Shown: positions 1-41,491 of the stretch, piece by piece | Layout of the letters: each line of letters opens with the position of its first letter | Numbering within the stretch: the stretch's first letter is position 1 | Assembly (NCBI RefSeq): GCF_000702165.1 | Contig: NZ_JNKU01000024.1 | Coordinates: forward strand, 1-41,491 | DNA: 41,491 bases | Origin: Sharpea azabuensis DSM 18934 | GTDB lineage: Bacteria; Bacillota_I; Bacilli_A; Erysipelotrichales; Coprobacillaceae | Reading direction: 5' to 3' | The notes under the pieces: model-generated | What the model was told of the DNA's origin: nothing | The model's input: the letters and a program-made list of their open reading frames with translations, nothing else | Databases searched by the model: none | Position numbers and translations under genes: made by a program

Positions 1-1
1 A

Positions 2-67
2 ATAGAACGATTCTGGGAAGGGATTGAGAAGAGCAAAGCAAAACACCAGGCGCAAGCACAACAATAA
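2..67 (+). CDS. C-terminal end of an unidentified protein (partial)
   Basis: The frame opening at base 2 reads 21 codons to TAA at 65-67, ending in a Gln/Ala/Lys-rich tail (KSKAKHQAQAQQ). It enters from outside the window, so the start and family cannot be seen. It converges on rlmH, and its stop codon lies in the A-tract that serves as the U-run of the rlmH terminator. It could equally be chance, because only 66 bases are visible; the very low complexity tail gives no family clue. Confidence 0.4.
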   Translation: MERFWEGIEKSKAKHQAQAQQ

Positions 68-96
68 AAAAACAAGGCCAAATCTAATTGACCTTG
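66..96 (-). terminator. Intrinsic terminator of walJ-rlmH
   Basis: On the minus strand a 7-bp stem, CAAGGTC with GGCCTTG including one G-U pair, closes a 10-nt loop and is followed by seven T. The G-U pair exists only in the minus-strand transcript, which supports this orientation. It lies about 70 bases past the rlmH stop. Confidence 0.75.
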
Positions 97-163
97 CTTG
101 GTAGTTGTTTTGGATATTTTCTCTGTCTACTTGACAGGGGTCATATCACTCAAGGATAGCTTT

Positions 164-643
164 TTATTTGTGATAAGTTTCATTGTTGTTGATCTTAAAA
201 GCACGATAAATTTGTTCAATAAGAACAAGACGGAAAAGCTGGTGGGGCATGGTCATCTTTGAGATGGAGAGTTTCAAATTTGCGCGTTCTAGCACATCAT
301 CACCATGTCCTAGCGAACCACCAATCACAAAATCAATCGTACTATAGCCTGAAAGCATAATATCGTGCAGTTCGCAGGCAAAATGGAGAGAGTCCATTTG
401 TTTAGAAGATACGTCTAAGAGAATCATATAATCTCTTTCTTTCACATGATCTAAGATTCTTCTTCCCTCTTTCGCCTTAATCAATGCTTCTTCAGCCAAT
501 GTTGGGCGACGAGGAATACGTTCATCACTTACTTCAACGATTTCAAAATCACAATACCCCTGTAATCTCTTGCTGTATTCCGCAATACCTTCTTTGAGAT
601 ATTTCTCCTTCAGCTTGCCTACTGCAATTACTCTAATCTTCAT
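164..643 (-). CDS. rlmH: 23S rRNA pseudouridine-1915 N3-methyltransferase RlmH
   Basis: 159 residues, the normal RlmH length. RlmH is a cytosolic SPOUT-fold homodimer that methylates N3 of pseudouridine 1915 in helix 69 of 23S rRNA on assembled 70S ribosomes. Visible hallmarks are the SAM-binding FVIGGSLGHG loop (105-114), the knot segment MPHQLFRLVLIEQIYRAFKI (132-151) and the conserved C-terminal YHK. Start is ATG preceded by AGGAGGT with 5-nt spacing. It overlaps the end of walJ by 11 bases, so the two are cotranscribed and probably translationally coupled, an arrangement known from other Bacillota where rlmH sits near the wal locus. Confidence 0.97.
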   Translation of the reverse strand: MKIRVIAVGKLKEKYLKEGIAEYSKRLQGYCDFEIVEVSDERIPRRPTLAEEALIKAKEGRRILDHVKERDYMILLDVSSKQMDSLHFACELHDIMLSGYSTIDFVIGGSLGHGDDVLERANLKLSISKMTMPHQLFRLVLIEQIYRAFKINNNETYHK

Positions 644-1385
644 GCATACCTCCTGCTAACACATGAACCTGATCAGCACAACGAATCATCTTCTGATCAA
701 AATCAATCTGTAATTCATCAAAGACCATATAATAAGTATCCAAAGCAAGTTCTGGTGTATTGGCTTCTTGTGAAAGATGGGCTAAAGTGATTTCTTTTGT
801 ATGGGGACCAATGACTTCTGCCATCACACGGGCTGAATACTCATTGTTGAGATGCCCTGTATCACCCAAAATACGATTCTTTAAGACAAGTGGTCTTTTT
901 GTATTCATCAACATGCCAATATCATGATTGCTTTCGATAATATAATAGTTTAAGTCATGAATCAGGTCACGATTACGTTGACTGACATAGCCTGTATCAG
1001 TCATATAGAGAAGGCTTTCTTCGCCCTTGAAGATAAAAGCGATTGGGTTTGTCGCATCATGAGAGATACGTAGGACAAAGACTTGAAGGGAGCCAAATGT
1101 ATATTCCTGATAGGGAATCAGTTCATGCTGGTTATCAACATCATCCAGGTTGCCCTTAGCGGTATAGATCTTATCTTTGGTAAAGGTATGGATGTTCTTG
1201 GAATGATCATAGTGATCATGGGTTAAGAAGACATAATCTATGTCATCTTCACTTAAGCCTAATTCACTGAGTTTAAAATTGAGTTGTTTTTTTGTAATAC
1301 CACAGTCAATTAATATGCCTGTGCCATTTTCTTCGATAAAAGTGGCATTGCCTTTAGAGCCACTTGCAAGTACATAATATTTCAT
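633..1385 (-). CDS. walJ: WalJ/YycJ (VicX) metallo-beta-lactamase-fold hydrolase
   Basis: 250 residues. A metallo-beta-lactamase-fold protein of the YycJ/VicX family, usually the last gene of walRKHIJ and linked to cell-wall homeostasis and to coordinating DNA replication with division; the substrate is not established. The metal-binding motif THDHYDH is at 55-61, with the family opening ASGSKGNATF (7-16), LIDCG (25-29) and DTG further on. A longer frame reaches 1448, but ATG at 1385 has GGTGAT seven bases upstream and begins exactly at the conserved MKYYVLASGSKGN, so it is preferred. No walR or walK is in the window; here the pair is only walJ-rlmH, divergent from the next gene. Confidence 0.93.
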   Translation of the reverse strand: MKYYVLASGSKGNATFIEENGTGILIDCGITKKQLNFKLSELGLSEDDIDYVFLTHDHYDHSKNIHTFTKDKIYTAKGNLDDVDNQHELIPYQEYTFGSLQVFVLRISHDATNPIAFIFKGEESLLYMTDTGYVSQRNRDLIHDLNYYIIESNHDIGMLMNTKRPLVLKNRILGDTGHLNNEYSARVMAEVIGPHTKEITLAHLSQEANTPELALDTYYMVFDELQIDFDQKMIRCADQVHVLAGGMHED

Positions 1386-1461
1386 ATTTATCACCGGTTT
1401 GATTATATCATAATTAAGTTTTGAGACAATTGCGAAAATCAATACCATTCGAAATGCTTTG

Positions 1462-1470
1462 TGTTAAAAT
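1462..1470 (+). promoter_or_regulatory. Extended -10 promoter for the cytidylate-kinase-like gene
   Basis: TGT-TAAAAT is an extended -10 element ending 23 bases before the start codon of the plus-strand gene. No convincing -35 is present at 16-18 bases. A Shine-Dalgarno AAGGAGG follows at 1479-1485. Confidence 0.5.
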
Positions 1471-1493
1471 AAGATTACAAGGAGGGCTTTTCT

Positions 1494-2072
1494 ATGAGTA
1501 AAATAATCACAATTGCGAGAGAATATGGTAGTGGTGGGCGTTTAATTGCCCAAAAAGTAGCTGAAAAGTTGGGTCTTGTTTATTATGATAACCAGATTAT
1601 TGATTTAGCTGCAAAAGAGCTTGGTTTTGATATTGATACCATTCGTAAAGCAAGCGAAGAGAGAAGTTCTGGCTTCCTTTATTCAATGGCTGGTGGCAGT
1701 TTCCAGATGCCTCTTAATGATCAGGTCTTTGCGACACAAAGCAAGGTTATCCGCCATATAGCTAACCAGGAAAGCTGTATCATTGTCAATGGATGTGCTG
1801 ATTATATTCTAGAAGATTATGATCAGGTCCTAAAAGTCTTCATCCACGCACCATTTGATTCACGTTGTAAGCGTGTTGAAGAGATGTATAAGGAAGATGA
1901 GGGTGATGTACGCAAGAAAGTAAAAACTATGGATAAAAAGCGTGCAAACTACTATAATTACTACACAACAAATAAATGGGGCAATCTCAAGAACTTTGAC
2001 CTCACAATCAACAGTGATTTTGGTTTAGATGAGACAGCTGATATTATTGTAGAAATGTATAATAGATTATAA
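1494..2072 (+). CDS. Cytidylate kinase-like family protein
   Basis: 192 residues. P-loop NMP-kinase fold of the cytidylate-kinase-like family (Pfam PF13189 type). The N-terminus MSKIITIAREYGSGGR carries the family's modified P-loop GSGGR (12-16), followed by a helix, YYDNQII and the Arg/Lys-rich lid region around RCKRVEEMYK and KTMDKKRANYYNYYT. It lacks the classical GxxxxGKS loop of Cmk, so the true substrate is uncertain; family members are annotated only as cytidylate-kinase-like. Monocistronic: own promoter, Shine-Dalgarno AAGGAGGG eight bases before ATG, and its own terminator just after the stop. Confidence 0.85.
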   Translation: MSKIITIAREYGSGGRLIAQKVAEKLGLVYYDNQIIDLAAKELGFDIDTIRKASEERSSGFLYSMAGGSFQMPLNDQVFATQSKVIRHIANQESCIIVNGCADYILEDYDQVLKVFIHAPFDSRCKRVEEMYKEDEGDVRKKVKTMDKKRANYYNYYTTNKWGNLKNFDLTINSDFGLDETADIIVEMYNRL

Positions 2073-2076
2073 TAAA

Positions 2077-2099
2077 AGGAACCGGATGGTTCCTTTTTT
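2077..2099 (+). terminator. Intrinsic terminator
   Basis: AGGAACC / GGTTCCT 7-bp perfect stem with a GGAT tetraloop, followed by five T. Begins five bases after the stop of the cytidylate-kinase-like gene. Confidence 0.9.
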
Positions 2100-2110
2100 C
2101 ATAGACAAAT

Positions 2111-2135
2111 AAAAAGAGAAGGCTCATGCCTTCTC
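2111..2135 (-). terminator. Intrinsic terminator of rpmE
   Basis: On the minus strand GAGAAGGC / GCCTTCTC, an 8-bp perfect stem with an ATGA loop, then five T. Immediately follows the rpmE stop codon. Confidence 0.92.
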
Positions 2136-2141
2136 AGGGTC

Positions 2142-2345
2142 TTACTTAAGACCGTATTTCTTATTGAATTTTTCTACTCTACCATCAGCACTAGCGAATC
2201 TCTGCTTACCAGTGTAGAATGGATGGCAGTTTGAACAAGTATCAACACGAATTTCATCTAATACTGAACCAGATTCGAATTCAGCACCACATGATGTGCA
2301 GATAACTTTAACTTTCTTGTAGTTTGGATGAATACCTTTTTTCAT
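2142..2345 (-). CDS. rpmE: 50S ribosomal protein L31, zinc-binding type
   Basis: 67 residues, the usual L31 length. L31 bridges the 50S central protuberance and the 30S head. Two CxxC pairs are present (C16-x2-C19 and C37-x2-C40), so this is the zinc-binding (C+) form that zinc-starved cells replace with a C- paralogue; no second L31 gene is in the window. The opening [10 protein letters not shown] and the C-terminal [11 protein letters not shown] are typical. GAAGGAGA lies eight bases before ATG. Its position next to murA resembles the rpmE/murA(murZ) neighbourhood of other Bacillota. Confidence 0.97.
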
Positions 2346-2364
2346 TTTCTTGTCTCCTTCCGCC

Positions 2365-2385
2365 TTAAGATATTGCCTATCTTAA
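2365..2385 (-). promoter_or_regulatory. Leader hairpin upstream of rpmE (candidate L31 leader)
   Basis: TTAAGATA / TATCTTAA perfect 8-bp inverted repeat with a 5-nt loop, about 20 bases upstream of the L31 start and just ahead of its ribosome-binding site on the transcript. Bacterial L31 genes are known to have autoregulatory leaders; whether this hairpin matches a described class cannot be told by eye. No U-run follows, so it is not a terminator. Confidence 0.4.
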
Positions 2386-2453
2386 AGTAAGTTAATAAGT
2401 TGCTACAACATAATAGCATTTCCAATTCAATAAAACAATAGTTTTTTTAGAAA

Positions 2454-3728
2454 TTAATCATCAACTTCATAACGTGAAATTTGCGCGCCTAGAGCGATTA
2501 ATTTACGATCAATATTGTCATAGCCACGGTCAATATGATAGACATTACCAATCTCAGTTACACCATCAGCCATCAAGCCGGCAACAACTAAAGCAGCCCC
2601 ACATCTTAAGTCAGTGGCATTGACACGTGTACCGTGTAAGTCTGTTTTGCCATTGACATAACAGCATGCATCGCCTACTTCAATATTCGCACCCATTTTA
2701 TTTAATTCAGCACAATGCTTAAAGCGTGCTGTATAGATTGTATCCGTCACTTTACTCTGTCCTTCAGCCTGTGTTAAGAAAGCTGTAAGCGGCTGTTGTA
2801 AGTCAGTAGCGAAGCCTGGATAGATCTGTGTCTTGATTTCAATTGGCTTTAAGTGTTCGATATTGCCATAGACAAGAATCGTATCGCCAATAATTTCAAA
2901 GACTACGCCCATTTCTCTGAGCTTTGAAAGCAAGGCATCAAGATGCTGTGGAATAACATTCTGGATTAAGACCATATTTCCCATTGCTGCTGCAATAATC
3001 AGGAATGTTCCTGCTTCAATACGGTCAGGAATGATTTCATGGACTGCACCACCCATGTAGTCAACACCTTCAATGACGATTGTATCCGTACCAACCCCTC
3101 TGATCTTAGCGCCCATCTTTGTCAGTAAGTTGGCAACATCGATGATTTCAGGTTCTTTGGCTGCATTTTCAATTGTTGTCTTGCCATCAGCTCTAACTGC
3201 AGCAAGCATAATATTGATTGTTGCCCCAACAGATGCAAAATCAAGATAAATACGGTTGCCCTTCAAATGATCGGCATGTAAATGGTATGAACCCATATTT
3301 TCATCATAGGTAATCGTTGCTCCAAGAGCTTCAAAGCCCTTTAAATGTAAATCAATAGGACGAGGGCCTAAATAACATCCCCCTGGCATTTTTATCGTTA
3401 CATCCCCATATTTTCCAAGTAAAGCACCCATAAAATAATAAGATGCTCTTAATTTATCAACCGCATCACTAACTAAAGGCGTATTGATCATGGTTTCAGG
3501 ATTAACCTTTAAAGTATCTTCTTCTAGTTCTACTTCACAATTCAATTCCTTCAACAATACCATCAATGCATCAACATCAGAAATTTCTGGAACACCCATA
3601 ATTTCTACAGGCTTTTCAGCTAATACAATGGCAGGAATTAAGGCAACAGTTGCATTCTTTGCCCCACTTATACGTACAGTACCTTTTAATTTATGTCCAC
3701 CTTCAATGGCAATTACTTCTTGTGACAT
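2454..3728 (-). CDS. murA: UDP-N-acetylglucosamine 1-carboxyvinyltransferase (MurA type)
   Basis: 424 residues, full length. First committed step of peptidoglycan synthesis in the cytosol: transfer of enolpyruvate from PEP to UDP-GlcNAc. Two inside-out alpha/beta domains. Visible catalytic residues are K24-N25 in SGAKNA, C118 in the PGGCYLGPRP loop (the fosfomycin target), D309 in FATDLQQP and R402 near the C-terminus; all key residues are intact, so fosfomycin sensitivity of the enzyme itself would be expected. Bacillota commonly carry two paralogues; adjacency to rpmE points to the one usually called MurZ or MurAB. Start ATG is preceded by AAAGGAGA. Confidence 0.95.
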   Translation of the reverse strand: MSQEVIAIEGGHKLKGTVRISGAKNATVALIPAIVLAEKPVEIMGVPEISDVDALMVLLKELNCEVELEEDTLKVNPETMINTPLVSDAVDKLRASYYFMGALLGKYGDVTIKMPGGCYLGPRPIDLHLKGFEALGATITYDENMGSYHLHADHLKGNRIYLDFASVGATINIMLAAVRADGKTTIENAAKEPEIIDVANLLTKMGAKIRGVGTDTIVIEGVDYMGGAVHEIIPDRIEAGTFLIIAAAMGNMVLIQNVIPQHLDALLSKLREMGVVFEIIGDTILVYGNIEHLKPIEIKTQIYPGFATDLQQPLTAFLTQAEGQSKVTDTIYTARFKHCAELNKMGANIEVGDACCYVNGKTDLHGTRVNATDLRCGAALVVAGLMADGVTEIGNVYHIDRGYDNIDRKLIALGAQISRYEVDD

Positions 3729-3776
3729 TATTGTCTCCTTTGACTTAATCTATTTCAAATGTTTAAACCAAAACAC

Positions 3777-3782
3777 ATTATA
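3777..3782 (-). promoter_or_regulatory. Possible -10 element for murA
   Basis: A perfect TATAAT on the minus strand about 50 bases before the murA start. No good -35 is seen, so the assignment rests on the -10 hexamer and position only. Confidence 0.35.
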
Positions 3783-3854
3783 CTTATTTCACACGAAAAA
3801 TCACTATAAATAATTTTATCCATAGCTCACCCTATTATAAACATGACTCCCACC

Positions 3855-3882
3855 AAAAATCAAAGCATATCATCACTTTGAT
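3855..3882 (-). terminator. Possible second terminator between the MFS gene and murA
   Basis: ATCAAAG / CTTTGAT 7-bp inverted repeat with a 10-nt loop, followed on the minus strand by a short T-run. It lies about 40 bases beyond the strong terminator of the upstream MFS gene, so it would be a back-up. The stem is AT-rich and weak. Confidence 0.3.
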
Positions 3883-3923
3883 AATTTTCCTAAAGTCATT
3901 TTCTTTTTTTCAGTTGTATAACG

Positions 3924-3949
3924 AAAAAAATAGTACCAAAGGTACTATT
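3924..3949 (-). terminator. Intrinsic terminator of the MFS gene
   Basis: On the minus strand AATAGTACC / GGTACTATT, 9-bp perfect stem with a TTT loop and at least five following T. The upstream arm contains the stop codon of the MFS gene. Confidence 0.92.
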
Positions 3950-5177
3950 CAATACTTTGTGGTGTTTGAGCAGAAATCCTAAAAAACAAAAGGCCAATAA
4001 TAAAGAAACAAGCAATAGCTCCAACACCTAAACGCTGGTTTCCTGTCACCTGGGTAATCAAGCTCATCAACAACGTCCCTAAAATAGAGGCACCCTTACC
4101 ACAAATATCTAAGAAACTGAAATATTCGCCTGAGCGTTCCTGAGGAATGATTTTGGTGAAGTATGATCTTGATAAAGCCTGGATACCACCTTGGAACATA
4201 CCCACACATACTGCTAAAATCCAGAAATGAAGCTGAGTGCTCATGAAGACGGCAAACATCGCAATGCCAAAATAAGCGATGATACAAATCGTAATGAGTT
4301 TTGTAGCACTCTTTTTTGTCGAAAGCTTGCCAAAGATGATAGCAGCTGGAAAAGCCACAAACTGTGTTACCAATAATGCCAATAATAGACCAGTACTATC
4401 AAGACAAAGCGCACTGCCATAAGCTGTTGACATATCAATAATTGTATAGACACCATCAATATAGAAGAAGAAAGCAATAATAAAGAAGAGCACTTTCTTA
4501 TTTTTACCAATTCCTTTTAAAGTATGACCTAGCTGACTTAAGAGATGCTCATGTTCATTATGATCAATGAAATGGACTTGTTTGTATGCATTAAGAAGTG
4601 GCAATGACATGACAAGCCACCATACACCGACAATCACAAATGCAATCAACATTGCCATTGACATACTTAAGCCAAGCTTTTCAGCATTTAAAACAATCAC
4701 TAAATCGATAATAAATGGAATACAGCTGCCAATATAGCCCCAGGCATAGCCCTGTGATGAAACATCATCAATGCGCTCATCCGTCGTCACATCGCCTAGT
4801 GTAGAATCATAAATGATAAGACTAAGCTGATAGAACACCTTCGCAACCATAAAGATCCCCAAGAAGACCATCCATTGCTTTGTTAGGCCAAGAAGCATGG
4901 CAAGAAATGAACCACCAACAACAAGTGTTGTCAGGACTTTCTTCTTATGTCCTTGTTTGTCTGAATAGGCTCCCATGATTGGTCCAATTAAAACAACCAG
5001 TAATGTTGAAAGTGAGATAGCATAGCCCCATGTTGCAAGATATGTGGAACTTTTAATACCTGCTTCTTTGGCTAAGGAATGAAAATAAATTGGTATGAGA
5101 GTGGAGACCATTAAAGTGAACGCAGAATTCGCCACATCATAAAGGACCCACTTCTTTTCTAATGCCGTGAGTTTCAT
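3945..5177 (-). CDS. UMF1-type major facilitator superfamily transporter
   Basis: 410 residues with about twelve hydrophobic segments; inner-membrane. The opening KKWVLYDVANSAF (9-21), then GPIMGAYSDKQGHKKK (64-79) as the loop 2-3 MFS signature and QALSRSYFTKIIP in the second half, are typical of the UMF1/Atg22-like MFS family (YxiO type), whose members have been associated with efflux of amino acids or other small molecules. The substrate cannot be read from sequence. Shine-Dalgarno GGGAGGATACT precedes the ATG. It follows the lipase-GDPD pair with 90 bases between, containing a 9-bp inverted repeat near its probable promoter. Confidence 0.85.
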   Translation of the reverse strand: MKLTALEKKWVLYDVANSAFTLMVSTLIPIYFHSLAKEAGIKSSTYLATWGYAISLSTLLVVLIGPIMGAYSDKQGHKKKVLTTLVVGGSFLAMLLGLTKQWMVFLGIFMVAKVFYQLSLIIYDSTLGDVTTDERIDDVSSQGYAWGYIGSCIPFIIDLVIVLNAEKLGLSMSMAMLIAFVIVGVWWLVMSLPLLNAYKQVHFIDHNEHEHLLSQLGHTLKGIGKNKKVLFFIIAFFFYIDGVYTIIDMSTAYGSALCLDSTGLLLALLVTQFVAFPAAIIFGKLSTKKSATKLITICIIAYFGIAMFAVFMSTQLHFWILAVCVGMFQGGIQALSRSYFTKIIPQERSGEYFSFLDICGKGASILGTLLMSLITQVTGNQRLGVGAIACFFIIGLLFFRISAQTPQSIE

Positions 5178-5221
5178 AGTATCCTCCCATAAAAATGCTT
5201 ATTATCAGTATAGTGAGGAGC

Positions 5222-5251
5222 ACTTATGTTGACTTCAAGAGGAACATAAGT
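5222..5251. repeat. 9-bp inverted repeat upstream of the MFS gene
   Basis: ACTTATGTT / AACATAAGT, perfect, spaced by 12 bases. No T-run on either side, so a terminator is unlikely. A TATACT -10-like hexamer for the MFS gene lies about 14 bases downstream of the repeat on the minus strand, so the repeat covers the region where a -35 would sit: a plausible operator, or an mRNA hairpin between the GDPD and MFS genes. Confidence 0.45.
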
Positions 5252-5267
5252 TTACGTAAATTTGCGG

Positions 5268-5993
5268 TTAATTTTTCATCATTGTTTTTACACGATCGGG
5301 ATAATTAGTTATGATGGCATGAACATGCGCATTGATGCTTAATTGAATATCTCTTGGTTCATTAACCGTCCAGACATTAATATCCAAGTGTGCTTTTTGA
5401 GCCTCTTTCATAAAATGTGGATAACGCACTGTATAAACCAATGGATGCAAGGCTTCAACGCCTAGCTTTAAAGCATAGCCACACATATTGACAGGGATGT
5501 CATCATAAAGCAATCCACATTTCGCATCAGGATTTAATTCCTTGATTCTTACAATCGAATAATGATTGAAAGAAGAATAGATAACCTGATCTTCCATTTT
5601 TAAGTCTTTTACAAGCTGAAGAACCTTTTCTTCAATGCCTTCATAAAAGACTATACTTGTCTTGAGTTCAATATTCATATACATGCCTTTTTCTTTCATC
5701 AACAGAAGCACTTCTTCCAATATTGGAATAAGAACTTTGCCATATTCAGGAAACTGCTGATTAAAATTGAACTGGCGTAACTGCCCAAATGTATAATCAC
5801 ATACCAAACCCTTGCCATCACTCGTTCGATCGATGAGTTCATCATGAATAACCACGAGCTGACCATCTTTTGTCATCTGGACATCAAGCTCTACGCCATC
5901 CGCACCACATTCATAAGCTTTCAAAAATGCCGGTAAAGTATTCTCTGGGGCATAGCCACTTGCTCCACGATGAGCCCAAACTTCAATTTTCAT
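5268..5993 (-). CDS. Glycerophosphodiester phosphodiesterase
   Basis: 241 residues, GDPD TIM-barrel family. Hydrolyses glycerophosphodiesters (deacylated phospholipids) to an alcohol and glycerol 3-phosphate with a divalent metal. Catalytic and metal residues are visible: H8-R9-G10 (AHRGASGYAPENT), E35 and D37 (GADGVELDVQ), H50 (VVIHDE). There is no signal peptide, so it is probably cytosolic. Start ATG at 5993 is used because AAGGAGT sits seven bases upstream; a longer frame would begin inside that site. Separated by five bases from the preceding lipase gene, so the two are coupled. Confidence 0.93.
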   Translation of the reverse strand: MKIEVWAHRGASGYAPENTLPAFLKAYECGADGVELDVQMTKDGQLVVIHDELIDRTSDGKGLVCDYTFGQLRQFNFNQQFPEYGKVLIPILEEVLLLMKEKGMYMNIELKTSIVFYEGIEEKVLQLVKDLKMEDQVIYSSFNHYSIVRIKELNPDAKCGLLYDDIPVNMCGYALKLGVEALHPLVYTVRYPHFMKEAQKAHLDINVWTVNEPRDIQLSINAHVHAIITNYPDRVKTMMKN

Positions 5994-5998
5994 TACAA

Positions 5999-7003
5999 TC
6001 ACTCCTTCAAAAACTTAAAAATCCAATTATAGTATTTTAATCGTATATCATCTGTCGCATTAAAAATCTCATGACGTGATTCATCAAAGCGAACAAGCTG
6101 GATATGTTTATTTTTGTATGCAAGCATATCCTGGGCATAGTTTTTAACCATGGTATCCTTGCCCGCTTGAAACAGTAAGACCGGTATTGCGATTGCTGAT
6201 GCATTCTTGATTATTTCTTTGCTGGCAGATAGAGCTGCCATCGCCCAGCCATAGGTTGAAGCATTAGTACGATAGCTTTCATGCTTCTGTCTTTGTTTAT
6301 ATTGATAATAATAACGCACTTCGGACATACAGCTGCTTTGATCAAAGGCAGGAATAAAGCTAAAGCCGGATTGGGCAACAGCCTTTTCCTTTTCTTTATG
6401 TAATAGCTTGGCGTAAGCTTCAATGGACAATATGGCAATGCGTGGTAAACCTGTCTTCATTTTGATCATTGGCGCACTGAGGATAGCTTTATGGTAATAA
6501 TGTGGATAGTGTTCAAGAAAGAGCGTTGTTACAGCTCCACCCATGGAATGGGCAAAGATATCGCATGACTCTGTTTGTCCTAATGGTATAACAACCTCGT
6601 CCATAAACGTCTTTAAATCCATAACATAATCATCAAAGCTCTTAATATAAACGAGTTCATTATTGATGATTTCTCTTTCCGATTCACCATGACCTCTTTG
6701 TTCAAGAAAGAAGACATTATAGCCTGCTTGATAGAAATACATAGCAATTTCATGATATTTCCCAAAAAAGCCACAAAAGCCATGCATGATCACCATCGAC
6801 TTAGCAAGATGATCCTGTAAGCCATAATAGTAACGTAGTTTCATACCTTCTTTATTCAAAAGAAAGCCACTATGAACATGTTCGATTAGCCAGTGCTTAC
6901 ATGTTGTTGCCATATATTGAGGAAACTCTTCATCATTTAAAAGATATACGCCTTCAGGTAAAGCCCCTTCCTCAATTGTCATGCCATCAAGCTTCTTCAT
7001 CAT
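5999..7003 (-). CDS. Alpha/beta-hydrolase, monoacylglycerol lipase/lysophospholipase type
   Basis: 334 residues. Serine hydrolase of the monoacylglycerol lipase (Hydrolase_4) family: MIMHGFCG oxyanion-hole region, EQRGHGES before the nucleophile, nucleophile elbow AHSMGG with Ser about 153, then QAGKDTMV (acid) and ESRHEI (His) near the C-terminus. No signal peptide; likely acts on intracellular or membrane-derived lysolipids. The start is placed at ATG 7003, preceded by GGTGGTGA; GTG codons further upstream lie within that ribosome site. Together with the downstream GDPD this is a short phospholipid-degradation operon: acyl removal followed by glycerophosphodiester cleavage. Confidence 0.85.
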   Translation of the reverse strand: MMKKLDGMTIEEGALPEGVYLLNDEEFPQYMATTCKHWLIEHVHSGFLLNKEGMKLRYYYGLQDHLAKSMVIMHGFCGFFGKYHEIAMYFYQAGYNVFFLEQRGHGESEREIINNELVYIKSFDDYVMDLKTFMDEVVIPLGQTESCDIFAHSMGGAVTTLFLEHYPHYYHKAILSAPMIKMKTGLPRIAILSIEAYAKLLHKEKEKAVAQSGFSFIPAFDQSSCMSEVRYYYQYKQRQKHESYRTNASTYGWAMAALSASKEIIKNASAIAIPVLLFQAGKDTMVKNYAQDMLAYKNKHIQLVRFDESRHEIFNATDDIRLKYYNWIFKFLKE

Positions 7004-7023
7004 GCTATTCACCACCTAATAAT

Positions 7024-7052
7024 ATATTACAACCACTATGTACCCATCACAA
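7024..7052 (-). promoter_or_regulatory. Sigma-A-type promoter of the lipase-GDPD operon
   Basis: TTGTGA - 17 bases - TAATAT on the minus strand, about 20 bases upstream of the lipase start. Confidence 0.55.
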
Positions 7053-7100
7053 CATTATCAGCCTCTTTTACAAAATCTTATCCTTCCATTAAATTAAATA

Positions 7101-7127
7101 AAAAAGTTGCCTGAATATACAAGCAAC
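7101..7127 (-). terminator. Weak hairpin with T-run facing the lipase promoter
   Basis: GTTGC / GCAAC 5-bp stem with a 12-nt loop followed by six T on the minus strand. No minus-strand gene ends close by; it would insulate the lipase promoter from antisense transcription through the tRNA-Glu gene. Confidence 0.4.
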
Positions 7128-7165
7128 CTTCAACCTATGACTGTTATGAAAATATTGAGATTTTC

Positions 7166-7194
7166 TTTTACTTCATTGTAAATTGTGCTATACT
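7166..7194 (+). promoter_or_regulatory. Extended -10 promoter of tRNA-Glu
   Basis: TGC-TATACT extended -10 ending 10 bases before the mature tRNA; a poor TTTTAC -35 lies 17 bases upstream. Confidence 0.6.
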
Positions 7195-7204
7195 ACAAGC
7201 ACAT

Positions 7205-7281
7205 GGTCGGTTGGTGAAGTGGTCAACACACTTGGTTCTCATCCAAGCATTACAGGGGTTCGAACCCCCTACCGACTACCA
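7205..7281 (+). tRNA. tRNA-Glu (anticodon CTC)
   Basis: 77-nt cloverleaf with CCA encoded. Acceptor GGTCGGT pairs ACCGACT (first pair G-U), anticodon stem CTTGG/CCAAG holds loop TTCTCAT giving anticodon CTC (reads GAG), T-arm AGGGGTTCGAACCCCCT. A single gene with its own promoter. The usual glutamate tRNA of Bacillota has TTC; this is the minor isoacceptor. Confidence 0.93.
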
Positions 7282-7305
7282 ATGAAAAATAAACCTATCA
7301 GGGTA

Positions 7306-7335
7306 TAAAAAAAGGAAAGCCTAGCTTTCTTTTTA
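7306..7335. terminator. Bidirectional terminator between two convergent tRNA genes
   Basis: GAAAGC / GCTTTC stem with a CTA loop, A-run upstream and T-run downstream, so it works in both directions: for tRNA-Glu (plus) and tRNA-Gln (minus). Confidence 0.8.
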
Positions 7336-7361
7336 AAATGTCAATTTTATTGTAAAAAAAA

Positions 7362-7436
7362 TGGCTGGGGTAGTAGGATTCGAACCTACGAATGGCAGAT
7401 TCAGAGTCTGCTGCCTTACCGCTTGGCTATACCCCA
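7362..7436 (-). tRNA. tRNA-Gln (anticodon CTG)
   Basis: 75-nt cloverleaf with encoded CCA. Acceptor TGGGGTA pairs TACCCCA, D-arm AGCCAAGCGGTAAGGCA, anticodon stem GCAGA/TCTGC with loop CTCTGAA giving CTG (reads CAG), T-loop GGTTCGAATCC. The U1-A72 first pair is the usual tRNA-Gln identity feature of bacteria that make Gln-tRNA by transamidation. Confidence 0.93.
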
Positions 7437-7448
7437 ATGACATGGTTT

Positions 7449-7476
7449 ATTATACACTATATTGAGGAGATGTAAA
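7449..7476 (-). promoter_or_regulatory. Promoter of tRNA-Gln
   Basis: TTTACA - 16 bases - TATAAT on the minus strand, 12 bases upstream of the tRNA 5' end. It overlaps the leader of the divergent gltX gene. Confidence 0.8.
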
Positions 7477-7482
7477 GAGTAA

Positions 7483-8934
7483 ATGAGTAAAATTCGTACG
7501 AGATTTGCCCCTAGCCCAACTGGCTATATGCATATTGGTAACTTACGTACAGCCTTGTATTGTTATTTAATTGCGAAGCATCAGGGTGGCGATTTTATCT
7601 TGAGAATTGAAGATACTGACCAGAACCGTGAAGTTAAAGGTGCAACAGATGTTATCTTCAATACACTAAAGGAAACAGGATTAAACTGGGATGAAGGTCC
7701 TGATAAGCCAGGTGATGTTGGTCCCTACATCCAGTCAGAAAGACTTGGTATTTATAAGGATTATGCCAACAAATTAATTCAGGTTGGCGCAGCTCATTAT
7801 TGTTTCTGCAACAAGGATGAAAAAGAAACTGAAGGCTTTGAAATGCGTGATCCATGCCGTTATCTTTCAAGTCAAGAAGTACAGGCAAAATTAGATGCTG
7901 GTGAAAAATATGTCATCAGACAGACAATTCCTGAAGAAGGCGTAGCAAGCTTTGATGATGAAATCTATGGTCATATTGAAGCTCCTGTTGACACTTTGGA
8001 TGACGCTGTTCTTTTAAAGAGTGATGGCTTTCCAACATATAACTTTGCGAATGTCGTAGATGATCACTTGATGGGTATAACGGATGTCGTAAGAGGTAAC
8101 GAATATTTATCTTCTACCCCTAAATACAACCTCCTCTATAAAGCTTTTAACTGGAATCCACCTAGATATATTCACCTTCCACCAGTTATGAAAGATGAAC
8201 ACAACAAGCTTTCTAAGCGTAATGGCGATGCAAGCTTCCAGGATTTAAAAGCTGAAGGCTATTTACCTCAGGCTATCTTAAACTATATTGCATTACTTGG
8301 CTGGGCACCTGCTGATGAAGAGATTCTTTCTCTTGATGATTTGATCAAACAATTCACTGTTGATCGTATTTCTAAAGCACCTGCTATCTTTGATAAGGAT
8401 AAGCTTACATGGGTCAATGAAACATATTTAAGAAATATGACTTTGGATGAATTCCATGATCTTGTTTCACCATTATATAAAGATGCCTTAACACGTGAAG
8501 TTGATGAAAAGGAAATTTCAATGGTCCTTCAGCCTCGTTTAACACGTATTAATCTTGATGAAGTAAAGGGATTTGTAGATTTCATCAATGAATGCTTGCC
8601 ATTTGATGCCGCATTATATAAGCATAAGAAAATGAAGACAAACCCATATAATTCATTAGAAGCATTAAAGCTTTCTTTACCTGCAATGGAAGCATGGGAA
8701 GATTATAGCGATGATGATGGTATGATGCATATGCAGATGGATATCGCAAAAGAACATGAATTGAAGAACGGTCGTATTATGTGGCCAATTCGTGTTGCGC
8801 TTTCCAATAAGGCAATGACTCCTGGTGGTTCAGTTGAAATTGCCCATATTCTTGGAAAAGAAGAAACACTTAAACGCATGAGACAAGCTATCAATGATCT
8901 TGAAGCATGGGTTAAAGAAAATCCAGAAGCCTAA
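7483..8934 (+). CDS. gltX: Glutamate-tRNA ligase (GluRS)
   Basis: 483 residues, normal length. Class I aminoacyl-tRNA synthetase. HIGH-type motif in APSPTGYMHIGN (9-20), KMSKS-type motif KLSKR (242-246), and a zinc-binding cluster with C107-x-C109 and C125. The C-terminal anticodon-binding domain is complete. In bacteria without GlnRS the enzyme is non-discriminating and also charges tRNA-Gln with Glu for later amidation by GatCAB; whether that applies here cannot be read from the window, but the adjacent tRNA-Glu and tRNA-Gln genes are suggestive. GAGGAGA sits 12 bases before ATG, a longer spacing than usual. Its own terminator follows. Confidence 0.97.
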   Translation: MSKIRTRFAPSPTGYMHIGNLRTALYCYLIAKHQGGDFILRIEDTDQNREVKGATDVIFNTLKETGLNWDEGPDKPGDVGPYIQSERLGIYKDYANKLIQVGAAHYCFCNKDEKETEGFEMRDPCRYLSSQEVQAKLDAGEKYVIRQTIPEEGVASFDDEIYGHIEAPVDTLDDAVLLKSDGFPTYNFANVVDDHLMGITDVVRGNEYLSSTPKYNLLYKAFNWNPPRYIHLPPVMKDEHNKLSKRNGDASFQDLKAEGYLPQAILNYIALLGWAPADEEILSLDDLIKQFTVDRISKAPAIFDKDKLTWVNETYLRNMTLDEFHDLVSPLYKDALTREVDEKEISMVLQPRLTRINLDEVKGFVDFINECLPFDAALYKHKKMKTNPYNSLEALKLSLPAMEAWEDYSDDDGMMHMQMDIAKEHELKNGRIMWPIRVALSNKAMTPGGSVEIAHILGKEETLKRMRQAINDLEAWVKENPEA

Positions 8935-8938
8935 AAAG

Positions 8939-8970
8939 AAAGGTTCTATCAAAAACGATAGAACCTTTTT
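8939..8970 (+). terminator. Intrinsic terminator of gltX
   Basis: AAAGGTTCTATC / GATAGAACCTTT, 12-bp perfect stem with a 6-nt loop and trailing T-run directly after the gltX stop. Confidence 0.95.
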
Positions 8971-8976
8971 ATACGT

Positions 8977-9006
8977 TTAAAGCTAGCGTTCTAACACTAG
9001 CTTTAA
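8977..9006. repeat. 10-bp inverted repeat downstream of the LysR pseudogene
   Basis: TTAAAGCTAG / CTAGCTTTAA, perfect, 10-base spacer, no T-run. It lies between gltX's terminator and the end of the LysR pseudogene. A second imperfect hairpin (GTATGAG 9042-9048 with CTCATAC 9076-9082) is next to it. The rest of this ~200-base intergenic stretch holds nothing else recognisable. Confidence 0.4.
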
Positions 9007-9143
9007 GACGTGGGAAAATTTGTATTCACTGACATAAGAAAGTATGAGAACTCTTTATGATGGAGAAGAAACAAACTCATACCTTCTTGTATTAGCCTAA
9101 CATGTTTCGAGAATAAAAACAGTGATAAAAGCGTGACAATATT

Positions 9144-9995
9144 CTATAAGCTAGGCTTATGTTGTTGATAGAATGCAATAAAATGATCATTGTAAGCTAT
9201 GCCAAGTTTTGCATGATGATGAGTGTTTTTGAGGTGAATGAGAAGCAAGGCATCGGATGAAGTGCAGATTTCACTTGTGAGATAGCCAATACCTTCACCA
9301 AGAGCAACACTGACCTTTAAATCCATCAAGGTACTTACCTTCTTGACAATTTTAGGAGGCACCATCCCGATAGAATGATGAAATAAACTCACGATACAAT
9401 TCTTCCCTTGCTTCAGGACCTATTGAAACGATTGGTTCATTTTCAAGCTCATGGGCATCAATGGAATCCCTATTAGCCAAAGGATGATTTAAGCTAACCC
9501 CAGCACAGAACTCCAAATCACATACCTTGCGATAAATGATCTTTTCATCATGTTGAAAAGCTGCACCAATTCTAATAATAGCATCAACCATATCGCCTGC
9601 AAAGACCTCTTTGTATTTTCCTAAATCATAATACTTGAACTCCACGCGTTCATCAGAGCTTCCTTGAAATGATTGAATAATTGTCGTAAAAACTTCCTGA
9701 TCAAACATGCAATTAAAGCCAATTGTGATATGATCTTTCATTCGCTGATTCATATAAGCAAGTACTTCTTTATAATCATTATGCAGGCGCGTTACCTCCC
9801 GGTGATAAAATCGCCCTTCCTTTGTCAATTGTGGACGATAGCTTTCACGATTGAAAAGCGAAATGCCTAATTCTTCTTCTAACCGTGCAAGCTGTTGCGA
9901 TACTGCTGATTGTGACATATAAAGCTTTTTCCAGCCGCCAAGAAACTTCCCTCTTCAACAACAGCCATAAATATCCTGATTTTTCGATCAAACAT
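9144..9995 (-). pseudogene. LysR-family transcriptional regulator, two frameshifts
   Basis: Reading the minus strand from ATG at 9995 (AGAGGA upstream) gives a typical LysR start, MFDRKIRIFMAVVEEGSF, which runs out of frame at an A5 homopolymer (9926-9930). One extra base there would restore the helix-turn-helix continuation LYMSQSAVSQQLARLEEELG found in the next frame. That frame continues through most of the effector domain and then shifts again around 9360-9395 into a third segment ending at 9144. Total length corresponds to about 284 codons, normal for LysR. Two independent frameshifts argue for a decayed gene, or for assembly errors, rather than programmed frameshifting. Its target is unknown; no divergent partner gene is present. 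Confidence 0.85.
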
Positions 9996-10023
9996 TATTT
10001 TTCCTCTTTACTACCCTATCAAA

Positions 10024-10051
10024 AGTATAGCACAAATTCTTCATTCGTTAA
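10024..10051 (-). promoter_or_regulatory. Promoter of the LysR pseudogene
   Basis: TTAACG - 16 bases - TATACT, with an extended TGC before the -10. It is still intact although the coding sequence is broken. Confidence 0.5.
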
Positions 10052-10135
10052 TTATTTCTCATTAATTTGAAAAAAACACTTATTAAACTCTCAAACTATA
10101 TAATAAAGTTCATTGTTATGTAGACTATTGTATAC

Positions 10136-10160
10136 AAAAAACTCTATCAACTGATAGAGT
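10136..10160 (-). terminator. Intrinsic terminator of the YbaK-family gene
   Basis: ACTCTATC / GATAGAGT 8-bp stem with a 4-nt loop, then six T on the minus strand. The stem includes the stop codon. Confidence 0.9.
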
Positions 10161-10659
10161 CTTCACCAATAAGATGGACAATCTTATACGTATGATGCAT
10201 TGCTTCAAGAATTGTCTTAAAGAAATCATTCTTGGCAATCTTTAATGTTGCTGTATTAACACAAGGATGCATGCCAATATTATCCCAGTCCATAATATCT
10301 TCATCAATTAATAATTGTACTTGATTTTCATGATCATGCATTAATCCTAGCGGAGATAATGAGCCAGGACGTATTTTCAACAAATCAAACATTGTTTCAT
10401 CATCCGAAAAGGACAATCTTGCTGAATTGATTTGTTTTGATAATTCCTTAGTCTTGAATTTCTTATCCCCAGGCATTAAGAGAAGATAGAATTTTGTTTT
10501 TTGGCGATTAGTGAGCAGAAGATTCTTGGCAATAGGACAACCAAGTATTGTTGCGACTTCATCCAATGCTTCCATCGTAGCAATAGAAACATGTTCAGCT
10601 TGTTCATACTGAATACCTAAATCACTTAAGAATTGATAAGTTTCCTCTTTTATATCCAT
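10147..10659 (-). CDS. YbaK/PrdX-family aminoacyl-tRNA deacylase
   Basis: 170 residues. YbaK/ProRS-associated editing domain family (PrdX/ProXp type), which hydrolyses mischarged tRNA such as Ala-tRNA-Pro in trans. Features are TYQFLSDLGIQYEQAEH at the N-terminus, KNLLLTNRQKTKFYLLLMPGDKKF with the conserved catalytic-lysine region, then LSFSDDETMFDLLKIRPGSLSPLGL with the GSxSPxGL signature. The start is set at ATG 10659: GAGG lies seven bases upstream, whereas the longer frames begin in or before that site. Divergent from the Dabb gene. Tight specificity (Ala-tRNA-Pro versus others) cannot be assigned by eye. Confidence 0.85.
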   Translation of the reverse strand: MDIKEETYQFLSDLGIQYEQAEHVSIATMEALDEVATILGCPIAKNLLLTNRQKTKFYLLLMPGDKKFKTKELSKQINSARLSFSDDETMFDLLKIRPGSLSPLGLMHDHENQVQLLIDEDIMDWDNIGMHPCVNTATLKIAKNDFFKTILEAMHHTYKIVHLIGEDSIS

Positions 10660-10734
10660 TTTCATACCTCTTTTCTTTCTATTATACTTGTGAATTTTCA
10701 TTTTTTCTATAAGATAGTAGTGAGGTGAAAATTT

Positions 10735-11037
10735 ATGGCATATAAACATGTAATACTTTGGTCTTTAAAAGAAGAATTCAAAAATGATGAAATTAGAAAA
10801 GGCATTAAGGAAGGCTTAGAGTCACTTGATGGCAAGATTCCAGGCATGACTTATATTCATGTTCAGATTGATCCTACCGATGGCAGCAATGCTGATGCAA
10901 TGTTAGAAAATGTCTTTGAAACAGAAGAAGATTTAAAAGCTTATGCCGTCAATCCCGATCATAATGCGATTGCCGATCAGTATGTAAGACCTTATACAGA
11001 AGTAAGACTCTGCTTGAATTTTAAGATTGAAGACTAA
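10735..11037 (+). CDS. Dabb (stress-responsive alpha/beta barrel) domain protein
   Basis: 100 residues, a single Dabb domain (PF07876 type): KHVILWSLKEE (4-14), GKIPGMTYIHVQ (33-44), then the C-terminal strand and YVRPYTEVRL. Such ferredoxin-like small proteins form dimeric barrels; the biochemical role in Bacillota is largely unknown. AGTGAGGTGA precedes the ATG by about five bases. A standalone gene with a shared bidirectional terminator to cysK. Confidence 0.88.
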   Translation: MAYKHVILWSLKEEFKNDEIRKGIKEGLESLDGKIPGMTYIHVQIDPTDGSNADAMLENVFETEEDLKAYAVNPDHNAIADQYVRPYTEVRLCLNFKIED

Positions 11038-11064
11038 AAAATCTGCGTTAAACGCAGATTTTTT
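11036..11064. terminator. Bidirectional terminator between Dabb gene and cysK
   Basis: TCTGCGT / ACGCAGA stem flanked by an A-run and a T-run; the whole element is a near-perfect palindrome and serves both convergent genes. Confidence 0.92.
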
Positions 11065-11071
11065 CTTTAGA

Positions 11072-12004
11072 TTAATCCTGGAATAATGCTGTTGAAAGGT
11101 AACGGTCACCAGTATCAGGTAATAACGCAACAATAGTCTTGCCTTCAGCTTCTGGACGTTTAGCCACTTCGATTGCCGCAGCAATTGCAGCACCTGAAGA
11201 AATACCTACAAGCACGCCTTCATTATGACCAATTTCCTTGCCTACTCTGAAAGCATCTTCATTTGTCACAGTAACAACTTCATCATAAACAGATGTATCC
11301 AATGTATCAGGAACGAATCCTGCACCAATACCCTGAATCTTATGAGGTCCACCATGTCCTTCTGAAAGAACTGGAGAAGTTGCTGGTTCTACAGCTACAA
11401 CCTTTACATCAGCCTTGTGTTCCTTTAAGTATTTACCAGTACCAGATAATGTACCACCAGTACCAACACCTGAAATAAAGTAATCAACATTACCATCAGT
11501 ATCTTCCCAGATTTCAGGACCTGTTGTTAGATAATGTGCTTTTGGATTTGATGGATTGACGAACTGACCTGGAACAAATGCTTTTTCATAACTTTCAGCT
11601 AATTCATTAGCTTTCTTGATTGCTCCTGTCATACCTTCAGCACCTGGTGTTAAGACTAGTTCTGCACCATAAGCCTTCATTAACTGTCTTCTTTCTACTG
11701 ACATTGTTTCAGGCATTACGATGACAATCTTGTATCCTCTAGCGGCTGCAATAGCTGATAAACCAATACCAGTGTTACCTGAAGTTGGTTCGATAATGAC
11801 TGTATCTTTGTCTAACTTGCCTGCTGCTTCAGCATCATCAAGCATCTGCTTAGCAATTCTGTCTTTAACGCTTCCAGCGGGATTGAAGTATTCTAGCTTA
11901 GCAAGCACTTTAGCCTTTAAGTTATATTTTGCCTCTAAATGTGTTAATTCTAATAGTGGTGTATGACCTACTAACTGATCTGCACTTGTATAAATTTTTG
12001 CCAT
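11072..12004 (-). CDS. cysK: Cysteine synthase A (O-acetylserine sulfhydrylase)
   Basis: 310 residues. PLP enzyme making cysteine from O-acetylserine and sulfide in the cytosol. PLP lysine K47 in NPAGSVKDR, substrate loop TSGNTGIG, the phosphate-binding GTGGT in SGVGTGGTLSG and the C-terminal PDTGDRYLST are all present. ATG is preceded by CGGAGGA. A strong promoter lies upstream; a sequence at its start site resembles part of the operator-like palindrome of the nearby rrf2 gene, so regulation by that Rrf2 protein, as CymR does in other Bacillota, is plausible but inferred. Confidence 0.96.
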   Translation of the reverse strand: MAKIYTSADQLVGHTPLLELTHLEAKYNLKAKVLAKLEYFNPAGSVKDRIAKQMLDDAEAAGKLDKDTVIIEPTSGNTGIGLSAIAAARGYKIVIVMPETMSVERRQLMKAYGAELVLTPGAEGMTGAIKKANELAESYEKAFVPGQFVNPSNPKAHYLTTGPEIWEDTDGNVDYFISGVGTGGTLSGTGKYLKEHKADVKVVAVEPATSPVLSEGHGGPHKIQGIGAGFVPDTLDTSVYDEVVTVTNEDAFRVGKEIGHNEGVLVGISSGAAIAAAIEVAKRPEAEGKTIVALLPDTGDRYLSTALFQD

Positions 12005-12040
12005 AATTGATATCCTCCGTATATTTACCCTTTTCTCTAC

Positions 12041-12084
12041 TAGGTTTATGGTGTTATTATATGCCTACTCTTTTTATTATGCAA
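12041..12084 (-). promoter_or_regulatory. cysK promoter with a possible Rrf2-type half-site
   Basis: TTGCAT - 17 bases - TATAAT on the minus strand (12056-12084). Just downstream, over the expected start site, ATAAACCTA (12041-12049) is close to ATAAACCCTA within the rrf2 promoter (13975-13984). The shared word is short and may be chance. Confidence 0.65.
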
Positions 12085-12153
12085 TAGATTTGATAAATAT
12101 TTTTGTATTTTCTTATTTTACTTAAATAGTTGTTGTATTTTTATTATAAATAT

Positions 12154-12179
12154 AAAAAAAAAGAAGGCATATGCCTTCT
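12154..12179 (-). terminator. Intrinsic terminator of the gpx gene
   Basis: AGAAGGC / GCCTTCT with ATAT loop and at least eight T on the minus strand; overlaps the stop codon. Confidence 0.93.
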
Positions 12180-12720
12180 ATAATAATGCTTGAATAGCTT
12201 CTTTAAGTTCTTCTGGATCAGTTGTTGATTCAAAGCGAGCTACAACTTCACCATCTTTGTTGATTAAGAACTTAGTGAAATTCCATTTAATATCACTTGT
12301 TTCCTTAAAGTCAGGATGTGCTTTCCCAACAAACTCTTCCATGAAAGCTTTCTTTTCACCTATAAATCCAGCAAAGCCTTTTTGCGTCTTGAGATATGTA
12401 TAGATTGGTGCTTCATTTTCACCATTTACATCAATCTTTGCAAACTGTGGGAAAGTGATACCAAAACGTCCTGTACAGAATGAATGAATATCATCATAGT
12501 CTCCTGGAGCCTGTTCACCAAACTGGTTGCATGGGAAATCTAGGATATCAAAGCCTTGATCATGAAATGCATCATAGAGCTTCTGTAAGCCTGGATATTG
12601 TGGTGTAAAACCGCATTGTGTTGCCGTATTGACGACTAAGAGAACCTTTCCTTTATAATCTGCTAAGTGTACTTCATTATTATTACCATCTAATACTGTA
12701 TAATCGTAGATTGTTGCCAT
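12178..12720 (-). CDS. Glutathione peroxidase-family thiol peroxidase
   Basis: 180 residues, cytosolic (no signal peptide). Peroxidatic cysteine C36 (not selenocysteine) in NTATQCGFTPQY, Q70 in NQFGEQAPG, and W146-N147 in DIKWNFTKF complete the catalytic tetrad. C64 and C82 are additional cysteines; C82 is near the resolving-cysteine position used by thioredoxin-dependent Gpx proteins, so thioredoxin rather than glutathione is the likely reductant. Related to BsaA/GpxA of other Bacillota. AGGAGG precedes ATG. Own promoter and terminator; lies between cysK and a YczE-like gene in a sulfur/redox-flavoured block. Confidence 0.93.
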   Translation of the reverse strand: MATIYDYTVLDGNNNEVHLADYKGKVLLVVNTATQCGFTPQYPGLQKLYDAFHDQGFDILDFPCNQFGEQAPGDYDDIHSFCTGRFGITFPQFAKIDVNGENEAPIYTYLKTQKGFAGFIGEKKAFMEEFVGKAHPDFKETSDIKWNFTKFLINKDGEVVARFESTTDPEELKEAIQALL

Positions 12721-12739
12721 AAGTCTACCTCCTAGTTCT

Positions 12740-12768
12740 ATTGTAGTCTTTTTTAAGCCCTATCACAA
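12740..12768 (-). promoter_or_regulatory. Promoter of the gpx gene
   Basis: TTGTGA - 17 bases - TACAAT on the minus strand, 20 bases upstream of the gpx start. Confidence 0.6.
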
Positions 12769-12795
12769 AAGAAACACTTCTTTTTATCGCGGTTT

Positions 12796-13425
12796 TTAGC
12801 GACCTATCAGGCGGTATGTGATATGTCTTTGATACCAGTCTATAATCGGACCTGTTCCTAAAGCGACAAAAAGCGTAGCAATGCCCACTGTAGTAATATG
12901 GCCAATCATCCCTGTTACTAAGCCTATGATTGCACAGATGACATCTGTTCCAATACGGGCATATTTGAAAGGAAAACCAGTCTTTGCTTCAATAAGTGGT
13001 GCAATGGCATCATAGGGAGCTATACCTAGATTACAATCCATATAGAGCGCACAGCCAAAACAGAGCACAAGTATTGCAATGACCAGAACTACAATACGAA
13101 TAGCTAATAATGAAGAAAGTGATACTTCGGTAATATTAAATAAGGCAAAGAACTTACCAAAATACTCAACAATAAAGCCTAGCAAGAAAAGATTAATCAA
13201 TGCCCCAATCCCAAAAGCCTTACGATTTAAATAAAGAACCGGCACATACATAACAATATTCAAGGACATCTGAAAGACACCAAGACTTATACCAAGAAGA
13301 TGAGAAACACCCTTCGTCATCGATGTAAAAGGATCAATACCAAAACCAGTTAAATTCAATAAAGCAATACCTAGGCCAATAGCTATATTGCCCAAAGTCG
13401 TCATCAAGATCAATCGTCTATTCAT
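12796..13425 (-). CDS. YczE/YyaS/YitT-type integral membrane protein
   Basis: 209 residues, about five membrane segments. The opening NIAIGLGIALLNLTGFGIDPFTSMTKG and the second copy of the motif, CALYMDCNLGIAPYDAIAPLI, are the repeated 'aGxGxDPfdal' signature of the YczE family. The function of this family is unknown; in Bacillus subtilis YczE has been linked to surfactin production. TGGAGGA precedes the ATG. It lies between the Rrf2 gene (which has a strong terminator) and gpx. No clear promoter hexamers are seen. Confidence 0.82.
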   Translation of the reverse strand: MNRRLILMTTLGNIAIGLGIALLNLTGFGIDPFTSMTKGVSHLLGISLGVFQMSLNIVMYVPVLYLNRKAFGIGALINLFLLGFIVEYFGKFFALFNITEVSLSSLLAIRIVVLVIAILVLCFGCALYMDCNLGIAPYDAIAPLIEAKTGFPFKYARIGTDVICAIIGLVTGMIGHITTVGIATLFVALGTGPIIDWYQRHITYRLIGR

Positions 13426-13489
13426 ACATTTTCCTCCAGGTATTATTTAAACATGATGGGTTGATGATATTTTAAAATTTTCTCAAATA

Positions 13490-13531
13490 GAAAAAAGGTG
13501 AAATTACGTTAAATAACGTAATTATCACCTT
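13490..13531 (-). terminator. Long intrinsic terminator of the rrf2 gene
   Basis: AAGGTGA plus AATTACGTTA pairs with TAACGTAATT plus TCACCTT, about 17 bp with a single-base bulge, then a T-run on the minus strand. The stop codon of the Rrf2 gene lies within the stem. Confidence 0.9.
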
Positions 13532-13940
13532 GCATGCCCGAACCTGTTAATTCATCCAATGTAATACCATCTAAATAGTCCTTTGTGACTTTATAGAGCC
13601 CTTGCCACATTGGTAATGTTTTGCATGTCAAATGACGTTCACACTGATTAGGATCATCTTCCATACAGGCAATTGGCACAAGCGAGCCTTCTGTCACTTC
13701 TAAGATCGAAGCAACCGTATATGTAGATGCTTCTCTTGTCAGACGATAGCCTCCACCCTTGCCACGCAACCCTTCTACAAAGTGTGCCTTTGATAATGAT
13801 TTAATAATAACTTCTAGATATTTTTCACTTATATCCTGTCTTTGGGCAATATCTTTTAAAGGAATAAATTGAGTAGGATCATGCTCAGCGAGATCGACCA
13901 TGACTCTTAAAGCGTAACGGCCTTTTGTTGATACTTTCAT
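13509..13940 (-). CDS. Rrf2-family transcriptional regulator with three-cysteine (Fe-S type) motif
   Basis: 143 residues. Winged-helix Rrf2 protein: MKVSTKGRYALRVMVDLA at the N-terminus, recognition region DISEKYLEVIIKSLSKA (36-52) and wing LRGKGGGYRL (58-67). C92, C100 and C106 occupy the place of the IscR cluster ligands (C92, C98, C104), so iron-sulfur ligation is possible; the first spacing (7 residues) is longer than in IscR. CymR, the cysteine-metabolism Rrf2 of Bacillus, lacks this triad. A promoter with an overlapping inverted repeat suggests autoregulation. Neighbouring cysK, gpx and yczE are candidate targets. AGGAGGGG precedes the ATG. Confidence 0.9.
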   Translation of the reverse strand: MKVSTKGRYALRVMVDLAEHDPTQFIPLKDIAQRQDISEKYLEVIIKSLSKAHFVEGLRGKGGGYRLTREASTYTVASILEVTEGSLVPIACMEDDPNQCERHLTCKTLPMWQGLYKVTKDYLDGITLDELTGSGMQGDNYVI

Positions 13941-13961
13941 AAAACCCCTCCTAACTTATAT

Positions 13962-13994
13962 CCCTAGTATACCGTAGGGTTTATAGTATTGCAA
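13962..13994 (-). promoter_or_regulatory. rrf2 promoter with an overlapping palindromic operator
   Basis: TTGCAA (13989-13994) - 17 bases - TATACT (13966-13971) on the minus strand. CCCTA (13962-13966) and TAGGG (13975-13979), an inverted repeat with an 8-base spacer, straddle the -10. Position and symmetry fit an autoregulatory site for the Rrf2 dimer. Confidence 0.7.
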
Positions 13995-14004
13995 GAAAAA
14001 TGGA

Positions 14005-14040
14005 TAAAAAAGAAAAGGCCTCAATGAGACCTTCTCCTTA
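14005..14040 (-). terminator. Intrinsic terminator of fba
   Basis: AAGGTCTC / GAGGCCTT (one G-U in the minus transcript) with a 3-nt loop, extended by AGA/TCT pairs, then CTTTTTT. Lies just after the fba stop. Confidence 0.75.
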
Positions 14041-14052
14041 GATAAACTATTA

Positions 14053-14922
14053 TTAAGCCTTACCGATTGAACCGAAGCATTCAAGTCTGTCTTTAACACC
14101 AGCTCTGATAGCTTCGAAACCAGGGTTAAGTAATTTACGAGGATCGTAACCTTTACCCTGCTGATCTTTACCTTCTTCGATGTACTTTCTAGTAGCAGCT
14201 GCGAATACTAACTGTAATTCAGTATTTACATTAACTTTAGATACACCTAAAGAGATAGCTTTCTTAACCTGTTCATCAGGGATACCAGAACCACCATGTA
14301 ATACCATAGGCATCTTAGGTCCAATAGCTTCCTTAATGTTAGCTAATACATCGAACTGTAAGCCAGCCCAGTTTGCAGGATATTTACCATGGATATTACC
14401 GATACCACATGCTAAGAAGTCTACACCTAAAGAAGCAACTTCAGCACATTCTTTTGGATCTGCACATTCACCAGTTGAAATAACACCGTCTTCTTCACCA
14501 CCGATGCCACCAACTTCTGCTTCTAATGAAACACCTTTAGAATGACATAATTCAACCATTTCTTTAGTCTTAGCGATGTTTTCGTCGATGTCATAATGAG
14601 AACCATCAAACATGATTGAAGAGAAGCCAGCTTCTAATGCAGCATGAGCGCCTTCCCATGAACCATGGTCTAAGTGTAAAGCTACTGGTACAGTGATACC
14701 TAAAGCTTCAACCATTGCTGAAACCATTGCATGTACAGTCTTGAAACCAGTCATATATTTAGCTGCACCTTCAGATACACCTAAGATTACTGGAGCTTTT
14801 AATTCTTCACATTCAAGAAGAATTGCTTTTGTCCATTCTAAGTTGTTGATGTTGAACTGAGCGATTGCATAATGGCCTTCTAAAGCCTTATCGATCATTT
14901 CTTTTGCGGATACTAATCCCAT
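14053..14922 (-). CDS. fba: Class II fructose-bisphosphate aldolase
   Basis: 289 residues. Zinc-dependent aldolase of glycolysis/gluconeogenesis, interconverting fructose 1,6-bisphosphate with glyceraldehyde 3-phosphate and dihydroxyacetone phosphate. Metal and catalytic motifs: ALHLDHGSWE (catalytic D and zinc H), EAEVGGIGGEEDG (active-site loop), GNIHGKYP and VLHGGSGIPDEQ with zinc-binding histidines, and NVNTELQ for phosphate. AAAGGAGA precedes ATG. Synonymous codon choice looks more restricted than in neighbours, as expected of a highly expressed gene. The leader holds a 5-3-5 palindrome near the probable promoter. Confidence 0.96.
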   Translation of the reverse strand: MGLVSAKEMIDKALEGHYAIAQFNINNLEWTKAILLECEELKAPVILGVSEGAAKYMTGFKTVHAMVSAMVEALGITVPVALHLDHGSWEGAHAALEAGFSSIMFDGSHYDIDENIAKTKEMVELCHSKGVSLEAEVGGIGGEEDGVISTGECADPKECAEVASLGVDFLACGIGNIHGKYPANWAGLQFDVLANIKEAIGPKMPMVLHGGSGIPDEQVKKAISLGVSKVNVNTELQLVFAAATRKYIEEGKDQQGKGYDPRKLLNPGFEAIRAGVKDRLECFGSIGKA

Positions 14923-14975
14923 TGTTTATCTCTCCTTTTCCTTTATTAAACTACTGTTATAATACTCTTTTTATA

Positions 14976-14988
14976 CTAGTTTGACTAG
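14976..14988. promoter_or_regulatory. Small palindrome in the fba promoter region
   Basis: CTAGT-TTG-ACTAG, perfect 5-3-5 inverted repeat, about 55 bases upstream of the fba start and just upstream of TATTAT/TATAAC -10-like hexamers on the minus strand. Candidate operator; function unknown. Confidence 0.35.
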
Positions 14989-15112
14989 ACAAATACCTAT
15001 TTTTTAAAAACTTTAACAAACCTCCCTTATTCCTCATATCTCCTTTTTAATTTCATTAACATTTCTATTTAAATATAAAACAATTATTTTCAATGATACC
15101 TTGTATGTCATC

Positions 15113-15137
15113 AAAAAAGACAAGGTGATCCTTGTCT
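15113..15137 (-). terminator. Intrinsic terminator of the SPOUT methyltransferase gene
   Basis: AGACAAGG / CCTTGTCT 8-bp stem with ATCA loop and five T on the minus strand. The upstream arm starts at the stop codon. Confidence 0.93.
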
Positions 15138-15867
15138 AGCGTAATGATGTTTTATCTTCAAATTGTGCTGATGAGAAATGGTAAAGACCAATACCAAGTG
15201 ACTGTGAGAGATTCAACGAATCAATCTTTGATGTATGCGGAATAAAGACTGACTGGCCATAATTCAAGAATGAATCATCAAGACCACTGCTCTCATTGCC
15301 AAATATCAAGGCATGTAAGTTATTTGTATGAACATGATGAATATTCTTTGCGCCCTTAAGCATGAATGGATAACATTCATAACCCTGATATGCCTGATAA
15401 TATTCTTCAAAGCTCTTAAAACGTTTGATATGCAGCGAGAAGATTGCCCCCATTGAGGCACGAATAACTTTTGGATTAAAGATATCGCAAGCTGGTTCAA
15501 TAATCGCAAGGTTGTTGTAGTTAAAACCTAACATCGTACGCATGATTGTTCCCATATTGCCCATATCCATAGGATTGACAAGAACAACATGATTATCTCG
15601 TTCAAGATTATCTTCATAAGTCTTAAACACCCCAATTGCATAACAATTGTTTTTTGGTGAGAGTTTATCGATTGTGGGATCATGGATATCAATATGGATA
15701 TGATATTGATTGCAGAGTTCTTTGATTTTAGGATAACCGCTGTTTTCTTCAATACTTGAGTGAACGACAACTCTCTTTATGACTTCAGGACGGTTTTCTA
15801 AGAGTTCGATTGTTGGAAAGACACCAAGCGTATAAGATTCATCCGCTCCCTTTTTATAGACTTTCAT
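15136..15867 (-). CDS. TrmH/SpoU-family RNA 2'-O-ribose methyltransferase
   Basis: 243 residues. SPOUT class methyltransferase with the three SpoU motifs: NPMDMGNMGTIMRT (motif 1, with the catalytic arginine), ALIFGNESSGL (motif 2) and IPHTSKIDSLNLSQSLGIGLYHF-like motif 3 at the knot. The N-terminal ~95 residues form a substrate-binding extension. Target RNA is unknown. Start ATG at 15867 has AGGTG six bases upstream; two alternative starts further up lie on that site. It overlaps the end of the Sel1 gene by 14 bases, so the two are translationally coupled. Confidence 0.88.
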   Translation of the reverse strand: MKVYKKGADESYTLGVFPTIELLENRPEVIKRVVVHSSIEENSGYPKIKELCNQYHIHIDIHDPTIDKLSPKNNCYAIGVFKTYEDNLERDNHVVLVNPMDMGNMGTIMRTMLGFNYNNLAIIEPACDIFNPKVIRASMGAIFSLHIKRFKSFEEYYQAYQGYECYPFMLKGAKNIHHVHTNNLHALIFGNESSGLDDSFLNYGQSVFIPHTSKIDSLNLSQSLGIGLYHFSSAQFEDKTSLR

Positions 15868-16852
15868 TTTCATCACCTACACTTTCATGATATTGTTCGT
15901 AAAGATCATGGGCAAATTTCGCATTTACAGGCACGCCTTCTCCTAATGCATACATATGAGCCAAAGCTAAAGTTGCTTCCTCGTTAGCTTGATAATAGGC
16001 ATAGCTATAATACTTCAATGCCTCATCTAAGTCTTGCGTAACGCCTAGTCCTTCCTGATAAAGACGTCCAAGACGATAAAGGGCTAAGCTGTCATATGCC
16101 TGTGCCCCTTTGACATAATGGAGAAAAGCATCATGAAAGGCATTCTGGTCTTCGAGAATTGTGCCTAATAAGCCATAGCTTCTTGGATCCTCACTTTCAC
16201 TAAGCTCTCTTACTGCTTCCTCACTATTTCCATCTTCCAAGTAAAGTCTGCCCAGGGCATAAAAGCATTCATTTTCATTGAGGCTAGCTCCTTGCTGGTA
16301 ATAATGGATAGCCTTTTCTCTATTCATTTCTACGCCTTTACCTTCCTCATTCATCATTCCTAGATAATAATAAGCTTCATCATCACCCATATATTCTAAG
16401 TCTTCAAATAAATGATAGGCTGTTTCATAATCCTGAGGAACACCAACACCATCATAATAAGCCAATGCCGCAATATGAAGATCCCTGATCTTTTCATTTT
16501 CTTTAGCATATTTTAAGACATTCTCAAGATTCACAATCTCAATGTCCCAATCAATATCATTGACAATTTCTTTGCTGAGCGCAAGCATGAAGACTGCTTC
16601 ATTTTCATCAATTTCTAAATAATCACGAAGCATGGCAATATGTTCGGCAAAAGGAATATGACGATTAAGAATAAGCGTATCAAACAAACCTGCTTTCAGA
16701 GCTTCCGTCATTTCATAACACTCTTCATAATAATCTAGAGAATAAGAATTAATCTTTTCTTCAAATGCATCCACATCCCAGAGAATGGATAGCCCTTCTT
16801 CATTTAAAACATGCATCAATGCTTCTTTTACTCCACGATTAAATGTTTTCAT
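15854..16852 (-). CDS. Sel1-repeat (tetratricopeptide-like) protein
   Basis: 332 residues. At least four Sel1-type repeats from about residue 125 to the end, e.g. AALAYYDGVGVPQDYETAYH, YYLGMMNEEGKGVEMNREKA, ALYRLGRLYQEGLGVTQDLD and LALAHMYALGEGVPVNAKFA. The N-terminal ~120 residues are acidic and helical with no known domain. No signal peptide; probably a cytosolic scaffold for protein contacts. Start ATG at 16852 is chosen because AAGGGG lies eight bases upstream and the longer frame would cover the promoter. Cotranscribed with the downstream SPOUT methyltransferase; divergent from rlmA with facing promoters. Confidence 0.85.
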   Translation of the reverse strand: MKTFNRGVKEALMHVLNEEGLSILWDVDAFEEKINSYSLDYYEECYEMTEALKAGLFDTLILNRHIPFAEHIAMLRDYLEIDENEAVFMLALSKEIVNDIDWDIEIVNLENVLKYAKENEKIRDLHIAALAYYDGVGVPQDYETAYHLFEDLEYMGDDEAYYYLGMMNEEGKGVEMNREKAIHYYQQGASLNENECFYALGRLYLEDGNSEEAVRELSESEDPRSYGLLGTILEDQNAFHDAFLHYVKGAQAYDSLALYRLGRLYQEGLGVTQDLDEALKYYSYAYYQANEEATLALAHMYALGEGVPVNAKFAHDLYEQYHESVGDENESL

Positions 16853-16874
16853 TCTTGCCACCCCTTGTTTTTCC

Positions 16875-16914
16875 ATTATACTCAATTTATTTCGAAAAAG
16901 AAACATGTTATAAT
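16875..16914. promoter_or_regulatory. Facing promoters of the Sel1 gene and rlmA
   Basis: A perfect TATAAT reads on the minus strand at 16875-16880 (Sel1 gene) and another, extended by TGT, on the plus strand at 16909-16914 (rlmA). The two start sites are so close that the polymerases would occlude each other. Confidence 0.6.
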
Positions 16915-16932
16915 CGCCCTGGAGGTAATACT

Positions 16933-17748
16933 ATGAGCGAACTAGCTTGTCCTAAATGCCACCAGCCACTTATTCGAGCTGGTCGTACATACAAATGTGA
17001 AAACAATCATAATTATGATATTGCAAAAAGAGGTTATATCAACCTCTTGCTTAACCCTGATAAAAGACATAACAATCCTGGTGATTCTAAAGAATCTCTT
17101 ATTGCCAGAAAAGCCTATCTGGATAAAGGCTATTATGATCCCATTCTTCATGAAGTTACCCACTATATTCAAGAACATGCCCATAAAGAAATGGCAATTC
17201 TTGATTTAGGTTGTGGGGAAGGCTATTACGCCTTTAAGGCAAAACAAATATTGGGAGATCAGAATAGATATTATGCTTTAGATATTTCTAAAGAAGCGAT
17301 TAATATGGCTACTCGCTATGACCAGGATATTACCTGGATTGTTGGTAATTCAAAGAATATCCCTATTCTTGATCACTCACTTGATGTTATCATGGCTCTT
17401 TTTACCGTTGTCAATGCCAACGAGATTGCCCGTACATTAAAGAAAGATGGTTACATGATTCATGTCACAGCCAATAAGAACCATCTTATTGAAATCAAAC
17501 ATCTCATTTATGATGAGGTTCATGAAAAATCAGATGAATTCATCAGACAGCCATTCCCTGTTATAGAATCCTATGATTTTACGAAAAAAGTGAATATTAA
17601 TAACCGTGAAGATGCTTTAAACTTATTAAAGATGACACCACATTATTATCATATTAAGAAGGAGCGCCGTAGTGTTCTTGATACGCTTGAAGCACTTGAC
17701 ATTACGATTGATTTGCGCATTACGGTATATGCACCATGGAAACAATAA
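16933..17748 (+). CDS. rlmA: 23S rRNA (guanine-745/748-N1)-methyltransferase RlmA
   Basis: 271 residues. N-terminal zinc finger C6-x2-C9-x12-C22-x3-H26, the same spacing as the RlmA(I) finger, then YDIAKRGYINLL and the Rossmann methyltransferase with SAM motif ILDLGCGEGYYA (89-100). Modifies a guanine in hairpin 35 of 23S rRNA; E. coli RlmA(I) acts at G745, the Gram-positive RlmA(II)/TlrB at G748, where it can affect tylosin-type macrolide sensitivity. Which base is used here is not visible. ATG at 16933 follows GGAGG with seven-base spacing; a longer frame upstream is not supported. Overlaps the next gene by 13 bases. Confidence 0.92.
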   Translation: MSELACPKCHQPLIRAGRTYKCENNHNYDIAKRGYINLLLNPDKRHNNPGDSKESLIARKAYLDKGYYDPILHEVTHYIQEHAHKEMAILDLGCGEGYYAFKAKQILGDQNRYYALDISKEAINMATRYDQDITWIVGNSKNIPILDHSLDVIMALFTVVNANEIARTLKKDGYMIHVTANKNHLIEIKHLIYDEVHEKSDEFIRQPFPVIESYDFTKKVNINNREDALNLLKMTPHYYHIKKERRSVLDTLEALDITIDLRITVYAPWKQ

Positions 17749-18629
17749 GAAAACATGATTATCTCGCTTTCCATATTGATGATGAGTTTGCGAACAAGTC
17801 TATTCATGACTTCTTTGAAAGCTTTCATCTTTCAAGAAAGACCATCCATCTTCTCCAACAAAACAAGAATTATACGCTTAATGGACAATTTGCTTCAATC
17901 TCTACCATGCTGAAAGCTGGTGACTGGTTGAGTGTAAAGGCCTATGAGCATGATGATGGCATGTATGTCCCAGGAAATAAAGCACCTCAGATTATCTTTG
18001 AAGATGACTACTTCCTGATTGTCAATAAGCCATGCAACCTTCCTGTATTTCCTGCTCACAAAGATGATACACATTCTCTCTCCCATCAGGTCAGCTATTA
18101 TTATCATTCCCAGGGCTATGATATTCCTGTCCGCTTTATTCATCGTCTTGATGATGAGACGGGTGGCCTTGTTATTTATGTGAAATGTACATTCTTACAG
18201 CCTTTGATGGACTATTTGCTTTCAATCAAGCAGATTCATCGTCATTATCTTGCTTTGGTAGAAGGCAACTTCCCTAATTATAAAGAATATGTCATTGATA
18301 AACCTATTGCTCGCAATCGCCATGATGCCAAGAAGATGCGTGTAGGCGGTGATAAGCAAGCCATTACAAGATACCATTTAATGGAAAACTATGACGGTTA
18401 TGCCTTAATTGAATGTGTTCTTGAAACAGGAAGAAGGCACCAGATTCGTGTTCATCTTGCTGCCATTGGTCATCCATTACTCGGCGATGCCCTTTACAAC
18501 AAGCATCCAGGACAATTAAAAAGACAGGCTTTACATGCCTATCTCATCGAATTCATTCATCCAATCACTAAGGAAGTCATCCGCCTGACTTCTCCACTTC
18601 CTGATGATATGGCTGAATATGTCGATTAG
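17736..18629 (+). CDS. RluA-family pseudouridine synthase
   Basis: 297 residues. N-terminal S4-like RNA-binding segment (FHLSRKTIHLLQQNK), then the RluA catalytic domain: IVNKPCNLPVFP, HRLDDETGG with catalytic Asp139, and RRHQIRVHLAAIGHPLLGD near the C-terminus. The usual HRLDxxTSG has Gly instead of Ser, a conservative variation. It isomerises uridines in rRNA or tRNA; site not assignable. Starts inside the end of rlmA, so the two RNA-modifying enzymes are coupled. A terminator follows directly. Confidence 0.9.
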   Translation: METIRKHDYLAFHIDDEFANKSIHDFFESFHLSRKTIHLLQQNKNYTLNGQFASISTMLKAGDWLSVKAYEHDDGMYVPGNKAPQIIFEDDYFLIVNKPCNLPVFPAHKDDTHSLSHQVSYYYHSQGYDIPVRFIHRLDDETGGLVIYVKCTFLQPLMDYLLSIKQIHRHYLALVEGNFPNYKEYVIDKPIARNRHDAKKMRVGGDKQAITRYHLMENYDGYALIECVLETGRRHQIRVHLAAIGHPLLGDALYNKHPGQLKRQALHAYLIEFIHPITKEVIRLTSPLPDDMAEYVD

Positions 18630-18652
18630 GATCTGATTTTTCAGATCCTTTT
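18628..18652 (+). terminator. Intrinsic terminator of the rlmA operon
   Basis: AGGATCTGA / TCAGATCCT 9-bp stem with a TTTT loop and short T-run, beginning at the stop codon. The opposite strand has no T-run, so the convergent thioesterase gene has no terminator of its own here. Confidence 0.82.
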
Positions 18653-19348
18653 CATTTGCATTTCAATAATAAAACAAACCTCTTCACCCACATGTCCTTC
18701 AACATGAAAACAATCATTCTCTAGCCGACTATAAAGATCCAACATTTCACCATAGCGGACTTCTTTCTTGTAGTTGATATCAATTTGTGTACATATATGT
18801 TGACGCAAGTAATCAATTGGTAATAGATCATAGGCATGAGCGATATAGCGTGTATTATTCATATGACCATTTGTATCTAGATCGCTATAGCTCACTTTTA
18901 TAGCATGCTGAAAGATAACATCTTCTCGTTCAAATAATGTTGTTGGCTCAACTTCCATCTTGTCTCTTTCTGGGATGATGATACCTAGTGTTTTCGGTCT
19001 GACTATTCGTCTGTTTTTTAAATCGATAAGCGTCCAAATGGAATAGCCTTTAGCGACAATGTCATTATTGACAATTAATTGGTAACTTCTTGGAAAGATA
19101 ACAGGATGAGCTTTATGTGCATTTGTCACAATTGTCAGTTCGTCATCAAGGTGAATGGGCTTTTGAAAGTATAGCGATTGTTTAGCTACAATCCAGCCAT
19201 ATTGACCTTGCATTTCTTGTGTATAGAGATGTTCTTGATAAGCATCTTTGGTAGCTACAATACTCATTTTCGAAAAAAGCACATCAACTTTTGCCTTTGC
19301 CATAAAGTCTACATCTGGGAATTCGATCTTATATTTTTCCTGGAACAT
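18641..19348 (-). CDS. Acyl-ACP thioesterase (FatA/FatB-like)
   Basis: 235 residues. Two hot-dog domains in tandem: the first with MSIVATKDAYQEHL and GQYGWIVAKQSLYFQKP, the second with SYSDLDTNGHMNNTRY carrying the catalytic Asn/His (NxHxxN) of plant and bacterial acyl-ACP thioesterases (PF01643 type). Releases free fatty acids from acyl carrier protein. Cytosolic. No fatty acid synthesis genes adjoin it. Start ATG at 19348 follows CGGAGG; a GTG further up is on the ribosome site. A TATAAT hexamer (19366-19371) is upstream. Confidence 0.88.
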   Translation of the reverse strand: MFQEKYKIEFPDVDFMAKAKVDVLFSKMSIVATKDAYQEHLYTQEMQGQYGWIVAKQSLYFQKPIHLDDELTIVTNAHKAHPVIFPRSYQLIVNNDIVAKGYSIWTLIDLKNRRIVRPKTLGIIIPERDKMEVEPTTLFEREDVIFQHAIKVSYSDLDTNGHMNNTRYIAHAYDLLPIDYLRQHICTQIDINYKKEVRYGEMLDLYSRLENDCFHVEGHVGEEVCFIIEMQMKRI

Positions 19349-19365
19349 AACATACCTCCGCACCT

Positions 19366-19371
19366 ATTATA
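19366..19371 (-). promoter_or_regulatory. -10 element of the thioesterase gene
   Basis: A perfect TATAAT on the minus strand, 17 bases before the start codon; a TTTTCA sequence lies 18 bases further upstream as a possible -35. Confidence 0.45.
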
Positions 19372-19473
19372 GACTCAACAAGGCTCTTATGAAAAGTTAA
19401 AGATAAATTGCACCCTTTCCAAGAAAAAGATTTCTATGTATAATATTATAAGGTAATAAAGGAGTTCTTGTTT

Positions 19474-19965
19474 ATGAGTCAGTTTTATACAATATCATTA
19501 TTCTTATTATTGCTTGTATTCATTTATTTCACATATCAGATTATGAATTTGCTTGTCACAATGCTGAAACAAAGAAAGAAGGAAGGAGCAATGGAATTCT
19601 GCTTAAGCAGCACGGGAAAATATGCCTATATCGGTATGATCGTGGGTTATGTAGTTGCCTGGGCGATTTTTATCTGGACATGTATTGTGGGATGGCAGCT
19701 AGATAGTCTCCAATGGATCAACAACGGCCTTTCAGTACTTACAATCTATACTTTAATATTCTCCATGCAGCTAGCAAATATTGTTCTTCTTGGCAAGAAG
19801 CATATGCTGATAGGTAGATTGCTGGTGGATTATCGTAAGATGAAGAAGGTTGATCTTAATTCTAAGCGTGAAATGACTTTTGTCTATGCCCAGAAGACAT
19901 TTAGATTCTCTACACGTTTTATTGATATCAAGAAATTAAGAGCAACGATTGCAAGAAAAGGATAG
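19474..19965 (+). CDS. Membrane protein of unknown function
   Basis: 163 residues. An N-terminal hydrophobic segment (about 5-28), then two more (about 50-72 and 84-106), and a basic C-terminal tail of about 50 residues (KMKKVDLNSKREMTF...). Not recognised as a known family. Start ATG at 19474 follows AAAGGAG; the longer version adds only two residues. Monocistronic; convergent with a second small membrane protein gene, sharing a bidirectional terminator. Confidence 0.7.
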   Translation: MSQFYTISLFLLLLVFIYFTYQIMNLLVTMLKQRKKEGAMEFCLSSTGKYAYIGMIVGYVVAWAIFIWTCIVGWQLDSLQWINNGLSVLTIYTLIFSMQLANIVLLGKKHMLIGRLLVDYRKMKKVDLNSKREMTFVYAQKTFRFSTRFIDIKKLRATIARKG

Positions 19966-19969
19966 TACT

Positions 19970-20000
19970 AAAAAAGTCACCATTAGGTGACTATTTTTTT
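19970..20000. terminator. Bidirectional terminator
   Basis: AGTCACC / GGTGACT 7-bp stem with ATTA loop, preceded by an A-run and followed by a T-run; serves both convergent small membrane protein genes. Confidence 0.9.
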
Positions 20001-20269
20001 ATAGGTGTTTTATCAATGGGATGATGGCAATGTGGACATTCTTTAAGCTTTGTCGCATTCTTTAATGGTAAATACTGATGACAACTAGGACAACGCCAAG
20101 AAACCAATGCCAACGCAAAATAAACAACAAGCATCAGTACTAAGGCAATAAGCAAGATCATTGCAATTGTTTTAAATTTCATAATCCAGCTTATACAAGC
20201 AAGGATGGCTAGCACAATCGCTATCTTCCTTGTAAGGCCGATTAACAGCTGTGTTGTCTTAAGACTCAT
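19991..20269 (-). CDS. Small membrane protein with C-terminal zinc ribbon
   Basis: 92 residues. Two hydrophobic helices (about 13-30 and 35-58) followed by a zinc ribbon with two CxxC pairs (CPSCHQYLP and CPHCHHP). A two-helix anchor holding a cytosolic zinc ribbon; function unknown. Start ATG at 20269 follows AAGGGTGAG. A TATAAT extended by TGG sits just upstream and a 9-bp palindrome at 20333-20354 lies further up. Confidence 0.72.
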   Translation of the reverse strand: MSLKTTQLLIGLTRKIAIVLAILACISWIMKFKTIAMILLIALVLMLVVYFALALVSWRCPSCHQYLPLKNATKLKECPHCHHPIDKTPIKK

Positions 20270-20332
20270 AACACTCACCCTTCCTTACCCAAAATATTAT
20301 ACCAATAATCCCCTATAAAAAAAAGATAGTTC

Positions 20333-20354
20333 ATACATATTTTCCAATATGTAT
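20333..20354. repeat. 9-bp inverted repeat between a small membrane gene and pgm
   Basis: ATACATATT / AATATGTAT, perfect, with a 4-base spacer. No T-run either side. It sits about 65 bases upstream of the zinc-ribbon membrane gene's start and just beyond the pgm terminator. A candidate operator or mRNA hairpin. Confidence 0.4.
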
Positions 20355-20390
20355 CACATCATCAACATGATCAAAGCTTGTAGAATGCAC

Positions 20391-20418
20391 AAAAAAACGT
20401 TGAATAAATCAACGTTTT
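20391..20418 (-). terminator. Intrinsic terminator of pgm
   Basis: AAAACGTTGA / TCAACGTTTT 10-bp stem with a 5-nt loop, followed by T on the minus strand, ten bases after the pgm stop. Confidence 0.9.
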
Positions 20419-20427
20419 CTTTAATTT

Positions 20428-22113
20428 CTATTCACCAATAGCTGCCATCATAGCTTTCTGGAAAACTTCAGTTTTACTTGCTGCATCAGCCGCATCTTTA
20501 CCTTTAATTGAGAAATAGAATTTACATTTTGGTTCTGTACCAGATGGTCTTGCAGCAATCCAGCTACCATCTTCTAAATAATATTTCAAGACATTAGATT
20601 TTGGTAAGTCAATAACACTACCATCACTACGTGTTGAATTTGCATAATCTTCAGCAAGAGTTACCTTGTATCCACCAATTTCCTTTGGTGCCTCTTTTCT
20701 TAAATTATCCATGATTTCAGCAATACGCTTAGCACCTTCAACACCAGCCTTTGCAAGGGCAATCTGGCTTTCCTTGAATGTACCATGTTTAGCATAAAGT
20801 TCATTTAGGACATCAATAAGATCCTTGCCCTGCTTCTTATAGTAATTGCCACATTCTGCAGCAAGTAAGACAGCTTGGACTGCATCTTTATCTCTTACGA
20901 AGTCCTTAACAACACAGCCATATGATTCTTCATAACCAAAGATGAACTGCTTTTCGCCAGTCTTTTCATATTTTCTAATCTTGTCACCAATAAACTTGAA
21001 GCCAGTTAATGTCTTTTCAACATCTACACCATAGCTTCTTGCAACAAGTTCACCTAAATCTGAAGTGACGATTGTATTGTACATAACCGCATTTGTAGGA
21101 AGTTTACCCTGTTCTTTTAACTGTGAAAGAATATATTCAAGATAAACTGCTGCTGACTGGTTACCAGACATCAGTACATATTCACCATTATGCTTTGCGA
21201 CTACACCAAGTCTATCACCATCAGGGTCAGTAATTGCAATAACGTCAGCATCCACTCTCTTCGCTAACTTGATGGCTTCATCATATGAAGAAGCTACTTC
21301 AGGGTTAGGAGATTTTGTATTGTAGTAATCTGGATCAGGTGCACATTGTGATAATACAGGCACAATATCATAACCTAATTCTTTTAAGACTGTTCTTACT
21401 GGCCAGTTATCAGCACCATGCTGTGGTGAATAGACAATCTTGAAATCACTCTTATCTAAGCCAGGATTAATTTCACAGCTCTTAACAGCATCATAATAAG
21501 CACGGTCAATTTCTTCACCAACCCAGTTAATAAGATCATATACTTCATCTTCATCAGGTACTTTTACTGCTAATTCGTCTTCTACTTCATTAACATATTT
21601 TGTCACCTGATCAGCCCATTCAGGAATAAGCTGACAGCCAGTATCATCATAAACCTTATAACCATTATATTCAGCTGGGTTATGAGAAGCAGTAATCATG
21701 ATACCACCAGCACATTTTAAATATCTTACTGCAAATGATAATTCAGGTGTTGGTCTTAAAGACTCCATGATATATGTCTTAATACCAAAGCCAGCTAAGA
21801 TCTTCGCAGATTCATTCGCAAAGATATAAGATTGATGTCTGTTATCATAAGAAATAACAACGCCTCTTTCTTTACCATTTGGCTGTTCTAGAATCCATTT
21901 TGCATAACCTACATTTGCTTTTCTAACCATGTAGATATTCATACGGTTTGTACCAGCGCCAAGAACACCACGCATACCAGCCGTACCAAATTCAATATTC
22001 TTATAGAAGGCATCTTCTTTTGTCTTTTCGTCCATGCCCTTTAATTCATTCTTCAAAGTACTATCTAGACCTTCGAAGTTTAGCCATTTTTCATAGTTTG
22101 TCTTATAATCCAT
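20428..22113 (-). CDS. pgm: Phosphoglucomutase/phosphomannomutase (alpha-D-phosphohexomutase)
   Basis: 561 residues, a full-length four-domain phosphohexomutase, closest in size to PgcA of Bacillota. Catalytic serine in ITASHNPAEYNGYK, metal loop DPDGDRLG, sugar-specificity loop GYEESYGC and phosphate-binding RPSGTEPK. Interconverts glucose 1- and 6-phosphate for glycogen, UDP-glucose and wall polymer synthesis. Start ATG at 22113 has AGGTGA eight bases upstream; a TTG six bases earlier is less likely. A cre-like site upstream suggests carbon catabolite control. Confidence 0.94.
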   Translation of the reverse strand: MDYKTNYEKWLNFEGLDSTLKNELKGMDEKTKEDAFYKNIEFGTAGMRGVLGAGTNRMNIYMVRKANVGYAKWILEQPNGKERGVVISYDNRHQSYIFANESAKILAGFGIKTYIMESLRPTPELSFAVRYLKCAGGIMITASHNPAEYNGYKVYDDTGCQLIPEWADQVTKYVNEVEDELAVKVPDEDEVYDLINWVGEEIDRAYYDAVKSCEINPGLDKSDFKIVYSPQHGADNWPVRTVLKELGYDIVPVLSQCAPDPDYYNTKSPNPEVASSYDEAIKLAKRVDADVIAITDPDGDRLGVVAKHNGEYVLMSGNQSAAVYLEYILSQLKEQGKLPTNAVMYNTIVTSDLGELVARSYGVDVEKTLTGFKFIGDKIRKYEKTGEKQFIFGYEESYGCVVKDFVRDKDAVQAVLLAAECGNYYKKQGKDLIDVLNELYAKHGTFKESQIALAKAGVEGAKRIAEIMDNLRKEAPKEIGGYKVTLAEDYANSTRSDGSVIDLPKSNVLKYYLEDGSWIAARPSGTEPKCKFYFSIKGKDAADAASKTEVFQKAMMAAIGE

Positions 22114-22134
22114 TCTCAATTCACCTCTAGCCCC

Positions 22135-22179
22135 ATTATAGCAAACTTCTTATTTTCTTAAAATAGAAAACGGTTACCT
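22135..22179 (-). promoter_or_regulatory. pgm promoter with a catabolite-responsive-element-like site
   Basis: Extended -10 TGC-TATAAT (22135-22143 on the minus strand). Upstream, TAGAAAACGGTTACCT (22164-22179, plus strand) matches the CcpA cre consensus WTGNAARCGNWWWCAW at all but two positions, around where the -35 region would lie. HPr with its regulatory Ser46 is encoded nearby. Confidence 0.45.
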
Positions 22180-22201
22180 CGTTGATATTTATTGTATACA
22201 A

Positions 22202-22963
22202 TTAATCTTTGTTTGTCGCCAAGAAATAAGGCAATGCTACAAAAACAATACCGCCAACAATATTACCTAATGTTACAACAATTAAATTATAGAAATAACC
22301 TGATAAAGTTATTGGTAATCCGGCCGGATTCAATAAAGCAACACTTAACTGTGTCATATTCGCAATAGAGTGTTCAAAGCCACAAATAATAAAGGCAAAC
22401 AAGCACCAGAAAACCATAATCAGCTTTCCTGAATCACTCTTGCATCTAAAGCCGCACCATACAGCAAGACAAACAAGAATATTACATAAAATGCCTCTGA
22501 CAAATAACTGCAAAGCACCAGCTGACATTTTCGCAAGTGCGCCTGTTGCTAAAAACTTCGCAGTAGCAGGTGTATTCATGCCAGATAGCTCAAATAACCA
22601 GGCCAGCAGTACACTGCCTGCCAAGTTTCCAATCCAGCATACGACAAATAAGATCAACATATCCTTGATAGAAACTTTCTTCTTCATAACACCAGCACTC
22701 ATAACCAGCGTATTGCCGGTAAAGAGCTCTGCCCCAGCAATTACGACAAGTGATAAGGCAATGCCAAATGCTGCCCCCATAACAATCTTTGTTGCTGGTG
22801 CACCATTTAATAAACCACCAATTGTATTAATCAAGATATTCCCAAAGCCAATAAAAGCCCCTGCCATCATTGAAGAAATGAAATAGCCTATTGGTCTTTT
22901 CTTTAAGAATCTTGATTTGTTTCTTGCTGCATTACTCAATGCATCAAAAGTATCATCGTACAT
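22202..22963 (-). CDS. Formate/nitrite transporter (FNT) family channel
   Basis: 253 residues with six membrane segments, a homopentameric FNT channel at the cytoplasmic membrane. Signatures: AGAELFTGN (76-84), CGFEHSIANM (194-203) with the conserved pore histidine H198, and VTLGNIVGG near the C-terminus. FocA-type channels export formate, acetate or lactate in fermenters; this gene is not next to pfl, so the anion is uncertain (formate is most likely). GAAGGAG precedes ATG. No terminator is seen between this gene and pgm, so read-through into pgm is possible. Confidence 0.92.
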   Translation of the reverse strand: MYDDTFDALSNAARNKSRFLKKRPIGYFISSMMAGAFIGFGNILINTIGGLLNGAPATKIVMGAAFGIALSLVVIAGAELFTGNTLVMSAGVMKKKVSIKDMLILFVVCWIGNLAGSVLLAWLFELSGMNTPATAKFLATGALAKMSAGALQLFVRGILCNILVCLAVWCGFRCKSDSGKLIMVFWCLFAFIICGFEHSIANMTQLSVALLNPAGLPITLSGYFYNLIVVTLGNIVGGIVFVALPYFLATNKD

Positions 22964-22997
22964 ATTTGTTTACTCCTTCTTACATATTGATATTTAA

Positions 22998-23026
22998 AGC
23001 ATACCAATAATAAAATGTAAGGGCAA
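22998..23026 (-). promoter_or_regulatory. Promoter of the FNT channel gene
   Basis: TTGCCC - 17 bases - TATGCT on the minus strand, extended by TGG; 34 bases upstream of the start codon. Confidence 0.6.
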
Positions 23027-23031
23027 TCATT

Positions 23032-23066
23032 TTTTTGAAAAAGAAAAAGGAGAGTTTCCTCTCCTT
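23032..23066 (-). terminator. Intrinsic terminator of ptsH
   Basis: AAGGAGAG / CTCTCCTT 8-bp stem with GAAA tetraloop and T-rich tail on the minus strand. Confidence 0.9.
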
Positions 23067-23076
23067 CTCATTCTTA

Positions 23077-23343
23077 TTATTCAGCAACTTTCTGTTCTTT
23101 AACAACTTTTTCGATAGATGCGATTGCGTCTTTTTCATCTTCACCTTCAGCAGTGATTTCAACGCTAGCCTTAGTTGGAACACCTAAAGACATAACACCC
23201 ATGATAGACTTTAAGTTAACTTCTTTACCATTATAAGTTAATTTAATGTTTGAAGTAAATTTTGAAGCCTGGTTTACTAAGATAGTTGCAGGTCTTGCAT
23301 GTAATCCTACTGGATCAGCTACAACGAATGAATATTTTTCCAT
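23077..23343 (-). CDS. ptsH: Phosphocarrier protein HPr
   Basis: 88 residues. Phosphoryl carrier of the PTS: phosphorylated at H15 (VGLHARPAT) by enzyme I, and at S46 ([11 protein letters not shown]) by HPr kinase, which makes it the CcpA co-repressor in Bacillota. Both residues are present. A longer frame exists, but ATG at 23343 follows CAAGGAGGA and starts at the family's usual position. ptsI is not next to it, so HPr here is a separate transcription unit, unlike the ptsHI operon of many species; an extended -10 (TGC-TATAAT, 23372-23380) lies upstream. Confidence 0.96.
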
Positions 23344-23371
23344 TAATAAAATCCTCCTTGAATATGCATTC

Positions 23372-23380
23372 ATTATAGCA
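23372..23380 (-). promoter_or_regulatory. Extended -10 promoter of ptsH
   Basis: TGC-TATAAT on the minus strand, 29 bases before the ATG; no clear -35. Confidence 0.55.
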
Positions 23381-23518
23381 CAAATTCTACACATTTCCAT
23401 AACTTCTCAAAACTTTTTTAAATCGCTTATATATAAACCTTTCAATCCCTCTCAAACGCTTATATTCCAAGGATTTCTTGTGATTTTTTTCATTATAAAT
23501 TATGCCCATTAAATAATC

Positions 23519-23544
23519 AAAAAAGAGCATCCCAATAGATGCTC
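23519..23544 (-). terminator. Intrinsic terminator of the lipoprotein-methyltransferase operon
   Basis: GAGCATC / GATGCTC 7-bp stem with a short loop and six T on the minus strand, starting right after the stop codon. Confidence 0.92.
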
Positions 23545-24627
23545 CTAAGCGATTTCCTGATAGCTGCCTGTTAACTTCGCAATAATGATAAATCGATATG
23601 TTGAAAGGCTATAGAAGCCCTGATTTTTCATATCACGTAAGGCTTGTGTATAGAATTGGAGAAACTTTTCACGTTCCTGTATTAATTCAGGGACAACTTT
23701 CTTCAAGTATGTATCAAGCTGATTAAGGTTTCTGAAATGTAAATAACCATAGTCCTCATAAGCCTCAAGAATCGTAAAGCCAGCATTGATTAAGGATTGC
23801 TTGGCTGTTTCGATATTCCATTGACTACGAAGGGCAAGAGGCATATACATATTGAGGAATTCTTTGAGATTCTCGCTGCCATTCTGATTTAAGACGAAGA
23901 TTCCACCTGGTTTCAAGACACGGGCAACCTCTCCTTTATCATATGTTGAGTACTCATTTAGGAATAAATCAATATGATTGTCCTTGAAAGGAAGTCCTTT
24001 CTCATTTGTAAGACTAGTAACCTTGATGGGTAAGCCTTCAAGATTCTGTTCAACTTGATGCTGGTCAAAGAAGGGCTCAACATCAAAAGTAACTTCTGGA
24101 TAATCCTTAAAGCTCTTGACATAATCTCCACCATCAATGGACATGAAGGCAAGATGGTCCGTGGGCTTGAGGTATTTTTTGGTAAGTTCTGTTTCATTGT
24201 ATGTTGGCATGGATTTCTCACAGTCTTCTTCCTTGAAGTCAGCATTCTCGAAGTAGGCTTTTACATCTTCTTCTAGCTTCTCTGTTTCAACAATATATTT
24301 CTTAAAGCGAAATTTACCATAATAGAGTACAAGATACTGCACAACGGCATCAGAGACAATTCCCATGGCAATAAAGACAAGCAAATAGAGGAACCATTCT
24401 GTTGAAAACATATTTTGATTAAAGAATAGTAAATAGACAAAGAAATATACAAAGCCCATACGCGCTGAACGGTTATAGCTATAGGGTAAATTGAAAATCA
24501 TAAAATAGCCTGTATTCTTTGTCTTAAGTGCTTTTCTTGCCATGAGCTCAACAGTAATAATCTGCATTACAAGAAGAATGCCAATAAGCGCAAGCAGTGA
24601 GACAAAGAGACTCATCACATTATCCAT
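23545..24627 (-). CDS. Membrane-anchored protein with degenerate SAM-methyltransferase-like domain
   Basis: 360 residues. An N-terminal hydrophobic third (segments at about 5-25, 55-70 and 77-103) is followed by a soluble domain. That domain has the layout of a class I methyltransferase: TDHLAFMSIDGGDYVKSF in the motif I position, a run ending DLFLNEYSTYDKGEVARVLKPGGIF in motif IV-V position, and FVLNQNG. The canonical GxGxG nucleotide loop is absent from motif I, so SAM binding is uncertain. Cotranscribed with the 1090-residue lipoprotein gene (11 bases between), so it may act at the same membrane. AGGGAGGG precedes the start. Substrate unknown. Confidence 0.7.
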   Translation of the reverse strand: MDNVMSLFVSLLALIGILLVMQIITVELMARKALKTKNTGYFMIFNLPYSYNRSARMGFVYFFVYLLFFNQNMFSTEWFLYLLVFIAMGIVSDAVVQYLVLYYGKFRFKKYIVETEKLEEDVKAYFENADFKEEDCEKSMPTYNETELTKKYLKPTDHLAFMSIDGGDYVKSFKDYPEVTFDVEPFFDQHQVEQNLEGLPIKVTSLTNEKGLPFKDNHIDLFLNEYSTYDKGEVARVLKPGGIFVLNQNGSENLKEFLNMYMPLALRSQWNIETAKQSLINAGFTILEAYEDYGYLHFRNLNQLDTYLKKVVPELIQEREKFLQFYTQALRDMKNQGFYSLSTYRFIIIAKLTGSYQEIA

Positions 24628-24638
24628 AAAATCCCTCC

Positions 24639-27600
24639 CTAGTTAATAGCTTTTCCTTTTAGATCATAATATTTTCTTTCATTCACAACAATGAACCCTC
24701 TTGTATCAAGTTTCACAGGTTCTTCTGTTGAGAAAATGACTTTGAAGCCATTATCAGCATCATAAACATAATTACGACCATTTCTATTTAAGATCATATA
24801 ATTATTCTCATTGATATGAACAACTGCATCTTTCTTAAAGCTTGTACATTTATCTTCAAGCATTTCATCACCACTAGCACTTACAACAGTAAATGATCCA
24901 TCCGCCTTATAATGGGCATAATAGCCATCACCAATATAAGCAATTCTTTGTTTTGAAGCGAGAACTTCTTTACCTTCTTCATCAAGAAGAACATATTCAT
25001 GATTCTTCTTGATGGCAATAGCTGCACCTTCAACACCAAATGCCTGGGCATCAATGAAGACCTTATCAAAGGCTTTCTTGCCATTCATATCATAATATAC
25101 AAAACCCTTATCCTTAATATAAGCCGGATAAAGCTTGCCTTCTAAATAAGTAACAGCTGGCTTTAACTGGACATCTTTAAGTTTATTTGTCTTTTGACCA
25201 TTGACGACAAGATGTGGACCATAGACATATTGTTCATCACGTTTGAGATAATGTTCACTATCCTGATAGTAGGAATTGACTCTCACGCTTTGGCCTTTCT
25301 TGTTGATAAGATATGTACCAGTTGTATTTTCAAGAATGATATTGTCGTTGGAAAGGGAAGCTTTGGTTACTTCATGATCAACGCATTGAATCATTTTCTT
25401 CTTTGTATCGGCAACAATAGCTGCTTTATTATCTCCATCATAGAGTACAACCTGGTGATCATTACTTGCCATAATCTTATAATTACCACCTTCATCAATA
25501 GAAAGCGGCTTACTTAGCGCCTGAGACATGAAGATCTTAAGCTTATCATTGAAGACAATCACAAAGACATCTTCATTACCTAAAGTATACATAACTTCTT
25601 CTTTGCCCTTATAAAGGTCATCTTTTGTATCATAGAGAACACGGTAGATGCCTTTTTCATAAAGCACAGGAACAGCCGTCTTCTTGATGGCCACTTTCCC
25701 ATTTGCCTTATAAATGGTTTTTCTTTGGGCATTCATGATTGTTGTCTGACCATATGATAATGGGACATTCTTTGTTTTGACTAAAGTACGAGGATCACGT
25801 TTGACAATAAGGGTTGTCCGATAGACTTTATCACTAATGGTTGCACTGATGATTGCTTCACCGGCTTTGTAGGCTGTAATTGTCCCTGCTTCATCAACAC
25901 CAGCGACTTCAGGATAATCACTTGCCCAAGTTATATGCTGGTTCACAAGATTCTTGACTTGAATACTGCCCGTTGTCCCTTTTGTCAAAGTCATGGTATA
26001 AGGAACAGAGAGCTTTTCCTCTTTGACAATGAACTTACATTTAAGTGTTGAATCACCAGCCTGAACAGTCACAACATCCCAGCCTGGATTTAAAGCGCGC
26101 ACTTCACCCTTTTCATCAACTTCAATGATATTCTTCTTGCCGGTCTTAAAGCTTAAAGCACGCTTACCGGCATTCTTGACTTTCATCTGATAACTCTTCC
26201 CAAGCATCAATGTCTTTTCATTTTCATCAAGCGTAATATGGCGGTCCTTAACTGTAACTGTTGTTGTAAAAGTCTTACCTTCAGCAGAAAGTGTAATCTT
26301 TGTCTTACCTGATTTGATAGCTGTTAGTATACCATTATCAATCTTCGCAATCTTTTCATCATCACTCTTGTAAGTGACAGGGGCATCCGCTTTCACATGT
26401 CTTATGCCTTCCTTTGTCTGTTCATCTTCAGTCAGGACAATATTTTCTTTATTGAGAGAAAGGATACGTTTCTTAACAGTTATTTTTGATTGATATTTCT
26501 TATTGTCAATTGTTGCAGTAATAGTAGCAGTCCCCTTCTTCTTAGCTGTGACTAGACCATTATTGTCCACTTCAGCTACATCCTTCTTGTTTGAACACCA
26601 TGTAATAGGTGTATTAGGATCACTATTTTTTACTGATAACTGTAATGTTTCAAGTTCAGTTAAAGTCGCTTCTTTTTGACTGATGGCAACCTTGACATCA
26701 GAAACATGAACCTGGGCTTTAAGCTTACGTTTGCCCACAGTTGCTTTGATGGTTGTTGTTCCTTTCTTCAAGGCTTTCATCTTGCCATATGCATCAATGG
26801 ATACAAGATCAGGATTGGCTGATTGATATGTCACTGTTGTATTCGGTTTAAGATCTTTGATTTCAACATTTGTTTCCTGTCCAACAGTTAAGTCATAGTT
26901 TTTCTTTTTCAAACGTAGATCACGTTTTTTCACCGTAACGAGTACATTTATTTTCTGACTCATGACACTTGCCGTGATTGTCACCTTGCCAGCCTTCTTA
27001 GGTGTCACCTGCCCATTTTGATCAACCAGGGCTATTCTTTTATTTCCCGATGACCATTTCACCTTTTCTCCTTCACGAACACCATTTAAGTTTATCTTAA
27101 ATGGATCATCGTCTGCAAAGACTGTCTTCTTCTTGATATCAGCCGTTACTGTTGGTTCAGTTACTTCAACCTTCACCTTAAGTGTGTCATTACCTGTCTT
27201 GGCTTTGATGGTCGTTGTCCCCTTCTTTAAGGCTGTCAAATGACCATTTGCATCGATGGAAGCAATCTTGTCATCAGCACTTGACCATTTCACTTCACGA
27301 TTACGATTATCTAGCACAATGATATCTTGTGCTTTACCAACATCAAGCTTGATATGATCAGTAGATAATTTCGGAGTAATGGATGTCACTGTGATGAGGG
27401 CATCAACACTTTCATCACCCACCCGTGCTGTTATTGTTGCTTTTCCTGCCTTAATGGCATTCACAACACCATTTTGATCAACTGTCACAATCTTATTATT
27501 GGATGAAGTATAAACAGGAGTGCTTGTAGCATTCTGTAAATTCAGGGTTGTTGAAGTGAGTTCTTCTAGAGTTAGCTCATTCTTTTCAAATTGTAAGTTT

Positions 27601-27911
27601 GAAGATGGGGTATTATAGGTTGTTAGTAAGGTATTTGTGCCAGTGATATATTTATTATTGATGGTTTCCTTACCATTATAATCAATAAAACGATATTGAT
27701 CCTGTTTATTTTGTACAATATATCCCGCATTCTTAACTTCCTGATAGTTCTTATATTTGTAGTCGGTGAGCTTCTTGCCTTTTGTATTATATAATGCGTA
27801 GAGATTTCCAGCCTTATTTTTTGCCATAAATGTAATGGTTTCGCTCTTTGAGCCACTACAGCCACTTATTGCGAACGTTGCGACAAAAAGACCTGCTAAG
27901 ATACGTTTCAT
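24639..27911 (-). CDS. Large lipoprotein: eight Big_2 (Ig-like) domains inserted in a WG-repeat-like region
   Basis: 1090 residues. A lipoprotein signal peptide ends in the lipobox ISGC with lipid-modified C18, so it is anchored on the outer face of the membrane. Residues about 25-100 have WG/KWG-type short repeats (YALYNTKGKKLTDYKY, YRFIDYNGKETIN). About 110-690 are eight tandem bacterial Ig-like (Big_2) domains, each with the pattern 'vtW.S.dk.iA.vd.nG.vtA.kkGtatItA'. The C-terminal ~380 residues again show WG-like repeats (FVYYDMNGKKAFDKVF, YVLLDEEGKEVLAS, YYDLKGKAIN). No catalytic motif is seen. It is the first gene of an operon with the membrane methyltransferase-like protein. TAGGAGGA precedes ATG. 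Confidence 0.88.
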   Translation of the reverse strand: MKRILAGLFVATFAISGCSGSKSETITFMAKNKAGNLYALYNTKGKKLTDYKYKNYQEVKNAGYIVQNKQDQYRFIDYNGKETINNKYITGTNTLLTTYNTPSSNLQFEKNELTLEELTSTTLNLQNATSTPVYTSSNNKIVTVDQNGVVNAIKAGKATITARVGDESVDALITVTSITPKLSTDHIKLDVGKAQDIIVLDNRNREVKWSSADDKIASIDANGHLTALKKGTTTIKAKTGNDTLKVKVEVTEPTVTADIKKKTVFADDDPFKINLNGVREGEKVKWSSGNKRIALVDQNGQVTPKKAGKVTITASVMSQKINVLVTVKKRDLRLKKKNYDLTVGQETNVEIKDLKPNTTVTYQSANPDLVSIDAYGKMKALKKGTTTIKATVGKRKLKAQVHVSDVKVAISQKEATLTELETLQLSVKNSDPNTPITWCSNKKDVAEVDNNGLVTAKKKGTATITATIDNKKYQSKITVKKRILSLNKENIVLTEDEQTKEGIRHVKADAPVTYKSDDEKIAKIDNGILTAIKSGKTKITLSAEGKTFTTTVTVKDRHITLDENEKTLMLGKSYQMKVKNAGKRALSFKTGKKNIIEVDEKGEVRALNPGWDVVTVQAGDSTLKCKFIVKEEKLSVPYTMTLTKGTTGSIQVKNLVNQHITWASDYPEVAGVDEAGTITAYKAGEAIISATISDKVYRTTLIVKRDPRTLVKTKNVPLSYGQTTIMNAQRKTIYKANGKVAIKKTAVPVLYEKGIYRVLYDTKDDLYKGKEEVMYTLGNEDVFVIVFNDKLKIFMSQALSKPLSIDEGGNYKIMASNDHQVVLYDGDNKAAIVADTKKKMIQCVDHEVTKASLSNDNIILENTTGTYLINKKGQSVRVNSYYQDSEHYLKRDEQYVYGPHLVVNGQKTNKLKDVQLKPAVTYLEGKLYPAYIKDKGFVYYDMNGKKAFDKVFIDAQAFGVEGAAIAIKKNHEYVLLDEEGKEVLASKQRIAYIGDGYYAHYKADGSFTVVSASGDEMLEDKCTSFKKDAVVHINENNYMILNRNGRNYVYDADNGFKVIFSTEEPVKLDTRGFIVVNERKYYDLKGKAIN

Positions 27912-27934
27912 GCGTATTTCCTCCTATATTGCCA

Positions 27935-27943
27935 ATTATATCA
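27935..27943 (-). promoter_or_regulatory. Extended -10 promoter of the Big_2 lipoprotein operon
   Basis: TGA-TATAAT on the minus strand, 23 bases before the start codon; -35 poor. Confidence 0.5.
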
Positions 27944-27951
27944 TAATTTAA

Positions 27952-27982
27952 CCAAAAGAAAACCAGTCACAAAGACTGGTCA
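27952..27982 (-). terminator. Intrinsic terminator of the DUF6465 gene
   Basis: ACCAGTC / GACTGGT 7-bp stem with a 5-nt loop and a TTTTCTTTT tail on the minus strand. Confidence 0.85.
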
Positions 27983-27984
27983 AA

Positions 27985-28203
27985 CTATGAGAGATGTAAA
28001 GGCTTGTTATTAGATCCGGTAATATTATCGTCTTCATCAATAGCCACATAATAAATCGCATTTTCTTGTGGTTTATAATAAATATCGAGCTGCTTAAGTG
28101 ATGATATCTTTAGTCCTTCAGCCTTTAATGCCTCTTTTACCGTATTCTCAACATCTTTCACATTTACATCATCTCTAAACTGAATATGAATGGATGTCTT
28201 CAT
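27985..28203 (-). CDS. DUF6465-like small protein
   Basis: 72 residues. Begins MKTSIHIQFRDDVNVKDVE, has LKAEGLKISSLKQLDIYYKPQENAIYYVAIDE and GSNN near the end, the layout of the DUF6465 family (short protein binding unknown partner, often C-terminal to longer alanine/lysine-rich proteins). Start ATG at 28203 is preceded by GGGAGGG with seven bases; longer frames are on the ribosome site. It follows the membrane protein gene by 35 bases; same operon. Confidence 0.7.
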   Translation of the reverse strand: MKTSIHIQFRDDVNVKDVENTVKEALKAEGLKISSLKQLDIYYKPQENAIYYVAIDEDDNITGSNNKPLHLS

Positions 28204-28238
28204 GGCTAAGCCCTCCCTTTGATAATATTTTATCACAG

Positions 28239-29141
28239 TCAGCGCTGATCATAAAGAATATACGTATTTTTCAATAAATGTGCTTTCTTATAGAAATGGA
28301 AACAAATCAGTATTGTTATAATCGCAAGAAGCAAAGTGAATGCAAGATAGGGTATCATTGCACTTACAACATCTTGTTCAACAAGAAAATGAGGAACAAG
28401 GGGCAATGTTTCAAAGATTGATAAATGCATGGTATTCTTTGTCGAAGCTGCAAGACCATCCTTGATACTGATAGCTGTCGCAAAGACCTGACCGATAAGT
28501 AAATCAACAGCACTGATGACAACAGAACTAATGATTCCCTTCTTGTCCATGCGCTCACCAAGCCACAGATAGCCAAAGAAAGTACAAAGCCCAAGAATAA
28601 TACCTGAAAGCGAGACAATAAGGCCAAGCTTATGATAATGGGCAAACATCCATGAGCCAATCAATCCCAGCAAAAGTGCTGATAATAAACCAGTATTCTT
28701 GCTTTTCTTAGGCTGATGTTCACGCTCCTGTTTTGCAAAGGACTGACGGCTGACAATCTCAATATCTTCAGCCATAAATGCAGGGTAGAGCACACCTGGT
28801 TGTTTGGTGAAACGATCAACAGTATGAATATTGAGTTCTTTTAATGTAATGACAAGATTCTTGAGAATAGCTTCAAATTCCTTCTGGTCCATTCTTCGAT
28901 AATTAAGGACAATACCTAGATCATGTTCAATCAGATAGGCACGTCGAATATCATCATTATGGATATAAAGACGGTTAAGGTAATCGGCAAGAGATTTCTT
29001 GTATGTCACTGAACTCATGATAGCTAAACGATAAAAAGGCATGAAAGCGAGTATGAGAATATACTCATCAATAACGAGATAATAATAATCAGGCTTATCA
29101 GTAGGATTCAATTTTAAATTAAGAATATCCTGCTTCTTCAT
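28239..29141 (-). CDS. Membrane protein of unknown function
   Basis: 300 residues. The first ~150 residues form a soluble, probably cytosolic domain with no recognised motif, then four membrane helices (about 150-170, 173-195, 206-228, 266-290). The short ending KNTYILYDQR faces the cytosol. TAGGAGGGG precedes ATG. It lies 47 bases after typA behind typA's terminator, without an evident promoter, so it may depend on read-through. No function can be assigned. Confidence 0.7.
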   Translation of the reverse strand: MKKQDILNLKLNPTDKPDYYYLVIDEYILILAFMPFYRLAIMSSVTYKKSLADYLNRLYIHNDDIRRAYLIEHDLGIVLNYRRMDQKEFEAILKNLVITLKELNIHTVDRFTKQPGVLYPAFMAEDIEIVSRQSFAKQEREHQPKKSKNTGLLSALLLGLIGSWMFAHYHKLGLIVSLSGIILGLCTFFGYLWLGERMDKKGIISSVVISAVDLLIGQVFATAISIKDGLAASTKNTMHLSIFETLPLVPHFLVEQDVVSAMIPYLAFTLLLAIITILICFHFYKKAHLLKNTYILYDQR

Positions 29142-29156
29142 ATTACCCCTCCTATC

Positions 29157-29181
29157 AAAAAAGGGAAACTTACATTTCCCT
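29157..29181 (-). terminator. Intrinsic terminator of typA
   Basis: AGGGAAA / TTTCCCT 7-bp stem with a 6-nt loop followed by T on the minus strand; ends just upstream of the next gene's ribosome site. Confidence 0.82.
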
Positions 29182-29188
29182 ATTTTTA

Positions 29189-31021
29189 TTAGTCGTTGAC
29201 AGCAGCATTCTTTGCTCTGAATGCTCTCTTACGTTCATTTTCAGTTAAGTATCTCTTTCTTAATCTGATTGATTCTGGTGTTACTTCTACTAATTCATCT
29301 TCGTTAATATAGTCAAGACATGTTTCAAGATTCATAATTCTTGGACGCTTTAAGACTACTGTAGAGTCCTTTGTAGAAGAACGTGTATTTGTCTTTTCTT
29401 TAAGCTTAGTGACATTGACAACTAAGTCATTATCCTTAGCATGTTCACCAACAATCATACCTTCATAAACCTGGACACCTGGGCCGACAAACATCACACC
29501 ACGGGCTTCGGCTGAACCAAGTGAGTAAGCTGTAGTCTGGCCGGTATCAATAGAGATTAAGACACCAAGTTTTCTTTCTCCGACAATACTATCATTGTCC
29601 ATCGGACGATATTCTAAGAATGTATGGTTGATAATACCATAACCTCTTGTCATTGTGATGAAGTTTGTCATAAAGCCAATTAAGCCTCTTGAAGGAATCA
29701 CATAATGAACCTTTGTCATACCATTATCAGAAGACATATCATCCATGATACCCTTTCTTAAGCCCAATGATTCAATGACCGAACCAATACAATCATCAGG
29801 TGCTTCAATTTCAAGATCTTCATATGGTTCACACTTCACACCATCAATATTCTTGATGATAACATGTGGACGAGAAACCTGTAATTCATAGCCTTCTCTT
29901 CTTAATGTTTCAATAAGGATGGACAAATGTAATTCACCACGTCCAGAAACAATCCATTCTTCTGAGTTAGGAACTCTTTCTACCTTTAATGATACATCCT
30001 TATTTGTTTCACGAAGAAGACGTTCTTCAAGTTTAGTAGCTGTGACGAACTTGCCTTCCTGTCCGGCAAAAGGTGATGTATTTGTACCAAAGACCATCTG
30101 AATTGTTGGTTCATCAATATGTAATAATGGTAATGGATCAATATGCTGTGGATCACAAACCGTTTCCCCAACACCAATATCAGCTAATCCGGCAAATGCA
30201 CAGATATCACCGGCATCCACTTCATCAACTTCAATACGATGTAAGCCAAGGAATGTATAGAGCTTTTGTACTCTAAATTGTGTTGTTGTACCATCAGCAC
30301 GACAACATACAACATTATCATTTAAATGAATTGTACCTCTTTGAATACGACCGATACCAATACGTCCTACATAGTCATTGTAGTCAAGTAAGGCAGGCTG
30401 TAACTGTAAGCCATCTTCAACATCGACAATTGGGGCTGGAATTTCATTGACAATCATATCAAATAAGTTATCCATTGTAGGTTCCTGTGTTGCTGGATCT
30501 GGATCTAGTGAAGATGTACCATTTAAGGCTGAGACATAACATGTTGGGAAGTCTAACTGATCATCATCAGCACCAAGTTCCATGAATAATTCAAGAACTT
30601 CATCCATAACTTCATCAATACGTGTCACTGGACGGTCAACCTTATTAATGACAACGATTGGCTTAACATGAGCTTCTAAGGCTTTCTTTAAGACGAAACG
30701 TGTCTGTGGCATTGTACCTTCATAAGCATCAACAAGAAGTACGCATCCATCCACCATGTGCATGATACGTTCTACTTCACCACCAAAGTCTGCATGGCCT
30801 GGTGTATCTAAGATATTGATTTTATAATCTTTATAATGAATTGCGGTTGTCTTAGCTAAGATTGTAATGCCTCTCTCTCTTTCTAGGTCATTACTATCCA
30901 TTGCTCTTTCAGCAATTTCTTCATGGGCTTCAAGTGTCTTTGACTGCTTTAACAGCTGGTCAACAAGTGTAGTTTTACCATGGTCAACATGGGCAATAAT
31001 CGCTACATTTCTAATTTCCAT
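29189..31021 (-). CDS. typA: Ribosome-associated translational GTPase TypA/BipA
   Basis: 610 residues. EF-G-like GTPase that binds the ribosome A-site region and helps 50S assembly and stress/cold adaptation. G-domain motifs: G1 AHVDHGKTT (9-17), G2 RGITI, G3 DTPGHADF, G4 NKVD; domain II, III and V equivalents and the BipA-specific C-terminal domain (YINEDELVEVTPESIRLRKRYL) follow. No domain IV, as expected. Start ATG at 31021 follows AGAGGTG; an 18-residue longer frame runs over the promoter and is rejected. Confidence 0.97.
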   Translation of the reverse strand: MEIRNVAIIAHVDHGKTTLVDQLLKQSKTLEAHEEIAERAMDSNDLERERGITILAKTTAIHYKDYKINILDTPGHADFGGEVERIMHMVDGCVLLVDAYEGTMPQTRFVLKKALEAHVKPIVVINKVDRPVTRIDEVMDEVLELFMELGADDDQLDFPTCYVSALNGTSSLDPDPATQEPTMDNLFDMIVNEIPAPIVDVEDGLQLQPALLDYNDYVGRIGIGRIQRGTIHLNDNVVCCRADGTTTQFRVQKLYTFLGLHRIEVDEVDAGDICAFAGLADIGVGETVCDPQHIDPLPLLHIDEPTIQMVFGTNTSPFAGQEGKFVTATKLEERLLRETNKDVSLKVERVPNSEEWIVSGRGELHLSILIETLRREGYELQVSRPHVIIKNIDGVKCEPYEDLEIEAPDDCIGSVIESLGLRKGIMDDMSSDNGMTKVHYVIPSRGLIGFMTNFITMTRGYGIINHTFLEYRPMDNDSIVGERKLGVLISIDTGQTTAYSLGSAEARGVMFVGPGVQVYEGMIVGEHAKDNDLVVNVTKLKEKTNTRSSTKDSTVVLKRPRIMNLETCLDYINEDELVEVTPESIRLRKRYLTENERKRAFRAKNAAVND

Positions 31022-31049
31022 ATAATGTGCACCTCTTTCTAACTCGCAT

Positions 31050-31077
31050 ATTATAACACAACATTTTTCTATCACAA
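31050..31077 (-). promoter_or_regulatory. Promoter of typA
   Basis: TTGTGA - 16 bases - TATAAT, with a TGT extension, on the minus strand 28 bases before the ATG. Confidence 0.75.
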
Positions 31078-31118
31078 CAAAAAAGTATCAAAAATAAACC
31101 CTTACAATCATACTTTTC

Positions 31119-31721
31119 TTACTTGCCAATAATCACTTCTAGATGATATTCCTCTCTAATCGTATCATTAACCTGTAAAGCTGTTGATATCTGCTCGCGA
31201 ATCTTTCCTGCTGCTTTATTGTAAGTTCCTTTGACTCTTTCTTCATCTTCAACTTGTTTTTTCTGTGAAGACTGAAATTTTGAATAGTCCTTGAGCTTTG
31301 CTTTTGTAAAGACATTGGCTGATTCATCATAGATTTCTAGACTATCCTGGTTGATATGATGGGAAAGGACTTTGATTTTTCCTATATCAATCGTAATCTT
31401 TTTGTCAGAAATAGTGATTTTAGCCTGGTCAGGATGAACACCTACTTTCATCTCACCACTATAAGTCATCAGAAAATAGCCTTTTGGATTCTGGTTTTTC
31501 CAGTTCTCTACACCAAGACTGTCATCAAAGCGTCCTACTCTAGAATAGTCATATGCGATAGAAGATATTTCTTCTAAGGAACTCAGCGTACTCTTGAGAC
31601 TCTGCTTTGTGATGGCATGTTGATCTTGAATGCGATAGAATGTGCCCGCAATAAAGACCAACATAACAACAATACCAATAATCACAATACTGATGATAAA
31701 GTTATTCTTTTTTGAATGCAT
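31119..31721 (-). CDS. DUF4230 family membrane-anchored protein
   Basis: 200 residues. One N-terminal membrane helix (about 8-28) with a basic cytosolic start, then an extracellular domain with the DUF4230 layout: LSSLEEISSIAYDYSRVG, YSGEMKVGVHPDQAKI, ITIDIGKIKVLSHHI, LEIYDES and SKFQSSQKKQVEDE. Function unknown; the family is often near envelope or stress genes. Preceded by GGAGGTG. DegV's terminator lies between degV and this gene, so it is probably transcribed separately. Confidence 0.78.
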   Translation of the reverse strand: MHSKKNNFIISIVIIGIVVMLVFIAGTFYRIQDQHAITKQSLKSTLSSLEEISSIAYDYSRVGRFDDSLGVENWKNQNPKGYFLMTYSGEMKVGVHPDQAKITISDKKITIDIGKIKVLSHHINQDSLEIYDESANVFTKAKLKDYSKFQSSQKKQVEDEERVKGTYNKAAGKIREQISTALQVNDTIREEYHLEVIIGK

Positions 31722-31780
31722 GTTGCACCTCCATTACCCATATTATGCACTTGAATAGATGCCTTTTAAAGAATACAAAG

Positions 31781-31804
31781 AAAAAAAGGCCATTTTCATG
31801 ACCT
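31781..31804 (-). terminator. Intrinsic terminator of degV
   Basis: AGGTCAT / ATGGCCT stem (one G-U) with GAAA loop and at least seven T on the minus strand. Confidence 0.85.
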
Positions 31805-32636
31805 ATTTCTTAATCATCTGTATTGCGATACAACCTGGACCACCATGTGTCACAAAGACCGGCGTCAGTTCATGAATTACAATTTCTGTTTGTGGGAATG
31901 CATTCCTTAAGACTTCTGCATAACCCTTCGCCTTCATTAATGCTCCAGCATGTGTGACATAAAGAATCGCATGCTCATCAACGCCCATCTCCTTATAGCA
32001 CTTGATGATTGTCTTTAATGCGCCACTTTCTGTTTTCTTGATGGCATATTTATCAAGTTTCTTGCCATCATCACTTAATTCCAAGACTGCTGTAATCTTA
32101 AGCAAACCACCTAGCTTTGCCGCTAATGGTGAAAGGCGTCCACCTCTTTTTAAGAATTCAAAGTCAGTTGGTATCAAAAAGCTTTTTGTATATTGAATCT
32201 TATCATTGATGGTATTAATGATTTCTTTTGTTGTAGCACCATCTTTTTGTAATCTTAAAGCTACATCAACTAAATGACGATGAGGACCACAAAGTGTTCT
32301 TGTATTGATGATATGAATATGTTCAGGATGTTCAAGCTGGTTTTTTGCGAGAACTGTGGATGCATAAGTTCCTGATAGACCTTCACTCATCGTAAAGACA
32401 AGACAATCTTCATTTTGATAATGTTCTAAAACTTCTACTGTATGACCAACACTTGGTTGTGATGATTGAGGCAAAGCACCTGCTTCAATTTTCTGAATAA
32501 GTTCATCAGCTGTCATATCGACTAATTCTGTATATGTCTCATTATTAATTGTGACATGTAAAGGTAATACTTCAATGCCTAATGCCTGACCTTCCTGTGG
32601 GGAATATAATGCGCTTGTATCCGTAATAATCTTCAT
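31803..32636 (-). CDS. DegV-family (FakB-type) fatty acid-binding protein
   Basis: 277 residues. Starts MKIITDTSALYSPQE, with QSSQPSVGHTVEVL, MSEGLSGTYAST and the FLKRGGRLSPLAAKLGGLLKI segment (the conserved lipid-pocket loop), and ends VFVTHGGPGCIAI. FakB proteins present fatty acids to the FakA kinase; other DegV proteins have unknown ligands. fakA is not in the window. AGGAGA lies nine bases before ATG. Divergent from a DUF1836 gene across a region with a 15-bp palindrome. Confidence 0.9.
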   Translation of the reverse strand: MKIITDTSALYSPQEGQALGIEVLPLHVTINNETYTELVDMTADELIQKIEAGALPQSSQPSVGHTVEVLEHYQNEDCLVFTMSEGLSGTYASTVLAKNQLEHPEHIHIINTRTLCGPHRHLVDVALRLQKDGATTKEIINTINDKIQYTKSFLIPTDFEFLKRGGRLSPLAAKLGGLLKITAVLELSDDGKKLDKYAIKKTESGALKTIIKCYKEMGVDEHAILYVTHAGALMKAKGYAEVLRNAFPQTEIVIHELTPVFVTHGGPGCIAIQMIKK

Positions 32637-32657
32637 TCCATATCATCTCCTACTTCA

Positions 32658-32742
32658 ACATTAATACTTCTAGTTACAAGTGTCAACACATTTAGTATTT
32701 AATACTAGATTATTTGACTTAGTTTATCTATTGGTGTATTCT
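32658..32742. promoter_or_regulatory. Divergent degV and DUF1836 promoters around a 15-bp palindrome
   Basis: Minus strand (degV): TTGACA (32681-32686) - 17 bases - TAATGT (32658-32663). Plus strand (DUF1836): TTGACT (32714-32719) - 17 bases - TATTCT (32737-32742). Between the two -35 elements lies TAGTATT-T-AATACTA (32693-32707), a perfect 7-1-7 palindrome, positioned to act on both. Confidence 0.75.
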
Positions 32743-32762
32743 TCATATTGAGGTGATATCTT

Positions 32763-33275
32763 ATGGATGCACAGTATAATCAAGTTCATATTTTGCGCTG
32801 GCAGGAGCTGCCGGATTTTGATCTCTATATGGATCAGGTTATTGGATTAATTGAAAAAAGTTTATCATTCTTAAAACTCAATGAAGATGACAAAGTTGTC
32901 ACGTCAACAATGATTAATAATTATGTCAAAGCAAAACTTGTCACTCCTCCCATAAAAAAGAAATATAGCCGTGAACATGTTGCCTATTTCACAGTCATTT
33001 GTTTTCTTAAGAGAGTATTCTCACTTGATGAGATATCTACACTTCTTAAGATTCAGTTTGAAAATGTACCCCTTGATGAATCTTATAATATCTTTTGTGA
33101 AGTATTGGAAGAGTTGCTTTTAAATGAAGATATTTCTGATGATACAAAGGTGATAGATGGACATATTGGTGACTTGTTTTTAAAAGTCATGCGTGCCTGC
33201 GTCTATGCAATACGTGCTTCACGCATCATTAGCGAAGCAGCTAGAAAAAAACAAGATAATGAGAAAAAAGGTTAA
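32763..33275 (+). CDS. DUF1836 protein, probable DNA-binding regulator
   Basis: 170 residues. DUF1836 family: N-terminal region with LPDFDLYMDQVIGLIEKSL, then VVTSTMINNYVKAKLVTPPIKKKYSREHVAYF, a MerR-like winged-helix arrangement in which a helix-turn-helix is followed by a YSREHVAYF strand. The C-terminal part is helical, possibly for dimerisation. GAGGTG precedes ATG. The family is usually annotated as hypothetical; its MerR-like start and its divergent promoter with degV make a regulator of degV or of itself plausible (inference). Confidence 0.82.
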   Translation: MDAQYNQVHILRWQELPDFDLYMDQVIGLIEKSLSFLKLNEDDKVVTSTMINNYVKAKLVTPPIKKKYSREHVAYFTVICFLKRVFSLDEISTLLKIQFENVPLDESYNIFCEVLEELLLNEDISDDTKVIDGHIGDLFLKVMRACVYAIRASRIISEAARKKQDNEKKG

Positions 33276-33298
33276 GCTTTTTTCTGGTGATATTCAAT

Positions 33299-33336
33299 AA
33301 AGCCTAGTACTCAAATTGATGAGAACTAGGCTTTTT
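33299..33336 (+). terminator. Intrinsic terminator of the DUF1836 gene
   Basis: AAAGCCTAGT / ACTAGGCTTT 10-bp stem (inner CTCA/TGAG pairs continue it) with T5, about 25 bases after the stop. Confidence 0.88.
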
Positions 33337-33345
33337 AGATGGTGT

Positions 33346-33393
33346 TTAACACTTCATTGCCAAAGAACTAGAACGACGATTACCTTTCTTCAT
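33346..33393 (-). CDS. Possible 15-codon mini-ORF downstream of a membrane protein gene
   Basis: MKKGNRRSSSLAMKC on the minus strand; an in-frame ATT 12 bases upstream is itself correctly spaced from AGGAGAGG (33413-33420). Very basic. Too short for confidence; the Shine-Dalgarno-like sequence with a peptide of plausible composition is the only support. Confidence 0.25.
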   Translation of the reverse strand: MKKGNRRSSSLAMKC

Positions 33394-33424
33394 TCGAAAA
33401 ACAATTATTTTTCCTCTCCTTAGT

Positions 33425-34105
33425 TTATTCACCATTTATTTCTTGTTTATTAAGAAAAGCTTCATTATGAAAATCTTTGATGTCTTCTATGTCTTCGATA
33501 AATTCTTTTAAATTCCTAATATCCTTATTAAACAAATCTTTAAAAATGGAAGAACAGGAAAATATTAATGCAACAATCATTATACAGAAAATAAATATCA
33601 AGAATGCACCATAGATTAAATCCATAAGTTTTGCGTCATCAAATATTTTTTGTAGCAACAAAGTAAACATTGGAAGAAGTATATAAGTTGTCATACTCCC
33701 AAATGATACTTTGAAATCTTTCCATATATCATAGGCTTTTTGTTCTTTTGTTGCTCGTTCTATTAAACGGTCCAATTGATTATCATCACTGATATCAATA
33801 TGAAATTCATTTAATAGCTTTATCATCTGTTTCATTCGCTCTTTAGAGTTATTTTCTTTAATAAGTCTTTCCTGTTCTTCTGGCTGATGTCTTTTTATTG
33901 CGAAGATGATAATCCAAAAAAGTATAATTGCAAACGTCCCAATTGATCCTATTTTATTGTTTAAAAAAGAGAAAACAGCGAAAAGCGATGCATCTGAAAT
34001 CAACACTATTAGAAAAATTTTCTCATAAAGATGCAGGTCTTTGAATTTTCCACGATAAGGTCTCATTATCTCTTTCTGATATTTCATATATAACAAATTA
34101 AACAT
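33425..34105 (-). CDS. Membrane protein of unknown function
   Basis: 226 residues. Four hydrophobic helices: two at about 28-65, two at about 135-185, with charged loops between (a ~60-residue soluble segment with KRHQPEEQERLI) and an acidic C-terminal tail IEDIEDIKDF. No recognised family. AAGGTGAGA lies before ATG at 34105; a GTG-type longer frame (five residues) is less likely. Base composition appears more AT-rich than neighbours, and the gene stands alone between a long terminator hairpin and 258 bases of non-coding DNA, so it may be a recent arrival. Paired hydrophobic helices are not typical of a named transporter. Confidence 0.6.
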   Translation of the reverse strand: MFNLLYMKYQKEIMRPYRGKFKDLHLYEKIFLIVLISDASLFAVFSFLNNKIGSIGTFAIILFWIIIFAIKRHQPEEQERLIKENNSKERMKQMIKLLNEFHIDISDDNQLDRLIERATKEQKAYDIWKDFKVSFGSMTTYILLPMFTLLLQKIFDDAKLMDLIYGAFLIFIFCIMIVALIFSCSSIFKDLFNKDIRNLKEFIEDIEDIKDFHNEAFLNKQEINGE

Positions 34106-34265
34106 AATCTCACCTTCCATTAGATAGTCCAGAATCTAGTTTTTTAGAATGTAATACTTTAATTCTCCCACAACATTCTTTGCACAAAGCTTTTATATTA
34201 CTATAACAATGAATTACTATGTTTATTTATCAGTTCAAGAAGCTACACGCCAATTAGATATAAGA

Positions 34266-34300
34266 AGGACGGAATATTCCACTAAATGGCATTCCGTCCT
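34266..34300. repeat. Long hairpin in the 34106-34363 intergenic region
   Basis: AGGACGGAAT (34266-34275) / ATTCCGTCCT (34291-34300), a 10-bp perfect stem that can continue as TCCA / TGGC. No clear U-run follows on either strand. It lies about 65 bases beyond the end of the ATP-grasp operon on the minus transcript. The rest of the 258-base gap holds no other recognisable element. Confidence 0.45.
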
Positions 34301-34363
34301 CTAAATTCCAAGCTACTCAGTAATACAAAAGGAACCAAAGCATACACTTTATATAAATATATT

Positions 34364-35575
34364 TTATGACTTATCCTTTTTTGTGTAAGCATGCTGTGTG
34401 ATTTCATGCATGATTCTAAAGAGTTGTTCTTTGTTTTTTGTACGGAAGAGGAAGATATGGTCGCTCATTGCTTCAGCAAGTGCAGCATCCACATCATCTT
34501 CCAAGGCAATAAACTGGCCATAACGCTTGATGATTTGTTCATTACTTAAGGCATACTGAACATCATTACGTCTGCCCGCATAGCCAACCCAATACTGTCT
34601 ATTGATATCATAGAAACACTGATCATATAAAATCATATCAGCCCAGATTGTATAGACATCAACATCATAAGCTAAATTCATCATATCAGGAATATAGGCA
34701 CCCGGTGCTCTCATATTGACTTCTAATCCAACAAGATTGCCCTTTCTTCCTAAATAATCTTTATCTTCTGTCAAACGAATGAATTCGAAATGGAAGAAAC
34801 GACTCTTTGTGCCAAATGCTTTAACTGTTCTCTCCCCAATATCATAGATATCGGATGCAAAGACCGGCTGCTGATAGAAGGTTGTATCAAGATGCTCATT
34901 AACCATATCCATGACAGGATCACACATGACATGGGATGTTGACATGAGAATATTGCCCTGACTGTCAGTAATGCCTTCAAATGTTTCAACATTGCCTGGT
35001 ACATAGTCTTCGACAATAAACTGTGTTTCTTGATCAAGTGTTTGATAAATATTTCTAAAATCATCATCACTTGTCAGCTTGTAAGTACAGCTTGCCCCCA
35101 TACCGTCATCAGGCTTGACAATCACGGGATAGCCAACTTCCCTAGCGAAAGCTAGTCCTGTCTCTAAGCTATCTAAATAGGCATACTTGGCAACAGGTAT
35201 TCCTGCTCTTTGATAAACATCTTTCATCTTTGACTTATGACGTAACTGATCCATGTCTTCGAGTTTTGGTCCAGTTGTGACATTGAAGTCTGTACGTAAA
35301 TGTGCCTCAAGATAGAGCCAGTATTCATTCTCTGATTCAATCCAGTCAATCTTGCCATACTTAGCTGTATAGAAACCTACGGCACGATAGACATCTTCAT
35401 AGTCCTGGAGATCAGGAACGTAATAGTATTCGTCAAGAGCGTTCTTAGTATTATCATCAACACCATCATATGGTGTGTCACCAATACCTAGTACGCGTGC
35501 CCCTCTTTCTTTAAGACGCAGGCAGAAATTATAGTAATAATGTGGAAACTGCGGTGAAATGAAAATGACATTCAT
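34364..35575 (-). CDS. ATP-grasp ligase (paralogue 1 of a two-ligase operon)
   Basis: 403 residues. ATP-grasp fold: N-terminal preATP-grasp domain (MNVIFISPQFPHYYYNF...), DWIESENEYWLYLEA (77-91), HKSKMKDVYQRAGIPVAKY (113-131), the ATP lysine and Gly loop VIVKPDDGMGA (151-161), FIVEDYVPG (186-194), HFEF (262-265) and the metal ligands E285/N287 in LEVNMR. Such enzymes make acyl-phosphate intermediates and form amide, ester or thioester bonds. The acid and nucleophile are unknown. Closest similarity by eye is to the second ATP-grasp of the same operon. AGGAGG precedes ATG. Last gene of the operon; 11 bases after the esterase stop. Confidence 0.88.
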   Translation of the reverse strand: MNVIFISPQFPHYYYNFCLRLKERGARVLGIGDTPYDGVDDNTKNALDEYYYVPDLQDYEDVYRAVGFYTAKYGKIDWIESENEYWLYLEAHLRTDFNVTTGPKLEDMDQLRHKSKMKDVYQRAGIPVAKYAYLDSLETGLAFAREVGYPVIVKPDDGMGASCTYKLTSDDDFRNIYQTLDQETQFIVEDYVPGNVETFEGITDSQGNILMSTSHVMCDPVMDMVNEHLDTTFYQQPVFASDIYDIGERTVKAFGTKSRFFHFEFIRLTEDKDYLGRKGNLVGLEVNMRAPGAYIPDMMNLAYDVDVYTIWADMILYDQCFYDINRQYWVGYAGRRNDVQYALSNEQIIKRYGQFIALEDDVDAALAEAMSDHIFLFRTKNKEQLFRIMHEITQHAYTKKDKS

Positions 35576-35586
35576 TGAGAAACCTC

Positions 35587-36342
35587 CTAGATGACTCTCT
35601 CAAAGAAATAAGGTAACTGTACACGCCACCATGGCCAGTCATGGTTGACATCATAGCCCCAGAAATCAATCCAGGCAGGAATATTTTTTGCTTCTAAGAG
35701 TTCTTTCATACGACCTGTTGAACGCACCATATCATCTTCCCAGGCTCCCTGACCACAACATAGAACAATACGGCATCTTCTATATTTGTCGACAAATGGG
35801 TGGTCGTAGCTCATGCCCTGAAGATATTCTACTGGTGAATTACGATAAGTAATATCGTTGTGGAAATCACCAAAGAAAAGATCACTGTCATAATAACCTG
35901 ATAAAGCGACACAGCCCTTGAAGATATCTGGCGCTCTAAACATGAAGTTAGCGGCATGGGCTGCTCCCATCGAACATCCTGTGGTAATAATGCCATCGGC
36001 ATATCGTCCATCTTTCTTATTGATTTCAAAGATTCTTGGAACTAATTCATTGACAATATAATAATAGAATTGTTCAACGATATGTGTACGCTGCTCATAT
36101 GTTTCACCCGGCTGACCAGTCCAGCCTTCTCTATCCATTGAATCACAACAGAACATCTGAATTCTACCAGCATTAATTAAATGCGCAACAGATTCAATCA
36201 TGCCCTGGTTTTCAAAGTCATAGAAACGCCCATCCTGGCTAGGAAAAACTAAAACCGGTTCAGCTCCTTCTTCACCATAAACCTTAAATTCCATGTCTCT
36301 TTCAAGACACTGACTATACTCTTTAAAATATTGTGTTTTCAT
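35587..36342 (-). CDS. Putative esterase (COG4947-like), middle gene of the ATP-grasp operon
   Basis: 251 residues, no signal peptide. Alpha/beta hydrolase of the D-family esterase (COG4947) type: LVFPSQDGRFYDFENQGM (31-48), SMDREGW (68-74), nucleophile elbow GCSMG (122-126) with Ser124, and C-terminal VNHDWPWWR with His234. An acid near 202-204 (WEDD) completes the likely triad. It could cleave an ester or thioester, or transfer an acyl group. Start ATG at 36342 is preceded by GGAGG with six bases; an ATG six bases earlier lies on the ribosome site. Twelve bases from the upstream ATP-grasp, 11 to the next: a tight operon. Confidence 0.82.
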   Translation of the reverse strand: MKTQYFKEYSQCLERDMEFKVYGEEGAEPVLVFPSQDGRFYDFENQGMIESVAHLINAGRIQMFCCDSMDREGWTGQPGETYEQRTHIVEQFYYYIVNELVPRIFEINKKDGRYADGIITTGCSMGAAHAANFMFRAPDIFKGCVALSGYYDSDLFFGDFHNDITYRNSPVEYLQGMSYDHPFVDKYRRCRIVLCCGQGAWEDDMVRSTGRMKELLEAKNIPAWIDFWGYDVNHDWPWWRVQLPYFFERVI

Positions 36343-36354
36343 AAGCATCCTCCA

Positions 36355-37539
36355 TTAACCTAATACAAATTCAATAAATGCATTCACTTCATCCATTGTT
36401 TCGAAACGTGCTGTATACATGTCATTACCCATATCATCACTCAAGATATCTGGCATTCTTTCTATCATCACGAGATCATGATGATATCTTTTCTTGATTT
36501 CTTCATCCGTATGTTTATAGGCAATCTCGTCACGTCTACCTGTATAGACACAATGGTATGGTCTCCTATTTCTATTATAGTGACTTTCTCCAGTTGTGAC
36601 CATATCTGCATAAATATCATAAACATTTATGTCATTAGCCCAGTTCATCATATCAGGTGTATAACCCCCTGGCATACGCATATTGACTTCCAAGCCGACA
36701 ACATCACCTTTGTTGGCAAGGCCTGGTTTGTCTTTTGTCAGTCTGAAGAACTCCATGTGGAAACAACGGCCATTGACCGGAAAGGCTTTGACTGCTTCTT
36801 CCCCATAGTGTTTTAAGTCTTCTGGTATTTCTCGTTGTGAATAATAAACAAATGATTTATTTGATGTCACAACATCTAATAATGGATCTGGAAAGACATG
36901 ACTTGTTTCAAAGATAATGTCATGGTTTTGTGAAGCAATGCCATCAAACGACTCAATAACCCCTTCTACAAACTCTTCCATAATATACTGTACATCGGAT
37001 TTATGTTCAAAGAAGTCCACAAGTTCTTCTTCATTATTAATCTTATGTGTATCCTGAGCACCCATGCCACTATCAGGCTTGGCAATAACAGGATAAGCCA
37101 CTTCATCGATAAAGGCTTTCGCTTCATCAATTGTTGTGACGAGAATATAACGGGCTGTAGGAATATGTGCCTTGGCATAATAATCCTTCATTCTTGATTT
37201 GTGTTTGACATCTTCAATAATGTCATTCTGTAAGCCAGTTGTAATATTGAAATCTGTACGCAAGCGCGCATCACTTTCCAGCCAGTATTCATTATTGCTT
37301 TCAAGATAATCAATGCGGCCATAATGAAAAATAAAATATCCCATTGCTTTCACTAAGGCATCATAGTCTTCAAGCGTATCAACATAATAATATTCCTTAA
37401 ATGAATGTTTAACTTCTTCACTCAGTTCATCATATGGTACATCCCCAATCGCAAGAACATTAACCCCCTGCTCCTGCAAGCTTTCACAAAAATGATAATA
37501 TGTTTTTGGAAAGCCAGGTGAAATAAACACAAAATTCAT
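36355..37539 (-). CDS. ATP-grasp ligase (paralogue 2), first gene of the operon
   Basis: 394 residues; same domain order as the third gene with the same residue numbering through position 160 (e.g. MNFVFISPGFPKTYYHF; DYLESNNEYWLESDA; HKSRMKDYYAKAHIPTARY; VIAKPDSGMGA; LEVNMRMPGGY). All ATP-grasp catalytic positions seen in paralogue 1 are conserved, so both are probably active, differing in substrate. AAGGGGGAT precedes ATG, and TGC-TATACT (37564-37572) upstream is a probable extended -10. No acyl carrier, adenylation domain or transporter gene lies in the window. Confidence 0.88.
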   Translation of the reverse strand: MNFVFISPGFPKTYYHFCESLQEQGVNVLAIGDVPYDELSEEVKHSFKEYYYVDTLEDYDALVKAMGYFIFHYGRIDYLESNNEYWLESDARLRTDFNITTGLQNDIIEDVKHKSRMKDYYAKAHIPTARYILVTTIDEAKAFIDEVAYPVIAKPDSGMGAQDTHKINNEEELVDFFEHKSDVQYIMEEFVEGVIESFDGIASQNHDIIFETSHVFPDPLLDVVTSNKSFVYYSQREIPEDLKHYGEEAVKAFPVNGRCFHMEFFRLTKDKPGLANKGDVVGLEVNMRMPGGYTPDMMNWANDINVYDIYADMVTTGESHYNRNRRPYHCVYTGRRDEIAYKHTDEEIKKRYHHDLVMIERMPDILSDDMGNDMYTARFETMDEVNAFIEFVLG

Positions 37540-37563
37540 TTCCTTATCCCCCTTTTGGTTTGT

Positions 37564-37572
37564 AGTATAGCA
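37564..37572 (-). promoter_or_regulatory. Extended -10 promoter of the ATP-grasp/esterase operon
   Basis: TGC-TATACT on the minus strand, 25 bases before the first ATP-grasp start codon. -35 poor. Confidence 0.5.
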
Positions 37573-37672
37573 TTTTTTGTATCAATGCACTAATGTTTTA
37601 TTATATTTCTAACTCAACATTCAATATTTATGATAATACGAATACTTTCATCAATTTTATACTTATCCAGAC

Positions 37673-37708
37673 AAAAGACTAGAGACACTATACTGTCTCT
37701 AGTCTTTT
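37673..37708 (-). terminator. Strong terminator-like inverted repeat
   Basis: AAAAGACTAGAGACA / TGTCTCTAGTCTTTT, a perfect 15-bp inverted repeat with a 6-nt loop. It includes the stop codon of the helical protein gene on the minus strand, and a short T-run follows. Confidence 0.85.
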
Positions 37709-38379
37709 AATGAGGTCTTGAATTTCATAAAAGTAACCGACATCACCAACACAAAATAATCATCTAACAGCTCTCTAAGACGGCTTGCTGCTTCTTCTTT
37801 TAGTTCACGGCTGTCCTTTTTCGTAAGGATCTTACCTAGACGTGACAAAGCGCCTTTCTTAGAAGAGGTTTGAAGAAGCGTTGTCACATCCCCAATGGCT
37901 AATGTCTGGTAGGGATGATAGGCTTGAATGAATTGTTGATAACTTACATCCTGTCCCAATGTTGAAAAGTCTGTTTGATGATTGAGGCTTTGAGCGATAT
38001 TACAATAAAGATTTAATATCGCAAAGCATGAACCATAGATATCATCATAGCTAATTTCAAAATGTGAATAGTTATTCTCATAGCGATCAATCTTTTCAAC
38101 AAGATTATGGGCAAAGCGCGCAAAGGAAGGTGAATAGCCATGTTCAGTTCTCTTCGCAAATTCCTCAAAATGCGCATTAAGCTTTAAGGCTTCAAAAATA
38201 ATCTTGTCTTCAAACATATCATTGGTCAGACGATTTATATCCTCTAAATCATGAGCAACACGCATAAGCAGAACCTTCTTGCTCAGAGATATGCATTCTT
38301 CACTTTGAGCACTCCAGACTGGAAACATCACATCATCCATCTCACCGACAAGCACATCACAATATAAATCATAATTCAT
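37699..38379 (-). CDS. Helical protein of unknown function
   Basis: 226 residues, predicted largely alpha-helical with no membrane segment or signal. It contains NLVEKIDRYENNYSHFEISYDD, LNLYCNIAQSLNHQTDF and a C-terminal basic region (KKGALSRLGKILTKKDSRELKEE). No family recognised. It follows the HTH gene by nine bases, so the pair is one operon; the gene may be regulated by, or partner with, that small HTH protein. Confidence 0.6.
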   Translation of the reverse strand: MNYDLYCDVLVGEMDDVMFPVWSAQSEECISLSKKVLLMRVAHDLEDINRLTNDMFEDKIIFEALKLNAHFEEFAKRTEHGYSPSFARFAHNLVEKIDRYENNYSHFEISYDDIYGSCFAILNLYCNIAQSLNHQTDFSTLGQDVSYQQFIQAYHPYQTLAIGDVTTLLQTSSKKGALSRLGKILTKKDSRELKEEAASRLRELLDDYFVLVMSVTFMKFKTSLKD

Positions 38380-38388
38380 AACTTATTC

Positions 38389-38673
38389 CTACTTTGTCAT
38401 ATACTTGGCAAGAATATGCACAACTTCTTCAACTGGCATTTCTGTGATTTGTGAAATTTCTTTATTTGTCATGCCTCTTTCGCTTAAATGACAAATAATG
38501 CGTTGGATCTTTTTCTCATAGCTTGTGAGAATTGTTTCCAATTCATCATTTTCCTGTTCTTCAACCTGCGCTCTTAGTTTCTTATATGCATATTCATGTT
38601 TCTTCATTTCTTTATGACGATGCGCTCTTGCTTCCATGAATTCTCTTGTAAACTTTTCTAAATTCTCATTCAT
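38389..38673 (-). CDS. Small protein with C-terminal helix-turn-helix
   Basis: 94 residues. A long basic, coiled-coil-like N-terminal helix (residues 5-60) is followed by an HTH-like segment, CHLSERGMTNKEISQITEMP (61-80), reminiscent of sigma-70 region 4 or a transposase HTH, then a last helix. Probably a DNA-binding or RNAP-interacting protein, but no family is certain. Start ATG at 38673 with AGGTGG nine bases upstream. First of two genes with the helical protein downstream. Confidence 0.65.
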   Translation of the reverse strand: MNENLEKFTREFMEARAHRHKEMKKHEYAYKKLRAQVEEQENDELETILTSYEKKIQRIICHLSERGMTNKEISQITEMPVEEVVHILAKYMTK

Positions 38674-38727
38674 ATGATTCACCCACCTTTATTGTACAAA
38701 AAAGCCAAAGAAAATTTAATCAAAATG

Positions 38728-38754
38728 AAAAAATAGGCACAAAAATGTACCTAT
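38728..38754 (-). terminator. Intrinsic terminator of the signal-anchored protein gene
   Basis: ATAGGTACA / TGTGCCTAT (one G-U in the minus transcript) with TTTT loop then six T; the stop codon lies in the stem. Confidence 0.88.
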
Positions 38755-39332
38755 GAATAAAATGCCATTTTAGTAATCTTATTATTGGTAATAGTGAAAT
38801 CAATCCCTGGTGCACTCTTAGCATCTTTGAAGAAATCAGCTTTCTTCATTTCAATATCTTTTTCACCATAAAAATAGAACTTAACCTGATCATCAAACAT
38901 AAATGTACGACTTGCATCATCAAAACGTGCTTCTACTTCTTCCCCATCGGCACTCATTTCTACAAAGCTACCCTTAATTGTAATATACTGATCCCCAACA
39001 AGAGTCATATCAGTAATCTGACCAACTTCTAATCCCGCATGAGTACTTGATGAATAAGTTCCATCCTTTATCGAAAAGACTTTGACACTTTGTGATGGCT
39101 GTGTGTTTGTCTCTTTCTCTTTTGTGACTGTTGCTGGTTTCTGTTCATCATCTTTGACAATCTGTTTCTTGATTTCTTCTTTCGCCTTATTCTCTTCCTT
39201 CTTTTGTTTCTTTTCCTTTGTCTTACTCACGATTTGCGGTGCCTTTGTCACATTATTCTTCGTCATATAGAAATAACTAGCGCCACATATCAAAGCTAAT
39301 AATACAATTATCATAAGTATCTTCTTTTTCAT
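38751..39332 (-). CDS. Signal-anchored extracellular protein of unknown function
   Basis: 193 residues. Basic start MKKK, one hydrophobic segment (about 4-23), then a Lys/Glu/Gln-rich linker (about 28-85, KTKEKKQKKEENKAKEEIKKQ) and a C-terminal beta-rich domain of about 105 residues (VFSIKDGTYSSS, IKGSFVEMSADGEEVEARFDD, KFYFYGEKDIEMKK). No lipobox, so it is membrane-anchored by an uncleaved signal or secreted. No family recognised. ATG at 39332 is used (a longer frame adds six residues). Its leader of about 190 bases is unusually long and can fold into alternative hairpins. Confidence 0.68.
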   Translation of the reverse strand: MKKKILMIIVLLALICGASYFYMTKNNVTKAPQIVSKTKEKKQKKEENKAKEEIKKQIVKDDEQKPATVTKEKETNTQPSQSVKVFSIKDGTYSSSTHAGLEVGQITDMTLVGDQYITIKGSFVEMSADGEEVEARFDDASRTFMFDDQVKFYFYGEKDIEMKKADFFKDAKSAPGIDFTITNNKITKMAFYS

Positions 39333-39372
39333 ATCAATACCTGCTTTCATGACCTATTTCTACCACTAACAA

Positions 39373-39543
39373 TACCAATAGAACCATCAATATGCAAGAA
39401 CCTAACTATACAAAAAGCAGTTATCCCGCTAAAGGCGAATAAGTAGAATAGTTGGCAGGATAGCTGTTATTGGTAGGAAGTATGATGCCCTACCCTATGG
39501 ATGCGGGAATATGCTATGCATTATTCCTATGAAAATTTTATCA
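39373..39543 (-). promoter_or_regulatory. Structured leader with promoter and possible attenuator
   Basis: Minus strand: extended -10 TGA-TAAAAT (39535-39543) gives a leader of about 190 bases. CAGCTATCCTGC (around 39455-39466) can pair with GCGGGATAACTG (39418-39429; one mismatch, one G-U), followed by CTTTTTG: a terminator. Competing pairs are TCCCGC (39503-39508 region) with GCGGGA (39424-39429), CCAACTAT (39447-39455 region) with ATAGTTAGG (39401-39409), and TACCAATA / TATTGGTA (39468-39475 with 39373-39380). No known riboswitch core motif was recognised. Covers most of the 39333-39866 gap; the remainder carries the next two elements. Confidence 0.5.
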
Positions 39544-39549
39544 CTTTTA

Positions 39550-39573
39550 TCACAAATATAAAGCCCTTTGTGA
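39550..39573. repeat. 7-bp inverted repeat TCACAAA / TTTGTGA
   Basis: Perfect 7-bp arms separated by 10 bases, adjoining the extended -10 of the signal-anchored protein gene on the minus strand; one arm covers part of its expected -35 region. A possible operator. Confidence 0.35.
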
Positions 39574-39653
39574 ACGTTTTCCTATATTTGATATAAATTC
39601 AACACATTATCATGAAGAATTGGAAAAAAGCAAGGAAATCCGTTTGAAAAGAG

Positions 39654-39754
39654 TGTACAAAAAAGAATTTATCAGTATAATAATTAATGTCTCAATTCCC
39701 AAATACACGCAAACATGAGACGCGATACCTAGCTATTTAGCTAGGTTTTCGTTT
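39654..39754 (+). promoter_or_regulatory. Promoter and terminator-containing leader of the sigma-like gene
   Basis: TGTACA - 16 bases - TATAAT (39654-39681) gives a start near 39688. The transcript can form GTCTCA (39689-39694) / TGAGAC (39716-39721) and then a terminator ACCTAGCT / AGCTAGGT (39727-39746) with TTTTCGTTT. The outer word GCAAAC / GTTTGC (39709-39714, 39751-39756) can enclose it. Either a ~70-nt small RNA or an attenuator of the gene starting at 39867; no second promoter is evident before that gene. Confidence 0.55.
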
Positions 39755-39866
39755 GCACTTTTTATCATATAAATTTGAGTCATTTTTAAAGACAAATGTG
39801 TACAAGCTGATTGCTTGTTTTCTTTTATCATTCATTGTTTAATGGAGAATATGAAGGAGTGAAATT

Positions 39867-40739
39867 ATGGATCAGTCAATATTACAATATGTTGTTGAGA
39901 AAAATGGATATAAGAGCTTAGATATACGCCTGTTTTTAAAAGCACATGGTCCTTTACTATATGAACATAACATTTATACCAATCTCATCATGCTTGTTGC
40001 TCTCTTTGATCAATATGAATCAAATAATATCCATCTTGTCTATATACCACAAGCCTCCCTCTATAAGCCTGCTCGCTTTCACTATTGTCCCGATAGCCAG
40101 CTTTCCAAAGAAAAACAATATGCCCAATATCTTTCCAAAGAGAAAACAAGGGAAACGAACACTCTTGAACGCATCCAGCAAGATAATATCGATACACTCA
40201 CTCAATATCGTATTATCAAAGATGCCTACCTTATTCAAAAAAGAAATGCCCACACAAATTTCAAAGAAGAGCTCTACGCTCTTAATGAAGAACTCTATCC
40301 AAATGGACATGGCTGTATCAGTCAATATTATCTTCAACTCACAAGGGATCTTGATATCCTTGCACGTTTAAATGAACAAGGCATCTATGAACGTGTTGAT
40401 GCTCTCAACGATGGTCTTTTAGGCTTACTTGATGCCGTTGAAACATATCCGATTGCTTCAGGGGTGGATTTTGTGAAATATGCCGAGAGCTATATGCGTG
40501 ATCGCATTACCCATGGTGCTCTTGAAGCAAGCAATCCTGAACTACCTGGAGGCAAGCTTTCCCCTTATTACTATCAGATTATGAAGCTACATGATAAGTA
40601 TATGCTGGAGGGTTATGAGGAAGATGTCATATTACGTATGATTTATAAAGATATCAACACACAAAAAGAAATCATTACCACACCAATGATTGAACAGGCA
40701 TTAGCTTATCGCTATCGTTATGAAAAGCCAAGAAGTTAA
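39867..40739 (+). CDS. Sigma-70-like protein with region 2/3 features and no region 4
   Basis: 290 residues. The N-terminal ~150 residues are helical and unrecognised. From about 155 the sequence resembles sigma-70 region 2: an 'LxxDL.ILARLNEQG' helix, then NDGLLGLLDAVETYP (181-195), DFVKYAESYMRDRI (201-214, compare the FxTYAxxxIRxxI motif). A region-3-like part follows (LSPYYYQIMKLHDKYM, 231-246; MIYKDINTQKEI; MIEQALAYRYRYE). It stops there, with no region 4 to read a -35. Possibly a divergent sigma factor, an anti-sigma decoy or an RNAP-binding protein. ATG preceded by GAAGGAG. Followed after 24 bases by a gene of unknown function. Confidence 0.55.
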   Translation: MDQSILQYVVEKNGYKSLDIRLFLKAHGPLLYEHNIYTNLIMLVALFDQYESNNIHLVYIPQASLYKPARFHYCPDSQLSKEKQYAQYLSKEKTRETNTLERIQQDNIDTLTQYRIIKDAYLIQKRNAHTNFKEELYALNEELYPNGHGCISQYYLQLTRDLDILARLNEQGIYERVDALNDGLLGLLDAVETYPIASGVDFVKYAESYMRDRITHGALEASNPELPGGKLSPYYYQIMKLHDKYMLEGYEEDVILRMIYKDINTQKEIITTPMIEQALAYRYRYEKPRS

Positions 40740-40763
40740 GAAGTAGAGGAACTAAATCCCTTC

Positions 40764-41171
40764 ATGAGCATGGAGACTTTTAGAAAAACACATCTCTATG
40801 ACCACTTGCGTCCCTATTTCCGTTTTAATCTTCATAAACAATTTGTCCGTATCTTTGAACGTCTTGATCACCAAAAGAAAGAACTTGTCATTTTCCTCTA
40901 TGATCTCAACGATACAAGAAAGGATCGTATTGAAGAACTGACAAAAGATACACTCTCTGTTAAAGCTTATCAAAAAGCTATTGATCAAGCTGATCATGAA
41001 TATTCAATGACATTAAGAAAAGATATGTTTGCATCTACATATCATATTAGAGATATTAATGAACTTGAAGAAGAAGCTTATGATGATATATTGGAGATTG
41101 GCGGACAGAGGCTTGTTGAAACATATGATGAATTTATCAACAATTATATAAAAGTTACACTAATTGACTAA
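40764..41171 (+). CDS. Protein of unknown function downstream of the sigma-like gene
   Basis: 135 residues, mostly helical, charged, no membrane segment. It begins MSMETFRKTHLYDHLRPYF and ends in TYDEFINNYIKVTLID. No family recognised. The start is uncertain: GAGGA is 13 bases from the first ATG, and no closer ribosome site is seen; the second ATG (MET of MSMETF, 40770) is an alternative. Likely in the same operon as the sigma-like gene. A hairpin and then a strong terminator follow. Confidence 0.6.
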   Translation: MSMETFRKTHLYDHLRPYFRFNLHKQFVRIFERLDHQKKELVIFLYDLNDTRKDRIEELTKDTLSVKAYQKAIDQADHEYSMTLRKDMFASTYHIRDINELEEEAYDDILEIGGQRLVETYDEFINNYIKVTLID

Positions 41172-41194
41172 AGGGTGGACATTTGTCCACCCTT
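41171..41194. repeat. Perfect hairpin directly after the last plus-strand gene
   Basis: AAGGGTGGAC / GTCCACCCTT, a 10-bp perfect stem with ATTT loop. Only three T follow, so it is a weak terminator, backed up by the element just downstream. Confidence 0.6.
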
Positions 41195-41198
41195 TACA

Positions 41199-41238
41199 GA
41201 CTGTTGACGATTAACCACATCGTTGGCGGTCTTTTTTT
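41199..41238 (+). terminator. Strong terminator of the sigma-like operon
   Basis: GACTGTTGACGAT pairs with ATCGTTGGCGGTC over 13 bp with several G-U pairs that exist only in the plus-strand transcript, followed by seven T. Confidence 0.85.
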
Positions 41239-41320
41239 ATAGATTGATATATTTTATGATTCATCCTCTTTTTTCTGAATATATTTCTCCAGATAATAAA
41301 AAAATCGGGTCTAGATCCTT

Positions 41321-41491
41321 CTATCCTATCCCCATCGCCTTTAACGTTTCCTCATTTTGATGCTCAAAGCAGGAATTTTGGGCGCAATGCGCCTCCTGCA
41401 TCCTTCCAAGGTATGTGCATAACTTCTTGAGATTCATTCCTGTGAATATCAACATAAGATTATCATACACTCTTTCGAATCCTGTATATAG
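41321..41491 (-). CDS. C-terminal fragment of an IS1182-type transposase (runs off the window)
   Basis: 57 codons visible, entering from the right edge: VYDNLMLIFTGMNLKKLCTYL then a Cys-rich tail to TAG at 41321. The MNLKKLC-type ending is typical of DDE transposases of the IS1182/IS5-like groups. The rest lies outside the window, so whether the element is complete cannot be told. No terminal inverted repeat was identified in the 80 bases before the stop. Confidence 0.65.
   Translation of the reverse strand, partial: LYTGFERVYDNLMLIFTGMNLKKLCTYLGRMQEAHCAQNSCFEHQNEETLKAMGIG

Follow-up and report, generated by a model that had tools for sequence, protein, structure and literature searches.

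A widespread ATP-grasp ligase–esterase module and its two-ligase version in the family of Sharpea azabuensis

A compact three-gene operon

The window, that is the whole 41,491-nucleotide stretch of Sharpea azabuensis DSM 18934 DNA that was analysed, carries on its minus strand a compact operon in which two ATP-grasp ligase genes flank a gene for a serine hydrolase, in the order LigA–Est–LigB (Table 1). Read from its first ATG, the Est open reading frame spans 35587-36348 (minus strand); the likelier true start is the second ATG, at 36342, judging from the position of the GGAGG ribosome-binding site and the N-terminus shared by the family in alignments, and with this start the intergenic gaps are exactly 12 and 11 bases. 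Terminator-like hairpins lie on both sides of the genes, and both fold far better than shuffled sequence, against which their z values are calculated; with such strong hairpins at either end, the operon appears to consist of LigA, Est and LigB and nothing else.

Table 1. Features of the operon and its limits, in window coordinates
Feature	Coordinates	Strand	Description and basis
LigA	36355..37539	-	394-aa ATP-grasp ligase, first gene of the operon; ORF and PF02786 match above cut-off
Est	35587..36342	-	About 251-aa cytosolic alpha/beta hydrolase, PF00756; start at the second ATG, inferred
LigB	34364..35575	-	403-aa ATP-grasp ligase, paralogue of LigA
Est ribosome-binding site	about 36349..36353	-	GGAGG; sequence
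LigB ribosome-binding site	35581..35590 (approximate)	-	AGGAGG-type, at the Est stop codon; sequence
Upstream hairpin	37672..37709	-	Terminator-like, of the upstream gene, before LigA; RNA fold -25 kcal/mol, z -5.0; bounds the operon upstream
Downstream hairpin	34265..34302	-	Terminator-like, follows LigB; RNA fold -21.5 kcal/mol, z -3.1; bounds the operon downstream

Directly upstream of the operon, positions 37699-38379 (minus strand) encode a 226-aa protein that has no Pfam or NCBIfam match, and a 226-aa gene is found at the equivalent place within the same genus. Elsewhere in the window, positions 24639-27911 (minus strand) encode a 1090-aa, probably surface-exposed protein with repeated bacterial Ig-like (Big_2) domains, adjoining a 360-aa protein that has no Pfam match.

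The ligases LigA and LigB

LigA and LigB share 43% identity over 386 aligned residues with only 2 gap positions, and all the ATP-grasp residues (K114, K154, E188, E263 and E284-x-N286-x-R288 in LigA numbering) are intact in both. The residues for ATP and Mg (two Lys, Glu and the E-x-N-x-R motif) are invariant in 58 of 58 ligase relatives, LigA and LigB included. Fifteen fixed differences separate the two proteins, none of them at an ATP or metal residue; from LigA to LigB they include the change of G292 to A, four residues beyond the catalytic R288, and of D90 to E, within a motif of the N-domain. In the ligase BL00235, specificity is governed by an N-domain residue, P85 (PMC6920838).

None of the three proteins reaches a curated NCBIfam model, and the only matches are sub-threshold, generic ATP-grasp ones. 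A profile built from the 58 ligases finds as its first match the L-amino-acid ligase RizA (E 2.9e-25). The AlphaFold2 model of LigA (pLDDT 94) resembles most closely, in the PDB, BL00235 (3vot, Z 31.2) and RizA (4wd3, Z 30.8), with PurK (Z 27.9) below them and biotin carboxylase also following closely; the pre-ATP-grasp N-domain and ATP-grasp fold of the RizA/BacD type are matched over the full length of LigA (residues 1-394). By profile and modelled fold, the nearest relatives of LigA and LigB are the L-amino-acid ligases RizA, BL00235 and BacD. As carboxylases and other ligases also belong to the ATP-grasp group, and as identity is 15-19%, amide chemistry is suggested by similarity, and the fold matches speak to it by analogy.

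The esterase Est

Est matches PF00756 with 44.2 bits against a cut-off of 22 bits. The GCSMG nucleophile S126, together with H236 and an HDWPWW motif, is invariant across 45 relatives (253-aa numbering), and the acid residue of the active site would be E204 or a neighbour. The best PDB matches of its AlphaFold2 model (pLDDT 97) are feruloyl esterases and S-formylglutathione hydrolases; the resemblance to the latter is one of fold, since Est has no NCBIfam match to the S-formylglutathione hydrolase family model at E 0.01. Est is probably an enzyme cutting ester bonds, its chemistry, like that of the ligases, being suggested by structural analogy.

A first-pass annotation, made from the DNA letters, had described a self-contained operon with gaps of 12 and 11 bases, in which a GCSMG serine hydrolase stands between two paralogous ATP-grasp ligases that keep the ATP lysine and the metal ligands. 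The reading frames with the second-ATG start of Est, the bounding hairpins, the PF00756 match and the intact ligase residues agree with this description in every part. The annotation had also called the hydrolase a COG4947-type esterase; the membership established here is that of PF00756. The annotation had allowed that the two ligases might prove unrelated, and their full-length identity establishes them as paralogues; the common register that it had traced through residue 160 is real and extends well beyond that residue, the alignment covering 386 residues.

Conservation and distribution of the ligase–esterase pair

Est is present in 35 of 36 good genomes of the family of the source organism and in 141 of 188 in the order; its near-universal presence in the family indicates that the unit is more than a chance association. 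In a scan of named genomes, relatives of the ligases occur in nine named phyla, Bacillota, Thermodesulfobacteriota, Chloroflexota, Myxococcota and Pseudomonadota among them. The scan sampled 84 ligase loci, four of them on plasmids; ligase and Est lie adjacent on the same strand in 58, with a median gap of 12 bases and across six named phyla, and the other 26 have no adjacent same-strand Est. Plasmids of Peptoclostridium and Pararhizobium bear the pair, and Tetragenococcus halophilus and a Paenibacillus soil strain are further examples of bacteria that have it. The gene trees of ligase and esterase agree in outline, and in both the pair of Pasteurellaceae and Bergeriella (loci L150, L151, L155, L156, L164 and L187) is nested among Streptococcus-type sequences, a pattern suggesting that ligase and esterase were transferred together.

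The association has exceptions and additions. In one family (f8) the ligase is present and Est was not detected, from which it follows that Est is not always needed; in another (f14) Est is present and does not adjoin the ligase. In the sister family the arrangement is LigA-Est, often with Est2, a second PF00756 esterase that has no detectable pairwise similarity to Est. When neighbouring genes were clustered over 124 loci, and over another 40 from the sister family, the Est2 family was the only neighbour to recur beyond position effects; a universal third partner is thereby rejected, and the ATP synthase genes near the f8 loci are a position effect.

Other assignments were tried and discarded. 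The conservation of the ligase–esterase unit dismisses a lone local oddity, an anti-phage defence system is set aside because PADLOC returned no match, and the sub-threshold, generic NCBIfam matches attach the genes to no known pathway. Literature searches for COG4947 together with ATP-grasp, and for operons that join an ATP-grasp enzyme and an esterase, turned up no account of the pair, which may nevertheless have been mentioned earlier, and no name or assigned product for it appeared in the sources searched. The component superfamilies are known; their pairing and the repeated expansion of the ligases are without description in the literature searched.

Two-ligase forms and their origin

The family of the source organism mostly has the LigA-Est-LigB arrangement, and in its sister family an Est gene is mostly accompanied by a single ligase. 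LigB forms a clade confined to the former (support 100/100), and LigA groups with the sister-family ligases. A tree that joins LigA and LigB of the family in one clade is not rejected (AU p 0.088), so that the duplication could date far back or could be both recent and fast. Two-ligase operons occur also in g231, in genome G539, in Desulfobacterota and in Thermoflexales, and their second ligases differ in tree placement: that of G539 and that of Thermoflexales are local duplicates, that of Desulfobacterota is a long separate branch, and that of g231 belongs to a third clade. Of all forms of the module observed, the four-gene operon LIG-EST-EST2-LIG of g231 (L295, L308) is the most complete. 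Operons with two ligases seem to have originated on several occasions, and the one in the window is the two-ligase form, specific to its family, of a ligase–esterase module that is widespread.

The first-pass annotation had read the two ligases as two steps using different substrates. In such a pathway LigA and then LigB would act in sequence, and Est would release or edit the product; the operon order, fixed in most genera of the family, suits this scheme, as do the active sites of LigA and LigB, which are intact but diverged. However, six loci of the family that were checked have Est-LigB without LigA upstream, genome G003 has LigA-Est with LigB elsewhere, the sister family mostly makes do with a single ligase, and second ligases differ in origin between lineages. 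Since each ligase is found in places where the other is missing, a pathway that always needs both steps is disfavoured; the sequential scheme is unlikely and was not borne out as the annotation stated it. With ligases missing or unlinked in various loci, Est is the constant element around which the ligases vary; a constant Est with either ligase dispensable is more easily reconciled with ligases of parallel specificity than with two compulsory consecutive steps, a reading based on the presence and absence of genes. The earlier interpretation is therefore partly supported: besides the change in the relation of the two ligases, the absence of any known pathway is upheld, and the co-occurrence across genomes that it had suggested checking yields a conserved ligase–esterase unit.

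Proposed function and mechanism

The reading preferred here, to which we give roughly even odds (about 0.5), is that the module combines an amide ligase of the amino-acid type and a cytosolic esterase dedicated to it, and that a second ligase widens the substrate range. For this module we infer an amide chemistry, a role for Est and a division of labour between LigA and LigB as follows. Each ligase would bind Mg-ATP and convert a carboxylate to an acyl phosphate, which it would then join to an amine in the manner of L-amino-acid ligases; the carboxylate would most likely belong to an amino acid or small peptide. Est, as a cytosolic serine hydrolase, would act on an ester or thioester bond carried by the ligase's substrate or product and cleave it either to set the final amide free or to edit mis-made esters. 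LigB would be a duplicate whose substrate pocket has changed with divergence, so that a single Est serves a wider set of products.

The constant pairing with one, often two, PF00756 esterases could also mean that the ligases themselves form esters of the depsipeptide type, or take hydroxyl substrates, and that Est is a dedicated editing or recycling hydrolase. The nearest characterised ligases, however, make amides (PMC6920838), and family f8 has ligases without any Est; this alternative is very unlikely. A pair kept across phyla and in 35 of 36 good genomes of its own family, with repeated gains of a ligase, must make or process something useful. The ligase–esterase module is also a tractable target: its two or three enzymes are soluble, their active sites are clear, and the assays to use are obvious.

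Neighbouring genes of thiol metabolism

A more specific alternative arises from neighbours of the pair in a few lineages. The ligase may build a peptide derived from cysteine or gamma-glutamylcysteine, and Est may hydrolyse its S-acyl (for example S-formyl) adducts, the role that S-formylglutathione hydrolase has for glutathione. In genus g8 all 4 genomes have GshA beside a LIG-EST copy, and in the two loci read an EgtC-like GATase separates GshA from LIG-EST; in Ligilactobacillus agilis the order is EST-LIG-PuuD-like (gamma-glutamyl hydrolase-like) hydrolase-GshA, but these genes are split into several frames in the assembly used. Every GshA match in 2.07 Mb of loci falls within 1 kb of the ligase–esterase core. 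LIG-EST is followed by CysK-CysE in g25, a serine acetyltransferase lies near EST in six loci of f14, and the fold of Est is near that of S-formylglutathione hydrolase, although its similarity to feruloyl esterases is equally strong. Against this, the thiol-gene neighbours were noticed after the fact, most ligase–esterase loci have none, and the genome of S. azabuensis contains no match to the GshA of g8. Because the neighbours are confined to few lineages, were found after looking and lack that counterpart in the source genome, the thiol explanation is rated between distinctly and very unlikely, its upper grade going to the chemistry just described. Its fuller form would be a long shot: in anaerobic bacteria of gut and sediment, the module would make and maintain a low-molecular-weight thiol, or a dipeptide containing cysteine, that has yet to be described; which residue is attached would depend on the ligases, and S-acyl adducts would be taken off by the esterase or esterases. 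Were the hint true, a new redox metabolite of the cell would be indicated; were it wrong, the module would still define a new branch of natural dipeptide-type ligases.

Several of these loci have features of their own. The g8 cassette GshA - EgtC-like GATase_4 - LIG - EST (L067, L068) is a second copy besides a normal triplet, and in G008 its ligase is interrupted by a stop codon. At L223:7084-9225 (G011), an EgtC-like class II glutamine amidotransferase is fused to a plant-type glutamate-cysteine ligase domain; the fusion gene adjoins a second GshA and has no ligase–esterase pair beside it. The f14 loci with Est near a serine O-acetyltransferase are L264-L267, L270 and L271, and in g69 Est is also beside a spermidine/putrescine-type ABC transporter.

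Comparison with known systems

Graspetides are peptides tailored by ATP-grasp ligases (PMC8939145), and the module shares this type of ligase with them, which raises the question as to whether it could be a graspetide-like system that tailors peptides or proteins. Among open reading frames of at least 60 aa beside the ligases, the esterases are the only recurrent neighbours, and no recurrent short gene, precursor peptide, leader peptidase or transporter accompanies the module; the ligase is closest in sequence and fold to enzymes acting on free amino acids, and the text of the graspetide survey mentions neither RizA, nor L-amino acid ligase, nor Erysipelotrichales. A tailoring system of this kind is extremely unlikely.

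The operons of gamma-glutamylcysteine or ergothioneine type are approached by the g8 copy of LIG-EST, which sits with GshA and the EgtC-like GATase, and by the L. agilis locus, which has GshA and a gamma-glutamyl hydrolase nearby; in contrast to ergothioneine-type operons, no EgtB or EgtD was identified among the neighbours of LIG-EST, and genes of the gamma-glutamylcysteine type are absent from most LIG-EST loci, the window included.

The L-amino-acid alpha-ligases (RizA 4wd3, BL00235 3vot and BacD/YwfE 3vmm) are like LigA in full-length fold (Z 26-31) and in ATP-grasp catalytic residues, and RizA and BL00235 are also similar in length. Yet identity across the structural alignment is only 15-19%, and the LigA family has invariant motifs of its own, ESNNEYWLE and EVNMRPPGG, and esterase partners in its operons; for this family dipeptide activity is at most predicted. 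Est, in turn, matches feruloyl esterases (5vol, 7xrt) and S-formylglutathione hydrolase (7l0a, 3e4d) over its full length (Z 21-25) and has the GxSxG serine and catalytic histidine of PF00756/CE1 esterases, but its identity to those matches is 13-18%, and it is set apart from the known enzymes by its HDWPWW motif around the histidine and by the pairing of its gene with that of a ligase.
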